A model generated the notes under the pieces. It was given only the letters and a program-made list of their open reading frames with translations. It was not told the DNA's origin and did not search any database. Shown here piece by piece: positions 1 to 64,000 of a DNA stretch of 64,000 bases. Position 1 is the stretch's first letter. Each line of letters opens with the position of its first letter. The position numbers and the translations under genes were made by a program. The stretch spans positions 1 to 64,000 of the forward strand of contig NZ_SDMQ01000012.1 in assembly GCF_004324755.1 (NCBI RefSeq), in the 5' to 3' direction. This DNA is from Propioniciclava sinopodophylli. GTDB lineage: Bacteria; Actinomycetota; Actinomycetes; Propionibacteriales; Propionibacteriaceae.

Positions 1-71
1 TCGCTGGAGCGATGGGATCGCCGCCTCGAAGTGCACACCCTGGGGTGCTGGCGGGGTGGTGGGGGTGGGGA

Positions 72-1007
72 TCAGTCGAGCAGGTCCGCGTAGAGGACCG
101 AGGACAGGTAGCGCTCGCCGAAGCTCGGGATGACCACCACGATCGTCTTGCCCGCGTTCTCCTCGCGGCCGGCGAGCTCACCCGCAGCGGCCAGGGCGGC
201 GCCGGAGGAGATGCCCACCAGCAGGCCCTCCTCGCGGGCGGCGCGACGGGCCCACTCGACGGCGGTCTCGGAGTCCTGCGGCAGGACCTCGTCGATCACC
301 GAGCGGTCGAGGATCTCGGGGATGAAGTTGGCCCCGATGCCCTGGATCTTGTGCGGCCCGGGAGCGCCGCCCGACAGCAGCGGCGACTCCTTGGGCTCGA
401 CGGCCACGATGCGCACCGCAGGCTTGCGCTCCTTGAGCACCTGTCCGACGCCGGTGATGGTGCCGCCGGTACCCACGCCCGCGACGACGATGTCGATCTC
501 GCCGTCGGTGTCGGCCCAGATCTCCTCGGCGGTGGTCTTCTTGTGCACCGCGACGTTGGCCGGGTTCGCGAACTGGCGGGCCAGCACCGCACCCTCGGTG
601 GAGGCGGCGATCTCCTCGGCCTTGGCGACGGCGCCCTTCATGCCCTCGGGGCCGGGGGTCAGGACGAGCTCGGCTCCGAAAGCGCGCAGCAGGGCGCGGC
701 GCTCCTTGGACATCGTCTCGGGCATCGCGAGGATCACCTTGTAGCCGCGGGCTGCGCCGACGAAGGCGAGCGCGATACCGGTGTTGCCCGACGTTCCCTC
801 GACGATCGTGCCGCCGGGCTTGAGCTCGCCGGAGGCCTCGGCGGCGTCCACGATCGCGACGCCGATGCGGTCCTTGACCGAGTTGGCGGGGTTGTAGAAC
901 TCGAGCTTGGCGTACACGTCCGCTTGGGAGTCGCCGAAGAGGCGGTTGATGCGCACCAGCGGCGTCCGGCCGATGAGGGCGGTGGCGTCGGAGAAGTAGT
1001 TCGTCAT
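72..1007 (-). CDS. cysK: Cysteine synthase A (O-acetylserine sulfhydrylase)
   Basis: This 311-residue cytoplasmic enzyme makes L-cysteine from O-acetylserine and sulfide using PLP. The PLP lysine lies in NSVKDR (Lys45), the substrate loop is GTSGNTG (71-77), the phosphate-binding loop GTGGT is at 179-183 and GISSGA is near 265-270. The length matches the family. The chosen ATG gives the usual N-terminus (MTNYF...IGRTPLVRI) and has an AAGGA-type ribosome site 7-8 bases upstream; an in-frame ATG 25 codons earlier would add an unconserved Arg-rich leader. Upstream on the same strand is a tusA remnant, so the two may once have been an operon. Its partner cysE lies at the far end of the window. 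Confidence 0.95.
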
Positions 1008-1141
1008 GGGAGGGTTCCTTTTCTGGGTTGTGCGAGTGGTGCTGCTTCGGGAGGGACGTCGGCCGGCGTGCGTGGCGTGCACCCGGCGGACGCCCCCTCC
1101 CAGGCCTTGCGGGGTGTGGGGGTGGGTGTCGGCGCCGTGAT

Positions 1142-1290
1142 TCAGGCCTTCTGGACGGTGATGGCCCAGAAGGCGCCCACCTGCTCGAAGTTTGTCACGG
1201 GGTAGCCAGCGGCGGCTGCCCAGTGCGGGATCGAGTCGGTGGCCTGGGTGCAGTCGAAGTCGATGACGAGATCATGATGTTCTCCTGGTA
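1142..1290 (-). pseudogene. tusA: tusA-like sulfur carrier, N-terminal half deleted
   Basis: The reverse strand encodes about 43 residues, [18 protein letters not shown] followed by [17 protein letters not shown] and a short tail to a TGA. This looks like the C-terminal half of a TusA/SirA-like sulfurtransferase. The N-terminal half with the CP motif is absent. An AGGAG ribosome site and ATG remain just upstream at about 1267-1280, but that ATG is out of frame and stops after about 26 codons. The simplest reading is an internal deletion that joined the start region to the second half. The family call rests on a short stretch, so it is moderate. No function is expected. Confidence 0.55.
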
Positions 1291-1753
1291 GTCGGAATGA
1301 CGAGGCAATGGGCGTCCCCAATATGCGAAATGGCGCGCAGGAATATCCGCGAATGCGCTCGTGCGAAAATAGGACGCGATCAGCGGGTGCGGGGATGCGA
1401 GGGGTGGACGCGGGGCGTCCGGTGGGCGACGGCCAATCAGGGCCGGCTCACGCGGCGAGCGTCAGGCGCGACAACAACACGGACAGGCAGCAACACACGC
1501 ACCGAGCGCGAGGCGCTCGGTGTGGGGCTGGCGGGAGTCCGCGAGTCGAATCATGAGAAGGTAGTTCCTTGCCTGGTGGGCACGACGGCCCGGTTCAGAT
1601 GCTTGAACAATAAGGGAACAATTCCCGGGCACACAAATGCCATCTCATATTTCGACATCGTGCGCGGGCCGGGGGCTCGGTCGCTGCGGGACGCTGCGCG
1701 GCACGGCAGTAGGCTGGGTGCGCCCACCCGAGACCGACCGGCGAGGAGACGAC
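1291..1753. other. Intergenic region between divergent tusA remnant and lipoprotein gene
   Basis: These roughly 460 bases hold no gene I can support. The part near 1310-1380 is visibly poorer in G+C than its surroundings. It contains a perfect 10-bp hairpin (1500-1522) and a short inverted repeat GGGAACAATTCCC at 1614-1626, possibly an operator upstream of the lipoprotein gene. Long open frames on both strands here have atypical composition and no family resemblance. Confidence 0.5.
1500..1522. repeat. Perfect 10-bp inverted repeat, 3-base loop
   Basis: CACCGAGCGC and GCGCTCGGTG flank the loop GAG. No T-run follows on either strand, so a terminator is not favoured. It may be an operator or a structured leader element of the downstream lipoprotein gene. 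Confidence 0.5.
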
Positions 1754-3472
1754 ATGGTGCACGGACGCCGCGTGGCCGTAGCAGGACTGGCCCTGACCGC
1801 CGTCCTCGGCACCACCGCGTGCTCCACGGAGACCGTCCGCACCGGGGAGCGACCCAACGCGCCGACGTCCACCCCCTCGACCCGGACGGTGGACGCTGAC
1901 CCGCCCGCCGTCCGCCTCACCGAGCTGCCGGGCCACAGCGCACCGCGTCCCGGGTCCGAGGAGCAGACCTTCACCCGCAACCTGACCGACGAGTCCGGCC
2001 AGTTCACCTGGTCGGTGGTGGACGCCGAGGGCAATCCCACGGCGTACCGCGGCGGCGACGCGGTCGTGTTCGGCGACCCGGAGACGTACAACAAGATCCC
2101 CGGCGTCCTGACGTTCCGCGGCAACAACGCGCGGACGGGCGGCGCGTGGGGCACCGCGCAGATCTCCGAGCGCAAGCTCGACGTCGCGTGGACGAAGGAG
2201 ATCGGCGAGATCCGCGGCGAGGGCTCCTACTGGCCGGGCGCCGGCTGGACGGGCCAGCCCCTGCTCGTGCAGTGGCCGCGCGAGACCAAGGTCGCGATGG
2301 GGCTGGACGCCAAGTACGTCGACGACGACACGTTCGTGGAGGTGATCTACCCCGTCTTCGAGGGCAAAATCCACCGGCTGGACCTGCGCACGGGCGAGCC
2401 GACCAAGCCGCCCATCGAGGTGGGCTGGGGCTTCAAGGGCACGGCGTCCGTCGACCCGCGCGGCTACCCGCTGCTGTACGCCGGGCAGGGGCTCAACGAC
2501 ACCAACGGCACGATCGGCCCGTGGCGGCACCGGGTGTTCGACCTGATCCAGAACAAGGAGGTGTGGCACATCTCCGGGCTGGACGCCGCCGCGCCGCGCG
2601 TCGACTGGGGTGCGTTCGACTCCTCGGCGCTGGTGGACGCCGAGTCCGACACGCTGATGGTGCCGGCCGAGAACGGGCTCATCTACAAGGTGAAGCTCAA
2701 CAGCGCCTACGACGCCGCGGCGAAGACCGTCAGCATCGAGCCCGAGGTGACCCGCCTGCGCTACACCACCCCGGCCAGCGCGAAGTACGGCATCGAGAAC
2801 TCGGCGGTGGCCTACCGCAACCTCATGTTCGCCGCCGACAACGACGGCAACCTCTTCTCCTGGGACGCCACCACGCTCGAGATGCTGTGGATGCGCCAGG
2901 TGTACGACGACACGGACGCCTCGCTCGTGCTGGATGCCGCCGACGACGGCGTGTTCCTCTACACGGGCAACCAGGTCGACCACCGCGGCGCCACCGGCGG
3001 GGAACGGATCACGAACATCCGCAAGATCGACGCGCTGACCGGCAAGCAGGTGTGGCAGTACGACATCCCCGCCTACTACGACGCGGCCGTCAACGGCGGC
3101 GTCCTCGGCACGCCGATCGTGGGGCGCGGGCCGACCGCCGACATGGTGATCTTCAACGTGTCCCGGACGACAGCACCGCGCGAGGGAGACCTCGTGGCCC
3201 TGGACAAGAAGACCGGCGCCGTCATCTGGCGACGGCACCTGTCCAACTACTCGTGGAGCTCCCCCACCCTGCTGACCGGCTCCGAAGGCACGCAGTACGT
3301 CGTGCTGCCCGACAGCGACGGCGTTGTGCACCTGATCGACCCGCAGACCGGCGAGGACCTCTCGACCCTCTCCCTGGGCGGCAAGAACATCGAGGCCACC
3401 GTCTCCGCGTTCGGCGACATGCTGGTCGTGGCGACCTACGACCGGAAGATCCAAGGCATCCGCATCTCCTGA
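1754..3472 (+). CDS. PQQ-binding-like beta-propeller lipoprotein
   Basis: This 572-residue exported protein has a short signal sequence ending in a lipobox (LGTTACS, Cys about residue 22), so it is probably anchored to the outer face of the membrane. After a Pro/Thr-rich linker comes a series of WD/PQQ-type propeller blades with repeated patterns such as FRGNNARTGG, VSWDATTLEMLW and LDKKTGAVIWRR. The fold resembles BamB and PQQ dehydrogenases, but no PQQ-dehydrogenase catalytic residues are evident, so a binding or scaffold role is more likely than catalysis. The start was chosen for its GAGGAG ribosome site and the signal peptide. It ends just before a bidirectional terminator shared with the convergent protease gene. 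Confidence 0.82.
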   Translation: MVHGRRVAVAGLALTAVLGTTACSTETVRTGERPNAPTSTPSTRTVDADPPAVRLTELPGHSAPRPGSEEQTFTRNLTDESGQFTWSVVDAEGNPTAYRGGDAVVFGDPETYNKIPGVLTFRGNNARTGGAWGTAQISERKLDVAWTKEIGEIRGEGSYWPGAGWTGQPLLVQWPRETKVAMGLDAKYVDDDTFVEVIYPVFEGKIHRLDLRTGEPTKPPIEVGWGFKGTASVDPRGYPLLYAGQGLNDTNGTIGPWRHRVFDLIQNKEVWHISGLDAAAPRVDWGAFDSSALVDAESDTLMVPAENGLIYKVKLNSAYDAAAKTVSIEPEVTRLRYTTPASAKYGIENSAVAYRNLMFAADNDGNLFSWDATTLEMLWMRQVYDDTDASLVLDAADDGVFLYTGNQVDHRGATGGERITNIRKIDALTGKQVWQYDIPAYYDAAVNGGVLGTPIVGRGPTADMVIFNVSRTTAPREGDLVALDKKTGAVIWRRHLSNYSWSSPTLLTGSEGTQYVVLPDSDGVVHLIDPQTGEDLSTLSLGGKNIEATVSAFGDMLVVATYDRKIQGIRIS

Positions 3473-3485
3473 CCTGACACGACGC

Positions 3486-3519
3486 AAGGCCCCGCCCGGA
3501 TCGCTCCGGGCGGGGCCTT
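3486..3519. terminator. Bidirectional terminator hairpin
   Basis: A perfect 15-bp stem (AAGGCCCCGCCCGGA and its complement) closes a 4-base loop TCGC between two convergent genes. The A-rich 5' edge and T-rich 3' edge suit both directions. Confidence 0.85.
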
Positions 3520-3536
3520 GGTCGTGGATCAGCTAC

Positions 3537-6527
3537 TCACGGGTTGACGGAGACGAGCGTGCTGCCCGCCACCTCGGCGCCCTCGAGGAAGTTGACCTGA
3601 CCCAGGTAGCGCTGGGTGGCGTCCAGTCCGGACCAGGTGGCCGTCACGGTCACGGGCGTGCCCTGGGTGACCTCCACCGGCGACGGGGCGACCGTCAGGT
3701 TGCCGGCGTCGGCGTCGCCGAGGTTCCACACGTGGACGGGCGCCGTGACCGTCGCCTCTGCGGAGTAGAGGTCGACCGCGGCCACGTAGGTGCCGGGCGT
3801 CAGGTTCAGCGTGACCGACTCGGTGGAGTCCGCGTTGCCGCTGCTGCCGACGTTCGTGATCGTGCCGGTCGGGTTGTACCGGTACACGTTCAGGTCGATG
3901 TCGGCAGCCGCGACCTCGTCGCTCCACGTGGCCACGCGGGTGACCTTGGTGCCGGCGGGGACGGTGAAGAAGAAGGAGCCGTCCAGCGCCGTCCCCTCGG
4001 CCTTCGTCACGGCCAGGTCTCGCACCGTCGAGGGCAGCAGGCCGTCGACGTCGGTGCCGAGGGTGCCGGTGAAGCCCGGCGTCACCTGGAGGTCGACCGA
4101 ACCGGCCACGCCGGTGCCCGGCACCTCACCCGGGGCCGCGAGGGCGACCGGGCGGACCGAGATCGGGCTGCGGACGGACTCGCTCTTGCCGGCGCCGGTG
4201 ACCCAGGTCAGGGCACCGTGGGTGTACTCGCCCAGCGGCGCGTCGGTGCGGGTGATCGTGACCTTGAAGGTCGCGGTCTCCCCGCGCTTGACCTTCAGCG
4301 TGGACGGCGACACCGTGACGGTGGTGCCGGCCGGGGCCTCGATCTGGGCGTGGTAGTTCTGGTTCTTGTCCGACACGTTGGTGACCGTGCGGGTCACCGT
4401 CTGGGAACCGGCGAGCTTGCCGATCGCGATGCTCGGGTAGTTGAGGTCGCTCGGGTCGATCTTCGGGGCCTCCGCGCAGTACGCGGCGCCGCCGACGAGT
4501 TGGAGATGGTTGATCGCGCAGGCGTAGTTGTACCAGTCCTGCCAGTCGGAGTCGTAGACCAGGCCCGGGTTGTAGGACTTGGCCGGCACGACCTCGCCCG
4601 CACCGAAGTTCAGCGGGGTGGCGTCGCCGCCGGCCCACTGGATCGGCTCACCGGCGTCGGTGGTCTGACGCGCGGTGGTCATCATGGCCGACTTGATGGC
4701 CATCGGGCTCCAGGTCGGGTACTTCTGCTTGAGCAGAGCGCCGAGGCCCGCGATGTGCGGGGCCGACATCGAGGTGCCCGAGATCTGGTTGAAGGTGGCC
4801 TCGCCCGTGTTCGGGTCCTCGTGGTAGGCGGCGACGATGTCGACGCCCGGGGCGGTGATGTCGGGCTTGAGCAGGTCGCCCTCGCCGGCCAGGGCCGGGC
4901 CGTAGGACGAGAAGCCGGCCATGCTCGGGGCGTCCACCTTGCTCGGGACGTGCGCGTGGATCTCGGCGGTCGGGGCGTCCGTGGAATCCTCGTAGGCCTT
5001 GATCGCGGTGCCGATGGTGCCGCTCACGTGGATGCTCGGGATCGAGTGGAAGTCGGCCACCAGCGACTCGGCGTCGGTGTTGTTGGCCAGGATCATGCCC
5101 ACGCCACCGGCGTCACGCACGACGTCGGCCTTCTCCACGCGGGCGTTGCTGCCGCGGGTGCAGATGACGATGGCACCGTCGGCCTCCTCCGCGCTGATGG
5201 AGCCGGGGAGACACAGCTTGGCGTCGGCGGTGGTGCGGCCGGCGGCCGGGATCTCCTCGGAGTCGACGAGCGGGGCGGGGCCCACGCCGCCACCCACGCC
5301 GATGCCGTCGTAGGTGGTGCCGTTGCCGAGGGTGACCCTCTTCTCGGCGCCGCGGCTGTGGGTGCTCGCGGCCACGGTGGTGGTCCACGGCGAGTTGTGC
5401 GCCACCGAGGACTCGCCCACGGTGTCGCCGCTGTTGCCGGCCGAGGTCGAGACGAAGACGCCCGCGTCGGCGGCGGCCAGGAAGGCGAGTTCGTCGGCGG
5501 TCACCACGTAGGTGGAGGAACCGGAGACCGAGTAGTTGATGACGTCGACGCCGTCGGCGACCGCGTCGTCGATGGCGGCGACGAGGCCGGACGAGGTGCC
5601 GGAGCCGTTGCCGTCGGCGGTCTGCCACAGCGCCTTGTAGACGGCGACCTGGGCGGCCGGGGCCATGCCCGAGCCGGTGCCCATGTCGATGCCCATGATC
5701 GACATCGGGACGCCGTGGTTGCCCGCCGCGGTGCCGGCGGTGTGCGAGCCGTGGCCGTTGCGGTCACGGGGGCTGTCGTAGTCGTGCGCGACCGTGTTGC
5801 CGAAGGCGGTGCCGTAGTAGCGCGCACCCACGATCTTGTTGGTGCATTCGAAGGCGGCGTCGCTCCCGGTGTCACACACGAAGCCGGCCGGGGCCGCGGG
5901 GCCGCCGGCGAGCGGGGCGAAGCTCGGGTTCTCGGGGTCGATGCCGGTGTCGATGACGCCGACGACCATGCCCTTACCGGCCTCGGCGATGCCGTCGGTG
6001 GCCTTCTTGCCCTTGCCGGAGCCGAACTGGGTCTGCCAGACGCCGCCGGGGCCGCTCATGCCGAGGTACTCGGGGGTGCCGACCGTGTCGGCGTGGCGGA
6101 TCTCGTCCTCCCACACGTTGGCGATCGCCTTGTTCGACTTCAGCGCGTCGGCCTCGGCCTGGGTCAGCTGCGCGGTGAAGCCGTTGAACGCGACCGTGTA
6201 CTCCTGCTTCTTGGCCGACTCCTTCACGCCCGAGGCGCGCAGGGCCTTGCGCTGCTCGTTGCGCAGGTGGGCCTCGTACTTCTTGGAGTTCGGGGAGTTG
6301 GCCTTGACCTTCTGGCCGGGGGCCGGCTTCGTCGCCGGGATGCCTGCGGTGCCGCCGTCGTACGAGGCGACGGGGGCCTCGACGAGCTGGACGATGTAGG
6401 TCTTCTTGGTCGTGTCGAGCTTGAGCTGAGGCTCAGCGGCGAACGCTGAGTGGCTGAGCGGAGTGAGGACCGTGAACGCGGCGGCGAGCGCTGCGACCCG
6501 GGCCCCTCGTGAGGATGGAGTTCCCAT
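3537..6527 (-). CDS. Secreted subtilisin-like (S8) serine protease
   Basis: This 996-residue preproprotease is predicted to be secreted. In order it has a signal peptide (1-31, cleavage after AFA), an inhibitor-I9 propeptide (about 44-145), the catalytic domain with Asp193 (VIDTGID), His259 (NGHGSHTAG), the oxyanion Asn365 (TSAGNSG) and Ser586 (GTSMSAPH), a PA-type insert at about 430-530, an Fn3-like domain at about 690-780 and a C-terminal beta-rich pre-peptidase-like region. The start was set by an AAGGGA ribosome site and the signal peptide; an upstream in-frame ATG would bury the signal. It is monocistronic and divergent from the PucR-like regulator, so it may be one of that regulator's targets (inference). 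Confidence 0.93.
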   Translation of the reverse strand: MGTPSSRGARVAALAAAFTVLTPLSHSAFAAEPQLKLDTTKKTYIVQLVEAPVASYDGGTAGIPATKPAPGQKVKANSPNSKKYEAHLRNEQRKALRASGVKESAKKQEYTVAFNGFTAQLTQAEADALKSNKAIANVWEDEIRHADTVGTPEYLGMSGPGGVWQTQFGSGKGKKATDGIAEAGKGMVVGVIDTGIDPENPSFAPLAGGPAAPAGFVCDTGSDAAFECTNKIVGARYYGTAFGNTVAHDYDSPRDRNGHGSHTAGTAAGNHGVPMSIMGIDMGTGSGMAPAAQVAVYKALWQTADGNGSGTSSGLVAAIDDAVADGVDVINYSVSGSSTYVVTADELAFLAAADAGVFVSTSAGNSGDTVGESSVAHNSPWTTTVAASTHSRGAEKRVTLGNGTTYDGIGVGGGVGPAPLVDSEEIPAAGRTTADAKLCLPGSISAEEADGAIVICTRGSNARVEKADVVRDAGGVGMILANNTDAESLVADFHSIPSIHVSGTIGTAIKAYEDSTDAPTAEIHAHVPSKVDAPSMAGFSSYGPALAGEGDLLKPDITAPGVDIVAAYHEDPNTGEATFNQISGTSMSAPHIAGLGALLKQKYPTWSPMAIKSAMMTTARQTTDAGEPIQWAGGDATPLNFGAGEVVPAKSYNPGLVYDSDWQDWYNYACAINHLQLVGGAAYCAEAPKIDPSDLNYPSIAIGKLAGSQTVTRTVTNVSDKNQNYHAQIEAPAGTTVTVSPSTLKVKRGETATFKVTITRTDAPLGEYTHGALTWVTGAGKSESVRSPISVRPVALAAPGEVPGTGVAGSVDLQVTPGFTGTLGTDVDGLLPSTVRDLAVTKAEGTALDGSFFFTVPAGTKVTRVATWSDEVAAADIDLNVYRYNPTGTITNVGSSGNADSTESVTLNLTPGTYVAAVDLYSAEATVTAPVHVWNLGDADAGNLTVAPSPVEVTQGTPVTVTATWSGLDATQRYLGQVNFLEGAEVAGSTLVSVNP

Positions 6528-6636
6528 GCGGATTCCCTTCGAGGTGACGAACAAGTGGCATGCCCCGCGATGCCCACCGTCGGGCGCCTCTCGGAACGGA
6601 ACGTGATCCTGCCTTGTCACAGACACATTCGGGTAC

Positions 6637-6654
6637 CTTCGTATTCACTTCGTA
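6637..6654. promoter_or_regulatory. Direct repeat CTTCGTA with 11-bp period
   Basis: Two CTTCGTA copies (6637-6643 and 6648-6654) start 11 bases apart, one helical turn, in the short region between the divergent protease and regulator genes. This arrangement suits tandem half-sites of a DNA-binding protein. Confidence 0.35.
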
Positions 6655-6719
6655 ACATCATTAACTCTTCGACTCCGGCCAGCCGTGCGCCCCCCGGGAC
6701 GCCCCCTACGATGGCGTCC

Positions 6720-7865
6720 ATGACCCCCTCGCCCGAGCCGAGCGCTCTGCACGCGGTGCTGGCGCCACTGGGGGATTCACTGGCCGAACTGGCCGACGCG
6801 ACGTGCTCCCAGATCTACCGCGAACTGGACTCCTACGCGTCCATCTCACACGAGGCCCTGACCGCCGCCGTGCGCCGCAACCTGGACACCGCCATGGACG
6901 CGCTGCGCTCCGGCACCGTCCCGGAACCGGCCGCCCTCGACGGCGCGGCCCTGACCGCGCGGGAGCGTTTCGAGTCGGGCGTCCCGGTCGAGGAGATCGT
7001 GCGCGGCTTCCGCATCTCGATCGCGCTGATCCACGAGCGGTTCGTCGACCTGGCGGTCACCCGGCGGCTGCCCGCGGAGGCGACGGTGGGCGGCGTCCGG
7101 TTGATGTGGGGCGTCGCCGACGCGTTCACCACGCGCATCATCACCGAGTACCACGCCCTCGAGGTCGACGCCGCGCTGCGCGACGTGCACCGGCGGGGCG
7201 CCCTCGTCCGCGCGCTGCTCGCCGGCGAGCGGCCCGACGAGGCGCGCACCGCGCTCAACCCGACGGCCGCCTACGCGGCGATCCGGTGCGACATCGCGGA
7301 CGCCGCCGGTGCGGAGGGGCTGCGGCGCCGGCTGGAGGAGTCCGGTTCGACGCCCTCAGCGCGCGCGATGGTCGTGGTCGACGGCGGGCAATGCCGCGGA
7401 CTGGTGTCCGCCGTCCCTGCCGTCGCGGACGTTCCGGTCGGCATGGGTCCGTTCGGCCGCCTCGACGACCTCCCCCGCTCCGACCGGGTGGCGCAGCAGG
7501 CGTTGGCGCTGGCCCGGCGCCTCGGTCGCTCCGGCGCCCAGGGCGTGGACGACCTCGGCTGGCGCCTGGCCGCCGCCTCCCGTCCGGACGTCTGGCAGCA
7601 CTACGCCGACCGGTTCCTCTCCCCGCTGGACGGCGACCCGGCCTACGCCGCCGAGATCCTGGCCACGCTGCAGGCGTGGTTCGCGGCGGGCCGCAACATC
7701 CCGCGAGCGGCGCAGGCCCTGCACGTGCACGTCAACACCGTCCGGCACCGGCTGGGCCGGTTCGCCGAGCTGACCGGCGCCGAGCTCGACGACCCCGACG
7801 ACCTCGTGGGCGTCCTGTGGGTGGCGGAGCTGGGCGCACCCGAGCCCGAGGCGTCCGGATTGTAG
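6720..7865 (+). CDS. PucR-type helix-turn-helix transcriptional regulator
   Basis: This 381-residue regulator ends in a PucR C-terminal winged helix (about 300-355: ILATLQAWFAAGRNIPRAAQ then VNTVRHRLGRFAEL), the domain used by the PucR/CdaR family to bind DNA. The N-terminal 250 residues are helical and probably sense an effector. It sits just upstream of, and on the same strand as, the ketone-body utilisation operon, and diverges from the protease gene; control of the operon is the likely role. No ribosome site precedes either ATG (6711 or 6720). TACGAT lies about 7 bases before the second, suggesting leaderless expression, so 6720 was preferred. It ends in TAG. Confidence 0.8.
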   Translation: MTPSPEPSALHAVLAPLGDSLAELADATCSQIYRELDSYASISHEALTAAVRRNLDTAMDALRSGTVPEPAALDGAALTARERFESGVPVEEIVRGFRISIALIHERFVDLAVTRRLPAEATVGGVRLMWGVADAFTTRIITEYHALEVDAALRDVHRRGALVRALLAGERPDEARTALNPTAAYAAIRCDIADAAGAEGLRRRLEESGSTPSARAMVVVDGGQCRGLVSAVPAVADVPVGMGPFGRLDDLPRSDRVAQQALALARRLGRSGAQGVDDLGWRLAAASRPDVWQHYADRFLSPLDGDPAYAAEILATLQAWFAAGRNIPRAAQALHVHVNTVRHRLGRFAELTGAELDDPDDLVGVLWVAELGAPEPEASGL

Positions 7866-7943
7866 AACTGGACAAAACAGCGGCCGTGAGGCTGGACGGC
7901 CGACCGTGGCGAAGCAGCGCCGCCGAACCCTACGGTTGGACGC

Positions 7944-8666
7944 ATGAGCAAAGTCATCGAGGACATCGCTCCCGTGCTCACAGAGAAGCTCCGCGACGGC
8001 ATGACGCTGGCCGTCGGCGGCTTCGGGCTGTGCGGGATCCCCACCGACCTGATCAAGGTCGTGCGCGACTCCGGGGTCAAGGCCCTCACGATCGTCTCCA
8101 ACAACCTGGGCGTGGACGGCAAGGGACTGGGCCTGCTGCTGGAGAACAACCAGATCGCCAAGGTGCTCGCTAGCTACGTCGGCGAGAACAACCTGTTCAT
8201 GCAGCAGTTCATCAGCGGCGAGCTGGACGTCGAGTTCGTGCCGCAGGGCACGCTCGCCGAGCGGATGCGCGCCGGAGGGTCGGGCATCCCGGCGTTCTAC
8301 ACCGCGACCGGTGTGGGCACCGAGGTCGCGCAGGGCAAGCCCACCGCCGACTTCGATGGCCGCACCTACGTGCTCGAGCGCGGCATCGTCGCCGACATCG
8401 CGCTCGTGCACGCGCACACCGCCGACACCACCGGCAACCTCGTCTACCGCCGCACGGCACGCAACTTCAACCCGGTCGTCGCGATGTGCGGCGAGGTCAC
8501 GTTCGTGCAGGCCGAGACCATCGTCGAGCCGGGCGCGATCGACCCGGACGCCGTGCACACCCCGGGCGTGTACGTGACCCACGTGACCCGTGCGATCTCC
8601 CCCACCGACATCGAGCAGCGGACGGTGCGCCCGCGCCCTGGCTCCGCCGACCAGACGGAGGCCTGA
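7944..8666 (+). CDS. scoA: 3-oxoacid CoA-transferase subunit A
   Basis: This 240-residue alpha subunit of succinyl-CoA:3-oxoacid (acetoacetate) CoA-transferase binds CoA and, with subunit B, moves CoA from succinyl-CoA to acetoacetate. The CoA-transferase family-I signature GGFGLCGIP is at about 24-32, followed by the family blocks SNNLG and [20 protein letters not shown]. It is the first gene of a tight operon (subunit B starts one base after its stop), followed by a 3-hydroxybutyrate dehydrogenase remnant and a thiolase. Together these describe conversion of 3-hydroxybutyrate or acetoacetate to acetyl-CoA. A TACGGT box 7 bases before the ATG and no ribosome site suggest a leaderless start. 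Confidence 0.92.
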
Positions 8667-8667
8667 C

Positions 8668-9315
8668 ATGGGCTGGACACGTGACGAGATGGCTGCCATC
8701 GCGGCCTCGGAGCTCGCCGACGGCGACTATGTGAATCTGGGCATCGGCATGCCGACCCTGGTCGCGAACAACCTGCCCGCAGGCGTCACCGTGCACCTGC
8801 AGAGCGAGAACGGCATCCTGGGCATGGGGCCGTTCCCGTACGAGGGCGACGAGGACCCCGACCTGATCAACGCCGGCAAGCAGACGGTGACCTTGTTGCC
8901 GGGCGCCGCGATCTTCGACTCGGCGACGTCGTTCGGGATGATCCGCGGCGGCAAGATGGCCGCCGCGATCCTGGGCGCGATGCAGGTGGCCGGCAACGGC
9001 GACCTGGCGAACTGGCAGATCCCCGGCAAGCTCGTGAAGGGCATGGGCGGCGCGATGGACCTGGTCGCCGGCACCCCCTGCGTCATCGTGATGACCGAGC
9101 ACGTCGACAAGTACGGCAAGCCGAAGATCGTCGAGCGGTGCACCCTGCCGCTGACCGGCGTCGGCGTGGTCGACCGCATCATCACCGACCTGGCCGTGTT
9201 CGACGTCGTCGACGGCGCGCTGGTGCTGCGGCAGCTGGCACCGGGCGTGAGCGAGGATGAGGTTCGGGACACGACCGAACCGGCGTTCACCGTCGACCTG
9301 CAGGAGTCAGCATGA
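8668..9315 (+). CDS. scoB: 3-oxoacid CoA-transferase subunit B
   Basis: This 215-residue beta subunit carries the catalytic glutamate in the SENG motif (Glu47, [12 protein letters not shown]), which forms the glutamyl-CoA thioester. The family glycine-rich blocks GIGMPTLV and GGAMDLVAG are intact, and the length is normal. Only one base separates it from subunit A, and its stop overlaps the next start as ATGA, so the three genes are translationally coupled. The enzyme should still work even though the neighbouring dehydrogenase is broken, which would leave acetoacetate rather than 3-hydroxybutyrate as the usable substrate. Confidence 0.93.
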
Positions 9316-10073
9316 GCACCTATCCGAACTACCACGACGGACGCCGCGCGCTCGTCACGGGCGCGGCGTCCGGCATCGGCCGCGAGGCCGCGATCAAGTT
9401 CGCCCAGGCCGGCGCGCACGTGCTCGCCGTGGACATCAACGCCGACGGCCTGGCCGCTCTGGCCGCCGAGGTGGACGGCATCGAGCCGGTCCCGTGCGAC
9501 CTGTCCGACTACGACGCCATCGCCGAACTGCCGACCGACGTCGACATCCTGGTCAACGTGGCGGGCATCCAGACGGTGTCGCCGATATAGGAGTTCCCGG
9601 TCGAGAAGTTCGAGTTCATCATGCGGGTCATGCTGCACGCGCCGTGGTACCTGATCCGGCAGTCGGTGCCCCACATGTACGCCAACGGCTGGGGGCGCAT
9701 CGTCAATTTGTCGTCGGCCCACGGCCTGCGCGCCTCGGAGTACAAGTCCGCCTACGTCACCGCCAAGCACGGCCTCGAGGGGCTCTCGAAGGTGGTCGCG
9801 CTGGAGGGGGCTCCGCACGGCGTCACGTCGGTGACCGTCAACCCCGCCTACGTCCGGACGCCGCTGGTCGAGAAGCAGATCGCCGACCAGGCCCGCACGC
9901 ACGGCATCTCCGAGGACGAGGTCATCGAGAAGATCATGCTCACCCGCTCGCACGTGAAGCGGCTCATCGAGCCCGAGGAGGTGGCCGAACTGGTGCTGTT
10001 CCTGACCGGCCCGGCCTCGGCGTCCATGAGCGGCACGTCGTACCCGATCGATGGGGCCTGGACGGCCTACTGA
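9312..10073 (+). pseudogene. bdhA: 3-hydroxybutyrate dehydrogenase (SDR), interrupted by in-frame TAG
   Basis: This short-chain dehydrogenase would be about 253 residues, the usual length. The cofactor motif TGAASGIG (about 17-24) and NVAG lie before a TAG at 9588-9590. The catalytic NLSSAHG and YVTAK motifs and the C-terminus follow in the same frame after it. The stop replaces one residue in SPI-x-EFPVEKF, most likely a GAG or CAG codon in the ancestor. The upstream piece (92 residues) lacks the active site, so the product should be inactive. Restart at the downstream ATG (9621) would give a protein without the NAD fold. Only one lesion is visible, so recent mutation, a sequencing error or suppression all remain possible. 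Confidence 0.85.
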
Positions 10074-10076
10074 CCG

Positions 10077-10114
10077 CCGAGGGCTTGAGTTTTCAGCGCC
10101 CAGGGCTTGAGTTT
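10077..10114. repeat. Intergenic repeat, two degenerate units upstream of the thiolase
   Basis: GAGGGCTTGAGTTTTCAGCG is followed by a second CAGGGCTTGAGTTT. The block is nearly the reverse complement of the repeat array just downstream of the thiolase, so the gene lies between inverted copies. Confidence 0.75.
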
Positions 10115-10128
10115 CACGAGGAGAAGAC

Positions 10129-11316
10129 ATGAAGAAGACCGACGACCCGATCGTGGTGGTGGGCTACGCCCGCACGCCGGTGGGCAGCTTCGGCAAGGCG
10201 CTGGCGTCGGTGCCCGCGCACGTGCTGGGCGCAACCGCGGCCAGGGCCGCGCTCGAGCGCGCCGGCCTCACCCCGTCCGACGCTCAGGAGTGGATCATCG
10301 GCTGTGTCGGCTCGACCGGCACGGACGCCTACATCAGCCGCCGCGTCTCGATCGAGGCCGGCGCCCCCGAGGAGTCGACGGCGATGACCGTCAACCGCCT
10401 CTGCGGCTCGGCGATGCAGGCGATCGGCCTGGCCGCCCAGGAGCTGATGGTCGGCGAAGCCGACATCGTCGTGGCCGGCGGCACCGAGAACATGTCGGCG
10501 CAGCCGTTCATGGACTTCTCGGCCCGCTCGGGCGTGACGCTGGGCAACCGCACCGTCGTGGACGGCACCAACGTGCTCATCACCGACCCCTTCTCGGGCG
10601 AGGCCATGGGCATCACCGCCGAGAACGTGGCCGAGCGGTTCGACGTGTCCCGCGAGGCGCAGGACGAGTTCGCGCTCGAGTCGCAGCGCCGCGCGCAGGA
10701 GGCGCTGGCGTCCGGGGCGGTGGCCGCCGAGATCACCCCCGTCACGATCTCGTCGCGCCGCGGCGATGTGGTCGTGGACGCCGACGAGCACCCCCGCGCA
10801 GGCCTGACCCTGGAGAAGCTGGCCGGGATGCGGCCGGTCTTCAAGAAGGACGGCACGGTGACAGCGGGCAACGCGTCCGGCATCAACGACGGCGCGGCCA
10901 TGCTAGTGCTGACGCGGCTGTCGGTGGCCAAGGAGCGCGGGCTGACCCCGCTCACCGAGCTCGTCGACTTCACCAAGGTCGGCATCGAGCCCGGGATCAT
11001 GGGCTACGCCCCGAAGCCGGCCATCGAGAAGATCCTGGAGCGCAACGGCCTGTCCAAGGACGACATCGGCTGGTACGAGATCAACGAGGCCTTCGCGGCG
11101 CAGGCCCTCCCGGTGGCCCGCGACCTCGACCTCGACCCCGCCAAGGTCAACCCGCTTGGCGGCGCGATCGCGTGGGGCCATCCGATCGGCGCGACCGGCG
11201 CGATCATCTCGATGCGCACGATCGAGAACATCCGGAAGAACGACCTCGAGTGGGGGCTGGCGTCCATGTGCATCGGCGGCGGCCAGGCCGTGGCGTCGCT
11301 GTGGCGACGCCTCTGA
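10129..11316 (+). CDS. Acetyl-CoA C-acetyltransferase (thiolase)
   Basis: This 395-residue thiolase cleaves acetoacetyl-CoA to two acetyl-CoA, or runs the condensation in reverse. The acyl-accepting cysteine is Cys92 (NRLCGSAMQA). NEAFAAQ, the GHPIG histidine (His351) and the second active-site cysteine (Cys381, CIGGGQ) are all present, so the enzyme should be active. It follows the CoA-transferase genes in the same direction with a good ribosome site (GAGGAGA) and completes the ketone-body pathway. Unusually it is flanked by inverted copies of a short repeat, with a truncated foreign gene immediately beyond, which could mean it was added or rearranged as a unit (inference). Confidence 0.93.
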   Translation: MKKTDDPIVVVGYARTPVGSFGKALASVPAHVLGATAARAALERAGLTPSDAQEWIIGCVGSTGTDAYISRRVSIEAGAPEESTAMTVNRLCGSAMQAIGLAAQELMVGEADIVVAGGTENMSAQPFMDFSARSGVTLGNRTVVDGTNVLITDPFSGEAMGITAENVAERFDVSREAQDEFALESQRRAQEALASGAVAAEITPVTISSRRGDVVVDADEHPRAGLTLEKLAGMRPVFKKDGTVTAGNASGINDGAAMLVLTRLSVAKERGLTPLTELVDFTKVGIEPGIMGYAPKPAIEKILERNGLSKDDIGWYEINEAFAAQALPVARDLDLDPAKVNPLGGAIAWGHPIGATGAIISMRTIENIRKNDLEWGLASMCIGGGQAVASLWRRL

Positions 11317-11318
11317 GG

Positions 11319-11382
11319 AACCCAAGCCCTCGGCGCTGGTAACCCAAGCCCTCGGCGCTGAAAACTCAAGCCCTCGGCGCCC
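11319..11382. repeat. Three tandem 20-base repeat units downstream of the thiolase
   Basis: Three copies of AACCCAAGCCCTCGGCGCTG or a close variant start at 11319, 11341 and about 11361. The second and third together are the near reverse complement of the block at 10077-10114. The array abuts the truncated end of an FAD oxidoreductase remnant. Confidence 0.85.
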
Positions 11383-11428
11383 AGGCCAGGGGAAACACTG
11401 TTACAGAAGATGAGGGAAATTCTCATGA

Positions 11429-11693
11429 AGCGTTGCTCGTAGTCGGCGAAGAAGGCGGGCACGGTGACGTTCGCGGCGGCGGCGCTGCCGTGGTCGGGTG
11501 CGGGGACCCCGGGGAGGTCGGCGACGCCGTGTACGTCGGCCATGGTGAGGCTGTCCCAGCGGTGGCGCCACGCGCCGCCGGGGCCGTCGTTGGCGTCGAG
11601 CACCACGAAGTCGATCACCAGCCGCTGCAGGTGGTGGGCCGCCGACAGGCCGGCCTGCCCGGCCCCGATCACCACCGCCTCCACCTCACGCAT
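11429..11693 (-). pseudogene. FAD/NAD(P)-dependent oxidoreductase, 5' fragment only
   Basis: About 88 N-terminal residues of a flavin monooxygenase-like protein remain. They show the FAD dinucleotide fold (VVIGAGQAGLSAAHHL, then DFVVLDANDGPGGAWRHRWD) and the typical continuation to VTVPAFFADYEQR. Homology then stops abruptly at about 11430, and the frame runs into the repeat array and the antisense of the thiolase. A full gene would need about 300 more residues. The truncation end carries a small inverted repeat (ATGAG...CTCAT, about 11414-11430). The fragment is probably the residue of a rearrangement that brought the repeats here. Confidence 0.75.
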
Positions 11694-11757
11694 GCCCGGT
11701 CAACGGCGGCCAGGCCGGGGGTGTTCCCGGGTTGCCACCGTGTGCCATCGTGGGGCC

Positions 11758-12306
11758 ATGACCCCACCCGACGAGGCGTACGCCGCCCTGCTGCGCGGGA
11801 TCGCCCCGAGCGGGAAGAACATGTCCAACGCGCACCTGCGCGGGGTGTTCGAGGGGCTCGGATTCGAGCGGGTCTCTTCCGTGCTGGCGAGCGGGAACAT
11901 CCTGTTCCGGGCGCCGGCGCAGGACGTGCCGGGGCTCGAGGCGTCCATCGAGGAGGCGCTCCGCAGCCGGCTGGGGATCGGCGGCGGGACGATCATCCGC
12001 ACCCTCGGCGAAATGCAGGGGCTGCTCGACCGGGACCCCTTCGCCGGGCTCACCCACGGGCCGGGGACCTACCTGACGGCGACGTTCCTGAAGGCACCGC
12101 TCGACGTGGAGCCGCCCACCGACCCCCACCCGCTGACGCGGATCATCGGCTACGACGCCGCGGCCCGCGCGGTGCTGGCGGTGACGGACAACAGCGTGCC
12201 CGGCACGACCGGCAACTGGATGGCGTGGCTCGAGAAGACCCACGGTCGGGACATCACCACCCGCACGTGGCTGACCGTGCAGCGGATCGTGGCCAAGCTG
12301 GCCTAG
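11758..12306 (+). CDS. DUF1697 family protein
   Basis: This 182-residue cytoplasmic protein matches the DUF1697 pattern: an N-terminal YAALLRGI block followed by MSNAHLRGVFEGLGF, then VLASGNILF, and a C-terminal TGNWMAWLEKT block in which related proteins have a TxRNWxT-like motif (here TTRTWLTV). The biochemical role of the family is not established. No ribosome site is seen before the ATG, and a CATCGT box 6 bases upstream fits leaderless expression. It is monocistronic and convergent with the next gene; the two share the palindrome CTAG so that their stop codons overlap. Confidence 0.8.
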   Translation: MTPPDEAYAALLRGIAPSGKNMSNAHLRGVFEGLGFERVSSVLASGNILFRAPAQDVPGLEASIEEALRSRLGIGGGTIIRTLGEMQGLLDRDPFAGLTHGPGTYLTATFLKAPLDVEPPTDPHPLTRIIGYDAAARAVLAVTDNSVPGTTGNWMAWLEKTHGRDITTRTWLTVQRIVAKLA

Positions 12307-13373
12307 CGTTCGCGCACCCAGCGCGGGTCGCTCGGCGAGAACCGCCACCGGACGCCCTCGCCGTGCGGGTGCGCCACGTCGGTGAGCCAGTACGTGCTGC
12401 CGGGACCCCACCCCGCGATGACGCTGGCGGTGTCGTCGTCGACCGGGATCGCCATGGTCGCGGCCCTCAGGTAGCCGCCGATGCCGAGGCGCACCCCGTC
12501 GAACCGGTCCGCGACCGCGCTCCAGTCGGGGATGACCCAGCGTCCGTCCCGGCCGGTCACCCGGTACCAGTCGTGGCGCTTCTCGGCCGTCACCTCGAGG
12601 GGGAACCGCCGACACAGCTCCGCCCAGTCCTCAGGGCCGGCCACCTCGAACACCCGGGCTGCGGGGTCGATGGCCACGCGTTGGGCCTCGACGACCCGCG
12701 CCCCGCTGAAGTCCTCAACCAGCCACAACCCGACCGGGCCGGCGTCGCCGAACGTGCCGGTCGTCACGACCAGCCCGTGGGGCGGGGTCGACCACCACTC
12801 CCCCGACCACGAGGCGGTCGGATCGGCGGGACGCTCGCGCGCGGCCTGCTCGTCGCCGGCGCGCACCGCGGCGCGCCACCGGGACAGGTCGGGGCGCGGC
12901 AGCACCCGTCCGTCCCAGACCAGGTGCCACTGGTCGGACGCGTCGAGCGGGGCGTCCCAGGCCTGGACGTGGGGCGACGCCACGAGGTGGTCGGCGACCC
13001 GGGCCAATGCGTCCCGCACCTCGGGGAGGGCGCAGAGCAGGTCGTCGCCGTCGGGGCCCTGCCAGTACATGGCGGCGTCGACGGACGTGTTGAGCGCGTC
13101 CCGGGCGGCGTCGGCGGTCACCTCGGCCAGGTCGACGGCGCCGAGCGCCGCGACGACGTCGGCGACCGTGTACTCGGGGGTCGGGCCGCCCCAGCCGAAG
13201 CGCGTGATGGCCTGGCCGTCGGCCTCGGCGAGGCGGAAGGACACGTCGAACACGGACTGGACGAGCGCGCTCGCCTCGCCCTCACGCAGCCGGGCGTGCT
13301 CGGACGCCACGGCGAACGCCAGCAGCACACGGCGTCCGCGCGGGCCGGCCAGCAGGTCGGGGGTGGTCAGCAT
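12303..13373 (-). CDS. Conserved hypothetical protein, 356 residues
   Basis: I do not recognise the family. The protein is soluble with no signal or membrane segment, rich in Trp and acidic residues. Its N-terminal half is helical (ASEHARLREGEASALVQSVF) and its C-terminal half appears beta-rich with repeated short Trp motifs (WSGEWWSTP, DWYRVTGRDGRWVIPDW, STYWLTDVAH). Codon use is normal for the window and the frame is long, so it is a real gene. It stands alone, convergent with the DUF1697 gene and 36 bases from the decayed modC end. The ATG has no clear ribosome site; GATGAT lies 6 bases before it. Confidence 0.75.
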   Translation of the reverse strand: MLTTPDLLAGPRGRRVLLAFAVASEHARLREGEASALVQSVFDVSFRLAEADGQAITRFGWGGPTPEYTVADVVAALGAVDLAEVTADAARDALNTSVDAAMYWQGPDGDDLLCALPEVRDALARVADHLVASPHVQAWDAPLDASDQWHLVWDGRVLPRPDLSRWRAAVRAGDEQAARERPADPTASWSGEWWSTPPHGLVVTTGTFGDAGPVGLWLVEDFSGARVVEAQRVAIDPAARVFEVAGPEDWAELCRRFPLEVTAEKRHDWYRVTGRDGRWVIPDWSAVADRFDGVRLGIGGYLRAATMAIPVDDDTASVIAGWGPGSTYWLTDVAHPHGEGVRWRFSPSDPRWVRER

Positions 13374-13409
13374 TGGGCCATCATCCCAGCGGTGCTGCCG
13401 GGCCGCGGC

Positions 13410-14473
13410 TCAGCGGGGGTAGAGCACCACCTGGGCGGCCTTGACCACCAGCCACACCGACCGGCCGGGCACGATCCCCTCGTCGACGGACGCCGCGAGC
13501 GTCAGGTCGGCCGCCACCGGGCTGCCGTCGGCCAGGTGGGCGGTCAGGCGGACCAGGGAACCCCGGGGCTCGATGCCGGCCACGGTGGCCCGCAGGTGGT
13601 TGCGCGGGCTGCCCGACGGCTCGGTCGTGTGCACGGCGACGGCCGCGGGCACGAAGGAGGCGATGGCGGCGGACCCTCGACGAGGCCGTCCTGGGCGACC
13701 CCGACCACGCGCTCTTTGCCGGGCAACAGGATCGCGTCGGCGCCGGAGGCCACCCCGGCCAGCAGGTTCACCCCGACCAGGTCGGCGACGAACGGCGACC
13801 GCGGCCGGGCGAGCAGGTCGGCGACGGGCCCGGTGTCGGCCACGCGCCCGCCCTGGACGACGGCGAGCTCGTCGGCCAGGGCCAGGGCGTCGACGGCGTC
13901 GTGGGTGACCAGCAGGGCCGTGCGCCCCTCGTCGCGGATCCGCTGCCGGAGCAGCGACCGGATCGCCGGCGCCACCGACACGTCGAGTGCCGCGAGGGGT
14001 TCGTCGAGCAGGACCAGGCGCGGGTCGGGGGCCAGGGCCCGGGCGATCGCGATGCGCTGGGCCTGGCCGCCCGAGACCTCCCAGGCGCGGGCCGGGGCGA
14101 GGCGGCCGCAGCCGACGGCGTCCAGTTCGGCCTGGGCGCGCTCGTGCGCCTCACCGGCCCTGACGCCGCGGGCCCGCGGCCCGAAGGCCGCGTTCTCGAG
14201 CACGCTCAGGTGCTCGAAGAGCAGGGGGCGCTGCTCGAGCACCGCGATGCGGCGCCGGTGGACGGGCACGTGCGTCCCGGGGCCCGAGACGATCGTGCCG
14301 TCGATCGTGACGGTGCCCGCGTCGGGGCGGAGCTGCCCGCCGACGAGCTGGAGGATGGACGACTTGCCCGCACCGTTGGGCCCGACGAGGGCGACGACCG
14401 TGCCGGGCGCGACGGCCAGGTCGGCGTCGAGTCCGCGCGCCGCGACCCGCGCGCGGACCTCGACGGCGCTCAC
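13410..14473 (-). pseudogene. modC: Molybdate ABC transporter ATPase, frameshifted before the TOBE domain
   Basis: The first about 265 codons encode a normal ABC ATPase: Walker A GPNGAGKSS (about 30-38), Q-loop LEQRPLLFEH, signature VSGGQAQR, Walker B LVLLDEPLAALD and the switch histidine VTHD. The frame then shifts by a missing base near 13673-13676, inside VEG|SAAIASFVPA. The rest, a TOBE molybdate-binding domain ending VLYPR, continues in another frame to 13410. The product is therefore an ATPase lacking TOBE with a nonsense tail. GTG start overlaps the modB stop (GTGA). Its partners modA and modB are also destroyed, so it cannot make a transporter. Confidence 0.85.
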
Positions 14474-14565
14474 GACGCCCTCCGGCGGACGGTGCGGCGG
14501 GAGAACCAGCCGGTGACGGCGACGGTCAGCGCGGCGACGACGATGAGCACCAGCGCGAGGGCCGG
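14470..14565 (-). pseudogene. modB: Molybdate permease remnant (last membrane helix only)
   Basis: Only about 31 codons remain, ALALVLIVVAALTVAVTGWF plus a basic tail, which is the final transmembrane helix and cytoplasmic end expected of ModB. It is fused directly in frame to the modA remnant after GKVSSGEADA, so about 220 codons of permease and the end of modA have been deleted in one event. The natural stop overlaps the modC start. No permease can be made. Confidence 0.75.
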
Positions 14566-15110
14566 GGCGGCGTCGGCCTCACCCGAGGACACCTTGCCCC
14601 GCACGTCGGTGACCTTCTGCTCCTCCGACACGGGCTTCAGGGTGAACCCCGGCGGCCTCGGCGATCTCCAGGGCGGTGGCGCCACACGGCACGGCGGGGG
14701 CCAGACGACCAGCCTGGTGCCGTCCAGGGAGGCGTCGACGCCGGTGACCTGGGCGGGGTTGCCCTTCGGCACGATGAGCACGCCGGAGTTGGTGGCGAAG
14801 ATCGTCGGATCGGGTGCCCCATGCCGGCCTCGGTGGCCTTGGCCATGTTCGCCTCGTCTGCGGTCGCCAGCACGTCGGCCGGTGCTCCGCCCTTGATCTG
14901 GTCGACCAGGGTCGGCGAGCCATCGAAGTTGAGGGTGACGTCGAGGTTCGGGTCGAGCTCGGCGATCTCGGTGAAAGCGGCGGTGAGCGACGCGGCGGCG
15001 AACACGGTCACGGGTCGGGGCCCGGTCGGGGCGGACGCCGCGGGCCCGGTGGAGCAGCCGACCGATGTCAGTGCCAAGGCGACCACCGCGACAGCGCCGC
15101 AGCGGGCAGG
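14566..15110 (-). pseudogene. modA: Molybdate-binding lipoprotein, multiply broken
   Basis: The sequence reads as ModA across frames. It has a signal/lipobox (VALALTSVGCS), the binding-domain start VTVFAAASLTAAFTEIA, the segment GSPTLVDQIKGGAPADVLAT, then TIFATNSGVLIVPKGNP, PCGATALEIAEAAG and GKVSSGEADA. At least three frameshifts separate these blocks: a lost base near 14815, a lost base near 14705, and an extra base near 14645. The start codon and first residues are missing where the long inverted repeat begins, and the C-terminus is fused to a modB scrap. Several independent lesions make genuine decay far more likely than sequencing error. Confidence 0.85.
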
Positions 15111-15170
15111 TGCACCTCGAAAGTGAATCTGCACCTGCTCCAGCGGGTGCAGATTCACTTTCGAGGTGCA
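15111..15170. repeat. 25-bp perfect inverted repeat with 10-base loop
   Basis: The left arm begins TGCACCTCGAAAGTG and the right arm ends CACTTTCGAGGTGCA, with 25 of 25 positions paired around the loop TGCTCCAGCG. It occupies the place where the modA start and ribosome site should be. It may be a palindromic mobile or REP-like element. Confidence 0.9.
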
Positions 15171-15189
15171 TCTGCTTGGAGAGTGCATG

Positions 15190-15587
15190 TCAGGACCGTC
15201 CTCGGGGGGTCTCGACGTGCACGTTCGTCGCCTTGACCACGGCCGAGGCCACCGACCCCACCTCGAGGCCGAGCTCACGCACGGCCTCGGTCGAGATCAG
15301 CGAGACCACCCGGAACGGCCCGCACTGCAGCGTCACCTGCGACATCACGGCGTCGGAAACCACGCCGGTCACCAGCCCCGTGAAGTGGTTGCGCGCCGAG
15401 CGGTGGCCGGAGTCGGGGTCGGCGGCCGCGTCGGCGGCGAGCTCGTCGGCCAGGTCGGCGCCGGGCACGACCTTGCGCCCCGAGCCATCCAGCGTGGACG
15501 CCAAGCGCCCACCGTCCACCCACCGACGCACCGTGTCGTCGCTGACCCCCAGCAGGGAGGCAGCTCAGAGATCCGCAGATGCGACAT
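15190..15587 (-). pseudogene. Molybdate-responsive regulator (HTH plus TOBE), frameshifted
   Basis: A small regulator of about 132 residues was encoded: an excisionase/MerR-like helix-turn-helix (MSHLRISE, then after the shift VSDDTVRRWVDGGRLAST) followed by a single TOBE (molybdopterin/molybdate-binding) domain (SARNHFTGLVTGVVSDAVMS onward). One base is missing in the codon after RISE, near 15564, which puts the recognition helix out of frame. The TOBE half could start only at internal codons. Together with the broken modA, modB and modC, this shows that the whole molybdate regulon of this locus has been lost. Confidence 0.8.
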
Positions 15588-15618
15588 GAGAGTGAGGGTA
15601 TCACCGCAAGTGCGGGAT

Positions 15619-15672
15619 CATTTCCGGGTGGCGTGACCCCAAGGATCCTTGGGGTCACGCCACCCGGAAATG
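15619..15672. repeat. 54-bp perfect palindrome without a loop
   Basis: Both 27-base arms are exact complements meeting at GGATCC; the left arm starts CATTTCCGGGTGGCG. It lies between the ABC exporter stop and the decayed regulator start. It could act as a terminator for the exporter operon, but perfect symmetry this long exceeds a usual terminator and suggests an element or a strong extrusion site. Confidence 0.9.
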
Positions 15673-15689
15673 CAGTCGGCCCGCGCCGG

Positions 15690-17627
15690 TCAGGAACGCC
15701 AGGTCCGCCACAGGCGGGCGTACTCGCCGTCAGCGTCGATGAGCTCGTCGTGCGAACCCAGCTCGGCGATGCGCCCGTCGATGACGACCGCGATCCGGTC
15801 GGCGTCGTGGGCGGTGTGCAGGCGGTGCGCGATCGCGATCACGGCGCGCCCGTCGAGCAGTGCGTGCATCGAGCCCTCCAGGTGGCGGGCCGAGGTCGGG
15901 TCGATCAGCGACGTCGCCTCGTCCAGCACCAGGGTGTGCGGGTCGGCCACCACCAGGCGGGCGAGCGCCACCTGCTGCGCCTGGGCGGGCGTGAGCTGCA
16001 GGTGCCCATGGCCCAGCTGCGTGTCGAGCCCGTCGCGGAGCTTGCCGACCCAGCCCCAGGCGTCCACCACGCGCAGGGCTTGCTCGACCTCGGCGTCGCT
16101 CGCCGTGGTCTCGCGGGCCAAGACGACGTTGTCGCGCAGCGACCCGACGAACACGTGGTGCTCCTGGGTGACCAGGGCGACCTCGGTGCGCAGCCGGTCC
16201 AGCGGCAGGTCCATGACGTCGACGCCGCCGACCTCGACCGATCCCGTGCGGGGGCGGTTGATGCCGGCCACGAGGCGTCCGAGGGTCGACTTGCCCGAGC
16301 CTGACGGGCCGACGACGGCCACCCGTTCGCCCGGCGCCAGCTCCAGCGTCACGCCGTGCAGGACGTCGTGGCCCTCGCGGTAGGCGAACCGCAGGTCGCG
16401 CCCCTCGAGGTCGGTGCCGGCCGGCACCACGTCCTGGGGCGTCCGGTCGTCCTCGACCTCGGCGACGCCGATGAGGCGGGTCGTCGAGACCAGGCCGATC
16501 TGGAGGTGGTCGAGCACCATGATCACGCGGTCCAGCGGACCCTGCAGCTGCTGCACGTACAGGGCGGCGGTCGTGATCTGGCCGATGGTGACCAGGTCGG
16601 CGTTGAAGCCCCACGTGCCGACGAGCACGATGCCGACGAGCGGCAGCTGGAACGAGGCGTCCACCATCGAGAAGAGCACGTTGCGCAGGGCGAGGGTGTA
16701 GCGCTCGGCCTGCCCGGAGAGCTCGGTGTCCTCGTCCAGCTGGTCGCGTCGGTGTGAGCACAGGCCGAGGGCCTCGACCGTCCGTGCGCCCTCGATCGAC
16801 TCGGTCAGCGTCGCGCTGATCACCGAGTACGAACGCGACTCGGTGATGTAGCCCGCGGGCGCCCGGCGCAGGTAGTGCCGGCCCCCGAACCACATCATGA
16901 GCGCGGTCACGACCAGGGGCAGGGCCAGCAGCCACGAGTTGGCCAGCATCGCGGCCAGGGTAGCGACGATGGTCACCATCGAGATGATGAAGTGCGGCAG
17001 CGCCCAGCGGACGGCGGCGGCCATCTTGGACACGTCGGAGGTGATGCGCGTCAGCAGGTCGCCGGAGCTCGACGACTCCACCTGCCCCAGCGGCAGGCGC
17101 AGCACGATCCGGACGACCTCCTCGCGTGCCGCGGCCAGCGTGTCGTAGCCGAGCACGGCCGAGGCGCGGCGGGCGAGAAGCACCAGGACGGCCTGCACGA
17201 CGATCGCCACGATGATGACCGTCACGGTCGCGTCCAGGGTGCCCGCGCCGATGGTTCCGCCGGCCACACCGTCGACCAGATCGCCCAACAGGAAGGGCGC
17301 GACCAGCGCCGCCCCGCTCGCGAGCAGGTTGATGACGACGGCCCACGCGAGCACCGCCCGGCGCTCGCGCAGCAGCCCGCCGACAAAGCCCACGGCCGTC
17401 CGGCCGGACGACACCGGGAACCCGCGCTCGGGGTTGCGTGCCTCGGCCATGGTCCGCGAGGCCATCTCCTCACGGACCCGGTTCAGGGCGGCGTAGTCGC
17501 GCAGGCGTGTGACCCAGCCGCGGCCGCGAGGCGGCCGGCGCAGACCCTCGGGCATGCGCGGGGGCGGGGGCCCCTCACGCCAGGTCTGCGCCGAGGTCGC
17601 CAACGCCTCGGTCGCCACCTCACTCAT
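15690..17627 (-). CDS. ABC exporter half-transporter with degenerate signature motif
   Basis: This 645-residue protein has an exporter-type membrane domain (about 75-380, six helices) and an ATPase domain. Walker A is canonical (GPSGSGKST, Lys near 446) and Walker B is canonical with the catalytic Glu (LVLDEATS, near 568). The signature that should read LSGGQ is LTPAQ (near 546). It overlaps the upstream partner gene by 8 bases, so both are made together as a heterodimer. Its Walker A/B pairs with the partner's intact LSGGQ to form the one working ATPase site. The substrate cannot be told; multidrug or peptide export are typical of such pairs. Confidence 0.9.
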   Translation of the reverse strand: MSEVATEALATSAQTWREGPPPPRMPEGLRRPPRGRGWVTRLRDYAALNRVREEMASRTMAEARNPERGFPVSSGRTAVGFVGGLLRERRAVLAWAVVINLLASGAALVAPFLLGDLVDGVAGGTIGAGTLDATVTVIIVAIVVQAVLVLLARRASAVLGYDTLAAAREEVVRIVLRLPLGQVESSSSGDLLTRITSDVSKMAAAVRWALPHFIISMVTIVATLAAMLANSWLLALPLVVTALMMWFGGRHYLRRAPAGYITESRSYSVISATLTESIEGARTVEALGLCSHRRDQLDEDTELSGQAERYTLALRNVLFSMVDASFQLPLVGIVLVGTWGFNADLVTIGQITTAALYVQQLQGPLDRVIMVLDHLQIGLVSTTRLIGVAEVEDDRTPQDVVPAGTDLEGRDLRFAYREGHDVLHGVTLELAPGERVAVVGPSGSGKSTLGRLVAGINRPRTGSVEVGGVDVMDLPLDRLRTEVALVTQEHHVFVGSLRDNVVLARETTASDAEVEQALRVVDAWGWVGKLRDGLDTQLGHGHLQLTPAQAQQVALARLVVADPHTLVLDEATSLIDPTSARHLEGSMHALLDGRAVIAIAHRLHTAHDADRIAVVIDGRIAELGSHDELIDADGEYARLWRTWRS

Positions 17628-19539
17628 CGTCGTCCTCCATGCCGCGCGCGATGACGCGGCGGTAGTCGGGGTGTGCCTGCAGCTCGACGTGGGTGCCGCG
17701 GGCGACCTCGCGGCCCTCCACCAGCAACGCCACCACGTCGGCCCGGTGCAGCAGCAGCGGGGACGCCGTCGTCACCACGGTCGTACGCCCACGGCGGTGC
17801 TCCACGAGGCGCTCGGCGATCCGGGACTCGGTGTGGGCGTCCACTGCCGAGGTGGGCTCCACGAGCACGAGCACCTCGGGGTTGCGCACCAGGGCGCGCG
17901 CCAGCACGATGCGCTGGCGCTGCCCTCCGGACAACCCGCGCCCCTTCTCGTCGATCCGGCCCTGCCAACCACCGGGCAGCCCGTCGTACACGTCCTCGGC
18001 CGACGCGGTGCGCAGCGCACGCTCGGCTTCCTCGCGGGTGTGGGCGCCCCACGGGTCGACCGCGTCCTGGAGGGTACCCGCGAACAGGGACGCCCCCGTG
18101 TCCGACACCACGACCCGCTCCCGCAGGCTCGCGAGGTCGTACTCCGCGTAGTCGATGCCGTCGGCGGTCACGCCCCACAACTGGGCCGCGCGCTCGGCGT
18201 CCGCCCGCGCCCGCTCGGCGCGAACCCTGGCCCGCTCCTTGCGGGCCAACCGCAGCTTGCGCCCCTTCAGGTCGTCGAGCTCCGGCTCCTCACCGGTGAG
18301 TGGGGGCAGGTAGCGCCCGAGCCGGTCAGCCAAGGCGGCGGACGCCTCGGGGTCGGCCGAGACGACGGCCAGGAACTGGCCCGGGTGCACCTCGACCCCG
18401 GAGGACTCGTCGCGCAGCACGGGACGCTCGGCGACCTGCCGGCCCCGGTGCGCCCACGGCACGTCGGCAGCGAACAGGGCGATCGTCTTGCGCGCCGCCA
18501 CGAGGCCCTGCACCCACCGCTGCGCCGAGTCGAAGAACGTCCGCATCGGGGTGACCAAGAACACCGCGTAGCCGAAGAAGCTGATCAGTTCGCCGACCGT
18601 GAGCTCGCCCGCCAGCATGTGCTGCGCACCGAGGTACACCAGCACGACGAGCAGGATGCCCGACAGGAGCACGCTGATCGCCTCGACGACCCCCTGCCAC
18701 GTGCCGAGAGTGATGCCCAGGCGGCGCACCTTCCGCGACTGGCGCTCGTAGTTGCGGGCGAAAGTCTGCTCGCCCCCGATCCCGCGCAGGATGCGCAGGC
18801 CCGCGACGATGTCGGTGGCAAGCGAGGTCAGGTGCGAGCTCTCGGTGCGCTCGGCGGTCTGCGCCGCCGTCAACGGGCGCATGACCGGCAGGGACGCCGC
18901 GAGCAGCAGCGGCGTCGCGACCAGCACCACCAGCCCCAGCGTTGGCGACGTGCTGAACATCAGCACGCAGACGAACAGGAAGCTCAGCGCCGACGCCATG
19001 ACGTGGCCGAAGGCCTCGATCGTCGCCCCGAACTGGTCGGAGTCGGAGTTGGAGATGCTGAGCGCCTCGCCGGTCGGCACGCGGCGTCCGAGGAGGTGGC
19101 CCAGGTCGGCCGCCTTGCGGCCGACGCGCCGCTGCGTGCCGTGGATGGCGATCACCCACATGCGTACGGCCAACGTGTGGAAGAGGATGCCCCCCGCCAC
19201 ACCGAACGCGATGACGCCCAGCAGCAGCGCGACCCAGCCGAGCGTGGCCGCCAGGTCGCGGCTCAGGATTCCCGCGTCGATGGCGCGGCCCAGGAGCCAC
19301 GGCGTCAGCGAGCCGGGGACGAGCCAGGACAGGGCGGCCAGGGTCATGGTCGGCACGACCCAGCCCATCGACCGCATCAACCAGAACAGGAACCGGCTCG
19401 GGGACCGGACGTCGGGGGCACCGGGCTCGCCGGCGCGGAAGCCGCCCACCCGGGGCGGGAAGTCGTGGCGACCCTCCCAGCGCAGGCTGGGGTCGCGATC
19501 GTGCGGGCGTGGAGTCGACGCGTCGACAGGGCGAAACAT
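17620..19539 (-). CDS. ABC exporter half-transporter with degenerate Walker A and B
   Basis: This 639-residue partner has an N-terminal cytoplasmic extension, six membrane helices (about 60-340) and an ATPase domain in which Walker A has lost its GKS/T lysine (SADPEASAA, near 391) and Walker B reads LVLVEPTS, with Val in place of the Asp (near 560). The signature LSGGQRQR (near 537) is perfect. It also has a charged Arg/Glu-rich insertion (about 430-460) between Walker A and the signature. These losses mirror those of the downstream partner, as expected for an obligate heterodimer with a single hydrolytic site. A possible leader peptide lies 75 bases upstream. Confidence 0.9.
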   Translation of the reverse strand: MFRPVDASTPRPHDRDPSLRWEGRHDFPPRVGGFRAGEPGAPDVRSPSRFLFWLMRSMGWVVPTMTLAALSWLVPGSLTPWLLGRAIDAGILSRDLAATLGWVALLLGVIAFGVAGGILFHTLAVRMWVIAIHGTQRRVGRKAADLGHLLGRRVPTGEALSISNSDSDQFGATIEAFGHVMASALSFLFVCVLMFSTSPTLGLVVLVATPLLLAASLPVMRPLTAAQTAERTESSHLTSLATDIVAGLRILRGIGGEQTFARNYERQSRKVRRLGITLGTWQGVVEAISVLLSGILLVVLVYLGAQHMLAGELTVGELISFFGYAVFLVTPMRTFFDSAQRWVQGLVAARKTIALFAADVPWAHRGRQVAERPVLRDESSGVEVHPGQFLAVVSADPEASAALADRLGRYLPPLTGEEPELDDLKGRKLRLARKERARVRAERARADAERAAQLWGVTADGIDYAEYDLASLRERVVVSDTGASLFAGTLQDAVDPWGAHTREEAERALRTASAEDVYDGLPGGWQGRIDEKGRGLSGGQRQRIVLARALVRNPEVLVLVEPTSAVDAHTESRIAERLVEHRRGRTTVVTTASPLLLHRADVVALLVEGREVARGTHVELQAHPDYRRVIARGMEDDDE

Positions 19540-19614
19540 GGGTTACCTCAAGCGTTCTGGGGGGGCGTGGTGCCGGGCGGGCGATGGGCCCGCGGGTGCC
19601 GGGGCGGCGTGGGG

Positions 19615-19692
19615 TCAGGCGGCGGTGGCTGCGACAGGCGTGCCTGCGGCAGTGCGCGGCCGACCGATGCCATACGTGACCATGCTGATCAT
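19615..19692 (-). CDS. Possible leader peptide of the ABC exporter operon, 25 residues
   Basis: A short frame (MISMVTYGIGRPRTAAG then TPVAATAA, stop) follows a strong purine-rich ribosome site (GGAAGGGGG) about 8 bases before its ATG, 75 bases upstream of the first exporter gene and on the same strand. The interval contains GC-rich segments that can pair with each other and with the end of the reading frame. This layout is typical of translation-attenuation control of antibiotic-export genes, where a stalled ribosome exposes the downstream start. No family match is claimed, and it could also be chance. Confidence 0.4.
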   Translation of the reverse strand: MISMVTYGIGRPRTAAGTPVAATAA

Positions 19693-19784
19693 GTCGGCCC
19701 CCTTCCGATCGACTCCAGAACCGGCGCCCACGTTACGCCCGGGCGCCCCGCAGGGTCAATCGGATCCGGCAACCCCCCGCACCC

Positions 19785-21359
19785 TCAGCGGCGGCGTCCG
19801 GTGCCGAAGATCGAGCGGGTGATCTCGCGGGCGGCCGAGCGGGCCATCTGGCGCACCATCGTGTTCTCCGTGAGCTTCTCGAAGAACGACTTGTCCCGGC
19901 GCGTGGTCCGGCGCGGGGCTGTCCCGCGCTCGAGCCGCGCCTGCTCCTTCTGGTACGCCGCCTGCTGCTTGGCCTGCTCCTGCGCCGCGGCCTCTGCGGC
20001 CGCCGCCTCCGCGCCGGCCTGCAGCTTGGCGTTGAGCACCTCGTAGGCCGACTCGCGGTCCACCGCGGTGCCGTACTTGCCCTGCATGACCGACCGCGCC
20101 ACGCCGTCCGCCATGGCCGTGGAATCGAGTGGGTCCATGGACGCCTGGGGCGCGCGCATCCGGGTCCAGGCGACCGGGGTCGGGGCGCCCTTGGGGTTGA
20201 GCACCGTGACGATGGCCTCGCCGATGCCGAGCTGCTGGAGCCGCTCCGCCAGGTCGTAGTCGGTCTTCGGGTAAGTGTTCACGGTCGCCTTCAGCGCCTT
20301 GGCGTCGTTGGGCGTGTGGGCGCGCAACTGGTGCTGGACGCGGGAGCCGAGCTGGGCGAGCACGTCCTCGGGGACGTCCTTGGGCGTCTGGGTGACGAAG
20401 AACACGCCCACGCCCTTCGAGCGGATCAGGCGGACCGTCTGCTCGATGGCGTCGGTGAAGGCCTTGGACGCCCCGTCGAACAGCAGGTGCGCCTCGTCGA
20501 AGAAGAACACCAGCTTCGGCTTGTCCAGGTCGCCGGCCTCGGGGAGGTCCTGGTACAGGTCGGCGAGCAGCCACATCAGGAAGGTCGAGAACAGGGCAGG
20601 ACGGTCCTGCAGGTTGGGCAGCTCGAGCAGGGAGATGACGCCCTGGCCGTCCGTCGTCACGTGCAGCAGGTCGTTGGTGTCGAACTCGGGCTCGCCGAAG
20701 AACGTGTCGCCGCCCTGCGCCGCGAGCGCGGTCACCTGGCGCTGGATGACGCCGACCGTGGCCTTCGACAGGCCGCCGATGTCGGCGAGCTCGGTCTTGC
20801 CCTCGGCGGAGGTGAGAAACTTCAGCAGTTCCATCAGGTCCTTGAGGTCGAGCAGCAGCAGGTTGTTCGTGTCGGCGTAGTGGAACACCAGCGCCAGCGA
20901 GCTCTCCTGGGTCTGGTTCAGGCCCAGCACCTTGCTCAGCAGCAGCGGGCCGAACTGCGACACCGTCGCCCGCAGCGGGACGCCCGTGCCCTGGCCGCCC
21001 AGCGCGTAGAACTCGACGGGGCACCCGGCCGGGGTGAACTCCTGGCCGATCGCGGCGGTGCGCTCGAGCAGCTTGTCGTTGGTCCCGCCGGGGATCGCCA
21101 GGCCGGACAGGTCGCCCTTGATGTCGGCGGCGAAAACAGGGACGCCCGCGCGGCTGACCTGCTCGGCCATCAGCTGCAGGGTCTTGGTCTTGCCGGTGCC
21201 GGTGGCGCCTGCGACCAGCCCGTGCCGGTTCAGCATGGAAAGCGAGATGCGGATCCTCGCGTCGGGAACGGGGGTGCCCTCGTCCACGAGGACACCCAGC
21301 TCGATCGAATCCTCCTCGAAGGAGTACCCGGCCCTGATGGCGTCGATGGCGTCGGTCAT
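19785..21359 (-). CDS. HerA-like ATPase (DUF853 family)
   Basis: This 524-residue protein is a P-loop ATPase of the FtsK/HerA clade. Walker A is GATGTGKT (51-58) and Walker B is KLVFFFDEAHLLF (near 285-297). DUF853 family blocks such as FAADIKGDLSGLA and FFVTQTPKDVPEDVLAQLG are intact. The C-terminal 90 residues are an Ala/Gln/Arg-rich helix, probably coiled coil. The family is linked to DNA translocation or repair, but the exact role in bacteria is unclear. It is divergent from the next gene. A TAGCCT box about 7 bases before the ATG and no ribosome site suggest a leaderless message. Confidence 0.85.
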   Translation of the reverse strand: MTDAIDAIRAGYSFEEDSIELGVLVDEGTPVPDARIRISLSMLNRHGLVAGATGTGKTKTLQLMAEQVSRAGVPVFAADIKGDLSGLAIPGGTNDKLLERTAAIGQEFTPAGCPVEFYALGGQGTGVPLRATVSQFGPLLLSKVLGLNQTQESSLALVFHYADTNNLLLLDLKDLMELLKFLTSAEGKTELADIGGLSKATVGVIQRQVTALAAQGGDTFFGEPEFDTNDLLHVTTDGQGVISLLELPNLQDRPALFSTFLMWLLADLYQDLPEAGDLDKPKLVFFFDEAHLLFDGASKAFTDAIEQTVRLIRSKGVGVFFVTQTPKDVPEDVLAQLGSRVQHQLRAHTPNDAKALKATVNTYPKTDYDLAERLQQLGIGEAIVTVLNPKGAPTPVAWTRMRAPQASMDPLDSTAMADGVARSVMQGKYGTAVDRESAYEVLNAKLQAGAEAAAAEAAAQEQAKQQAAYQKEQARLERGTAPRRTTRRDKSFFEKLTENTMVRQMARSAAREITRSIFGTGRRR

Positions 21360-21377
21360 GGTTCAGAGGCTAGCGCC

Positions 21378-21389
21378 TAGACTGGGAGG
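21378..21389 (+). promoter_or_regulatory. Probable -10 box of a leaderless transcript
   Basis: TAGACT ends 6 bases before the GTG start at 21390, the spacing expected when the first transcribed base is the start codon. No ribosome site fits. Confidence 0.5.
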
Positions 21390-21683
21390 GTGATCTTCAA
21401 GCGAGTCGGCGAGGAGCGCCCCTACCCCGAGCACGGCTACACCCAACGCCAGTGGGCCCAGATCGCGCCGCAGCAGGTGCGCCTGGACCAGCTTGTCACC
21501 ACCAAGCGCTGGCTCGACCTGGAGGCCCTGCTCGAGGAGGACTCGACGTTCTACGGCGACCTGTTCGCCCACGTCATCGCGTGGCGCGGCGACCTCTACC
21601 TGGAGGACGGCCTGCACCGGACGCTGCGCGCCGCGCTGCAGCAGCGCCAGTCGGTGCACGCCCGCGTGCTCGACCTGAAGTAA
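21390..21683 (+). CDS. Conserved actinobacterial protein with ParB-like DGLHR motif
   Basis: This 97-residue protein contains VRLDQLVTTKRWLDLEALL and, near the end, YLEDGLHRTLRAALQQRQ. The pattern of a short beta strand plus D-G-x-H-R resembles the ParB/sulfiredoxin-like fold. I recall close relatives upstream of LytR_C genes in actinobacteria, sometimes labelled as antitoxin-like, but no toxin is adjacent here and I would not call it one. Translation starts at GTG with a -10 box 6 bases upstream (leaderless). It is 43 bases before the LytR_C gene and likely co-transcribed. Confidence 0.65.
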   Translation: MIFKRVGEERPYPEHGYTQRQWAQIAPQQVRLDQLVTTKRWLDLEALLEEDSTFYGDLFAHVIAWRGDLYLEDGLHRTLRAALQQRQSVHARVLDLK

Positions 21684-21726
21684 CCTGAGCGGCACGCAAT
21701 CACCCCGAACGAGGAGGAGGGAAGGC

Positions 21727-22251
21727 ATGGACGCCCGCCGCATCGTTCGCGCGCTCAAGACGCCGGTGACCCTCCTCATCCTGGCGGCGATGGTCTACTT
21801 CGCCGCCCGCTGGGGCATGGACGCCGCCCGCGCCCCCATCCCGCCGCGTCCACTGGACCCGTGCGTGGTGCAGGAGGTCGGCCCCGTCCTCAAGCCCGAG
21901 CACGTCTACGTGATGGTCTACAACGGCTCCAAGCAGGACGGCCTGGCCAAGCGCCTGGGCCAGATCCTGTCGGCCGACGGGTTCAAGGTCTACAAGCGCA
22001 CCAACGCCGACCGTGACGACTACGTCCAGTCGGTCGTGAAGGGCCACTCGGAGGACTCCCCCGAGGTGATCCTGGTCCGCCAGGCGTTCGAGAACATCGG
22101 CTTCGAGGCGGACGGCCGCGCCGACCGCACCGTCGACGTCATCATCGGCGCCGAGCAGCCCGCCCCGCACCCGGCCCCCGAGTTCGGAGTCCCGCTGCCC
22201 GACGGCAAGGCCTGCCTGCCCGACCTGAAGCTCACCAACACTGACGGCTGA
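21727..22251 (+). CDS. Membrane-anchored LytR C-terminal domain protein
   Basis: This 174-residue protein has one N-terminal membrane helix (about 12-32: TPVTLLILAAMVYFAARWGM) and an extracellular LytR_C domain (about 55-140, with VYVMVYNGSKQDGLAKRLGQ and GFKVYKR). LytR_C domains occur at the ends of LytR-CpsA-Psr wall-polymer ligases and as stand-alone membrane proteins. Here the ligase domain is absent, so a wall-associated accessory role is inferred. The start has a strong AGGAGGAGGG ribosome site. It ends 12 bases before the convergent antiporter gene. Confidence 0.82.
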   Translation: MDARRIVRALKTPVTLLILAAMVYFAARWGMDAARAPIPPRPLDPCVVQEVGPVLKPEHVYVMVYNGSKQDGLAKRLGQILSADGFKVYKRTNADRDDYVQSVVKGHSEDSPEVILVRQAFENIGFEADGRADRTVDVIIGAEQPAPHPAPEFGVPLPDGKACLPDLKLTNTDG

Positions 22252-22263
22252 CCCGTCTCCCCG

Positions 22264-23742
22264 TCAGGGGTGGAGCCAGCGCGCGAGGCGTCCGGAACGC
22301 CCGATGCTGCGAAAACGTTCCTCCACCTCCGCGCGCCTGGCCGACGGCACCACGACCATCAGCTCGTCCCGCTCGCACAGGCGGTCGCCGGGCTGGGGCA
22401 CGATCGGCTCCCCGTCGCGCAGGATCACCGAGATCACCGTGAACTTCGGCAGCCGCAGCTCGCGGATCGTGACGCCGTGCAGGCGCGAGCCCTCCGGGAC
22501 GCTGACCTGCATGAAGTCCGCCTGGATGCGGTCGAGCGGCGCCACCTCGACCTCGATGTCGGTCGGGTCCACCTCTCCGGCGATGCCGAGCCGCCGCGCC
22601 ACCCACGGCAGGGTCGGCGCTTGCAGCAAGGTGAACACCACCACGAGCACCAGCACCTCCTCGGAGATGCGGGCCGCCGACGGGGCACCCGCGGCCAGCG
22701 GCACGGTGGCCATGATGATCGGCACCGCGCCACGCAGGCCGGCCCACGAGATGAACGCCTGCTCGCGCCACGGCACCTTGAACCAGATCGCGCAGACCAC
22801 CACCGACAGGGGCCGGGCGACGAAGGTCAGGAAGGCGCCGATGATGAGCGACTCGCCGACCATCTGCAGCGTCAGCCCCTCGGGCGAGGCGAGCATGCCG
22901 AGCATGACGAACAGGCCGATCTGGGCGATCCAGCCGATGCCCTCGGCGAACGAGCGGGTGGCGTTGCGGTGTGGCAGCTTGCTGTTGCCCAGGATCAGCG
23001 CCGCCACGTAGACAGCCGCGAACCCCGACAGGTGCAGCCACACTCCCAGCCCGTAGGCGAGGACAGCCACCGACAGCGCCGCCAGCGGGTAGAGGCCGGA
23101 CGCGGGCAGCGCCACACTGCGCAGCAGCCAGCCGCCGGCGAACCCGATGATGGCGCCGAGGACCACGCCGCCGGCGAGCTCGAACGCGATGGTGAGGCCG
23201 AGCGAGAGCGGGCCGCCGGGCACGTCGCCGAGGGTCCAGGCGGTCGCGGCGGCGACAAGGAGCACGATGGGAGCGTCGTTGAGGCCGGACTCCCCCTCCA
23301 GCACCGACCGGACGCGGGCGGGCAGGGGCATGCCGCGCAGCACCGAGAAGATGGCCGCCGAATCAGTGGGGGCGGTGATCGCCCCGATCAGGGCGGCCTG
23401 GGCCACCGGCAGCTTCAGCACCAGGTGGCAGAAGACCGCCACCAAGGCGATCGAGATCAGGACGCCGACGGTCGCCAGCAGCCCGGCGATGCTGAGCGAA
23501 CCCTTGATGTCGACCCACTTCGTGCTGAACCCGCCCTCGGCGAGGATGAACACCAGGGCGGCGAAGCCGAGCGCGTGGGCGAGGGCGGCGTCCGTCATGC
23601 GGAGCCCGAACAGCTCCAGCGAGAGGCCCAACCCGAGGAAGATCAGCAGCGACGGGAGGCCCAGGCGCGAGCCGATGCGGGCGGCGGCGACGGCAGCGAT
23701 GAGCACGACGGCGCCGAGCAACAGCATGGCGTCCAGGCTCAT
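22264..23742 (-). CDS. Potassium/proton antiporter, CPA1 family with TrkA_C domain
   Basis: This 492-residue integral membrane protein has about 12-13 helices (1-390) with the CPA signature for ion exchange (ALIGAITAPTDSAAIFSVLR and GESGLNDAPIV, the latter carrying the conserved acidic residue). A C-terminal TrkA_C/RCK-type regulatory domain (about 410-485, SVPEGSRLHGVTIRELRLP, RCERDELMVV-like end) is present, as in CvrA/NhaP2 K+/H+ antiporters. The exact ion cannot be fixed from sequence. The ATG has a GGGAGG ribosome site. It is monocistronic. Confidence 0.88.
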   Translation of the reverse strand: MSLDAMLLLGAVVLIAAVAAARIGSRLGLPSLLIFLGLGLSLELFGLRMTDAALAHALGFAALVFILAEGGFSTKWVDIKGSLSIAGLLATVGVLISIALVAVFCHLVLKLPVAQAALIGAITAPTDSAAIFSVLRGMPLPARVRSVLEGESGLNDAPIVLLVAAATAWTLGDVPGGPLSLGLTIAFELAGGVVLGAIIGFAGGWLLRSVALPASGLYPLAALSVAVLAYGLGVWLHLSGFAAVYVAALILGNSKLPHRNATRSFAEGIGWIAQIGLFVMLGMLASPEGLTLQMVGESLIIGAFLTFVARPLSVVVCAIWFKVPWREQAFISWAGLRGAVPIIMATVPLAAGAPSAARISEEVLVLVVVFTLLQAPTLPWVARRLGIAGEVDPTDIEVEVAPLDRIQADFMQVSVPEGSRLHGVTIRELRLPKFTVISVILRDGEPIVPQPGDRLCERDELMVVVPSARRAEVEERFRSIGRSGRLARWLHP

Positions 23743-23886
23743 GGGCGACCTCCCTGAGCCAGCCTATCGTTGCAACCTGCCGGAGAGGGGTGCGCGCGCG
23801 GGCGGCTACAGGTCGGACGCCGAGGCCTCCGCCGCGCGGATGACCGTCGACGACCTGCTGCCCACGTGAGGCGCCCGTGATGCGTC

Positions 23887-23916
23887 AGAGCCCGGATCCT
23901 TCAGGATCCGGGCTCT
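23887..23916. terminator. Strong hairpin downstream of tRNA-Ser
   Basis: AGAGCCCGGATCCT pairs perfectly with AGGATCCGGGCTCT around a very short loop. It lies just past the 3' end of the tRNA on the minus strand and is the likely tRNA terminator, though a U-tract is not evident. Confidence 0.7.
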
Positions 23917-23921
23917 GCTGG

Positions 23922-24007
23922 CGGTGGCGGTGGGATTTGAACCCACGGATGGGAGACCCATCACGCGCTTTCGAGGCGCGCTCCTTCGGCCGCTCGGACA
24001 CGCCACC
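23922..24007 (-). tRNA. tRNA-Ser (anticodon CGA)
   Basis: The minus strand folds into a class II tRNA: acceptor GGTGGCG/CGCCACC, a D arm with TCCGAGCGG, anticodon stem CGCGC/GCGCG with loop CTCGAAA (anticodon CGA, reads UCG), a long variable arm, and T arm GTGGG-TTCAAAT-CCCAC. The discriminator is G and CCA is not encoded. The long variable arm and discriminator confirm serine. Confidence 0.95.
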
Positions 24008-24085
24008 GTCTGTCAGCTTATCGGGTGGCGGCGCCGTGAATCCAATCGGGCGCCCGGCCCTACGAGGCTCGCTTTCGCTCGCACC

Positions 24086-24571
24086 TCAGGGATCCTGAAG
24101 GCGGTGGCCCGCGAAGAACGACCTCAACATCTCGGCGCTCTCGTCGGCCAGAACGCCGCCCGTCACCTCGACGCGGTGGTTCAGGCGCGGGTCGCGCACG
24201 ATGTCGAAGACGGACGCCACCGCCCCGGCCTTGGCGTCGAGCGCGCCGTAGACGAGGCGCCCCACGCGGGCGTTGACGATCGCTCCCGCGCACATGGCGC
24301 ACGGTTCAAGGGTGACGACGAGCGTTGTGTCCTCCAGGTGCCACTGCCGGGTCGAGGAAGGGCCGCCGGCCACGGCCCGGCGCAGGGCGAGCACCTCGGC
24401 GTGGGCGGTGGGGTCGCCGGTGAGTTCGCGCTCGTTGCCGGCCTCCGCGAGCACGGCGCCGTCGGGGCCGAGCAGGACCGCGCCAATGGGGACGTCCCCG
24501 TGGGCGGCGGCGTCCGAGGCCCGGGCCAGGGCACGGCGCATGGCCGTGGCCCAGCGCGTCCCGCCGGTCAT
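24086..24571 (-). CDS. tadA: tRNA-specific adenosine deaminase
   Basis: This 161-residue cytidine/adenosine deaminase-fold enzyme converts the wobble adenosine of tRNA-Arg(ACG) to inosine. The zinc site is complete: HAE (His57, Glu59) and PCAMC (Cys91, Cys94). The specificity features typical of TadA (NERELTGDPTAHAE, VGRLVYGALDAKAGA) are present. It overlaps the preceding gene by ATGA, so the two are translationally coupled. It is close to tRNA-Ser, but that tRNA is not a known bacterial TadA substrate. Normal length and intact. Confidence 0.93.
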   Translation of the reverse strand: MTGGTRWATAMRRALARASDAAAHGDVPIGAVLLGPDGAVLAEAGNERELTGDPTAHAEVLALRRAVAGGPSSTRQWHLEDTTLVVTLEPCAMCAGAIVNARVGRLVYGALDAKAGAVASVFDIVRDPRLNHRVEVTGGVLADESAEMLRSFFAGHRLQDP

Positions 24572-25233
24572 CCCTCCAGGCCGAAGCCCGAGGCCACCTT
24601 GTCGTAGACGCCCGCGAAGCCGAGCTTGTCGACGATGGCCTCGAGCGACTCCAGCGGGTCGGCGTCGTCGTCGGTGGTGATGGCCTCGAGCTCCATCTCC
24701 GACAGGCCCGCGTCGGCGAAGAGGTCGAAGTCGCCGACGGGCTCGGAGTCGTCATCGTCGTCGGGCAGGTCGACACCGAGGAAGTCGGCGGCGTCGCGCG
24801 CGATCGGCCAGTCGAGGGCCGCCGACACGTCGGACAGGAACAGCTCCACCTTGGGGCCGCGCACGCGCACGATGACGAAGAAGTCGGAGTCGATACTGAC
24901 CACGCCCACCGCGCCGGCATCGCCGGGCACGCGGCGGAGCGCCTCGATCAGGCCGTCCAGGTCGTTGGCGAGCTCCAGGTCGAGGGCCGTGGCGGCCGGC
25001 TGGCCGTCCTCGCGGTAGAGAGCGGCGACGAGGTCGATGTCGTCCTCGGTGGCGTCCTCGGGGTAGTCGTAGTCGTCCTCGTCAGTGTCGTCGTCGTCGT
25101 CGTTGGCGTCGTCCGCCTCGGGGTCGAGCAGGTCGAGGGCGGAGTAGTCGTTCTCGTCGGCCTCGTCGATGCCCGGCCGGTCGTCGCCGCGGTCGGCGAG
25201 CTCGGCGTCGAACTCCTCGTCACGTCCGGCCAT
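24568..25233 (-). CDS. tRNA adenosine deaminase-associated protein with acidic N-terminus
   Basis: This 221-residue acidic protein matches the actinobacterial family always found next to tadA. Its conserved core is about 65-215 ([40 protein letters not shown] and the C-terminal [17 protein letters not shown]). The first about 65 residues are extremely rich in Asp and Glu, including runs such as [17 protein letters not shown], and a second acidic stretch interrupts the core. The molecular role is unknown; a link to tRNA editing is inferred from coupling to tadA. The start has a GGGAGG ribosome site. Confidence 0.85.
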
Positions 25234-25346
25234 GGTGGCCTCCCTTCCTCGGCCTCCATCGTGTCAGACTCCCGGGGATTCGGCACTTAGTTGCACCGGC
25301 CGCCCACCCGGGCACGGGCGCCCCGCGGCCTGCAACAATGGCCCCC

Positions 25347-25988
25347 GTGGAACTCATCGCCGTGGATCATCCGCTCGTCGCCCACAAGGTCCGCCTGTTG
25401 CGTGACGTCGACACCGACTCCCCCACCTTCCGCCGCCTCGTGGACGAACTCGTCACCCTGCTGTCCTACGAGGCCACCCGCGCGGTGCGCGTCGAGGACG
25501 CCGAGGTGACCACCCCGATCACCACGACCACCGGCGCCCGCCTGTCGCACCCGCTGCCGCTCGTGGTGCCGATCCTGCGCGCGGGTCTGGGCATGCTCGA
25601 CGGCATGATGCGCGTCATGCCGACCGCCGAGGTCGGCTTCGTCGGCATGGTGCGCGACGAGGAGACCCTCGAACCGTTCACCTACGCCGAGCGCCTGCCG
25701 CAGGACCTGTCCGGGCGTCAGTGCTACGTGCTCGACCCGATGCTGGCCACGGGCGGATCCCTGGGCGGCACGGTGAAGTTCCTGGTCGACCGCGGCGCCG
25801 ACCACATCACCTGCATCTGCCTGCTCGCCGCACCCGAGGGCATCGAGAACCTGCGCAAGCTCGTCGACCCCGTCGGCGTCCCGTGCACGCTCGTGGTCGC
25901 GGCCGTCGACGAGAAGCTCAACGAGCACGGCTACATCGTCCCCGGCCTGGGCGACGCGGGCGACCGCCTCTACGGGCTTGCCGACTGA
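25347..25988 (+). CDS. upp: Uracil phosphoribosyltransferase
   Basis: This 213-residue salvage enzyme makes UMP from uracil and PRPP. The family N-terminus ([14 protein letters not shown]), the catalytic region [13 protein letters not shown], the PRPP loop [10 protein letters not shown] and the uracil-binding end [15 protein letters not shown] are all intact. GTG at 25347 was preferred because it gives the usual N-terminus and lies 7 bases after an AACAAT -10 box; the ATG at 25338 falls inside that box. The 136 bases after its stop contain nothing I can assign. Confidence 0.93.
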
Positions 25989-26124
25989 GCAACCGTCACT
26001 TGGGGGTCATCCCGAGGTGCTCGCCCAACCGGGCGCCCGCGCTGGACGCGGCGCTTGAACACGCCCACATCACGACGATCGAAGCGCGGGCGGTCGTGGC
26101 TGAGGAACACCTCGTCGCGGTGGA

Positions 26125-27003
26125 TCAGGAGTGCCCCAGGTCGCGGCGACGCTCGGCGTCGCGGCCGGCCAGCGCGAGGCCCAGGAGGGTGAGGCCGGCG
26201 GGTGCCAGCACGCCCCCGACCAGGACTGGGCCGACCCACCAGCCACCCCGCATCGTGCGGATGACGGTCATCTTCGCGACACCGCCGGCGATGGCGGCGG
26301 CCAGGCCGAGGCGTCCGGCGCGACCGGCGCCGTTGGTGCGGGAGGCCGCAGCGGCGGCGCCGAGCCCGGCGGCGGCGAGGGAGAGCCCGACATCGACCGC
26401 GGCGGCCGTGCCCTTGCCGACCCACCGGTCGGGGCGACCCGCGGCGTCCCAGTGGTTGGGGAGGCGGTCGGGCAGCGAGCGGCCGCGCACGGCGTAGTGA
26501 GCGACGACGGCGGCGGCCATGAGTGCCGGGAAGCCCGCGGCCGCACTGAACGCCTCGTGGGGGGTGTTGGCGAAGGGCTCGTCCTCGGCGTCGGGCTCGA
26601 TGAGGCCGAGCTTCACGGCGGCGCCGCCGAAGTTGAGGTCCCAGCCGGCGCCGAACGCGCAAGGCTTGAACAGGCGGGGGTCTGCGGGATCCCACATCGA
26701 CTCCTTGAGCCGGTCGCCCGTGGGGGGCCGGACGTCGAAGGGGACGCCGAACCACCGGCCGACGCGGGGGTCGGCGTCCCCGTCGCCGGAGTAGGACGCG
26801 GCGGCGACCGGCCCGAGGTCAGCCACCACGCGGGCGAGCTCGTCGGGGCCGGAGGTGGCGTCGAGTCGCTCGCAGAGGGCGATCGTCAGCTCGTCGCGCA
26901 GGTCGGCGCGGAGGTCGTGGGGGACGGCGGCGACGGAGGCGTCCAGCCAGGCGCGGGCGGCCCCGCGGGTGGTGGGGGTGAGGTGGTCGAGGGAGGTGAT
27001 CAT
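26125..27003 (-). CDS. Membrane protein with DUF1648/DUF5808-like segments, paired with PadR
   Basis: This 292-residue protein begins with a soluble DUF1700-like segment (WLDASVAAVPHDLRADLRDE, ADLGP), followed by a DUF5808-like block (RLFKPCAFGAGWDLNFGG), a DUF1648-like block (RLPNHWDAAGRPDRWVGK) and four or so membrane helices to the end. Such proteins are usual partners of PadR repressors, with which this gene overlaps by ATGA, so the two should be expressed together. The function is unknown; envelope-stress or membrane-integrity roles are guesses. The chosen ATG is the one overlapping padR rather than an upstream Met in Pro/Arg-rich sequence. Confidence 0.75.
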   Translation of the reverse strand: MITSLDHLTPTTRGAARAWLDASVAAVPHDLRADLRDELTIALCERLDATSGPDELARVVADLGPVAAASYSGDGDADPRVGRWFGVPFDVRPPTGDRLKESMWDPADPRLFKPCAFGAGWDLNFGGAAVKLGLIEPDAEDEPFANTPHEAFSAAAGFPALMAAAVVAHYAVRGRSLPDRLPNHWDAAGRPDRWVGKGTAAAVDVGLSLAAAGLGAAAAASRTNGAGRAGRLGLAAAIAGGVAKMTVIRTMRGGWWVGPVLVGGVLAPAGLTLLGLALAGRDAERRRDLGHS

Positions 27004-27332
27004 CGTGCTTCCTTGAGCAGGTCGTCGAGGGTGTCGCGGACGGAGTCCCACGCCGAACGCAGGTCGCGCTCTGCGGCCTGCCCGGCCTGGGTCAGACGGT
27101 AGTACTTGCGGGGCGGGCCCACCGGCGACTCCTGCCAGGTGGAGTCGATGAGGCCTGCCTTGAGCAGGCGGGAGAGGAGCGGGTAGACGGTCCCCCCGGT
27201 GAGCGAGAGAGCGGGGCGGGCGGCCAACTCGTCCACGATCTGGGAGCCGTAGCGCTCCCCCTGGGCGAGGAGGCCGAGCACCGCGAGCTCCACCACACCC
27301 CGTCGGATCTGGGCGGTTCGTTCATCAGCCAT
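27000..27332 (-). CDS. PadR family transcriptional regulator
   Basis: This 110-residue repressor has the PadR winged helix (about 10-85: ELAVLGLLAQGERYGSQIVD, GTVYPLLSRLLKAGLI, RKYYRLTQAGQA) and a short C-terminal dimerisation helix. It is first in a two-gene operon with a membrane protein. The ATG is 6 bases after a TACCAT -10 box, with no ribosome site, so the message is probably leaderless. An inverted repeat overlapping that box is a likely autoregulatory operator. Confidence 0.88.
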   Translation of the reverse strand: MADERTAQIRRGVVELAVLGLLAQGERYGSQIVDELAARPALSLTGGTVYPLLSRLLKAGLIDSTWQESPVGPPRKYYRLTQAGQAAERDLRSAWDSVRDTLDDLLKEAR

Positions 27333-27340
27333 GCAGTAAT

Positions 27341-27356
27341 GGTAGCACCTAGTACC
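27341..27356 (-). promoter_or_regulatory. PadR operator candidate over the padR -10 box
   Basis: GGTA and TACC half-sites separated by 8 bases (GGTAGCACCTAGTACC on the plus strand) overlap the -10 box of padR, a placement expected for autorepression. Confidence 0.45.
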
Positions 27357-27446
27357 TTGCACTGCATAGATCTGGGTGGGGCAGGGCATGGACCGAGGTC
27401 TGGTGGCTGACTAGGTTGGACGCACCAACCACGCGGAGGAGGCACC

Positions 27447-27686
27447 ATGTCCGATGGGACCAAGGACGGCGGCGACATCAGCTCCGGCTTCGGCGAATCC
27501 AAGGTCGACGGCCCGGTTTCGGACGAGAAGGCCGAGCAGATGCTGCACGGCGACGTCACCGACGCCCCCGACACGAGCGCCTCGACGTTCGCGGTGGACT
27601 CCGAGGGCACGGTGTCCGCCGAGGACGACGAGAAGGATCGGCCCGAGGCTGGCGGAGGCGGTGGGGGTGGGGGTGGGGGCTGGTGA
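27447..27686 (+). CDS. Small hypothetical protein with glycine tail
   Basis: This 79-residue soluble, strongly acidic and probably disordered protein ends in a run of about ten glycines and a final Trp. No family is recognised. It has a good GGAGGAGG ribosome site and a TAGGTT box upstream, and the frame follows the window's codon bias, so it is probably real. It is 39 bases before the acetyltransferase gene and could share its transcript. Confidence 0.55.
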   Translation: MSDGTKDGGDISSGFGESKVDGPVSDEKAEQMLHGDVTDAPDTSASTFAVDSEGTVSAEDDEKDRPEAGGGGGGGGGGW

Positions 27687-27725
27687 CCCTTTCCCCGGCG
27701 GTCCCGACCCTGCGAGGATCGGGGC

Positions 27726-28385
27726 ATGCACCCCCGTCTGGCTGAGATCTTCCCGCCCTTGGGCCTGCGCATCACGCGCGGGCCGCTCGAACTGCGCGGG
27801 ATCGGCGACGAGGAGATGCTCGCCCTGCTGCGCGTGGTGCAGGGCGGAATCCATGCGCCGGAGCGCATGCCCTTCCTCTTCCCCTGGACCGACGCATCCC
27901 CCCAGGACCTGCCCTTCAAATACCTGCAGTGGTGGGCCCGCGGCATGGCCACGTGGAGTCGCGAGGCCTGGGCCCTCGACCTGTGCGCCCTCTGGGAGGG
28001 CGAGGTCGTCGGCGTGCAGGGCGTGGCCACCAGCGACTTCCTGACCTTCCGGTACGGGGAGACCGGCTCGTGGCTGGGCTCCGGTTTCCAGGGGCGGGGC
28101 ATCGGCACGGCGATGCGCCAGGCGCTGTGCGCATTCCTGTTCGACCACCTGGACTTCGAGTTCATCACCTCGGTGTCCTTCGAGGACAACCCGGGCTCGT
28201 TGCGGGTGAGCGAGAAGCTCGGCTACCGCGACAACGGCATCGCCTGGAGCAGCCCACGCGGCACGCGGGCCACCAGCCGTCGCCTGCTGCTGCTCCCCGA
28301 GGACTTCGTCCGGGGCGAGCCCATCACCGTGGAGGGCGCCGAGCCGCTGCGGCGATTCATCGGCCTGGAGCAGGCCGCCGACTGA
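27726..28385 (+). CDS. GNAT family N-acetyltransferase
   Basis: This 219-residue enzyme has the GNAT acetyl-CoA loop in SGFQGRGIGTAMRQAL (about 117-132) and the downstream block SVSFEDNPGSLRVSEKLGY typical of RimJ/RimL-like transferases. The substrate (a protein N-terminus or small molecule) cannot be predicted. It converges on the glycerophosphodiesterase gene with only 4 bases between the stops. Confidence 0.85.
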   Translation: MHPRLAEIFPPLGLRITRGPLELRGIGDEEMLALLRVVQGGIHAPERMPFLFPWTDASPQDLPFKYLQWWARGMATWSREAWALDLCALWEGEVVGVQGVATSDFLTFRYGETGSWLGSGFQGRGIGTAMRQALCAFLFDHLDFEFITSVSFEDNPGSLRVSEKLGYRDNGIAWSSPRGTRATSRRLLLLPEDFVRGEPITVEGAEPLRRFIGLEQAAD

Positions 28386-28389
28386 CCGG

Positions 28390-29106
28390 TCAGCCGACGA
28401 GCGAGCGCGCCACGTCCGGGTAGTTGGTGATGAGCGCGTCCACGTCGAGGGCCAGCATCCGCTCGATGTCTTCAGGCTCGTTGACGGTCCAGACGTGGAC
28501 GGCCAACCCGTGCTCGCGGCTCTTCTCCACGATCTTGCGGCGGGTCGCGGCGAGCGGTGGGTGCAGGGCGGTGGCGCCGAGCTTGCCGGCGTACTGCCAC
28601 GGCTTCCACAGCGGCTCGGAATAGAGGGCCCCCAGAGCGAGCTCGGTGCCCAGCCCGACCAGGTGACGCAGTGAGTAGTGGTTGAACGACGACAGCACGA
28701 CGCGGTGCGCCATGTCGTGCTCGGCGACGAGCGCGAGTACGCGCTCCTCCAGCCCCTTGTAGGCCATCCGCGAGTTCTTCAGCTCGATGTTCACGACCGT
28801 GCCGGTGTCGCGCACCAGCTCGAAGACCTCCGAGAGCGTGGGGATGCGGGTGCCCGCGTACTGCTCGTGGCCGGAGCTCGCGTCGAGCCTCTTGAGGTCC
28901 TCCAGGCTGTGGTCGGCAACCCACCCGTTGCCGTCGGTCGTCCGCTCGAGCGTCTCGTCGTGGATCACCACGACCTCGTCGTCGCGCGTGAGCTGCACGT
29001 CGAGCTCGAACCCGTCGGCGCCCTGTTCCAGGGCGAGCTCGAAGGCGGGAAGGGTGTTCTCTGGCGCGTGTCCACTCGCGCCCCGGTGGGCCCAGACCTC
29101 GGTCAT
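28390..29106 (-). CDS. Glycerophosphodiester phosphodiesterase
   Basis: This 238-residue enzyme hydrolyses glycerophosphodiesters to glycerol-3-phosphate and an alcohol. The GDPD active-site motifs are present: HRGASGHAPENTLPAF (His and Glu at the start), DGFELDVQLTRDD and VVIHDETLERTTDG, VNIELKN, and the C-terminal VHVWTVNEPEDIERML. No signal peptide is seen, so it acts in the cytoplasm. CACGAT lies 6 bases before the ATG and no ribosome site is visible. A longer in-frame extension upstream is antisense to other genes and was discarded. Confidence 0.92.
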   Translation of the reverse strand: MTEVWAHRGASGHAPENTLPAFELALEQGADGFELDVQLTRDDEVVVIHDETLERTTDGNGWVADHSLEDLKRLDASSGHEQYAGTRIPTLSEVFELVRDTGTVVNIELKNSRMAYKGLEERVLALVAEHDMAHRVVLSSFNHYSLRHLVGLGTELALGALYSEPLWKPWQYAGKLGATALHPPLAATRRKIVEKSREHGLAVHVWTVNEPEDIERMLALDVDALITNYPDVARSLVG

Positions 29107-29288
29107 GGCCCCATCGTGGCAGCGCCGATCGACGAACAGGTGAACGATCCACCGGAAGCCAGCACGCGTTGGTCTGCACGAGCGGCCGTGAGCGTGCCCC
29201 TGTGGACGGCGGAGCAACCCGTGCTGGCCTCCTGTGGACAATCCCGACCGGGTGACAGCCACGGGCCCGCACCGCCCATGGTCCGGGC

Positions 29289-30212
29289 ATGGACGAGGCG
29301 ATCGAGGAGGCCCTGCGCGCCGGCCGTGGCGTGCTTGCCATCGGGCAGCACCCCGCGTTGGCCTGGCGTGTGCGGCGCGCGAGGGAGCGCGGCGAGTTGG
29401 TGGCGGTGCTGCGGGGCCGCTACGCCACCCCCGCTGCGGCCGCATCGTTCGCGGTGCGCGTGCTGGCGCTGCTCTCCCTCGACCCCGACGCGGTCCTGAT
29501 CGGCGCCAGCGCAGCGGTCGCACTCGGGTGGCGCGAGCCGGCACCCGGCGAGGCGGTGGAGGCAGCCAGCCGCCGAGTCCAGGGCTCGCGGCCCGGCTTC
29601 CTGCTGACCCGACGCAGCATCGACCCCGACCTCGTGGTGGAGCGCGGCGAGGCGCTCGACTCCCTCTCCGGGGCGGGCACGGTCGGAGTCCAGTGCACGA
29701 ATGAGGCGGTGACCACGCTCGACCTCGCGCGCCGCGACGGCGCCGACAGCATCGACGAAGCGCTGCGCGACGGCCAGCCGCTGGCCGCCCTGCACGCGAC
29801 GCTCGCCCAGCAGAAGGGGCGGGCGGGCAATCGACGGCTGCGCACCTACCTGGCCGACTCACGCGACGAGCCGTGGTCGGCGGCCGAGCGGGCCGGGCAC
29901 CGCTCGCTCCGCGCGGTGGCCGTGACCGGCTGGGTCGCGAACTGGGCGGTGGAGCGCGCCCCCGGCCGCACAGTCTTCCTCGACGTCGCCCTGCCGCACC
30001 TGTGGTTGGGCATCGAGATCGACGGCTACGAGCACCACGGCGCGCGTGCGGCCTTCCGCTCTGACCGCCTGCGCGACCTCGACCTGCGTCGCCTGGGGTG
30101 GGAGGTGGTGCGCGTTCCGGCCGACTGGGTGCTGGAGGATCCCGGCCGGTTCGCCGCCCTGGTGGCCGAGCTGGCCGCACAGCGGGCGGGGCTGCTCGGC
30201 GTCGCCGCGTGA
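29289..30212 (+). CDS. DUF559-type protein with predicted nuclease-like C-terminal domain
   Basis: This 307-residue protein has an N-terminal winged-helix-like region (as in AbiEi-type antitoxins, with LRGRYATP) and a C-terminal DUF559/Vsr-like domain (FLDVALPHLWLGIEIDGYEH then RLRDLDLRRLGWEVVRV). The order D-x(n)-E-x-D with a following Arg-rich segment suits the PD-(D/E)XK nuclease fold, with IEIDG as the core. Relatives are abundant in actinobacteria but have no proven role. Whether it cuts DNA is unknown. A CATGGT box lies 6 bases before the ATG. Confidence 0.7.
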   Translation: MDEAIEEALRAGRGVLAIGQHPALAWRVRRARERGELVAVLRGRYATPAAAASFAVRVLALLSLDPDAVLIGASAAVALGWREPAPGEAVEAASRRVQGSRPGFLLTRRSIDPDLVVERGEALDSLSGAGTVGVQCTNEAVTTLDLARRDGADSIDEALRDGQPLAALHATLAQQKGRAGNRRLRTYLADSRDEPWSAAERAGHRSLRAVAVTGWVANWAVERAPGRTVFLDVALPHLWLGIEIDGYEHHGARAAFRSDRLRDLDLRRLGWEVVRVPADWVLEDPGRFAALVAELAAQRAGLLGVAA

Positions 30213-30279
30213 GGCACTCTGAACACTGAACGCCGCGGACCGCGATGCCCTCGACCCAGTGGGACGGTAGTTTCGCCCC

Positions 30280-31962
30280 GTGAGAGAAGCGACCCCCATC
30301 GACGCCATCGCGGAGGACCACACCCGCGCCCTGGTGGACCAGAACCCCCTGCTCGCCACCAGCCTCGGCGTGCCCGGACGCGACCACCTGTCCGCCGACC
30401 TCTCCCTCGCGGGCCACGCCGCGTCGGCCGAGCTCAACCGCGCCACCCTGGCCAAGCTCGACGCCGCCACCCCGTTGGACGCCACCGACGAGGTGACCGC
30501 GGCCGCCATGCGCGACCGCCTCGGCCTGGAGCTGGAGTCCTACGAGGCGGGCGACCACCTCCGGGACCTGAACAACCTGGCCTCCCCGGTGCAGACCCTG
30601 CGCGACATCTTCGACCTGATGCCGTCGGCCACCGCCGAGCACTGGGCGAACATCGCCGGCCGCATGGGCGCCCTCCAGGGCTCGATCGACGGCTACATCG
30701 AGACCCTGCGCGCCGGTATCGCCGCGGGCAACACCCCCGCGATCCGCCAGGTGGAGCTCGCCATCGCCGAGACCACGGCTCTCGCCGACGCCGAGCGCTC
30801 CTTCTTCACCTCCCTCGCCGACGGCGCCCAGCCCGACGGCGCGGCCCCGAGCGAGGCGCTCGCCGGCGAACTCAGCCGCGGCGCTGCCAGCGCGCGCGAG
30901 GGCTACGGGCGCCTCGCCGCCTTCCTGCGCGACGAGCTCGCGCCGGCCGCGCGTCCCGACGACGCCGCCGGGCGCGACCTGTACCAGCGCATGTCCCGCC
31001 TGTTCGTCGGCGCCACCATCGACCTCGACGAGACCTACGAGTGGGGGGTCGAGGAACTCGCCCGGATCACCGCCGAGCAGGAGTCCCTCGCCCGGGAGAT
31101 CGCCGGCCCGGGCGCGACCGTCGCCGCCGCCGTGCGCGCCCTCGACGAGGACCCGGCCCGCACCCTCCACGGCACAGACGCACTCAAGGCCTGGATGCAG
31201 GCCACCGCCGACGAGGCCGTCGCAGCCCTGAACGGGGTGCACTTCGACATCCCCGAGCCGCTGCGCGCCGTCGAAGCGATGATCGCCCCGACGCAGTCCG
31301 GCGGCATCTACTACACCGGCCCCACCGACGACTTCAGCCGGCCCGGCCGCATGTGGTGGAGCGTCCCGCCGGGCGTGACATCGTTCAACACCTGGCGCGA
31401 GAAGACCACGGTCTACCACGAGGGTGTCCCCGGCCATCACCTGCAGATCGGCCAGGCGGTGTACAACGCCGCCGAGCTGAACTGGTGGCGCCGCCAGATC
31501 TGCTGGCTGTCGAGCCACGGTGAGGGCTGGGCGCTGTACTCCGAGCGCCTCATGGAGGAGTTCGGCTTCCTCGACGACGCCGGTGACCGGTTCGGCATGC
31601 TCGACGCGCAGCGCCTGCGCGCCACCCGCGTCGTGCTCGACCTCGGCGTCCACCTCGGCAAGCCCGCCTTCGACCGCTACGGCGGCGGCACCTGGGACTA
31701 CGACAAGGCCTGGAAACTGCTCGTCGACAACGTGAACATGGAGGAGGGCTCCCTGCGCTTCGAGCTCAACCGGTACATGGGCTGGCCCGGCCAGGCGCCC
31801 AGCTACAAGGTGGGCCAGCGCATCTGGGAGCAGATCCGGGCGGACGCCGCGGCCGCGGCCCAGGCGCGGGGCGAGGAGTTCTCCCTCAAGGACTTCCACT
31901 CCAAGGCCCTCAACCTCGGTTCGCTGCCCCTTGACGTGCTGCGGGGTGCGCTGGTCGGCTGA
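30280..31962 (+). CDS. DUF885 family putative zinc peptidase
   Basis: This 560-residue cytoplasmic protein is a full-length DUF885 member. The likely metal site is YHEGVPGHHLQ (near 378-388) with a second conserved block SSHGEGWALYSERLMEE and the C-terminal GQALSY-like segment GQAPSYKVGQRIW. The family is thought to be metallopeptidase-like, acting on small peptides, but substrates are not established. GTG start with a TAGTTT box exactly 6 bases before it indicates a leaderless transcript. It converges with the PIG-L gene. Confidence 0.82.
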   Translation: MREATPIDAIAEDHTRALVDQNPLLATSLGVPGRDHLSADLSLAGHAASAELNRATLAKLDAATPLDATDEVTAAAMRDRLGLELESYEAGDHLRDLNNLASPVQTLRDIFDLMPSATAEHWANIAGRMGALQGSIDGYIETLRAGIAAGNTPAIRQVELAIAETTALADAERSFFTSLADGAQPDGAAPSEALAGELSRGAASAREGYGRLAAFLRDELAPAARPDDAAGRDLYQRMSRLFVGATIDLDETYEWGVEELARITAEQESLAREIAGPGATVAAAVRALDEDPARTLHGTDALKAWMQATADEAVAALNGVHFDIPEPLRAVEAMIAPTQSGGIYYTGPTDDFSRPGRMWWSVPPGVTSFNTWREKTTVYHEGVPGHHLQIGQAVYNAAELNWWRRQICWLSSHGEGWALYSERLMEEFGFLDDAGDRFGMLDAQRLRATRVVLDLGVHLGKPAFDRYGGGTWDYDKAWKLLVDNVNMEEGSLRFELNRYMGWPGQAPSYKVGQRIWEQIRADAAAAAQARGEEFSLKDFHSKALNLGSLPLDVLRGALVG

Positions 31963-31965
31963 TCA

Positions 31966-31989
31966 GCCGAGGAGCAGGACCGCCTCGGC
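31966..31989. terminator. Weak hairpin between convergent genes
   Basis: GCCGAGG pairs with CCTCGGC around a 10-base loop between the DUF885 and PIG-L stops. The stem is short and no U-tract follows, so the call is tentative. Confidence 0.35.
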
Positions 31990-32003
31990 CGACAGAGCGA
32001 GCG

Positions 32004-32741
32004 TCACGGCCTCCGGACGGTGAAGCGGGTCTGGATCGGCTGGCGCTGTCCACCCACGTGGACGACGTCGGAGCCGTCGACGGTGAGCTGGCTGGCGTAG
32101 TGTCCGAGCGCCTCCTGCAGCAGCGCGAGGTGCTGCGGGGTGTCGAGAGCATCGGCGGGGTCGACCTCGGAGGCCACCTCCCAGAACGGCAGTTCCAGCA
32201 GGGACGCCGCCGCCCGGCTCGGCGCGTGGAGGGCCACGTGGTCCGGGTGCCCGTAGCCGCCGTGCGCGTCGTAGCTGACGATCCCCTCGGCCGCGATCGC
32301 GCGGGCGTACGCGGCGATGTCGGCCGCGACCTCGTCCGGCGACGCGCTCGTCAGCGAGTCCGGCCCGGCCTGGTCGCCCGGACCGGCGACCGTCTCGGTC
32401 TCGTCGAGCCACCGCATACCCGAGTCGGTGTAGCGCCGCGGTTCGGCCCCGGCGCGGGCGGGCGGCTCACCCAGGAACGCGTGCTCGCGCACCCCGAGCA
32501 CGGCGCACGCGGCGGCCACCTCGTCCTCGCGGTGGGCGGTGAGCTCGGGCGTCCCGGCCAGCGCGGACAGCGGCCCCTCGACCACCTCGCCCTGCTCGCC
32601 GCGCGTGGCGGTCAGGACCGCGACGCGGACGCCCCGGGCCGCGAGTTCGGCGATCAGCCCGCCCGTGGCGAGCGTTTCGTCATCGGGGTGGGCGTGCACG
32701 AACAGCACGGTGCGCAGGTCGAGGAGCGGATCAGCCATCAC
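32004..32741 (-). CDS. PIG-L family deacetylase (MshB-like)
   Basis: This 245-residue zinc hydrolase carries the family motif AHPDDE (His18, Asp21) near the N-terminus and the third zinc ligand in YGHPDHVALH. PIG-L members include MshB, the GlcNAc-Ins deacetylase of mycothiol synthesis, and Mca amidases. The sequence is compatible with MshB, but other PIG-L paralogues are common in actinobacteria, so no symbol is given. It starts at GTG (or the next ATG), with a TAAGGT box 6 bases before the GTG, consistent with leaderless expression. It is adjacent to but separately transcribed from the GntR gene. Confidence 0.82.
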   Translation of the reverse strand: MMADPLLDLRTVLFVHAHPDDETLATGGLIAELAARGVRVAVLTATRGEQGEVVEGPLSALAGTPELTAHREDEVAAACAVLGVREHAFLGEPPARAGAEPRRYTDSGMRWLDETETVAGPGDQAGPDSLTSASPDEVAADIAAYARAIAAEGIVSYDAHGGYGHPDHVALHAPSRAAASLLELPFWEVASEVDPADALDTPQHLALLQEALGHYASQLTVDGSDVVHVGGQRQPIQTRFTVRRP

Positions 32742-32750
32742 GCGCCCACC

Positions 32751-33113
32751 TTAGGACGGCGTCGGGCCGAGGGCCTCGCGCAGCACGAGCAGGGCGTCGG
32801 CCTCGGTCAGGCCGAGCGCGCGGATGCGGCCCAGGTAGTCACGCGCCGCCACGGCGGCCTCCGCCCGGGCGGACGCGTCGGTACCGACGACGAAGGAGCC
32901 GAGGCGTCCGCGGGTCTCGATGATGCCGGACGCCTCGAGGTCGCGGTATGCGCGGGCCACCGTGTTCGGCGCCACCCCCAGCTCCACAGCGAGGTGCCGC
33001 ACGGGCGGGAGGCGGTGGTTCGCGGCCAGCTCGCCCGAGGCGCGCTGGTCGACGATCTGGTTCTTGATCTGTTCATACGGCGGCGTCGGGAGCGACGGGT
33101 CAACGACGAGCAT
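32751..33113 (-). CDS. GntR family regulator, YtrA subfamily
   Basis: This 120-residue repressor has the GntR winged helix (about 11-75: PPYEQIKNQIVDQRASGELA, PPVRHLAVELGVAPNTVARA, YRDLEASGIIETRGRLGSF) followed by a very short C-terminal helix, which marks the YtrA subfamily. It overlaps the upstream membrane-protein gene by 14 bases, so the pair is one operon, probably controlled by the YtrA-type operator upstream. The usual ABC-transporter genes of YtrA operons are absent; only a multi-helix membrane protein accompanies it. Confidence 0.9.
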   Translation of the reverse strand: MLVVDPSLPTPPYEQIKNQIVDQRASGELAANHRLPPVRHLAVELGVAPNTVARAYRDLEASGIIETRGRLGSFVVGTDASARAEAAVAARDYLGRIRALGLTEADALLVLREALGPTPS

Positions 33114-33954
33114 GCTCGGCCTTCGCCCTGTTGCGTCCACGGCGCGCGGCGGTCAGCACCGCGACGAGGATCGTGAGGCCGAGGTAGGCCCACGCCAGCA
33201 GCGGGAGCGAGCCGACCGAGTCGCGGGCCGGCCCGTCCCCGGGAACGAAGGCGCTGACCATGACGCCGAGCGCCAGCTGGGGGCCGGCGCCCAGCAACGA
33301 GGTGAGCTGGGCCGCGCGGGCGGCGTCGGACCACGCCAGCTCGTTCGCGTCGGAGGCGAGCTGCGGGCTCCGGGCCAGCCACCAGGCACCCGCCCAGCCG
33401 CCGGCGGTCACCAGTAGGCTGAGGACGGCCACGCCCACCACCCAGCCCTGGAGCTCAGGGCGCAGTGCGCCCGACTGCGGCACGTAGAGGGCGAGGAAGG
33501 CGACCTGGGCGACCGTCACCAGCGCCCACGCCCGCGCGGGGACGCGCGAGGCGACCCCGCGGATCCGCCCGTGGGAGACGCGTGGTCCCGGCGTCCCTTG
33601 GGTCGCGGCCTCGCGGGCGGCCAGGAACGCAAGCACGACCGAGCGCCCGACCAGCGCGGCGCAGAGCAGCAGGAAGGGCAGGGCCTGGAAGTCCGGCAGG
33701 CCGACCACGACGAGGGCCGCCGCGGCCGCGGCCACGAGCACCGCGCTGCCGCTCAGGGCGAGGCGCTCGGCCCGGGTCTCGCGCTGGACGAAGCCCTGTG
33801 GGGCGTCGGCGTCCGGGGCGTGGCCGGGGCGCAGGATGCCGTGCCGGGCGTACCGCTCGCGGCGCAGGTCGGCGCTGGCGAGCGCAGGGGAGTTGATGAC
33901 CGCGACCGCGATCACGCCCATGGCCAGGGTGAAGACGAGGGCCAGGATGTCCAT
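33100..33954 (-). CDS. Multi-helix membrane protein in a YtrA-type operon
   Basis: This 284-residue protein has about seven predicted membrane helices (for example 4-20, 70-90, 95-110, 145-165, 175-195, 220-240, 250-270) and no recognised domain. It is translated from an ATG behind an excellent AGGAGG site. It is co-transcribed with a YtrA-like repressor and lies directly behind an operator/promoter, so it is probably inducible, perhaps by envelope-active compounds as in other YtrA systems (inference). Function unknown. Confidence 0.75.
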   Translation of the reverse strand: MDILALVFTLAMGVIAVAVINSPALASADLRRERYARHGILRPGHAPDADAPQGFVQRETRAERLALSGSAVLVAAAAAALVVVGLPDFQALPFLLLCAALVGRSVVLAFLAAREAATQGTPGPRVSHGRIRGVASRVPARAWALVTVAQVAFLALYVPQSGALRPELQGWVVGVAVLSLLVTAGGWAGAWWLARSPQLASDANELAWSDAARAAQLTSLLGAGPQLALGVMVSAFVPGDGPARDSVGSLPLLAWAYLGLTILVAVLTAARRGRNRAKAEHARR

Positions 33955-33980
33955 GCCGCCTCCTGTGTCACACTTCGTCC

Positions 33981-34010
33981 AGATTGTAGCAATACAATCT
34001 CTCGACGCAA
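33981..34010 (-). promoter_or_regulatory. Promoter with YtrA-type palindromic operator
   Basis: The plus strand has AGATTGTAGCAATACAATCT (33981-34000), two perfect 8-base arms around GCAA. On the minus strand TACAAT (complement of 33983-33988) is a near-consensus -10 and TTGCGT (34005-34010) a -35, 16 bases apart. The operator covers the -10, so binding should block transcription of the membrane protein and regulator genes. Confidence 0.7.
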
Positions 34011-34034
34011 GAGGGCGGCACCTAGACTGGGCCG

Positions 34035-35111
34035 GTGACCCCGCCAGCCCTCTTCCAGGCCCTCACCCTGCGCGACCTGACCGTGCGCAACCGCGCCTGG
34101 GTGCCGCCCATGTGCCAGTACGCGGTGGACGCCCAGGACGGCGTCCCGGGCGCGTGGCACACGGTGCACTATGGCAGCTTCGCCATCGGCGGCTTCGGGC
34201 TCGTCATCGCGGAGGCGACCGGGGTCACCCCGGAGGGCCGCATCACCCCGTTCGACACCGGCCTGTGGAACGACGAGCAGGCGGCCGCGTGGTCGTCGAT
34301 CGTGGACTTCGCCCACTCCCAGGGCGCGGCGATGGCTGTCCAGCTCGGCCACGCCGGGCGCAAGGCCAGCACGAACCGCTGGTGGCCGGGGTACCCCGAC
34401 CGCGTCCTGCCGCCCGAGGAGGGCGGGTGGCGTCCGGTGGGCGTGGTCGACGAGGACGCCGCCGACGGCCTCACCGAGGCGGGGATCGAGATGGTTGTCG
34501 ACGCGTTCGTGCAGGCGGCCCGACGAGCGGACGCCGCGGGCTTCGATGCCGTCGAGGTGCACGCCGCGCACGGCTACCTGCTGCACCAGTTCTACTCGCC
34601 CCTGTCGAACACCCGCTCGGACGCCTGGGGTGGCGACCACGCCGGCCGCACCCGGCTCGTCCGCACCGTGGCGGAGGAAGTGCGCGCCGCGTTCCCGCAG
34701 GGCAAGCCCGTGCTCGTGCGGCTGTCGGCCACCGACTGGGTGGACGGCGGCTGGTCGATCGAGGACTCCGTGCGGCTGGGCGCCGAGCTGCGCGAGCTGG
34801 GCGTTGACCTGGTCGACGTGTCCTCGGGGGGTGTCGCCCCGGCGCCCATCGCGGCCGGCCCCGGTTACCAGGTCGACTTCGCGCAGCGCATCCGGCACGA
34901 GACAGGAATGCCGACGGCGGCGGTGGGCCTCATCACCGACCCGACCCACGCCGAGGCGATCGTGGCGAACGGGCGCGCGGACGCCGTCCTGCTCGGCCGG
35001 GCGGCGATGCGGGAGCCCAACTGGCCCTTGCGCGCGGCACACGCCCTCGGCGTCCGGCCCGAGGATGCGCCCTACGCGCCCGCGCGCTGGCGGAGCCACT
35101 ACCAGCGTTGA
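34035..35111 (+). CDS. NADH:flavin oxidoreductase, YqjM-like old yellow enzyme
   Basis: This 358-residue FMN enzyme reduces activated C=C bonds with NAD(P)H. It shows the YqjM-class cysteine in MCQYAV (Cys27), the QLGHAGRK block, the substrate-binding pair in VHAAHGYLLHQF, SPLSNTRSDAWGG and the FMN phosphate region VGLITDP...ADAVLLGRAAMREP. All key positions are intact. GTG start with TAGACT ending 6 bases before it indicates leaderless expression. The gene is divergent from the YtrA operon. Its physiological substrate is unknown. Confidence 0.92.
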   Translation: MTPPALFQALTLRDLTVRNRAWVPPMCQYAVDAQDGVPGAWHTVHYGSFAIGGFGLVIAEATGVTPEGRITPFDTGLWNDEQAAAWSSIVDFAHSQGAAMAVQLGHAGRKASTNRWWPGYPDRVLPPEEGGWRPVGVVDEDAADGLTEAGIEMVVDAFVQAARRADAAGFDAVEVHAAHGYLLHQFYSPLSNTRSDAWGGDHAGRTRLVRTVAEEVRAAFPQGKPVLVRLSATDWVDGGWSIEDSVRLGAELRELGVDLVDVSSGGVAPAPIAAGPGYQVDFAQRIRHETGMPTAAVGLITDPTHAEAIVANGRADAVLLGRAAMREPNWPLRAAHALGVRPEDAPYAPARWRSHYQR

Positions 35112-35135
35112 ACCCGCCCCGCCGCGACGGAGCGG

Positions 35136-36308
35136 TCAGTCGTTGCCGTAGAGGTCGCGGGTGTAGACCTTGTCGACGACGTCGGCGAGCTCGGGGTGCA
35201 TGCGGTTGGCGACGATCAGGTCGCAGCGGGACTTGAACTCCTCGAGGTCCTTGACCACCTCGGAGCGGAAGAACTCGTCCTCCTCCAGCAGCGGCTCGTA
35301 GAGCACGACGGTGATGCCCTTGGCCTTGATCCGCTTCATGATCCCCTGGATGGAGGACTCGCGGAAGTTGTCCGAGCCGGCCTTCATTGCCAGGCGGTGG
35401 ATGCCGACGACCTTCGGCTGGCGCTTGATGATGTCGAAGGCGATGAAGTCCTTGCGGGTCGAGTTCGAGTCGACCACCGCTCGGATCAGGTTCTGCGGCA
35501 CGAAGCGGTAGTTGGCCAGCAGTTGCTGGGTGTCCTTGGGCAGGCAGTAGCCGCCGTAGCCGAACGACGGATTGTTGTAGTGGGTGCCGATGCGGGGGTC
35601 GTGGCCGACGCCCTCGACGATCTGGCGGGTGTCGAGCCCGTGCTGCAGCGCGTAGGTGTCGAGCTCGTTGAAGTAGGCGACGCGCAGCGCGAGGTAGGTG
35701 TTGCTGAACAGCTTGATGGCCTCGGCCTCGGACGCCCCGGTGAACAGCACGGGCACGTCGGGGTCGAGGGACCCCTCGACGAGCAGGGACGCGAAGCGCT
35801 CGGCGTCCGGCCCCGGGTCGGCCACGATGATGCGGCTCGGGTGGAGGTTGTCGTGCAGGGCGCTGCCCTCACGGAGGAACTCCGGGGAGAACAGGATGCG
35901 GCGGCCCGAGTGCTGTTGGCGCAGCCCGATGGTGTAGCCCACCGGGACCGTCGACTTGATGACCACCACGGCGTCGGGGTTGACGGCGGACGCCTCGACG
36001 ACCGACTCGACCGAGGTCGTGTCGAAGGAGTCGAGCTCGGTGTCGTAGTTGGTGGGCGTTGCGATGATGATGAACTCGGCGCCCTCGAAGGCCTCGGCCG
36101 GGTCCGTGGTGGCGCGCAGCGACAGCCCGCCGCGCTCCAGGAAGGCGCTGATGTCGGCGTCCTCGATCGGGGAGCGGCCGGCGTTGACCAGCGCGGCGCG
36201 TTCGGGGTCGATCTCGAGGGCGACGACGTCGTGGCGCTGGGCGAGCAGCACGGCCGAGGCCATGCCGACGTAGCCGAGCCCGACGACGGTGATGCGGGTG
36301 CGTTCCAT
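35136..36308 (-). CDS. UDP-glucose 6-dehydrogenase / nucleotide-sugar dehydrogenase
   Basis: This 390-residue enzyme of the UDP-glucose/GDP-mannose dehydrogenase family oxidises a nucleotide-sugar to the uronate. It has the NAD motif [12 protein letters not shown] (about 7-18), the middle domain helix [18 protein letters not shown] and the catalytic cysteine in [10 protein letters not shown] (Cys255). The length suits the shorter UGDH subgroup. The product would feed wall or capsule polysaccharide, but no glycosyltransferases are adjacent. The ATG lies 7 bases after a TAATGT box; an in-frame GTG three codons earlier overlaps that box. Confidence 0.88.
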
Positions 36309-36395
36309 GGTGTCCACATTAGGACTCCGGGGTGAGCAAGCCGAGGAACGTTCATGAGGCCCGCATCACCAGTGAAGCACGGGTGGGCTTCGACC

Positions 36396-37964
36396 TTACA
36401 GCAGGCCCCCGAAGACCTGCACGAGCAGGATCTTCGCGATGATGCCCACCGCGAACAGCGCGGCGTAGCCGGACTCGATCCGGTCGTCGTCGACGCGCGC
36501 GGTGGCGAAGCTCAGCACCGCGGGCTGGCCGACGAACCCGACGAGGCCGCCGGCCGTGCGCGGCGCCGAGAGCCCCAGCAGGCGTCCGCCGACCGCGAAC
36601 GCCAGGGCGCTGACCGCGACGACGGCCACGCCGAGGGCACCGGCGCGGAGGCCGGTCGCCGTCAACGCCGACGACGCGAAGGCGGGCCCGGACGCCAGCC
36701 CGACCGCAGCGAGGAACAGCAGCAGGCCCAGCTGGCGGATGGTCAGGTTCGCGGGCAGCGGCACGTCCCAGGTGAGGGGCCCGGTTCGGTGCAGCGCCCC
36801 GAGCACCATGCCCACGACCAGCGGTCCGGCCGCAGCACCCAACGAGAATGTGGCTCCCCCACCCAGGGGCACCGTGATCGCACCGACCAGCAAGCCGAGC
36901 GACAGTCCGAGCCCGAGCGCCAGCGCGTCCACTTCGGAGACCTTGCGTTCGGAGTCGCCCAGGTGGCGGGCGACCGCGTCCATCTCGGAGCGTGGGACGA
37001 CCGCGAGCACGCGGTCGCCGGGCTGGAGGACGAGGTCGTCGCGGGCGAGGAGGTCGGCGTCCCCGCGCAGGACGCGGGTGATGACGCCGCCGAAACGGCC
37101 GGGCAGGTTCAGCTGGGCGACGGAACGGCCGGCGACGGAGGGGTTGGAGACGACGAAGCGGCGGAAGTCCACGGCCTGGCGGTCGTCGGTGAGCTCGCCC
37201 TTGGACGCGTGCCCGAGGAAGGCGACCGCCGCCTCGACCGCGGCCGGCGCACCGACGACGAGCACGCGGTCGTCGGGCTGCAGGTGCTCGCCGGGCGCGA
37301 GGACGCGGGTGCGACCGTCGCGAACCAGGTAGCTCATCTTGATGGTCTCGTCGGCCCAGCCGGGCACCTCGCGCAGGGCGGCGTCCCGTTCGACGTAGGT
37401 GCTGGTGGCGACGAGCCCCTCGGCGGCAGCGCTGCGGGGGTCACGGGCGTCGGGCCAGCGGCGTCCGACGACGAGACCGACCGCCACGATCGCCAGGACG
37501 ACGCCCAGCGGGTAGCCGATCGAGTAGCCCACCGCAGCGTTCGGCGAGCCGGTGGCCGCGGTGGCCGCCGCCAGGGCGGGCGTGGACGTGAGTGCGCCGG
37601 CGAAGGTGCCGGTGATGAAGCCGGCGTCGAGTCCGAGACCGAGCCCGACCAGAACCGCGACCACGAAGGCAAGCGCGGCCGTGCCGAGCCCGAGCATCAT
37701 CAGGGGCAACTGGCGGCGGAGGTCGGCGAAAAAGGTTTCACCCGCTGCGAGTCCGACCATGTAGACGAACAGCCCGAGGCCGAGTTGCTGCACGAGCCCG
37801 AGCCCCACGCCCGCCTCGGGGACCAGCGCGCCGATGGCGAGGCCGACGAACAGTGCGCCCGCAGCACCGAAGCGGATCGGTCCGAACGGGATCATTCCGA
37901 CCGCGGCACCGACCGCGACCACGAGCATGATGGCCAGCAGCGGCGAGCTGACGAGTAGTTCCAT
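36396..37964 (-). CDS. AspT/YidE-family transporter with two TrkA_C domains
   Basis: This 522-residue membrane protein has two groups of about five helices (10-180 and 345-520) flanking two TrkA_C domains (about 185-255 and 270-340, with GEHLQPDDRVLVVG and DDLVLQPGDRVLAVV). This layout defines the aspartate:alanine exchanger (AAE) family. Substrates are usually dicarboxylates or amino acids; nothing here fixes which. The start has a GGAGGTC ribosome site. It is probably monocistronic. Confidence 0.88.
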   Translation of the reverse strand: MELLVSSPLLAIMLVVAVGAAVGMIPFGPIRFGAAGALFVGLAIGALVPEAGVGLGLVQQLGLGLFVYMVGLAAGETFFADLRRQLPLMMLGLGTAALAFVVAVLVGLGLGLDAGFITGTFAGALTSTPALAAATAATGSPNAAVGYSIGYPLGVVLAIVAVGLVVGRRWPDARDPRSAAAEGLVATSTYVERDAALREVPGWADETIKMSYLVRDGRTRVLAPGEHLQPDDRVLVVGAPAAVEAAVAFLGHASKGELTDDRQAVDFRRFVVSNPSVAGRSVAQLNLPGRFGGVITRVLRGDADLLARDDLVLQPGDRVLAVVPRSEMDAVARHLGDSERKVSEVDALALGLGLSLGLLVGAITVPLGGGATFSLGAAAGPLVVGMVLGALHRTGPLTWDVPLPANLTIRQLGLLLFLAAVGLASGPAFASSALTATGLRAGALGVAVVAVSALAFAVGGRLLGLSAPRTAGGLVGFVGQPAVLSFATARVDDDRIESGYAALFAVGIIAKILLVQVFGGLL

Positions 37965-38054
37965 GGCGACCTCCGTGGAGCCCAGCGCCCCGCGGGACGA
38001 CAGTATGCCTTGTTGATCTCCTGTCGCCTTTTCTGATACCCCCCACCCGTATGT

Positions 38055-38068
38055 ACACTACAAAGTGT
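38055..38068 (+). promoter_or_regulatory. Inverted repeat upstream of cueP
   Basis: ACACT and AGTGT flank ACAA in an A/T-rich pocket 27 bases before the cueP start, the normal place for a metal-responsive operator. The binding protein is not encoded nearby. Confidence 0.4.
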
Positions 38069-38094
38069 CGTAGCCGCATCCCCGAGGAGCACCC

Positions 38095-38694
38095 GTGAAG
38101 AAGTCCCTTGTCGCCTTGTCGTTCGCCGTGCTGGTAGCCCTGTCCGGCTGCTCGGCCCCAACCCCTGCTCCGGCAGGCAACCCGCCCGCACCCGCGGCGT
38201 CCGGCCCCGCTGTGGGGCAGACGGGTGACGTGCTGGTCGCCGTCGGTCTGGCCGGCAAGACCGGCAAGCAGATCGTCGACGAGCTCGATCAGGCCCCCGA
38301 CGCCCGCCCGCTGCCGCTGCGCGCGTCGGTGCGCTACGACCACGTGCTGGTCGGCGACGGCACGAACGAGACCAAGGTGCCGATCGAGGGCGACCGGTTC
38401 TACCTGTCGATCGCCCCGTACGCCTCGCAGACGCACCAGTGCTTCTACCACTCCCTCGCGACGTGCCTGGGCGAGATGCAGTCGGCCGACGTGCACGTGA
38501 CAATCGTCGACTCCGCCGGCACCGTGCTGGTCGACGAGGACGCCACCACCTACGCCAACGGCTTCGTCGGCTTCTGGCTGCCCAAGGACATCACCGGGGA
38601 GGTGACCGTGACCGCCGACGGCAAGACCGGCACGGTGCCGTTCGCAACCGGTCCCGAGGACGCCACCTGCCTGACCACGCTGCAGGTCGCCTGA
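38095..38694 (+). CDS. cueP: CueP family metal-binding lipoprotein
   Basis: This 199-residue exported lipoprotein has a signal sequence with lipobox LSGCS (Cys19) and a Pro/Ala linker. The C-terminal region matches CueP, a copper chaperone of the envelope: HQCFYHSLATCLGE (Cys116, Cys124), NGFVGFWLPKDI and the terminal DATCLTT (Cys192). The three conserved cysteines expected to bind copper are present. It likely protects against copper or supplies it to an exported enzyme. GTG start follows GAGGAG. A terminator follows, and no other copper gene (CopA, CsoR) is in the window. Confidence 0.85.
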   Translation: MKKSLVALSFAVLVALSGCSAPTPAPAGNPPAPAASGPAVGQTGDVLVAVGLAGKTGKQIVDELDQAPDARPLPLRASVRYDHVLVGDGTNETKVPIEGDRFYLSIAPYASQTHQCFYHSLATCLGEMQSADVHVTIVDSAGTVLVDEDATTYANGFVGFWLPKDITGEVTVTADGKTGTVPFATGPEDATCLTTLQVA

Positions 38695-38704
38695 TCGAGA
38701 CCAC

Positions 38705-38742
38705 CGAGGGGCTCCACCTCCGACCGGGGGCGGAGCCCCTCG
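38705..38742. terminator. Bidirectional terminator between cueP and the carboxylase gene
   Basis: CGAGGGGCTCC pairs with GGAGCCCCTCG around a 16-base loop between convergent genes. An 11-bp GC stem serves both strands. Confidence 0.7.
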
Positions 38743-38826
38743 CGCGTGGAGCGTCTGGCGCGAACGCAACCCGGACGCCGGGGACTGGGCGATGGGCCAC
38801 ATCCCCCTGCTGGTGTTCGGGGCGCC

Positions 38827-44358
<5,532 letters not shown>

Positions 44359-44523
44359 GGGATCTCCTCTGGCACGACGAACGCTCCCCGGTCGGGGGAT
44401 GCTCCGAATCTCCCACCAGTTCGGGACGGGTGCGAACCGGCGGGGCGGGTTGTCAGGGAAGTTGCACAATTCAACCGCGGCGCGACCAACCACAGCCTTG
44501 GAAATTTGTGGGGATCCTCCAAG

Positions 44524-44709
44524 ATGGACGCCATGGCACCACGCGCCCGCTACCTCGTCACGCATCCCTGCGAGGACGCCTGCGGCACCCTGACGACCGA
44601 CCGACGCGTCGAGGGTGCCCCCGTCTACCGCTGCCCCGGCTGCGATTCGGAGTGGATCGAACTCGACGAGCGCACCGAGCCCGCCGAGCCCGACGTCACG
44701 GCCGGGTGA
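44524..44709 (+). CDS. Small zinc-ribbon protein
   Basis: This 61-residue protein has two cysteine pairs (PCEDACGTL and YRCPGCDSEWIEL) that should form a zinc ribbon. No specific family is recognised. It has no ribosome site; CAAGAT lies 7 bases before the second in-frame ATG at 44533, so that codon is an equally good start. The gene is divergent from the carboxylase and convergent with the YibE/F gene. Confidence 0.55.
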   Translation: MDAMAPRARYLVTHPCEDACGTLTTDRRVEGAPVYRCPGCDSEWIELDERTEPAEPDVTAG

Positions 44710-44737
44710 CCTGCCGGGCTGAGGGTGGCGAGGACGC

Positions 44738-46015
44738 TCACGGCATCGCGCGGCGCGGGCGGTGCTCGGGCGCTTGGTCGTGCCTGTGCTCCTGGACGTG
44801 GTCGTGGTCCGGGTCGCGCTGGGACACGGACGCGCCCGCCACGGTCAGCGCGGCGACCGCGGTCGTCAGGGGCACGCTCAGCACGAGGCCGATGCCGCTG
44901 CCGAGGGTGCGCACGATCTCCTCGGCGAACGGCTCGGTGGACAGCAACAGGCCGAGTGGCTGGCGGAACATGGCCAGCAGCACGAGCGTCGACAGGGCGG
45001 CGCCGGCATAGGCGAACACGATCGTGTAGATCGTGGAGGCGATGTGGTCGCGTCCGATGCGCATGCCGGAGGCGAACAGCTCCCAACGGCTGAGGTTGGG
45101 TCCCGCGGCGCGCAGTTCCCAGACCGCGGACGACTGGGTGATCGTGGTGTCGTTCAGGACGCCGAGGCCGGCGATCACCAGCGAGCAGGTCAGCAGGGCG
45201 GTGAAGGACAGCCCCTCCGACTGCCCGGCCAGCGCGATGTTCTCGTCGGTCGACAGGCCGCTCAGGCGGGCGGACCAGACGCCGACCGCTCCGAGCCCCG
45301 CGGTCGCGAGCAGGCTGACCAAGGTGCCGACGAACGCCGACGTCGTGCGCATGGAGATGCCGTGCGCGAGGTAGAGGACGGCGAACATGATCGCCGCGCC
45401 GCCCACGAGCGCAACCGCGACCGGCGGGCGTCCGGTGGCGAGCGCGGGCAGCATGAACCCGAAGAAGATGGCGCCCGACACGACGAGCCCGGCCAGGCCG
45501 CGCACGCCCTTCCAGCCGGCGACCGCGATGACCACCGCCACGAACGCCAGCGTGAACCAGGCCAGCGGCACCAGACGGTCGATGACGACCAGCGCCCAGG
45601 AGCGGCCCTCCGCCCCGCCGACGTCCGAGACCCGGACCGTGTCGCCCACCGAGAGCCCCGACAGGGCGGACACGCCGATGAGCTCGACCACGACCGACTG
45701 CCCGGACATCGGCCCGCTGGAGAGCAGGACCGTGGCCTCCTGGCAGGCGTGCTGGATCGACCCGCTCTCCTCCGAGGCCTCTTCGGCCCCGGGGCACACC
45801 ACGAGGCCTGTCACCCGGCCCGACTCGATCGGAGCCACGGACGACGTCCCGCCGGGCGCAGGCTGGCTCAACTCCTGGCGCTCGCCCGGCCAGAGCACCA
45901 CGACGCCGATGACGGTGACGACCGCGACGACGGCCAGCAACACCGTGCTGGCGATACGGGCGAGGCGCGAGATCCTGATGTCCGGAGGCGCCCCGTGGCT
46001 GTGTCCTGCTCCCAT
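44738..46015 (-). CDS. YibE/F family membrane protein
   Basis: This 425-residue protein has an N-terminal helix, an extracytoplasmic segment (about 60-150, with GDTVRVSDVGG) and seven or more helices (150-390). It carries the YibE/F signatures LSGLSTDENIALAGQ and LNDTTITQSSAVWEL. The C-terminal tail is rich in His and charged residues (DPDHDHVQEHRHDQAPEHR) and could bind metal, as could the His-rich N-terminus. The transport function is not proven for the family. A CAGACT box lies 6 bases before the ATG and diverges from the ArfB-like gene. Confidence 0.82.
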   Translation of the reverse strand: MGAGHSHGAPPDIRISRLARIASTVLLAVVAVVTVIGVVVLWPGERQELSQPAPGGTSSVAPIESGRVTGLVVCPGAEEASEESGSIQHACQEATVLLSSGPMSGQSVVVELIGVSALSGLSVGDTVRVSDVGGAEGRSWALVVIDRLVPLAWFTLAFVAVVIAVAGWKGVRGLAGLVVSGAIFFGFMLPALATGRPPVAVALVGGAAIMFAVLYLAHGISMRTTSAFVGTLVSLLATAGLGAVGVWSARLSGLSTDENIALAGQSEGLSFTALLTCSLVIAGLGVLNDTTITQSSAVWELRAAGPNLSRWELFASGMRIGRDHIASTIYTIVFAYAGAALSTLVLLAMFRQPLGLLLSTEPFAEEIVRTLGSGIGLVLSVPLTTAVAALTVAGASVSQRDPDHDHVQEHRHDQAPEHRPRRAMP

Positions 46016-46049
46016 GGGCTCAGTCTGTCAGGACCGTCCCGGGCCGCCC

Positions 46050-46061
46050 TAGAGTGTGTTC
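46050..46061 (+). promoter_or_regulatory. Probable -10 box of a leaderless transcript (arfB-like gene)
   Basis: TAGAGT is followed by 6 bases and then the ATG at 46062. No ribosome site fits, matching the pattern at 21378, 34023, 59222 and 62654. Confidence 0.5.
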
Positions 46062-46502
46062 ATGGCCGAGTTGGTGATCGCACCCGGGCCGGGCGTCGCG
46101 GGTGGGCTGACGATCCCGGCCGGCGAGCTGGAGGAGCGGTTCGCCCGGGCGTCCGGCCCCGGCGGGCAGGGGGTCAACACCACGGACTCCCGCGTCCAGC
46201 TGAGCCTCGACATCGCGGCGTGCACGGCGTTCACCGACGTGCAGCGCGCCCGGCTGCTGAACAACCTGGCCGGACGCCTCGTCGGCACGACCCTCACCGT
46301 GGACGCCGCCGACCAGCGTTCGCAGTTCCTGAACCGCCGCGCAGCGCGCGAGCGCCTGGCGGACGCGTTGCGCCACGCCCTCGCCCCGCCACCGCCGGCC
46401 CGCCGGCGCACCCGCCCCACCCGGGGCAGTGTGGCGCGCCGCCTGGCCGCCAAACGGCACCAGGCGGAGAAGAAGGCGCTCAGGCGTTCCCACGAGGACT
46501 GA
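46062..46502 (+). CDS. arfB: ArfB-like alternative ribosome-rescue factor
   Basis: This 146-residue release-factor homologue retains the peptidyl-tRNA hydrolysis motif GPGGQGVN (GGQ at 34-36) but lacks the codon-recognition domains, and ends in a long Arg/Lys-rich tail (ARRRTRPTRG then RRLAAKRHQAEKKALRR). That combination defines ArfB (YaeJ), which frees ribosomes stalled at the end of broken mRNA by placing its basic tail in the empty channel. The family end is intact. TAGAGT ends 6 bases before the ATG. A GTG two codons earlier is possible but inside the spacer. Confidence 0.9.
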   Translation: MAELVIAPGPGVAGGLTIPAGELEERFARASGPGGQGVNTTDSRVQLSLDIAACTAFTDVQRARLLNNLAGRLVGTTLTVDAADQRSQFLNRRAARERLADALRHALAPPPPARRRTRPTRGSVARRLAAKRHQAEKKALRRSHED

Positions 46503-46559
46503 TTGTCTACTACTGTATGTCGGAGCAAGTCGTCCTGAATCACCCACAGGAGGACACCC

Positions 46560-47462
46560 GTGGTCAACGACGCCTCACCGCAAGGCACGCGCCTCGGCCG
46601 GCTGCGCCTGATCGGGCTCGCCGCGCCCCCCTTCTTCGTCTCCGGTCTGGTGTGCCTCCATCCGGCGCTCACCGCGGGTTTCGACAGCGAACGCGCCCAC
46701 CTGGTGCTCAGCGCAGTGCTGATCCTCAGCGCGGCCGTCTTCGGGTGGACCATGTTCAGGTCCCTGGGCCGGGCCCATGACGCGGCGCTCGAGGCCGAGC
46801 GGCTGTCGGCCGCCCTGCTGGAGCGCGACCGCATCGCCCGCGAACTGCACGACAGCCTCGCCCAGGTGCTGGGGGTCGCCCACCTCCGCCTCCGGGCCGT
46901 GGAGGCGCGACCATCCGTCGCCGCCGACGAGCGCACCCGGGCGGACGTGGCAGACCTCGCCGACCTGTGCCGCGAGGCACACCGCGACGTCCGGGAAGCG
47001 ATCCATGGGCTGAAGGACGCCCAGCGGTCCGACCGCTCCCTCCTCGACCACCTCGAGGACTACATCCGTGTCTTCTCCCGCACCAGCGGGGTTCCGACCA
47101 CCCTGGAGGCGTGCACGGAACGGGAGCTGGCCCTGCCCCCCAACGCCGAGGTGCAGGTGATCCGCGTGATCCAGGAGGCGCTCACCAACATCCGCTAGCA
47201 CGCGGGCGCGCGTTCGGCCCGCGTGCTCGTCAGGGCGGACGACGCGTCCGTCGACTTCGTCATCGCCGACGACGGGCAGGGCTTCGACGTGGCCCGGGCC
47301 ACCGGCGGTGACGGCTTCGGCCTGACCACCATGCGTGAGCGGACGGAATCCGTGCGCGGACGCCTCTGCCTGGAGTCCCGGCCCGGCGAGGGCACGCGCG
47401 TGACCGTCCACCTGCCCCGGACGGCGCCCGCCCGCAGCCGGGTCGAGGAGCTGACGGCGTGA
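46560..47462 (+). pseudogene. NarX/NreB-type sensor histidine kinase, interrupted by in-frame TAG
   Basis: The gene would encode about 300 residues. It has two membrane helices (about 14-34 and 46-66), a HisKA_3 domain with the phosphorylated histidine in RELHDSLAQVL (His97), and an ATPase domain. A TAG at 47196-47198 sits in the N-box (VIQEALTNIR-x-HAGA), where a Lys or Arg codon is expected. The rest (IADDGQGFDV, GFGLTTMRERT, SRPGEGTRVTV) continues in frame to overlap the response regulator as GTGA. The truncated kinase would lack the ATP site. It precedes the nrf genes and was probably their nitrite/nitrate or redox sensor. Confidence 0.85.
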
Positions 47463-48136
47463 GCCTCCCCCTCGGACGCCCGGCCCGCATACTGCTCGCC
47501 GACGACCTCGCCCTCTTCCGCCGGGCGATCGCCACGCTCCTGGACGAGCAGGAGGACATGCAGGTGGTGGGCCAGGCCGGCAACGGGGTCGAGGCCGTCG
47601 AGATGGCGCAGGCCCTCGACCCGGACGTCATCCTGCTCGACGTCGAGATGCCGGTGATGGACGGCATCGCCGCCGCGGCGCGCCTCCGCGAGGTGACGCC
47701 CGGCGCCCGCATCATCATGCTGACCGTGCTCGATGACGACGAGACCCTCCTGTCGGCCATCCGGCTCGGCGCGCACGGCTACCTGCTGAAGGACTTGCAC
47801 CCAGAGGAGCTCTACGCGATGGTTCGGGCCGCTGTCCGCGACGAGTCCCCCCTCTCCCCCGCGCTGGTCGGACGGCTCATGGCCGCCGTCCGGGAGAACG
47901 GCCGGCGGGTGGCCGTGCCGGCGACCGAGGAGGACGCCCTGTCGGCGCGTGAGTTGGAGGTGCTGCGCCTGGTCGCGGACGGGTTGTCCAACAAGGAGAT
48001 CGGCTCCGCGCTCTGCATCACCCAGGGCACGGTGAAGAACCACGTCCACCATGCGCTGGCCAAGCTCGGGATGGACAACCGCATCCAGGCCGCGGCCTAC
48101 ATAGTCCGCCAGGGCCTGGGCCGTCCCCGCGCCTGA
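47459..48136 (+). CDS. NarL/FixJ-type response regulator
   Basis: This 225-residue regulator has a receiver domain with acidic pair ADD (14-16), phosphorylation site Asp61 (VILLDVEMPVMDG) and switch Lys (HGYLLKDLHPEE). Its LuxR-type helix-turn-helix lies at about 165-215 (LSARELEVLRLVADGLSNKE and VKNHVHHALAKLGM). GTG start overlaps the kinase stop. It stands immediately upstream of nrfH, so control of nitrite ammonification is likely. With its kinase interrupted, it may be driven by another kinase or by small phosphodonors, or may be inactive. Confidence 0.9.
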   Translation: MSLPLGRPARILLADDLALFRRAIATLLDEQEDMQVVGQAGNGVEAVEMAQALDPDVILLDVEMPVMDGIAAAARLREVTPGARIIMLTVLDDDETLLSAIRLGAHGYLLKDLHPEELYAMVRAAVRDESPLSPALVGRLMAAVRENGRRVAVPATEEDALSARELEVLRLVADGLSNKEIGSALCITQGTVKNHVHHALAKLGMDNRIQAAAYIVRQGLGRPRA

Positions 48137-48278
48137 GGGCCGGCACGGCCGAACGGCACACCCTCTGGCGGTGGCTGTGCCCGGAATGTACCTCCCGGCG
48201 GATGGGCAACCTCCACGATCGAGGACAAGCTGGCAGCAGACAGCAGACGACTGTCGTGCGCGCAGGAAGGGAGGCTCC

Positions 48279-48791
48279 GTGACCGGCCAGCGCAAGGGCA
48301 TCATGGGCGTCCTCACCAGCTTCAGCGGCATCGCCATCACGATCGCCGGTGCGCTGCTCGGTGTCTTGTTGGGCATCGCCATCTTCACGTTCGGCTACGC
48401 CGGGGGCTGGGCCTACCTGGGCTCCGATCCGGCCACCTGCAACCAGTGCCACGCGATGAACGAGCAGTACAACGGCTGGCTCAAGGGCAGCCACAAGAAC
48501 GCCGCCACGTGCAACGACTGCCACTCCCCGCACGACAACATCATCCACAAGTACGTGAACAAGGCCGACAACGGCTTCTGGCACGCGCTGAAGTTCACCA
48601 CCCGCGACTACCCCGAGAACATCAAGATCCGCGAGATAAACCGCGAGATCACCCAGGAGGCCTGCCTCTACTGCCACGGCAACCTGGTCGACGACATCTC
48701 CGAGCCGCGCAAGTTCGCCACGACCGTCGGTGCCCACAGCACCCGGATCGACTGTCTCCAATGCCACGCCGAAGTCGGACACATGAGGTGA
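48279..48791 (+). CDS. nrfH: Cytochrome c nitrite reductase small subunit, membrane quinol dehydrogenase
   Basis: This 170-residue membrane-anchored cytochrome passes electrons from menaquinol to NrfA. One N-terminal helix (about 14-40) is followed by four heme-attachment motifs CNQCH (Cys54), CNDCH, CLYCH and CLQCH, the exact NrfH count. GTG start with a GGGAGG site was chosen; the longer in-frame ATG lacks a ribosome site. nrfA begins 5 bases after its stop. Confidence 0.95.
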   Translation: MTGQRKGIMGVLTSFSGIAITIAGALLGVLLGIAIFTFGYAGGWAYLGSDPATCNQCHAMNEQYNGWLKGSHKNAATCNDCHSPHDNIIHKYVNKADNGFWHALKFTTRDYPENIKIREINREITQEACLYCHGNLVDDISEPRKFATTVGAHSTRIDCLQCHAEVGHMR

Positions 48792-48796
48792 TCGAT

Positions 48797-50248
48797 ATGC
48801 AAACCGAGAAGAAGAAGGACCGCCGGTTCCTGATGGCCGGGGTGTTCCTCGTCGCAGGGGCCCTGGTCACCGTCGGCATCGCCTCGATGCTGATGAGCGT
48901 CTTCGAGCGGCGGGCGGAGGGTGAGAACCCGTACTTCCGCATCGCCGAGCTCAGCGAGACGACCTACGACCCGGCGGTGTGGGGCCAGAACTTCCCGCTG
49001 CAGTACGAGGGTTGGCGGCTGACCTCCGAGATGCCGGCCGACGAGCAGGTGGCGCAGACGCCCACCGCCACCGACCCGCGCACGGTCAAGGCCAAGAGCA
49101 AGCTGGCCCACGACCCGCGCCTGGTCACCATGTGGCAGGGCTACGCCTTCGCGGTCGAGTACAACGAGCCGCGCGGCCACGCCTACATGCTCGAGGACCA
49201 GCGGCTGGTCAAGCGCGTCCAGGACCCGTTCAAGCAGCCCGGCGCCTGCCTCAACTGCCACACCTCGCTGCCCGAGGTCGTCGACACGCTCGGAAACGGA
49301 GACAAGGACGCCGGCTGGGCGGCCATGAACAAGATGCCGTACGCCGAGGCCACCGAGTTCGCCAAGCACCCGGTCGGCTGCATCGACTGCCACGACCCGC
49401 AGACGATGAAGCTCCGCGTCACCCGCCCCGCCTTCGAGGAGGGCATCAAGGAGTACAAGGCCGGCCAGGGCGTCGCCAACTACGACGTCAACACGATGGC
49501 CACCCCGCAGGAGATGCGGAACTTCGTGTGCGCCCAGTGCCACGTCGAGTACTACTTCAAGGGCGACGAGAAGACCCTCACCTTCCCGTGGGACAAGGGC
49601 CTCACCGCCGACGACGCGCTCGCCTACTACGACGAGGTCGGCTTCAGCGACTTCACCCACAAGCTGACCGGCGCCCCGGTCGTCAAGGCCCAGCACCCCG
49701 ACTTCGAGACGTTCAGCCAGGGCGTCCACGCGAAGTCCGGCGTGACCTGCGCCGACTGCCACATGCCGTACCAGCGCGAGGGTGCCGCCAAGGTGTCGAA
49801 CCACCAGATCGCCAGCCCCATGCGCAGCGACGAGACCATCAACGCCTCCTGCCTCACGTGCCACAGCACCACCGAGCAGGCCATGCGTGACCGCGTCGCC
49901 GGCATCCACGACACGTACGAGCAGACGAAGAACGTCGCGTTCGACGCCCTCACCGCCCTGATCTACGACATCGAGGCGGCGAAGAACGACGGGACGGCGA
50001 CCGACCGCATCGAGGCCGCCTACGGCTTCCAGCGCAAGGCGCAGTTCTTCCTGGACTACGTGGTGTCGGAGAACAGCCGCGGCTTCCACGCCCCGGCCTA
50101 CACCAACCGGCTCCTCAACGACGTGACGGACGCCTCGCGGCGCGGCCAGATGGCGCTCCGCGGCGTGACCTACGCGCCCGCTGGACCGGCCGAGTCCGTC
50201 CCCGACGGGACGTTCCCGGTGCCGCTGGCCCCGAGCAAGGAGGCCTGA
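48797..50248 (+). CDS. nrfA: Pentaheme cytochrome c nitrite reductase with CXXCH catalytic heme
   Basis: This 483-residue enzyme reduces nitrite to ammonium outside the membrane. It has an N-terminal signal anchor (about 10-35) and five c-heme motifs: CLNCH (151), CIDCH (195), CAQCH (245), CADCH (318) and CLTCH (352). CAQCHVEYYF with Tyr252/253, CADCHMPY and the active-site His300 (QHPDFETF) match NrfA closely. The first heme, normally bound by CXXCK with a lysine ligand, has CLNCH here, so the catalytic iron would be His-coordinated as in a minority of NrfA proteins. It is in an operon with nrfH and upstream of cytochrome-maturation genes. Confidence 0.95.
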   Translation: MQTEKKKDRRFLMAGVFLVAGALVTVGIASMLMSVFERRAEGENPYFRIAELSETTYDPAVWGQNFPLQYEGWRLTSEMPADEQVAQTPTATDPRTVKAKSKLAHDPRLVTMWQGYAFAVEYNEPRGHAYMLEDQRLVKRVQDPFKQPGACLNCHTSLPEVVDTLGNGDKDAGWAAMNKMPYAEATEFAKHPVGCIDCHDPQTMKLRVTRPAFEEGIKEYKAGQGVANYDVNTMATPQEMRNFVCAQCHVEYYFKGDEKTLTFPWDKGLTADDALAYYDEVGFSDFTHKLTGAPVVKAQHPDFETFSQGVHAKSGVTCADCHMPYQREGAAKVSNHQIASPMRSDETINASCLTCHSTTEQAMRDRVAGIHDTYEQTKNVAFDALTALIYDIEAAKNDGTATDRIEAAYGFQRKAQFFLDYVVSENSRGFHAPAYTNRLLNDVTDASRRGQMALRGVTYAPAGPAESVPDGTFPVPLAPSKEA

Positions 50249-50268
50249 GCCCCTTGGTTCGGCGCGGA

Positions 50269-50297
50269 CGGGGATGGGGAGGGTGACCCCATCCCCG
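50269..50297 (+). terminator. Terminator after nrfA
   Basis: CGGGGATGGGG and CCCCATCCCCG form a perfect 11-bp stem with a 7-base loop, directly followed by TTTCGCTT. It separates nrfHA from the maturation genes. Confidence 0.8.
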
Positions 50298-50315
50298 TTT
50301 CGCTTCCCGCTGTGT

Positions 50316-50341
50316 CCCCCTGCACATCCATGTGCCGGGGG
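50316..50341. repeat. Imperfect hairpin in the promoter region of the maturation operon
   Basis: CCCCCTGCACAT faces ATGTGCCGGGGG with a 2-base loop and one mismatch. It lies between the nrfA terminator and the next promoter and could be a second stop or a regulatory fold. Confidence 0.4.
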
Positions 50342-50467
50342 ATACAGCCGTTCGCGGTCGGATGTGCCCTCTACCTACCCGGGGGAGGATGGTCTACGAC
50401 GGCCCGTAGGAGACAGACTGTGGACCGTGGGTCGGACTATCACCCGGTCCCCCACAAGGAGCTTGCG

Positions 50468-51157
50468 ATGACGCCCGCCCGCACCGGCGACGACGGCACG
50501 TACGTGGACGTGTCGGTCTGGTCCGACGACCCCGTCGAGGCCACCGGGTCCACACCCCCCGACACCGACACCGACACCGCCGACACCGCCGACACCGCCG
50601 ACACCGCCGCCGCGCCGGCCGTCCCGGCCACCGTGACCCCCCGCCGCAAGCCGTGGCTGTTCGCCGCCCTGGGCGTCCTGCTCGGCCTGGGCATCGTGTG
50701 GGGCGTGTGGTCACTCGGGGACGACCCGGCCGCCCGACTCCCGTCGGACCATCCCCCGACCAACGCCCCCGCTGCGGCCGCCACCCCGACGCCGCTCACC
50801 GCCGAGCAGTGGTCGGCGCTGAAGGCGAAGGTGGACGCCGACCCCACCAGCCTTGATGACCGGCTGGTCTACGGCGTGGCGCTCTACAACGAGGGTCGCT
50901 ACCCCGAGGCCGAGGAGCAGTGGCTCGCCGCCACCGAGCTCGCCCCGGATGATCCGGGGCCGTGGTACAACCTCGGCTTCCTCTACCTGAGCCTCGACCC
51001 CCCGTCCGACGAGAAGGCCGAGGCGGCGTGGCGCAAGGTCGTCGAGATCGCGCCCGGCACATCCATGGCCGAGACCGTGACGCAGCACCTGGACCGGCTC
51101 GACACCGTCCTGCCCGGCGGTGCCGCACCCTCCCCGTCCCCGACGCCCGACCAGTGA
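50468..51157 (+). CDS. Membrane-anchored TPR protein in cytochrome c maturation operon
   Basis: This 229-residue protein has a disordered acidic N-terminus with a DTADTADTADT repeat (from GACACCGCC units near 50567-50610), one membrane helix (about 62-80, PWLFAALGVLLGLGIVWGVW), a Pro/Ala spacer and tetratricopeptide repeats (about 120-200: DDRLVYGVALYNEGRYPEAE and DPGPWYNLGFLYLSL). TPR proteins of this kind (NrfG/CcmI-like) assist heme attachment to NrfA-type cytochromes. Location between nrfHA and resB supports the same job. The start has an AGGAG site. It is probably the first gene of the resB-ccsA-tlpA operon. Confidence 0.78.
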   Translation: MTPARTGDDGTYVDVSVWSDDPVEATGSTPPDTDTDTADTADTADTAAAPAVPATVTPRRKPWLFAALGVLLGLGIVWGVWSLGDDPAARLPSDHPPTNAPAAAATPTPLTAEQWSALKAKVDADPTSLDDRLVYGVALYNEGRYPEAEEQWLAATELAPDDPGPWYNLGFLYLSLDPPSDEKAEAAWRKVVEIAPGTSMAETVTQHLDRLDTVLPGGAAPSPSPTPDQ

Positions 51158-51164
51158 GGCCACG

Positions 51165-52607
51165 ATGAGCATCGAGACCCGCCCCGACACCCCCACCCCG
51201 CCGGCGACCCCGGACCACCCGGACGCGCACGACCTCAGCGTGGTGGAGCTGCTGCGGCGGTTGTACGCCCTGTTCCACAACAAGCGGTTCGGCCTGCTGC
51301 TGATCCTGGCGATGGCCGTGTTCACCCTGGTCGGGGTCCTGTTCCCCCAGGCGCCGGGGGAGACACTGGCCGACCCAGCCGTGCGCGACGCGTGGCTGGA
51401 CACCATGCGCCCCCGCTACCGCGGCTGGACCGACATCCTGACCGCCCTCGGCGTCTTCGGGGTGTTCGGGTCGATCGGCTTCAAGGTCGTGACGATCCTC
51501 CTGGCGCTCAGCATCATCGCCTGCACGACGCACCGGCTGCCCCAGCTGTGGGCCCAGGCGATGGCCCCGCACGTGAGCGTTCGCGACCGCTTCTTCGACC
51601 ACGCCCGCGTGCGGGCCACCACGGTGGTCCGCGCCGACGCGGCCCCCACTGCGGCGCTCCTGAAGGCCGACCTGCACAAGCTGCACTTCCGGACGATCGC
51701 GGACGCCGACGGCACGCCGTTGTACGCCGACCGCAACCGGTTCGCGCCCTTCGGCACCGTGGTGGCCCACGTGGCCTTCGTGGTGATCCTGGCCGGGGTG
51801 TTCGTCACCACCACCTTCGGGTTCCGCGCCGATGACCTGTCGGTTCCGGTGGGCAGCCGCATCGAGGTGGGCCGCGGCACCGACCTGTCGATCGAGGCCC
51901 GCTCGTTCACCGACTCCTACAACCCCGACGGCAGCCCGTCCGACTACGTCAGCGACCTCGTGCTGTACGCCGACGGCCAGCAGGTCGCCGAGCAGGTCGT
52001 CCGCGTCAACGCCCCGCTCCGCTGGGGAGGATGGTCGCTCCACCAGGCCAGCTTCGGCATCGCCGCCGACCTCCGCGTGACGGACGCCGCGGGTGCCGTC
52101 GTCCTCGACGAGGCGCTGCCGCTGCAGTACCAGCTCGAGGGCCGGTACGCCTACGGCAAGGTCGAGGTGCCCGACACCGACCTGCTCGTCTACCTCATCA
52201 CCCCGGCGTCCGGCCAGGTGGTGCCCGACATCCCCGCGGGCAAGGCGCAGGTCGAGGTGTATCGCGGAGGGACCGACACCCCGGTGTTCACCACGGTCAT
52301 GACCCCGGGTGAGCCGGTCGACGGCGTCGACCTCACGTGGACCTTCGAGCGCGAACGCCAGTACACGGGCCTGATGCTCAGCCGTGACCCGGGCGGCCCC
52401 ATCGTCTGGACGGGCTGTGCGCTGCTGGCCATCGGCACCTGCTGGACGATGTTCCTGCGCCACCAGCGCCTCTGGGTCCGCCTGGAGGCGATCCCCCAGG
52501 GAACCCGGGTGACCCTCGCCTCCCCCGACCGGCACGACTCGATCTTCGCCCGCCAGGTCCACAGCTTCGTCGCCGGCCTCGGTGACACCGACACCAGGAA
52601 GAAGTAG
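51165..52607 (+). CDS. resB: Cytochrome c biogenesis protein ResB
   Basis: This 480-residue membrane protein is the ResB (Ccs1) half of the System II heme transporter/ligase. It has the family N-terminal pair of helices (about 40-60, 95-120), a third (about 200-220), a large extracytoplasmic domain with VNAPLRWGGWSLHQASFGI, and a final helix near 405-425. It works with CcsA to move heme outward and ligate it to NrfH/NrfA. It starts 7 bases after the TPR gene and ends two bases before ccsA. TAG stop. Confidence 0.92.
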   Translation: MSIETRPDTPTPPATPDHPDAHDLSVVELLRRLYALFHNKRFGLLLILAMAVFTLVGVLFPQAPGETLADPAVRDAWLDTMRPRYRGWTDILTALGVFGVFGSIGFKVVTILLALSIIACTTHRLPQLWAQAMAPHVSVRDRFFDHARVRATTVVRADAAPTAALLKADLHKLHFRTIADADGTPLYADRNRFAPFGTVVAHVAFVVILAGVFVTTTFGFRADDLSVPVGSRIEVGRGTDLSIEARSFTDSYNPDGSPSDYVSDLVLYADGQQVAEQVVRVNAPLRWGGWSLHQASFGIAADLRVTDAAGAVVLDEALPLQYQLEGRYAYGKVEVPDTDLLVYLITPASGQVVPDIPAGKAQVEVYRGGTDTPVFTTVMTPGEPVDGVDLTWTFERERQYTGLMLSRDPGGPIVWTGCALLAIGTCWTMFLRHQRLWVRLEAIPQGTRVTLASPDRHDSIFARQVHSFVAGLGDTDTRKK

Positions 52608-52609
52608 CC

Positions 52610-53536
52610 ATGCTTGACCTCTCCCGCACCCTGCTCGCCCTGGCGACGGGCCTGCTGGCCCTCGCCCTGCTCGTCAACGTCGTCGTGGTCGCGACCAGGC
52701 GCCGGGCCCCGGCGGCCACGGCGGTCAGGCCCGTCGCGGTCGGGCGCGGGGGGTCCCACCCCGTCTCACCGCTCAGCCCCGCGGCGTTGGACGACGACGG
52801 TCCGGTCACCGCCGTCCGTACGAGCAAGCGTGGCGTGGCGTGGGCGGCCGACCGCTCGGTCGAACTGGCCCTGCTGGCCATCACCGTGGCGCTGGTGATC
52901 CGGTCGATCCACACCGGGCACGCCCCGTTCGCCAACCAGTACGAGTTCGCGTGCTCCTTCGCGTGGGGCATCACCGCGGCCTACGTCTTCTTCGAGCGTC
53001 GCTACGGCGTCCGCGCCCTGTCGCTGATGGTGCTGCCCCTCCCGCTGGCGATGCTCGGCTACGCCAGCACCGTCGGCTCGGAGGCGTCCGGGCTGATGCC
53101 CGCCCTGCAGAACCACCTGCTGCTGACCGCGCACGTGATCACCGCCGTCATCGCCTACGGTGCGGCTGGGGTGTCGGCCGGTGCCGCCGTCCTGTACCTG
53201 CTGCGCCCGCACCTGAAGTTCCCCGGCCTGCCGAGCGAGGACCTGCTCGAGGAGATCGGTTACCGCGCCATCGTCATCGCCTTCCCGATGCTCACGATCA
53301 TGATCATCCTCGGCGCCATCTGGGCGGACATCGCCTGGGGCCGCTACTGGAGTTGGGACCCGAAGGAGACCTCCGCCCTGGTGACCTGGCTCATCTACGG
53401 CGGCTACCTGCACGCCCGCGTGGTCCGGGACTGGCGTGGGAAGAAGACCGCCGCACTGCTGCTGCTGGGCTTCGCCGCCGTCCTGTTCACCTTCTTCGGG
53501 AACCTGTTCTTCGGCGGCCTGCACAGCTACGCGTGA
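52610..53536 (+). CDS. ccsA: Cytochrome c biogenesis protein CcsA (ResC)
   Basis: This 308-residue polytopic protein has about eight helices and the heme-handling WWD motif in WGRYWSWDPKETSALVTWL (about 243-261), with nearby conserved histidines. It is the second half of the System II cytochrome c synthetase. Its presence beside nrfHA provides the dedicated maturation machine for nine c-hemes made by the neighbouring operon. It begins two bases after resB and is coupled to it. Confidence 0.93.
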   Translation: MLDLSRTLLALATGLLALALLVNVVVVATRRRAPAATAVRPVAVGRGGSHPVSPLSPAALDDDGPVTAVRTSKRGVAWAADRSVELALLAITVALVIRSIHTGHAPFANQYEFACSFAWGITAAYVFFERRYGVRALSLMVLPLPLAMLGYASTVGSEASGLMPALQNHLLLTAHVITAVIAYGAAGVSAGAAVLYLLRPHLKFPGLPSEDLLEEIGYRAIVIAFPMLTIMIILGAIWADIAWGRYWSWDPKETSALVTWLIYGGYLHARVVRDWRGKKTAALLLLGFAAVLFTFFGNLFFGGLHSYA

Positions 53537-53549
53537 TCGGAGTCCACCC

Positions 53550-54155
53550 ATGAGCGCCCCCAGCACCGAACGCCCTTCCGTCGTCGAGGAACGCCCCGCC
53601 GGCTCGCGCCTGCGCACCCTGCTGGCCATCGCCGCCGTCACCGCCCTCGTGGTCGGCGGAGGTTGGTGGCTGTCCCGCCCCACCACCTACGGGGGGTCGG
53701 ACGCCGTGACCTCGGTCCGCATCGACGGGGCGGCCAGCACCCCGGTGGTCGGCGCGGTCGCGACCGACTTCACCGCCACCACCACCGCCGGTGAGGCCAT
53801 CTCGCTGGCCCAGTTGCGTGGCAGGCCTGTCTGGCTCACCTTCGGCGCCACGTGGTGCGCCCCCTGCCGGGTCGAGGCGCCGGACATCCAGGCCGCGCAC
53901 GCAGCCCAGACCCACGGCGTCCAGGTCGTCGCGGTCTACCTCGGCGAGGACGCCGCGGCAGTCGACCAGTTCGCGGACGCCCTGGGCCTCACCTACGCCC
54001 ACGTCCCCGACCCCGACCGGGCACTCGCCTCGGCGTGGGGGGTGAACGGGATCCCCGTGCACTACTTCATCGACTCGGCGGGCACCATTCGCGCCACCCG
54101 CGTCGGCATCGTCGGGCCGGACCAGATCCAGGACACCCTTGCCACCTTGGACTAG
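53550..54155 (+). CDS. Membrane-anchored TlpA/ResA-like thioredoxin
   Basis: This 201-residue protein has one N-terminal helix (about 23-40) and an extracytoplasmic thioredoxin domain with the active site WCAPC (Cys103, Cys106) and the cis-Pro loop [12 protein letters not shown]. ResA-type proteins keep the CXXCH cysteines of apocytochromes reduced before heme attachment, which fits the preceding resB and ccsA. The first ATG 13 bases after ccsA was chosen; upstream in-frame codons overlap ccsA. Confidence 0.88.
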
Positions 54156-54256
54156 TGGCGGGGTTGACGTCTTCCTGGGATGGCGATGGTGAATCTTTGC
54201 CCTGGTTCGGGTGTGCCCTACCTGCTCGGGGAGCGTCGCCGGGGTACAACAGGTCC

Positions 54257-54769
54257 ATGAGAGCGCTGACCGAGGCGGAGGTCCGCGACAGCTTCGTGAA
54301 CGCCACCGAGGCCGAACTGGAGCGCCTGGAGCCGCCCTGGTGGTTCGGGGCGACCCTGTGGGAGTCGCTGGACTACCTCGGCTGGGTCGACCCGGCGCTC
54401 CCCGAGCGCGGCTACCTCGTCTCGGAAACGTCGTTCGGCGTGGTCGGGGTCATCCTGCGCCTGCCGAAGAACCGACCCCACGGACGCCGCGCGCTCTGCA
54501 ACCTCTGCTGGACCCAGCACCCGGGTCAGGGCGCCCTGCTGATGGTCGCACGCCGCGCGGGGAAGGCCGGGCTCAACCACAACACCGTCGGCACCTACAT
54601 CTGCGCCGACCTGGCGTGCTCGCTCTACCTGCGGGGGCTGCGCCGGTCGGTGGGCGGCGGGCGGATGCCCGAGACTCTCGACCAGGACGCCCGCATCCAC
54701 CGGCTGGGCGAAAACGTCGAGGACTTCCTGGCCCGCGTGGTCGACAGCGACGCGCCGCGACTGGCCTAG
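54257..54769 (+). CDS. FBP domain protein (treble-clef zinc finger, EF-G binding)
   Basis: This 170-residue protein matches the FBP/FusB-C family. It has a helical start (LTEAEVRDSFVNATEAE) and a treble-clef zinc finger with ligands in LCNLCWTQHPG and YICADLACSLYLRGL. Family members bind elongation factor G on the ribosome; FusB gives fusidic-acid resistance, but most actinobacterial FBP proteins have no known phenotype. It has its own leaderless-type promoter (TACAAC, 6 bases, ATG), so it is not part of the maturation operon. TAG stop doubles as a -10 box for a downstream mini-frame. Confidence 0.8.
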   Translation: MRALTEAEVRDSFVNATEAELERLEPPWWFGATLWESLDYLGWVDPALPERGYLVSETSFGVVGVILRLPKNRPHGRRALCNLCWTQHPGQGALLMVARRAGKAGLNHNTVGTYICADLACSLYLRGLRRSVGGGRMPETLDQDARIHRLGENVEDFLARVVDSDAPRLA

Positions 54770-54778
54770 GCTCGGCCC

Positions 54779-54844
54779 ATGGGCACCGAGCCGCGCCGCA
54801 CCACCCCCGGGCGTGTGCCTAGCTCCTCCTTAAGGATGAGCTAG
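54779..54844 (+). pseudogene. Possible 5' remnant of a leaderless gene cut off at a palindrome
   Basis: TAGGCT, 6 bases and ATG reproduce the leaderless start pattern seen across the window, but the frame (MGTEPRRTTPGRVP then SSSLRMS) ends after 21 codons inside a palindrome. A real gene may have been truncated here. It may also be a chance frame. Confidence 0.3.
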
Positions 54845-54845
54845 G
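54818..54845. repeat. 28-base near-perfect palindrome
   Basis: CCTAGCTCCTCCTT and AAGGATGAGCTAGG are complementary except at one pair. It separates the FBP gene and mini-frame from the small peptide gene and may be a terminator, operator or element end. Confidence 0.65.
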
Positions 54846-54932
54846 CCATACCTTCGACCCATTTCAAGGGTCCCCGTCCTCACGTACCCTGCGGAGTGGA
54901 CTATCAGGCGCGCACCCGTTCAGGAGAAGGCA

Positions 54933-55064
54933 ATGAAGTCTCTACTCGCATCGATCGTCGCCGTCGCTGTGCTCGGCAGCGGCGTGATCCCCATCGCCGC
55001 CATCCAGGGCGACTCGCTGCCGCCGTGGCTGTGCAACCTGTTCCCCATGTTCTGCAGGCGCTGA
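54933..55064 (+). CDS. Small secreted peptide with two cysteines, 43 residues
   Basis: This frame encodes a basic start (MKSLL), a hydrophobic core (ASIVAVAVLGSGVIPIAAI) and a short tail QGDSLPPWLCNLFPMFCRR with Cys34 and Cys41 separated by six residues. It looks like a signal or anchor plus a small Cys-bracketed, Trp/Phe-rich peptide. An AGGAGA site 6-7 bases upstream and its own terminator (55109-55135) support a real monocistronic gene. I know no family. It lies about 530 bases before a complete polytopic kinase/regulator pair. It could be a signalling peptide, a small bacteriocin-like product or a structural membrane peptide. Confidence 0.55.
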   Translation: MKSLLASIVAVAVLGSGVIPIAAIQGDSLPPWLCNLFPMFCRR

Positions 55065-55108
55065 GCACACTCGGTCAACGGCTGCCGCCGTCACCTGCCC
55101 CCACGCTT

Positions 55109-55135
55109 GACGCCCCGGCCCTTCGCCGGGGCGTC
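55109..55135 (+). terminator. Terminator of the small peptide gene
   Basis: GACGCCCCGGC and GCCGGGGCGTC form a perfect 11-bp stem with loop CCTTC, followed by a short T-containing stretch. Confidence 0.75.
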
Positions 55136-55182
55136 CAGTGTTTGCGCGGACGGGAAAGAATGGGAAACCTTGGGGGAAAGGG

Positions 55183-55224
55183 GAGGGCGGGGCCACCACG
55201 ACTCGCACGAGGCGCCCCGCCCTC
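55183..55224 (-). terminator. Hairpin downstream of the small membrane protein gene
   Basis: GAGGGCGGGGC and GCCCCGCCCTC pair over an 18-base loop just after the stop of the minus-strand gene. On that strand it is followed by pyrimidine runs with T tracts. Confidence 0.55.
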
Positions 55225-55231
55225 TTCGTCG

Positions 55232-55438
55232 TCAGCGCTCGCGCCAACGACCGGGGCCCTGGGATGTTCTCTTCGCCCACGGGGGGAGGACGGTCAACAA
55301 ACACCCAACGACGAGCCCCATCATCGCTCCCGCTCCCCCGAAGGTCCGGGCGTCGCCGGCCAGGAAGCCGCTGACCACCCCGATGATGAGGCCGATCGCC
55401 ACGCAGGCGACGACCAACACATCGGATCGGACGGTCAC
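55232..55438 (-). CDS. Small two-helix membrane protein
   Basis: This 68-residue protein has two predicted membrane helices (about 7-27, VLVVACVAIGLIIGVVSGFL, and 34-53, GAGAMMGLVVGCLLTVLPP) and a basic C-terminus. GTG start follows a clear GAGGAG site. No family is recognised. It lies between the secreted peptide gene and the divergent kinase gene, so an accessory role to either is possible but unproven. Confidence 0.6.
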   Translation of the reverse strand: MTVRSDVLVVACVAIGLIIGVVSGFLAGDARTFGGAGAMMGLVVGCLLTVLPPWAKRTSQGPGRWRER

Positions 55439-55593
55439 GGCACTCCTCGCTGGCCACAGGGGGAACGGGCGCAGTCCCCAAGGTAGCCCGCCCCCGCCAC
55501 CCGGAGAATCGGGAAAAAGTGCAGATCATCCCCCCACGAAAGTAGGAACCTGACGAGCCTCGCGGGGGCGCCCACCGTGCCACACTGGCGGCC

Positions 55594-56763
55594 ATGACCG
55601 ACCCTGCCCCCGCGGTGCGCGCCAAGGCGCGCATGATGCCCCGTTGGGTCGCGCGGTTGGGCGCCAGCGGCGTCCCCGAGGCCACCTGCGGCCTGTTCGC
55701 CTTCGCCTACACCGAGGCCTTCTCCGACCCGACACGCGTCCGGAGCACCCTCGACGTCATCATCGAGATCGCGATCTGCTTCTTCGCCGGCGCGACGGGC
55801 CGATGGCCCCGGGTGGGCACGCTGGGCGTCGGCGCCTGCCTGCTCTGGATGGCGCTGACCCCCGCCGGCATCAGCGCCGCCTTCTTCGTGCTCTTCATCC
55901 CCATCGTCTCCAACGGCGCCCATGGCCGGACGATCCTGCGCGACATGGCGGCGCTGCTCTACTTCGCCCTCGCCCTGGTCCGCACCGTCCCGCTGAACAC
56001 CAGCGTCAGCGATGTCGCCCAGACGGTGGTGATCTGGGTCATCCTGGTCGGCCTCGCGTGGGGCACCGGACGTACGGTCAGCCGCCTGCGGGAGGAGGGC
56101 AAACGCCAGGCTGACCTGCGCGCGGCGTCCCTGCGCAGCCAGCGGCGCAGCATCGCCCGCGACCTGCACGACACCGTCTCGTACGCGACGACGACGATGA
56201 TCATGCGCGCCGAGCAGATCAAGCTGCGCACCACCGACGACCCGGAGCTGACCCAGGACCTCGACTTCATCATCTCCACCGGTCGCCGGTCGGTCCGCGA
56301 CCTGCGCGGCATGATGGAGACCCTGCGCCGCAACGACCCCGAACTCGACCTCGAGGAGGACGCACCCTGGCGCCTGGTCGCCGTCGGCGACGTCATCGCT
56401 GACCGGCGGGCCGAGCTGGCCGCCCACGGCTACCGCCTCGACGTCAGCGCGGACGCCGAGGCACTCGACTCCCTGCCCAGCTCGGTGCGGGAGACGCTCG
56501 CCAAGCTCATCGTCGAGGCGACCTCCAACATGGTCAAGCACGCCGGGCGCGGCCCGTGCCGCCTCATCATCGAGGTGCACGACGACATGCTCGAGGCGGT
56601 CTTCACCAACCCCCTGCGTCCCGGGCGCGATCAGCGCAAGGCCGGGCATGGCCTCGGCATCATCGGCGCGCTGGAGCGCGTCGAGGCGCTCGGGGGGGAG
56701 CTGGAGGCCACAGCGGCATCCGGGACGTGGATCCTGCGTGCCCAGCTGCCGCTGGGGGGATAA
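55594..56763 (+). CDS. Sensor histidine kinase, polytopic, HisKA_3 type
   Basis: This 389-residue kinase has about five to six membrane helices (30-165) without a large outer domain, then a HisKA_3 dimerisation domain with RSIARDLHDTVSY (His192) and an ATPase domain (VEATSNMVKHAG N-box and GHGLGIIGALERV G-box). The motifs are complete, unlike the kinase at 46560. A membrane-buried sensor of this type detects hydrophobic ligands, peptides or membrane state. It overlaps the regulator gene (TAATG), so the two are one unit. CACACT lies about 7 bases before the ATG. Confidence 0.88.
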   Translation: MTDPAPAVRAKARMMPRWVARLGASGVPEATCGLFAFAYTEAFSDPTRVRSTLDVIIEIAICFFAGATGRWPRVGTLGVGACLLWMALTPAGISAAFFVLFIPIVSNGAHGRTILRDMAALLYFALALVRTVPLNTSVSDVAQTVVIWVILVGLAWGTGRTVSRLREEGKRQADLRAASLRSQRRSIARDLHDTVSYATTTMIMRAEQIKLRTTDDPELTQDLDFIISTGRRSVRDLRGMMETLRRNDPELDLEEDAPWRLVAVGDVIADRRAELAAHGYRLDVSADAEALDSLPSSVRETLAKLIVEATSNMVKHAGRGPCRLIIEVHDDMLEAVFTNPLRPGRDQRKAGHGLGIIGALERVEALGGELEATAASGTWILRAQLPLGG

Positions 56764-57425
56764 TGGACACCATGGCCAGACCCGTGACTGTGGCGATCGT
56801 CGACGACGACGCCCTCGTCCGAGCCGCGCTGGTCGCCTACCTGGCCACCACCGACGACTTCGAGGTGAAGCACGAGATCAACAACGGGGCCGAGGCGGTC
56901 ACGACGATCACGCGCAACCCGGTGGACATCGTCGTGATGGACGTCCGGATGCCCAAGCTCGACGGCATCCAGGCCACGGCCGCCCTGCGCCGCACGCTGC
57001 CGGACGTGAAGGTCCTCGTCATCACCTCTTTCGACGAGGACGGCGCCGTGCGCGACGCGCTGCGTGCGGGCGCCAACGGCTTCCTGCTCAAGGACACCTC
57101 GCCGGCCGGGCTGGTCGAGGCGCTCCGGGCGGTCATGCAGGGCACTTCGGTCGTCTCGCCCGGTCCGATCACGAGCCTGCTGCTCAACGACAAGCGGGCG
57201 ACCCGCCCCAGTCCCGCCCCCGAACTCGGCCTGAGCCCGCGCGAGTTGGAGATCCTCCGGTTGCTGTGCGCCGCGTACAGCAACACCGAAATCGCCGAGG
57301 AGCTCTTCGTTTCGGAGTCGACCGTCAAGACGCACGTGTCCGCGATCATGACGAAGATGGGCGTCCAGTCGCGCCTCAAGGCCGTCGTCCGCGCCTACGA
57401 GCTGGGCCTCGTCGAGCACGCCTGA
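56763..57425 (+). CDS. LuxR/NarL-type response regulator
   Basis: This 220-residue regulator pairs with the upstream kinase. The receiver has VDDD (13-16), phosphorylation site Asp60 (IVVMDVRMPKLDG), the switch residues ITSF and GFLLKDTSP, and a LuxR helix-turn-helix at about 155-205 (LSPRELEILRLLCAAYSNTE, STVKTHVSAIMTKM). Start overlaps the kinase stop as TAATG. Its targets are unknown; nearby candidates are the small peptide and membrane-protein genes (inference). Confidence 0.92.
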   Translation: MDTMARPVTVAIVDDDALVRAALVAYLATTDDFEVKHEINNGAEAVTTITRNPVDIVVMDVRMPKLDGIQATAALRRTLPDVKVLVITSFDEDGAVRDALRAGANGFLLKDTSPAGLVEALRAVMQGTSVVSPGPITSLLLNDKRATRPSPAPELGLSPRELEILRLLCAAYSNTEIAEELFVSESTVKTHVSAIMTKMGVQSRLKAVVRAYELGLVEHA

Positions 57426-57497
57426 CTGCCCGCTGATCGGGGGCCCTCGGTCCGGCTTCGGGGTCGGGTGGGCGGCCGAACCTGCGACAATGCACGA

Positions 57498-58388
57498 GTG
57501 AACCCCGACCAGACCGACACCTTCGCTGATGTCCTGACCGCCGCGATCCAGGCGCGGGGACTGTCCCTGGAGCGCATCCGCGCGCGCCTCGACGCCGCGG
57601 ACGTCCCGGTCAGCATCGCGACCCTGAGCTACTGGCAGTCGGGCCGCTCGCTCCCCACCCGCTCCCGCAGCTACCACACGCTGGTCGAGCTAGAGAAGAT
57701 CCTCAACCTGGAGCCGGGCCACCTCACCCAACACACGCACACCGCCGACGGCCGCACCCGCCGCGAGCTGTTCGAGTGGCAGAACGTCGTCCCCTCCCGC
57801 GACCTGGCCACCCAGATCATCGACGACCTGGGCATCGACATGCAGGGCCAGCTGACGCGCGTGACCATGCACGACCTGCTGGAGGTGGATGCCGACCGCA
57901 GCGAGACGTCCCTCACCGTGAGAGTGGTCTGGCGCACCGAGCGGCAGGGCCTCCACCGCTGGGCGGTCGTGAACGAGTCCGACATGGAGACCGAGGAGGG
58001 GCAGTCCATCGAGCCACTGTTCGGCTGCGCGCTCGGCGAGGTCGTGGAGGTGCCCGAGCGGCAGTTGCTGGTCGCCGAGATGCTCGCCCCACGCGCCATG
58101 CAGCGCGGCGAGCTGTTCACGTCCGACTACCGCCTGACGTTCGGGCGCACCTCCATCCCGTCATTCCGGATGCTGCGGGCCGTCTCCGACCCCGTGAGAG
58201 CCCTGTCGCTGGCCGTCCGCTTCTCCCCGTCGGCCCTGCCCACGCGGGTGCGCGCGGGCGTCCAGCCCGGCCTGGAGGACGCGGAGCCGAGCGAGACCGT
58301 CCCCGTGCCGCTGGCCCGGAACGAGGCCCAGTTCGTGTGGGCGGATGCCAAGCCCGGCGTGTACTCGCTGCACTGGGACTGGGACTGA
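57498..58388 (+). CDS. XRE-type helix-turn-helix protein with large C-terminal domain
   Basis: This 296-residue protein has an N-terminal XRE-like helix-turn-helix (about 8-75: FADVLTAAIQARGLSLERIR, VSIATLSYWQSGRSLPTRSR) and an unrecognised beta-rich domain (about 100-295, with LFGCALGEVVEVPERQLLVA). GTG start sits 6 bases after GACAAT with no ribosome site, the leaderless pattern. It may be a DNA-binding regulator, but helix-turn-helix domains of this kind also occur in non-regulatory proteins. The next gene overlaps its end in another frame. Confidence 0.75.
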   Translation: MNPDQTDTFADVLTAAIQARGLSLERIRARLDAADVPVSIATLSYWQSGRSLPTRSRSYHTLVELEKILNLEPGHLTQHTHTADGRTRRELFEWQNVVPSRDLATQIIDDLGIDMQGQLTRVTMHDLLEVDADRSETSLTVRVVWRTERQGLHRWAVVNESDMETEEGQSIEPLFGCALGEVVEVPERQLLVAEMLAPRAMQRGELFTSDYRLTFGRTSIPSFRMLRAVSDPVRALSLAVRFSPSALPTRVRAGVQPGLEDAEPSETVPVPLARNEAQFVWADAKPGVYSLHWDWD

Positions 58389-59224
58389 CCGGCCTGGACG
58401 CCGTCGCCGAAGCACTGTACGCCGGCGACCCAGCCGCCTTCGTGGCCGCGCGCGACGCGGCGGCGAAGCAGGCCCGCGCGGCCGGCGACCGGGAGCTGGC
58501 GGCGTCCATCAAGGCGCTGCGGCGTCCGAGCGTGGCGGCCTGGTACGTGAACCTCGCCGCCCGCGCGTCCCTCGTGTCGCTGCGGGAGTGGCTGTCGCTG
58601 GGAGCCGACCTGCGCGCCGCCCAGTCCACGCTGGACACCGCGCGCGTCCGCGAGCTGTCCGCCGGGCGCACGGCCCTGGAGAACCGGGTCGTGCGCGATC
58701 TGTCGGCCCACCTGACGGCACTCGGCGTCACCGTCAGCGCCCCGGCCCTGGAGGAAGTCCGCGCAACGTTGCGGGCGGCCCTGGCCGGGCAACAGGCCGC
58801 GGACGCCGTGGCCGCCGGTCGGCTGGACAGGGCACTGACGTACGGTGGTTTCGGCGAAGTCGACCTGTCGGAGGCCCTCGCCGCCATGGCCGCCGCGGGG
58901 CCCCCGAGGAGCGACGAAGGAGCCTCGAAGGGTTCCGCGGAGGATGACGGCGGCCCTCGTGGCGCTCTGCCGCTCGCACCTCAAAGTCCGCCCCCACCAG
59001 ACCCGGCACTGGTGGCCGCCCTCGAGGAGGCCCGCGCACGGCTCGACCGCGACACGGAGCAGGCCGAGGCGGCCGAGCAGGCCACCGCCCGCGCCGAGGC
59101 GGCACTCGCCGTCGCCCAGCGCGAGCTGCGCGAGGCGCGCGCAGCACAGGCCGGGGCGGAGCGGGCGCGTACCGCGTCCGAGAAGGCCGTTCGGCGGGCC
59201 GAGGAGGCGCTGGAGGGCCCGTAG
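58337..59224 (+). CDS. Helical hypothetical protein with C-terminal coiled coil; start uncertain
   Basis: About 280 residues are conserved in style from LDAVAEALYAGDPAAFVAAR and ALRRPSVAAWYVNLAAR through a Ser/Pro linker to a C-terminal Ala/Glu/Arg coiled coil (about 215-290). Actinobacterial relatives start close to LDAVAE. No ATG lies there: the only in-frame options are GTG at 58337, inside the preceding gene, or CTG at 58385, which overlaps that gene's TGA. The start may be non-standard or mutated. Function unknown; a structural or DNA-associated role is a guess from the coiled coil. Confidence 0.65.
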   Translation: MGGCQARRVLAALGLGLTGLDAVAEALYAGDPAAFVAARDAAAKQARAAGDRELAASIKALRRPSVAAWYVNLAARASLVSLREWLSLGADLRAAQSTLDTARVRELSAGRTALENRVVRDLSAHLTALGVTVSAPALEEVRATLRAALAGQQAADAVAAGRLDRALTYGGFGEVDLSEALAAMAAAGPPRSDEGASKGSAEDDGGPRGALPLAPQSPPPPDPALVAALEEARARLDRDTEQAEAAEQATARAEAALAVAQRELREARAAQAGAERARTASEKAVRRAEEALEGP

Positions 59225-59233
59225 GGTGGCACC
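59222..59233 (+). promoter_or_regulatory. Probable -10 box of a leaderless transcript (ggt)
   Basis: TAGGGT, 6 bases, then ATG at 59234. The TAG is also the stop codon of the preceding gene. Confidence 0.5.
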
Positions 59234-60832
59234 ATGCAGAGCCGGTACGACCACCTCGCCTCCCCGGGGGCCCGCCAGCCCGTGTTCTCCCGCCGCGGCG
59301 TGGTGTGCACCTCGCACCCCCTGGCGGCCTCGGCCGGGCTGCGCATCCTGCAGGCGGGCGGCAACGCGGTCGACGCCGCGATCGCCGCGGCTGCCTGCCT
59401 CCCCATCCTGGAGCCCTGCTCGAACGGCCTCGGGTCGGACGCCTTCGCCCTCATCTGGGACGGAGGACGCCTGCACGGCCTCAACGGCTCGGGGCGTGCC
59501 CCCGCCGCTGCCTCCGCCGAGGGCTTGCGTTCCCGCGGCCTGACCGCGGTGCCCGAGCACGGGTGGGACGCCGTGACGGTGCCCGGCATGGTGCGCGCGT
59601 GGGCCGACGTGCACGCGCGGTTCGGACGCCTCGCATTCGCCGACGTGCTGGCGCCCGCCATCGAGTACGCCGAGCGGGGCGCGCCCGTGCCCGGCGTGGT
59701 CGCCTGGGGCTGGGGCCGCGGCGTCCGGGCGGTCCAGCAGCGGCAGGCAACCACCCCCGACCCGGCCCAGGAGCACTTCCTCCCCCTGTTCGCCCCGGCC
59801 CCGGCGGTCGGCGAGGTGCGCGCGCTTCCCGAGCTGGCTGAAACGCTGCGCGCCATCGCGGAGACACACGGTGAGGACTTCTACTCCGGCGACGTCGCCG
59901 CGCGGATCGCCGACTTCGCGGCCGCGACCGGGGGCGTCCTGACCCGCGAGGACCTCGCCGCCCACCGCAGCGCATGGGTGGAGCCGATCTCGGCGCGCTA
60001 CCGCGACCACGAGGTGTGGGAGATCCCGCCGAACGGGCAGGGCATCGCGACGCTGATCGCCCTGAACATCCTCGACGGGCTGTCGCCCGAGCAGGCCGCC
60101 GACTGGCACACCCAGGTCGAAGCCGTGAAGCTGGCCCTGGCCGACACGCACGCGCTCGTGGCCGACCCCGACGTCGCCGAGGTGCCGACCTCCGAACTCC
60201 TGTCGGCCGAGCACGCCGCGCGCCGCAGGGCCGCGATCAGCGAGCGCGCCTCCGACCCCGTCGCCGTCGACCCCCGGGCCTCCGACACCGTCTATCTCTG
60301 CGCCACCGACGAGGACGGGATGATGGTCAGCTTCATCCAGTCGAACTTCGCCGGCTTCGGGTCGGGCGTCGTGGTGCCGGGCACCGGGGTCGCGCTGCAG
60401 AACCGCGGCTCCGGCTTCTCACTCGAGCCCGGCCACCCCAACGAGCTGGCGCCGGGCAAGCGGCCTTTCCACACGATCATCCCGGGCTTCCTCACCCGCG
60501 GCGGCGAGGCGGTCGGCCCGTTCGGCGTGATGGGTGGCCACATGCAGGCCCAGGGCCACCTTCAGGTCGCGCTGCACACGATCGACGGCGGCCTGGACCC
60601 GCAGACGGCGCTCGGGCGACCGCGCTGGTTCTGGGACGCCGCGACCGGGCAGGTGCTCGTCGAGGACACCGCCGGGCCCGACGCCGTCGCCGCCCTGCGG
60701 GAGCGGGGCCACGACGCGGTCGTCGCGGAGCACAGCGGCATCTTCGGGCGCGGTCAGGCCATCTGGCGCATCCCGGACGGCTACGTCGCCGGCAGCGAAC
60801 CCCGCGCCGACGGCGTCCCGATGGCCTGGTAG
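59234..60832 (+). CDS. ggt: Gamma-glutamyltransferase family protein
   Basis: This 532-residue Ntn-hydrolase has the GGT N-terminal blocks VCTSHPLAASAGLRILQAGG and NAVDAAIAAA, and the C-terminal FHTIIPGF and FGVMGGHMQAQGHLQVALH. The predicted nucleophile is Thr352 in ASDTVYLCATDEDG, where most GGTs have a TTHFSV-like sequence, so the protein should self-cleave into two subunits. No signal peptide is visible, suggesting a cytoplasmic amidase-like member rather than a secreted glutathione hydrolase; actinobacteria use mycothiol. The substrate is uncertain. The ATG is leaderless-type. Confidence 0.88.
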   Translation: MQSRYDHLASPGARQPVFSRRGVVCTSHPLAASAGLRILQAGGNAVDAAIAAAACLPILEPCSNGLGSDAFALIWDGGRLHGLNGSGRAPAAASAEGLRSRGLTAVPEHGWDAVTVPGMVRAWADVHARFGRLAFADVLAPAIEYAERGAPVPGVVAWGWGRGVRAVQQRQATTPDPAQEHFLPLFAPAPAVGEVRALPELAETLRAIAETHGEDFYSGDVAARIADFAAATGGVLTREDLAAHRSAWVEPISARYRDHEVWEIPPNGQGIATLIALNILDGLSPEQAADWHTQVEAVKLALADTHALVADPDVAEVPTSELLSAEHAARRRAAISERASDPVAVDPRASDTVYLCATDEDGMMVSFIQSNFAGFGSGVVVPGTGVALQNRGSGFSLEPGHPNELAPGKRPFHTIIPGFLTRGGEAVGPFGVMGGHMQAQGHLQVALHTIDGGLDPQTALGRPRWFWDAATGQVLVEDTAGPDAVAALRERGHDAVVAEHSGIFGRGQAIWRIPDGYVAGSEPRADGVPMAW

Positions 60833-60958
60833 CGGCGACGTAGCGCCATCTGGACCACCCCCGCCACGCTCGACCGACGACGCCTCACGCATCACCCCTT
60901 GTCAGGTCGATGCAGGCCGGTCGAGTGAGAAAATCGTGTGGTCCGAATGGTGTGACGA

Positions 60959-61603
60959 TCAGCCGAACAGCGCCGCGCGCAGCTCCTCGACCGTGTCCAC
61001 GACCGCCACGGACGGCTCGGCGCGCAGGGCGTCCGGGTCGCCCGCGCCCCAGGTGACCCCGATGCCGGCCATGCCTGCGGCCCGGGCGGCCTGGAGGTCG
61101 ACCACCGCGTCGCCGACGTAGGTGCAGTCTGACGCCTCGGAACCCAGGCGCTCTGCGGCCAGCAGCAGCGGCGCCGGGAGCGGCTTGTGCTCGGTGGTGT
61201 CCTCCAGCGTGGCCAGCACCGGCACGTTTATGCCGAGCACGCCGGCGAGGTTCTCGGCGCTCTCCCGCCGCCGCGAGGTGGCGATCCCGACCCGCACGCC
61301 CGCCGAGGCCAACTCGGTCAACAGTCCGTCAAGCCCCGGGTAGGACTCGAGGTAGGTGGCCACGTTGTCGCGCTGCCAGGCCGAGTAGGCCTCCATGAGC
61401 TCGGTCACGCGTTCTGGCCCGCCCAGCTCGGCCATCATGTCCGGCAGCGTGCGCCCGATGGTGGCCCGGATCTGCTCGTCGGTCATCGACGGCAGGTCGT
61501 GCTGCTCGATCGTCCAGCGGTAGCTCGCCAGGATGAGGGGGATCGTGTTGGCGAGCGTGCCGTCGAAGTCGAACAGGACGGTGCCCCAGCGCGGTTCAGT
61601 CAC
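60959..61603 (-). CDS. HAD family phosphatase (phosphoglycolate phosphatase-like)
   Basis: This 214-residue hydrolase has the HAD nucleophile motif VLFDFDGTLANT (Asp12, Asp14), motif II GIATSRR, the motif III lysine HKPLPAPLLL and motif IV TYVGDAVVDLQAARAAG, with a helical type I cap between. It resembles Gph/PpaX phosphatases acting on phosphoglycolate or pyrophosphate; the substrate is not fixed. GTG at 61603 lies 7 bases after a TACGGT box. The 125 bases between its stop and ggt hold nothing I can identify. Confidence 0.88.
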   Translation of the reverse strand: MTEPRWGTVLFDFDGTLANTIPLILASYRWTIEQHDLPSMTDEQIRATIGRTLPDMMAELGGPERVTELMEAYSAWQRDNVATYLESYPGLDGLLTELASAGVRVGIATSRRRESAENLAGVLGINVPVLATLEDTTEHKPLPAPLLLAAERLGSEASDCTYVGDAVVDLQAARAAGMAGIGVTWGAGDPDALRAEPSVAVVDTVEELRAALFG

Positions 61604-61627
61604 GGCGCCCACCGTAGCGAGTGGCCC

Positions 61628-62620
61628 TCAGAGCCAGTCGACCCACCCGCCGTGCGGGCTGCAGCGGGCCACGGGCTCGCAGTCGAGCCCGAGCACGAAG
61701 TGCGGACGCCCGTCGTCCGGTACGCGGCCGTACAGGGCGGGCACGACCTTGCCGCCCTCGAACGACACCCAGCGGACGCCGCTGGCCACGATCGCCGCCT
61801 GGGAGGCCTCGCGTCCCGCGCGCTCCAGGTAGGCGAGCGTGGCCGAGTGCATCAGGACGGGGGTGGCGCCCAGGGCGTCCGCCGTCGCGACGGCGTGGTC
61901 GAGGAAGGCAGGCAGGTCGTCGGGCAGGCGTCCGGTGAGAACCGGCGGCGGGTCGAGCGCCGCGACCGCCAGCGCCGCGACCAGGCGCGCCTCCCGGGCG
62001 TCCTCGCCGGGCCAGACCAGCGAGCGCAGCCAGCGCGCTTCGTCGGGGTGGTCGGCCGGGAGGGGGCTGGCGTCCAGCCCCTCGCGGTGCACGACGACGA
62101 GGTCGGCGGGCGAGGCGGGCGGCGAGCCGGTGACGGCGCAGTCGAGGACGGGGGCGCCCGGCCAGGCTTCCCGCCCGGCGATGATCGGCCCGCCGTCGTA
62201 GCGGTAGCGGTACCGGTCGGGAAGCAGCAGCAGCCCGGCGGACGCCCCAACCTCGAACAACGCGACCGGCTGCGGCAGCGAGGCCAGCAGCGGCGCGAGG
62301 ACGGCGCACCGTCCGGGCTCGTTGGTCTGCGTGGCGCGCGAGAGGATGGTCGCCTCGACCTCGGGCCAGTGGGCGTCCAGCCAGGCGATGAGCTCCGGGC
62401 CACCCACGAGGGGGCCGTCGTGGTACTTCAGGGCGCCGAGGAAGACGTTCGGCTGGCGCTTGGCGCCGGGCAGGGCGTCCAGGCGCTCGGAGACGGCGGG
62501 GGTGTCCGCGATCCAGCGGCACAGCGCGGCCCAGGTCGGCGAGGTCGGACCGGCCTCGGTGGCGAACCAGCGGTACAGCTCCTCGATCGGCTTGCGGGCG
62601 TACGCGTGGGCGTCCTTCAC
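61628..62620 (-). CDS. DUF2332 family protein
   Basis: This 330-residue protein matches DUF2332: YRWFATEAGPTSPTWAALCR near the start, FLGALKYHD, the central LFEVGASAGLLLLPDRYRYR, and the C-terminal HSATLAYLERAGREA. VGASAGL is a glycine-rich motif reminiscent of SAM methyltransferases, but no activity is known. GTG start 6 bases after TACGCT fits leaderless expression. It diverges from cysE. A much longer in-frame extension is antisense to cysE and was discarded. Confidence 0.82.
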   Translation of the reverse strand: MKDAHAYARKPIEELYRWFATEAGPTSPTWAALCRWIADTPAVSERLDALPGAKRQPNVFLGALKYHDGPLVGGPELIAWLDAHWPEVEATILSRATQTNEPGRCAVLAPLLASLPQPVALFEVGASAGLLLLPDRYRYRYDGGPIIAGREAWPGAPVLDCAVTGSPPASPADLVVVHREGLDASPLPADHPDEARWLRSLVWPGEDAREARLVAALAVAALDPPPVLTGRLPDDLPAFLDHAVATADALGATPVLMHSATLAYLERAGREASQAAIVASGVRWVSFEGGKVVPALYGRVPDDGRPHFVLGLDCEPVARCSPHGGWVDWL

Positions 62621-62653
62621 GCGGCCAGCGTAGAGCGACGCCGGGCCGCCGGT

Positions 62654-62665
62654 TAGGGTGGCGCC
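62654..62665 (+). promoter_or_regulatory. Probable -10 box of a leaderless transcript (cysE)
   Basis: TAGGGT, 6 bases, then ATG at 62666, identical to the ggt arrangement. Confidence 0.5.
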
Positions 62666-63469
62666 ATGACGCAGCCTGTCCCCGACCAAGAGATCTGGGC
62701 CACCATCCGCGCAGAAGCGGCACGCGACGCGGCGGCCGAGCCCTGTCTGGGCGGCTACCTGCACGAGGCGATCCTGAGGCACAACAGCCTGATGGAGGCC
62801 CTCGGCAGCATGCTGTCGCACAAGCTGGCCAACCCGGTGATGTCGCCGTTGACCCTGCTCGACCTGGTCGAGGAGGCGTTCGCCCACGACCCGTGGATCG
62901 AAGAGTCGGTGCTGGCCGACCTCCAGGCCGTCGTCACCCGCGACCCGGCCACGCGCGGCTACAGCCAGCCCCTGTTGTACTTCAAGGGGTTCCACGCCGT
63001 GCAGAGCTTCCGGATCGCCCACCACTTCTGGGTGAGCGAGCGCCACGCGCTGGCGCTGTGGCTGCAGAGCCGCATCTCGGAGGTGTTCGCCGTCGACATC
63101 CACCCCGGCGCGCGCATCGGCCGCGGCGTCATGTTCGACCACGCCACGTCGGTGGTGATCGGCGAGACCGCCGTGATCGAGGACGACTTCTCGATGCTGC
63201 ACGAGGTGACCCTCGGCGGCACCGGCAAGGTCGGCGGCGATCGCCACCCGAAGATCGGCCGCGGCGTCATGATCGGCGCCGGCGCGAAGGTTCTCGGCAA
63301 CATCCGCGTGGGCGAGGGGGCGAAGATCGGGGCCGGTTCGGTGGTGCTGGAGGACGTCCCGCCGCACACGACCGTGGCCGGCGTCCCCGCCAAGCAGATG
63401 AGCCGGTCGAAGGAACCCTTCCCGGCCCTGTCGATGGACCAGAACTTCTCGTGCGAGGACGAAGCATGA
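62666..63469 (+). CDS. cysE: Serine O-acetyltransferase
   Basis: This 267-residue enzyme acetylates serine to give O-acetylserine, the substrate of CysK. It has the helical N-terminal SATase domain (about 5-135) and the left-handed beta-helix C-terminal half with hexapeptide repeats (HPGARIGRGVMFDHATSVVI, GGTGKVGGDRHPKIGRGVMI). The catalytic Asp/His region is FDHATSVVIGE with the upstream helical histidine. The C-terminal tail ending in EDEA is not the usual CysK-docking Ile, so complex formation is uncertain. Its stop overlaps the next start (ATGA). Confidence 0.93.
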   Translation: MTQPVPDQEIWATIRAEAARDAAAEPCLGGYLHEAILRHNSLMEALGSMLSHKLANPVMSPLTLLDLVEEAFAHDPWIEESVLADLQAVVTRDPATRGYSQPLLYFKGFHAVQSFRIAHHFWVSERHALALWLQSRISEVFAVDIHPGARIGRGVMFDHATSVVIGETAVIEDDFSMLHEVTLGGTGKVGGDRHPKIGRGVMIGAGAKVLGNIRVGEGAKIGAGSVVLEDVPPHTTVAGVPAKQMSRSKEPFPALSMDQNFSCEDEA

Positions 63470-64000
63470 CCGAGCAGCAGGCCGACGAGACCGCGCCCGA
63501 GCCCGTCGCGCCCGACACGAAGGACTGGACGTGGGTGCTGGAGCGCCCCTGCCCCGAGTGCGGGTTCGACCCGGCGTCGGTGGTGCCGACGTCCGTCCCG
63601 CGCATCATCGTCGAGGCGTCCGACCGGTTCGGGCTCGCGTTGGAGGAGGCGGACGCCGGCGTCCGGACCACGCCGGGGGTGTGGTCGACGGTCGAGTACG
63701 GCCAGCACGTCGCCGACGTGCTCGAGGTGATGACCGACCGGCTCGGGCTCATCCTGGACGCCGAGGGCGCCGGGGCGTCCTTCGCCGACTGGGACCAGGA
63801 TGCGGCGGCCGTCGAGAAGGAGTACTGGAAGGCCAACACGCACGTGACGGCCATCCTCATCAAGGAGCGGGCGGCCGCGGCCGCCGAGGCGTGGGGCGAG
63901 CCCACCGCCGAGCAGTGGGAGTGGTCCGGGCGGCGCGGCGACGGCGTGACGTTCACGGCCGCGGCGCTGGGCCGCTATCTCGTGCACGACCTGCTGCACC
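63466..64000 (+). CDS. DinB-like protein, 3' end beyond the window
   Basis: At least 178 residues are encoded, running off the window. After an acidic start comes WTWVLERPCPECGFDPASVV, then a helical bundle with WSTVEYGQHVADVLEVMTDR and FADWDQDAAAVEKEY, and YLVHDLLH at the window edge. The spaced histidines suit the DinB/mycothiol-dependent isomerase fold, a metal-binding four-helix bundle. Overlap with cysE (ATGA) indicates one operon. The link to cysteine supply fits a mycothiol-related role, but this is inference from context only. Confidence 0.65.
   Translation, partial: MTEQQADETAPEPVAPDTKDWTWVLERPCPECGFDPASVVPTSVPRIIVEASDRFGLALEEADAGVRTTPGVWSTVEYGQHVADVLEVMTDRLGLILDAEGAGASFADWDQDAAAVEKEYWKANTHVTAILIKERAAAAAEAWGEPTAEQWEWSGRRGDGVTFTAAALGRYLVHDLLH

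Follow-up and report, generated by a model that had tools for sequence, protein, structure and literature searches.

In the 64,000-nucleotide stretch of Propioniciclava sinopodophylli DNA analysed here (the window), a 43-codon gene close to a sensor histidine kinase encodes a precursor that ends in a two-cysteine ring, and it belongs to a family of such precursors that are encoded beside HisKA_3 kinases in the Propionibacteriaceae. With rather more confidence than doubt, we propose that the exported ring peptide would be the ligand of the neighbouring membrane-buried kinase, with the regulator controlling the peptide gene. The gene is conserved, its ring motif recurs throughout the family, the peptides pair with kinases from one part of the kinase tree, and peptide and sensor covary; these findings support the proposal. 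According to this model, the 43-codon gene would give rise to a precursor that is exported and whose Cys-Pro-Cys segment, at the C terminus, is probably closed by a disulfide, a bond between the two outside cysteines being the simplest closure. Once released from the membrane, the ring segment would bind the adjacent kinase as its cognate extracytoplasmic ligand, whether to activate or to repress it; the kinase would signal to its LuxR-type regulator, and the regulator would be likely to act on the peptide gene itself through an upstream palindrome, as well as on distal genes. We infer each of these steps from sequence. The features of the locus are as follows.

54257..54769, plus strand: FBP_C zinc-finger gene, upstream of the peptide gene (Pfam E 2.9e-49)
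54817..54846, no strand: near-perfect palindrome of 30 bp, upstream of the peptide gene (dyad, relatives compared)
54922..54926, plus strand: ribosome-binding site AGGAG, six bases 5' of the peptide ATG (sequence)
54933..55064, plus strand: ring-peptide precursor, 43 aa, with a short positive start, hydrophobic leader, spacer and two-Cys tail
55032..55055, plus strand: two-Cys ring CNLFPMFC, the C-x6-C variant (alignments of genus and family members)
55109..55135, plus strand: strong, T-poor stem-loop 3' of the peptide gene (folding z -5.95)
55232..55438, minus strand: two-helix membrane ORF (TM68), 68 aa (ORF list, homologue search)
55594..56763, plus strand: HisKA_3 sensor histidine kinase with a membrane-buried sensor and a DesK-like catalytic core (Pfam E 9.2e-10)
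56763..57425, plus strand: LuxR/NarL-type response regulator, its start overlapping the kinase stop (Pfam Response_reg and GerE)

The original prediction had described a 43-residue frame with a good ribosome site next to a kinase and its LuxR regulator, and this description is confirmed by the AGGAG before the ATG at 54933 and by the Pfam domains HisKA_3, Response_reg and GerE. The frame starts with ATG, its product is MKSLLASIVAVAVLGSGVIPIAAIQGDSLPPWLCNLFPMFCRR and its C-terminal tail is QGDSLPPWLCNLFPMFCRR; purine-rich stretches also precede the peptide start in relatives. Two further claims stand in part. At the position of the supposed terminator there is indeed a strong stem-loop, and the 56-base stretch that holds it folds far better than its shuffles, but it lacks the run of Ts that marks intrinsic terminators, and a terminator scan of the plus strand found none at 55109-55135; the stem-loop is the probable transcript end of the peptide gene. 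The two-helix gene that was placed about 170 bases on does lie 167 bp past the peptide stop, but it is on the minus strand and so out of line with the peptide and the kinase, which rules out a peptide-TM68-kinase operon. This ORF was found in six of the seven peptide-bearing loci of the genus and, at an E value of 0.01, in no fetched locus of another genus, and its small membrane protein is the weakest element of the peptide-signalling layout.

A search with the single 43-residue sequence found relatives within the same genus, and a seven-member profile recovered homologues in seven of the 13 Propioniciclava genomes (E 2.3e-22 to 7.5e-18), the next match after these seven among 198 genomes of the bacterial family scoring 8.5e-4. 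All seven precursors share the residues M, K, G, P, W, C, P and C and, as judged from these comparisons, the 43-codon ORF is a real gene, with matches that exceed chance. The three closest pairs differ at codon positions 1/2/3 by 13/9/14, 17/13/20 and 13/6/17, sequences too divergent for a strong synonymous/nonsynonymous test, so that the case for coding rests on the invariant residues and the gene neighbourhood. The order FBP gene, peptide, orthologous kinase is kept in six of the seven peptide-bearing genomes; in the seventh (G002) the contig ends soon 3' of the peptide, and at its edge lies a frame that resembles a kinase start by eye and was not reported by tblastn. The closest kinases, from seven loci, include those of Propioniciclava soli, P. 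flava and P. tarda. The pairing does not hold everywhere, since one genome (G007, locus L056) keeps the orthologous kinase directly 3' of the FBP gene with neither the peptide nor the two-helix ORF there; the same genome carries ring peptides beside two other kinases. Altogether 12 of the 13 genus genomes have at least one ring peptide next to a kinase, counting G002, where it lies at the edge of the contig; the exception is G008, a genome 72% complete in which the contig begins at the kinase, short of the region upstream.

The gap in E value after the seven genomes suggested a family confined to the genus. This was ruled out by the weak matches in G110, G020 and G174, which are short ORFs of other genera with the same type of tail, each adjoining a HisKA_3 kinase and a LuxR regulator in other gene orders. 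Profile searches were iterated without kinase input, using ten and then 22 members, and the 22-sequence profile gave 32 new matches at E<=0.0011 in the 198 Propionibacteriaceae genomes, profile rows excluded. Several of the 22 profile rows had been recognised by their adjoining kinase, whereas the 32 test matches were not chosen in that way, and for 30 of them a HisKA_3 kinase frame is no more than 0.8 kb away (distance from the match to the stop-to-stop frame of the kinase); the exceptions, in G057 and G027, are ring peptides with no HisKA_3 kinase within 3 kb. A two-Cys ring ends all 32, in G009 without the proline and in G027 with a long tail. There were 30 weaker matches (E 0.0024-0.0209), of which 28 were fetched and split by profile coordinates into 13 that run as far as the ring (ending at profile position 39 or later) and 15 leader-only matches; a kinase is nearby in seven of the former and none of the latter. 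By our own tally, profile rows included, family members occur in 46 of the 198 genomes and in six of 29 genus codes (g1, g4, g9, g16, g17, g29), and several separate peptide-kinase pairs can be found within one genome (for example G182, G066, G060, G174 and G028). The conservation check that accompanied the original prediction has thus gone in its favour, the frame being kept within the genus and the wider ring family co-occurring with this type of kinase across six genus codes. Class-level profile searches, with at most 18 candidates scored per genome, returned mostly leader-only matches; a lead beyond the bacterial family, L250, is a Cys-x8-Cys precursor that ends about 100 bp before a HisKA_3 kinase.

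The peptide had been described as resembling no known family, and there is none for it in Pfam, NCBIfam or the PDB. When 53 members were compared at E<=0.1, Pfam gave no family common to more than one member and NCBIfam none common to more than two, with a best E of 0.0073 and none of the matches AgrD. In the same two collections the AgrD/AIP precursor profile was unmatched by the 53 members and MgrB homology was absent from their matches, and the model of a RiPP with an LWPPW motif (NF052677) was reached by one member of 53 at E 0.024 and was not matched by the family. A PDB sequence search with the 53-member profile gave a single match, at E 0.23 and to the leader only.

Across 56 peptide-kinase pairs, counted as distinct over the last 20 residues, the cysteines are separated by eight residues in 48, by six in seven (the window type) and by nine in one. 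The 48 eight-residue rings follow the consensus C-D-[LV]-F-P-W-[WL]-P-G-C, with Pro at position 5 in 46 and at position 8 in 44, where the window has CNLFPMFC. In an alignment of 53 members (A5, which omits the G009, G027 and G007:C208 members and G009:C3, their rings or tails being off pattern), C, P and C are the sole invariant columns. The hydrophobic core is preceded by K or R in 51 of the 53, a count that, like the other leader statistics below, is affected by some rows that begin at an internal residue, and this makes membrane insertion or export likely. AxA motifs occur in 23 of the 53 members against a shuffled mean of 23.0, so that release by signal peptidase is without statistical support; textbook AxA sites are seen in some members, such as L059 and L060. 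The spacer between the helix and the first cysteine varies from 5 to 28 residues, which favours the ring as the functional part, and on the evidence of the alignments the conserved part is the ring of 8-10 residues and not the helix.

The association with kinases was compared with control loci drawn from paralogous kinases of five genus genomes and from the best-matching kinases of other families. At the main setting of the ring caller, a strict ring and a leader hydropathy of at least 2.0, peptides were called in 28 of the 32 test loci and in none of 20 paralogous-kinase, 29 other-family kinase and 15 leader-only loci. Loosening the leader to at least 1.6 gave 29/32 test loci, 2/20 paralogous loci (L268, L284), 0/29 other-family and 0/15 leader-only loci, and relaxing the ring gave at most three of the 20 paralogous and three of the 29 other-family loci. 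Two of the paralogous loci, L275 with a relaxed ring peptide and L282 with a frame that ends in CRVIPIRCPR and went uncalled, lie in peptide-bearing parts of the kinase tree. On that tree (n=86), the label of having a peptide needs 7 changes against 25.6 when shuffled, with none of 500 shuffles as low, on a quick tree with long branches and with a group labelled as having none that holds at least two caller misses (L060, L036) and two uncertain loci (L202, L282). In a comparison of 325 class genomes with a kinase profile, at most six candidates being scored per genome, the window kinase scored 7.9e-141, against 5.5e-42 for the top-scoring kinase from any other family.

Peptide and sensor also vary together. 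Mantel comparison of peptide and sensor distances gave a rho of 0.25 (p 0.001; 54 of the 56 pairs usable), which was 0.20 (p 0.002) when the catalytic domain was given, whereas the correlation of the peptide with the catalytic domain, 0.14 (p 0.023), fell to 0.02 (p 0.38) when the sensor was given. These values are modest, and their direction is what ligand-receptor pairing predicts. Gene order in the 56 pairs is variable: the peptide gene lies 5' of the kinase on the opposite strand in 35 and on the same strand in 12, and 3' of it on the same strand in seven and on the opposite strand in two. That the pairing holds while gene order varies argues against the inheritance of one frozen operon.

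A model of the kinase built from seven sequences (mean pLDDT 73.5, pTM 0.37) has a sensor of six helices joined by short loops, the sixth of which runs into a long dimerisation helix. The eleven best Foldseek matches of this model are DesK structures, and the good match to solved structures is limited to the catalytic core. Together with the HisKA_3 domain (E 9.2e-10), a sensor that in the model and by Foldseek consists of membrane segments only gives the kinase features of the DesK type. If the model is taken at face value, a ligand would have to act inside the membrane part of the kinase or at its outer edge. The likeness to DesK-DesR lies in the catalytic core, and we know of no partner peptide in that system. 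DesK is described as detecting membrane thickness (PMC11237406, in the part cited).

The staphylococcal AgrBDCA system combines a small Cys peptide that has a hydrophobic leader with a membrane-buried kinase and a short ring, and all of these are found here too. Agr belongs to the HPK10/LytTR type, unlike the HisKA_3/LuxR pairs described here, and with a cysteine at both ends of the ring a disulfide is to be expected instead of an Agr-type thiolactone. In the ComQXPA system ComP is polytopic and ComA is LuxR-type, and a polytopic NarL-family kinase (HisKA_3, six modelled helices) with a GerE regulator is likewise present here. As in that system, the peptide gene adjoins the kinase and its regulator, ComP being assigned to the NarL family (PMC8895600) and comQXPA of Bacillus subtilis being described as four adjacent genes on one strand (PMC4008528), each in the part of the source cited. 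In contrast to comQXPA, gene order and strand vary here, and the precursor combines a hydrophobic leader with two invariant cysteines.

The neighbours of the 32 test loci did not reveal a maturase or exporter common to them. When 113 neighbouring ORFs were scanned against Pfam, 56 families were found and no partner family that the 32 loci have in common; the commonest were ABC_tran (10 ORFs), AAA_21 (8) and SMC_N (4), the only ones to match more than three ORFs, and neither a ComQ isoprenyl transferase nor an AgrB-like processing protease was among the 25 most frequent, the other 31 families having a single member each. A two-motif ABC signature was present at 2/32 test, 4/20 paralogous, 6/29 other-family and 1/15 leader-only loci and is no commoner than beside control kinases, so we do not claim an ABC exporter as a partner. 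PG_binding_1 proteins occur in a few loci (3 ORFs).

The near-perfect palindrome ends 86 bp before the peptide ATG and is a candidate operator for the regulator. A recognisable core is present in G006, G011 and G012 and a partial one in G001, but none in G002 or G005. An exact copy of the core, CTCCNNCTWWAGGANGAG, occurs once in the genome, as would be fitting for local autoregulation. A regulon search with the core gave no enrichment, there being 10 genomic matches with up to two mismatches against 42 for a backward control. The palindrome was not seen in other genera, where the best dyads differ from locus to locus, and we therefore claim no family-wide operator.

Another account of these loci, which we consider unlikely though by no means negligible, is that the peptide remains anchored by its helix as an MgrB-like feedback modulator, its two-Cys tail touching the outside of the kinase and tuning it, perhaps by redox, instead of diffusing away. 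MgrB is encoded away from phoPQ. It is a protein of 47 aa in which the TM region is needed and C28 and C39 are important outside, and its activity is affected by the periplasmic redox state (PMC8404706, as far as the part cited describes it). The resemblance in size, in the one helix, in the pair of presumed outside cysteines and in having a sensor kinase as putative target speaks for this account (PMC8404706, same part), and such feedback would be in keeping with both the absence of AxA enrichment and an operator placed before the peptide gene; the helix and the Cys pair are present in members of the family, the topology, the retention in the membrane and the action on the kinase being putative. 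However, C28 and C39 of MgrB are ten residues apart, PhoQ is of another kinase class and the sequences do not match; a spacer of 5 to 28 residues is loose for a fixed membrane contact, textbook AxA sites exist in L059 and L060, and it is the 8-10 residue ring that is conserved rather than the helix.

The covariation with the sensor bears in turn on an improbable reading, in which the product is an antimicrobial or surface-active ring peptide under the control of a neighbouring system that senses something else, since it would be unexpected of a mere output. The ring is aromatic and Pro-rich, in 35 of 56 pairs the peptide gene lies 5' of the kinase and is read from the other strand, as would suit a regulated output gene, and ABC_tran, with 10 of 113 ORFs, is the family met most often among the neighbours; these points are in keeping with an output, but ABC signatures are no commoner than at control kinases (2/32 versus 4/20 and 6/29). 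That the frame is a chance ORF, or a leader peptide with no function of its own, is scarcely credible: short as it is, and weak as the codon-position test may be, it is ruled out by the invariant C, P and C of 53 aligned members and by adjacency to a kinase in 30 of 32 matches, and the peptide persists across several gene orders, whichever strand it is on. We hold to the reading in which the ring would be the ligand of the adjacent kinase. The layout of a peptide-signalling system that the original prediction saw in the window is supported by conservation and by family-wide co-occurrence with kinases, the secretion and signalling themselves being presumed.

Signalling from a peptide to a kinase is of a known kind. 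What is new here is the family of ring peptides, the way its members pair with HisKA_3 kinases in Actinobacteria, and the seeming absence of a maturation gene shared among them. No description of such ring peptides was found in the titles and abstract starts of the open-licence PMC literature. A 2016 review reports quorum sensing in 25 of 342 genera of Actinobacteria and, in the part cited, gives AI-2 as the entry for Propionibacterium (PMC4748050). It is conceivable, and we entertain it with slightly more reserve than conviction, that Actinobacteria have in these peptides a new class of ribosomal peptide signals: disulfide rings of 8-10 residues that are exported and read each by its private, membrane-buried HisKA_3 kinase, several pairs to a genome, found across the Propionibacteriaceae and perhaps further afield (G618, L250), and able to work with neither a dedicated maturase nor a dedicated exporter. 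If this is true, defined peptide-kinase pairs in 46 of 198 genomes would provide testable ligands for kinases without a known signal, and the family would offer a natural set of mutually distinct receptor-ligand pairs.

Four frames in the window, beyond the peptide gene (54933-55064, +), are considered here:

46539-47195, +, second HisKA_3 kinase-like frame (Pfam E 3.4e-12)
53436-54155, +, CAPC-motif ORF on the 5' side of the FBP gene
55232-55438, -, two-helix ORF
57498-58388, +, conserved ORF 3' of the LuxR-type regulator

The two-helix ORF is present at six of the seven peptide-bearing loci of the genus, and it and the peptide are absent together from that position in G007, a genome that retains the orthologous kinase; among fetched loci of other genera it found no match at E 0.01. 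The ORF 3' of the regulator shows 62-86% identity in relatives and returned no family in Pfam or NCBIfam. The CAPC-containing ORF is putatively thioredoxin-like and would place a thiol-handling gene close to the Cys-Cys peptide gene, a proximity that is perhaps due to chance. Beside the second kinase-like frame the ring caller called no strict ring peptide.

The fetched loci contribute further features:

L189 250-1404, -, PG_binding_1 protein in a peptide locus
L196 4248-5000, +, PG_binding_1 protein in a peptide locus
L250 1495-1659, +, Cys-x8-Cys precursor without the Pro pattern
L275 2594-2809, +, deviating ring peptide of genome G009, beside a kinase
L207 about 2998-3153, +, second deviating ring peptide of G009, beside a kinase

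Both PG_binding_1 proteins are possibly exporter adaptor subunits. The L250 precursor, from genome G618, a genome coded as another family within the class, stops about 100 bp 5' of a HisKA_3 kinase, and of the two G009 rings one has ten residues between its cysteines and the other lacks the first Pro. No HisKA_3 kinase was found within 3 kb of the ring peptides of L178 (G057) and L194 (G027); L178 carries two ABC-type ATPase frames in its place.

Genomes G182, G066, G060, G174, G028, G005 and G156 carry two or three such loci apiece, and a kinase lies close to the peptide in every one, an arrangement that suggests parallel private channels.
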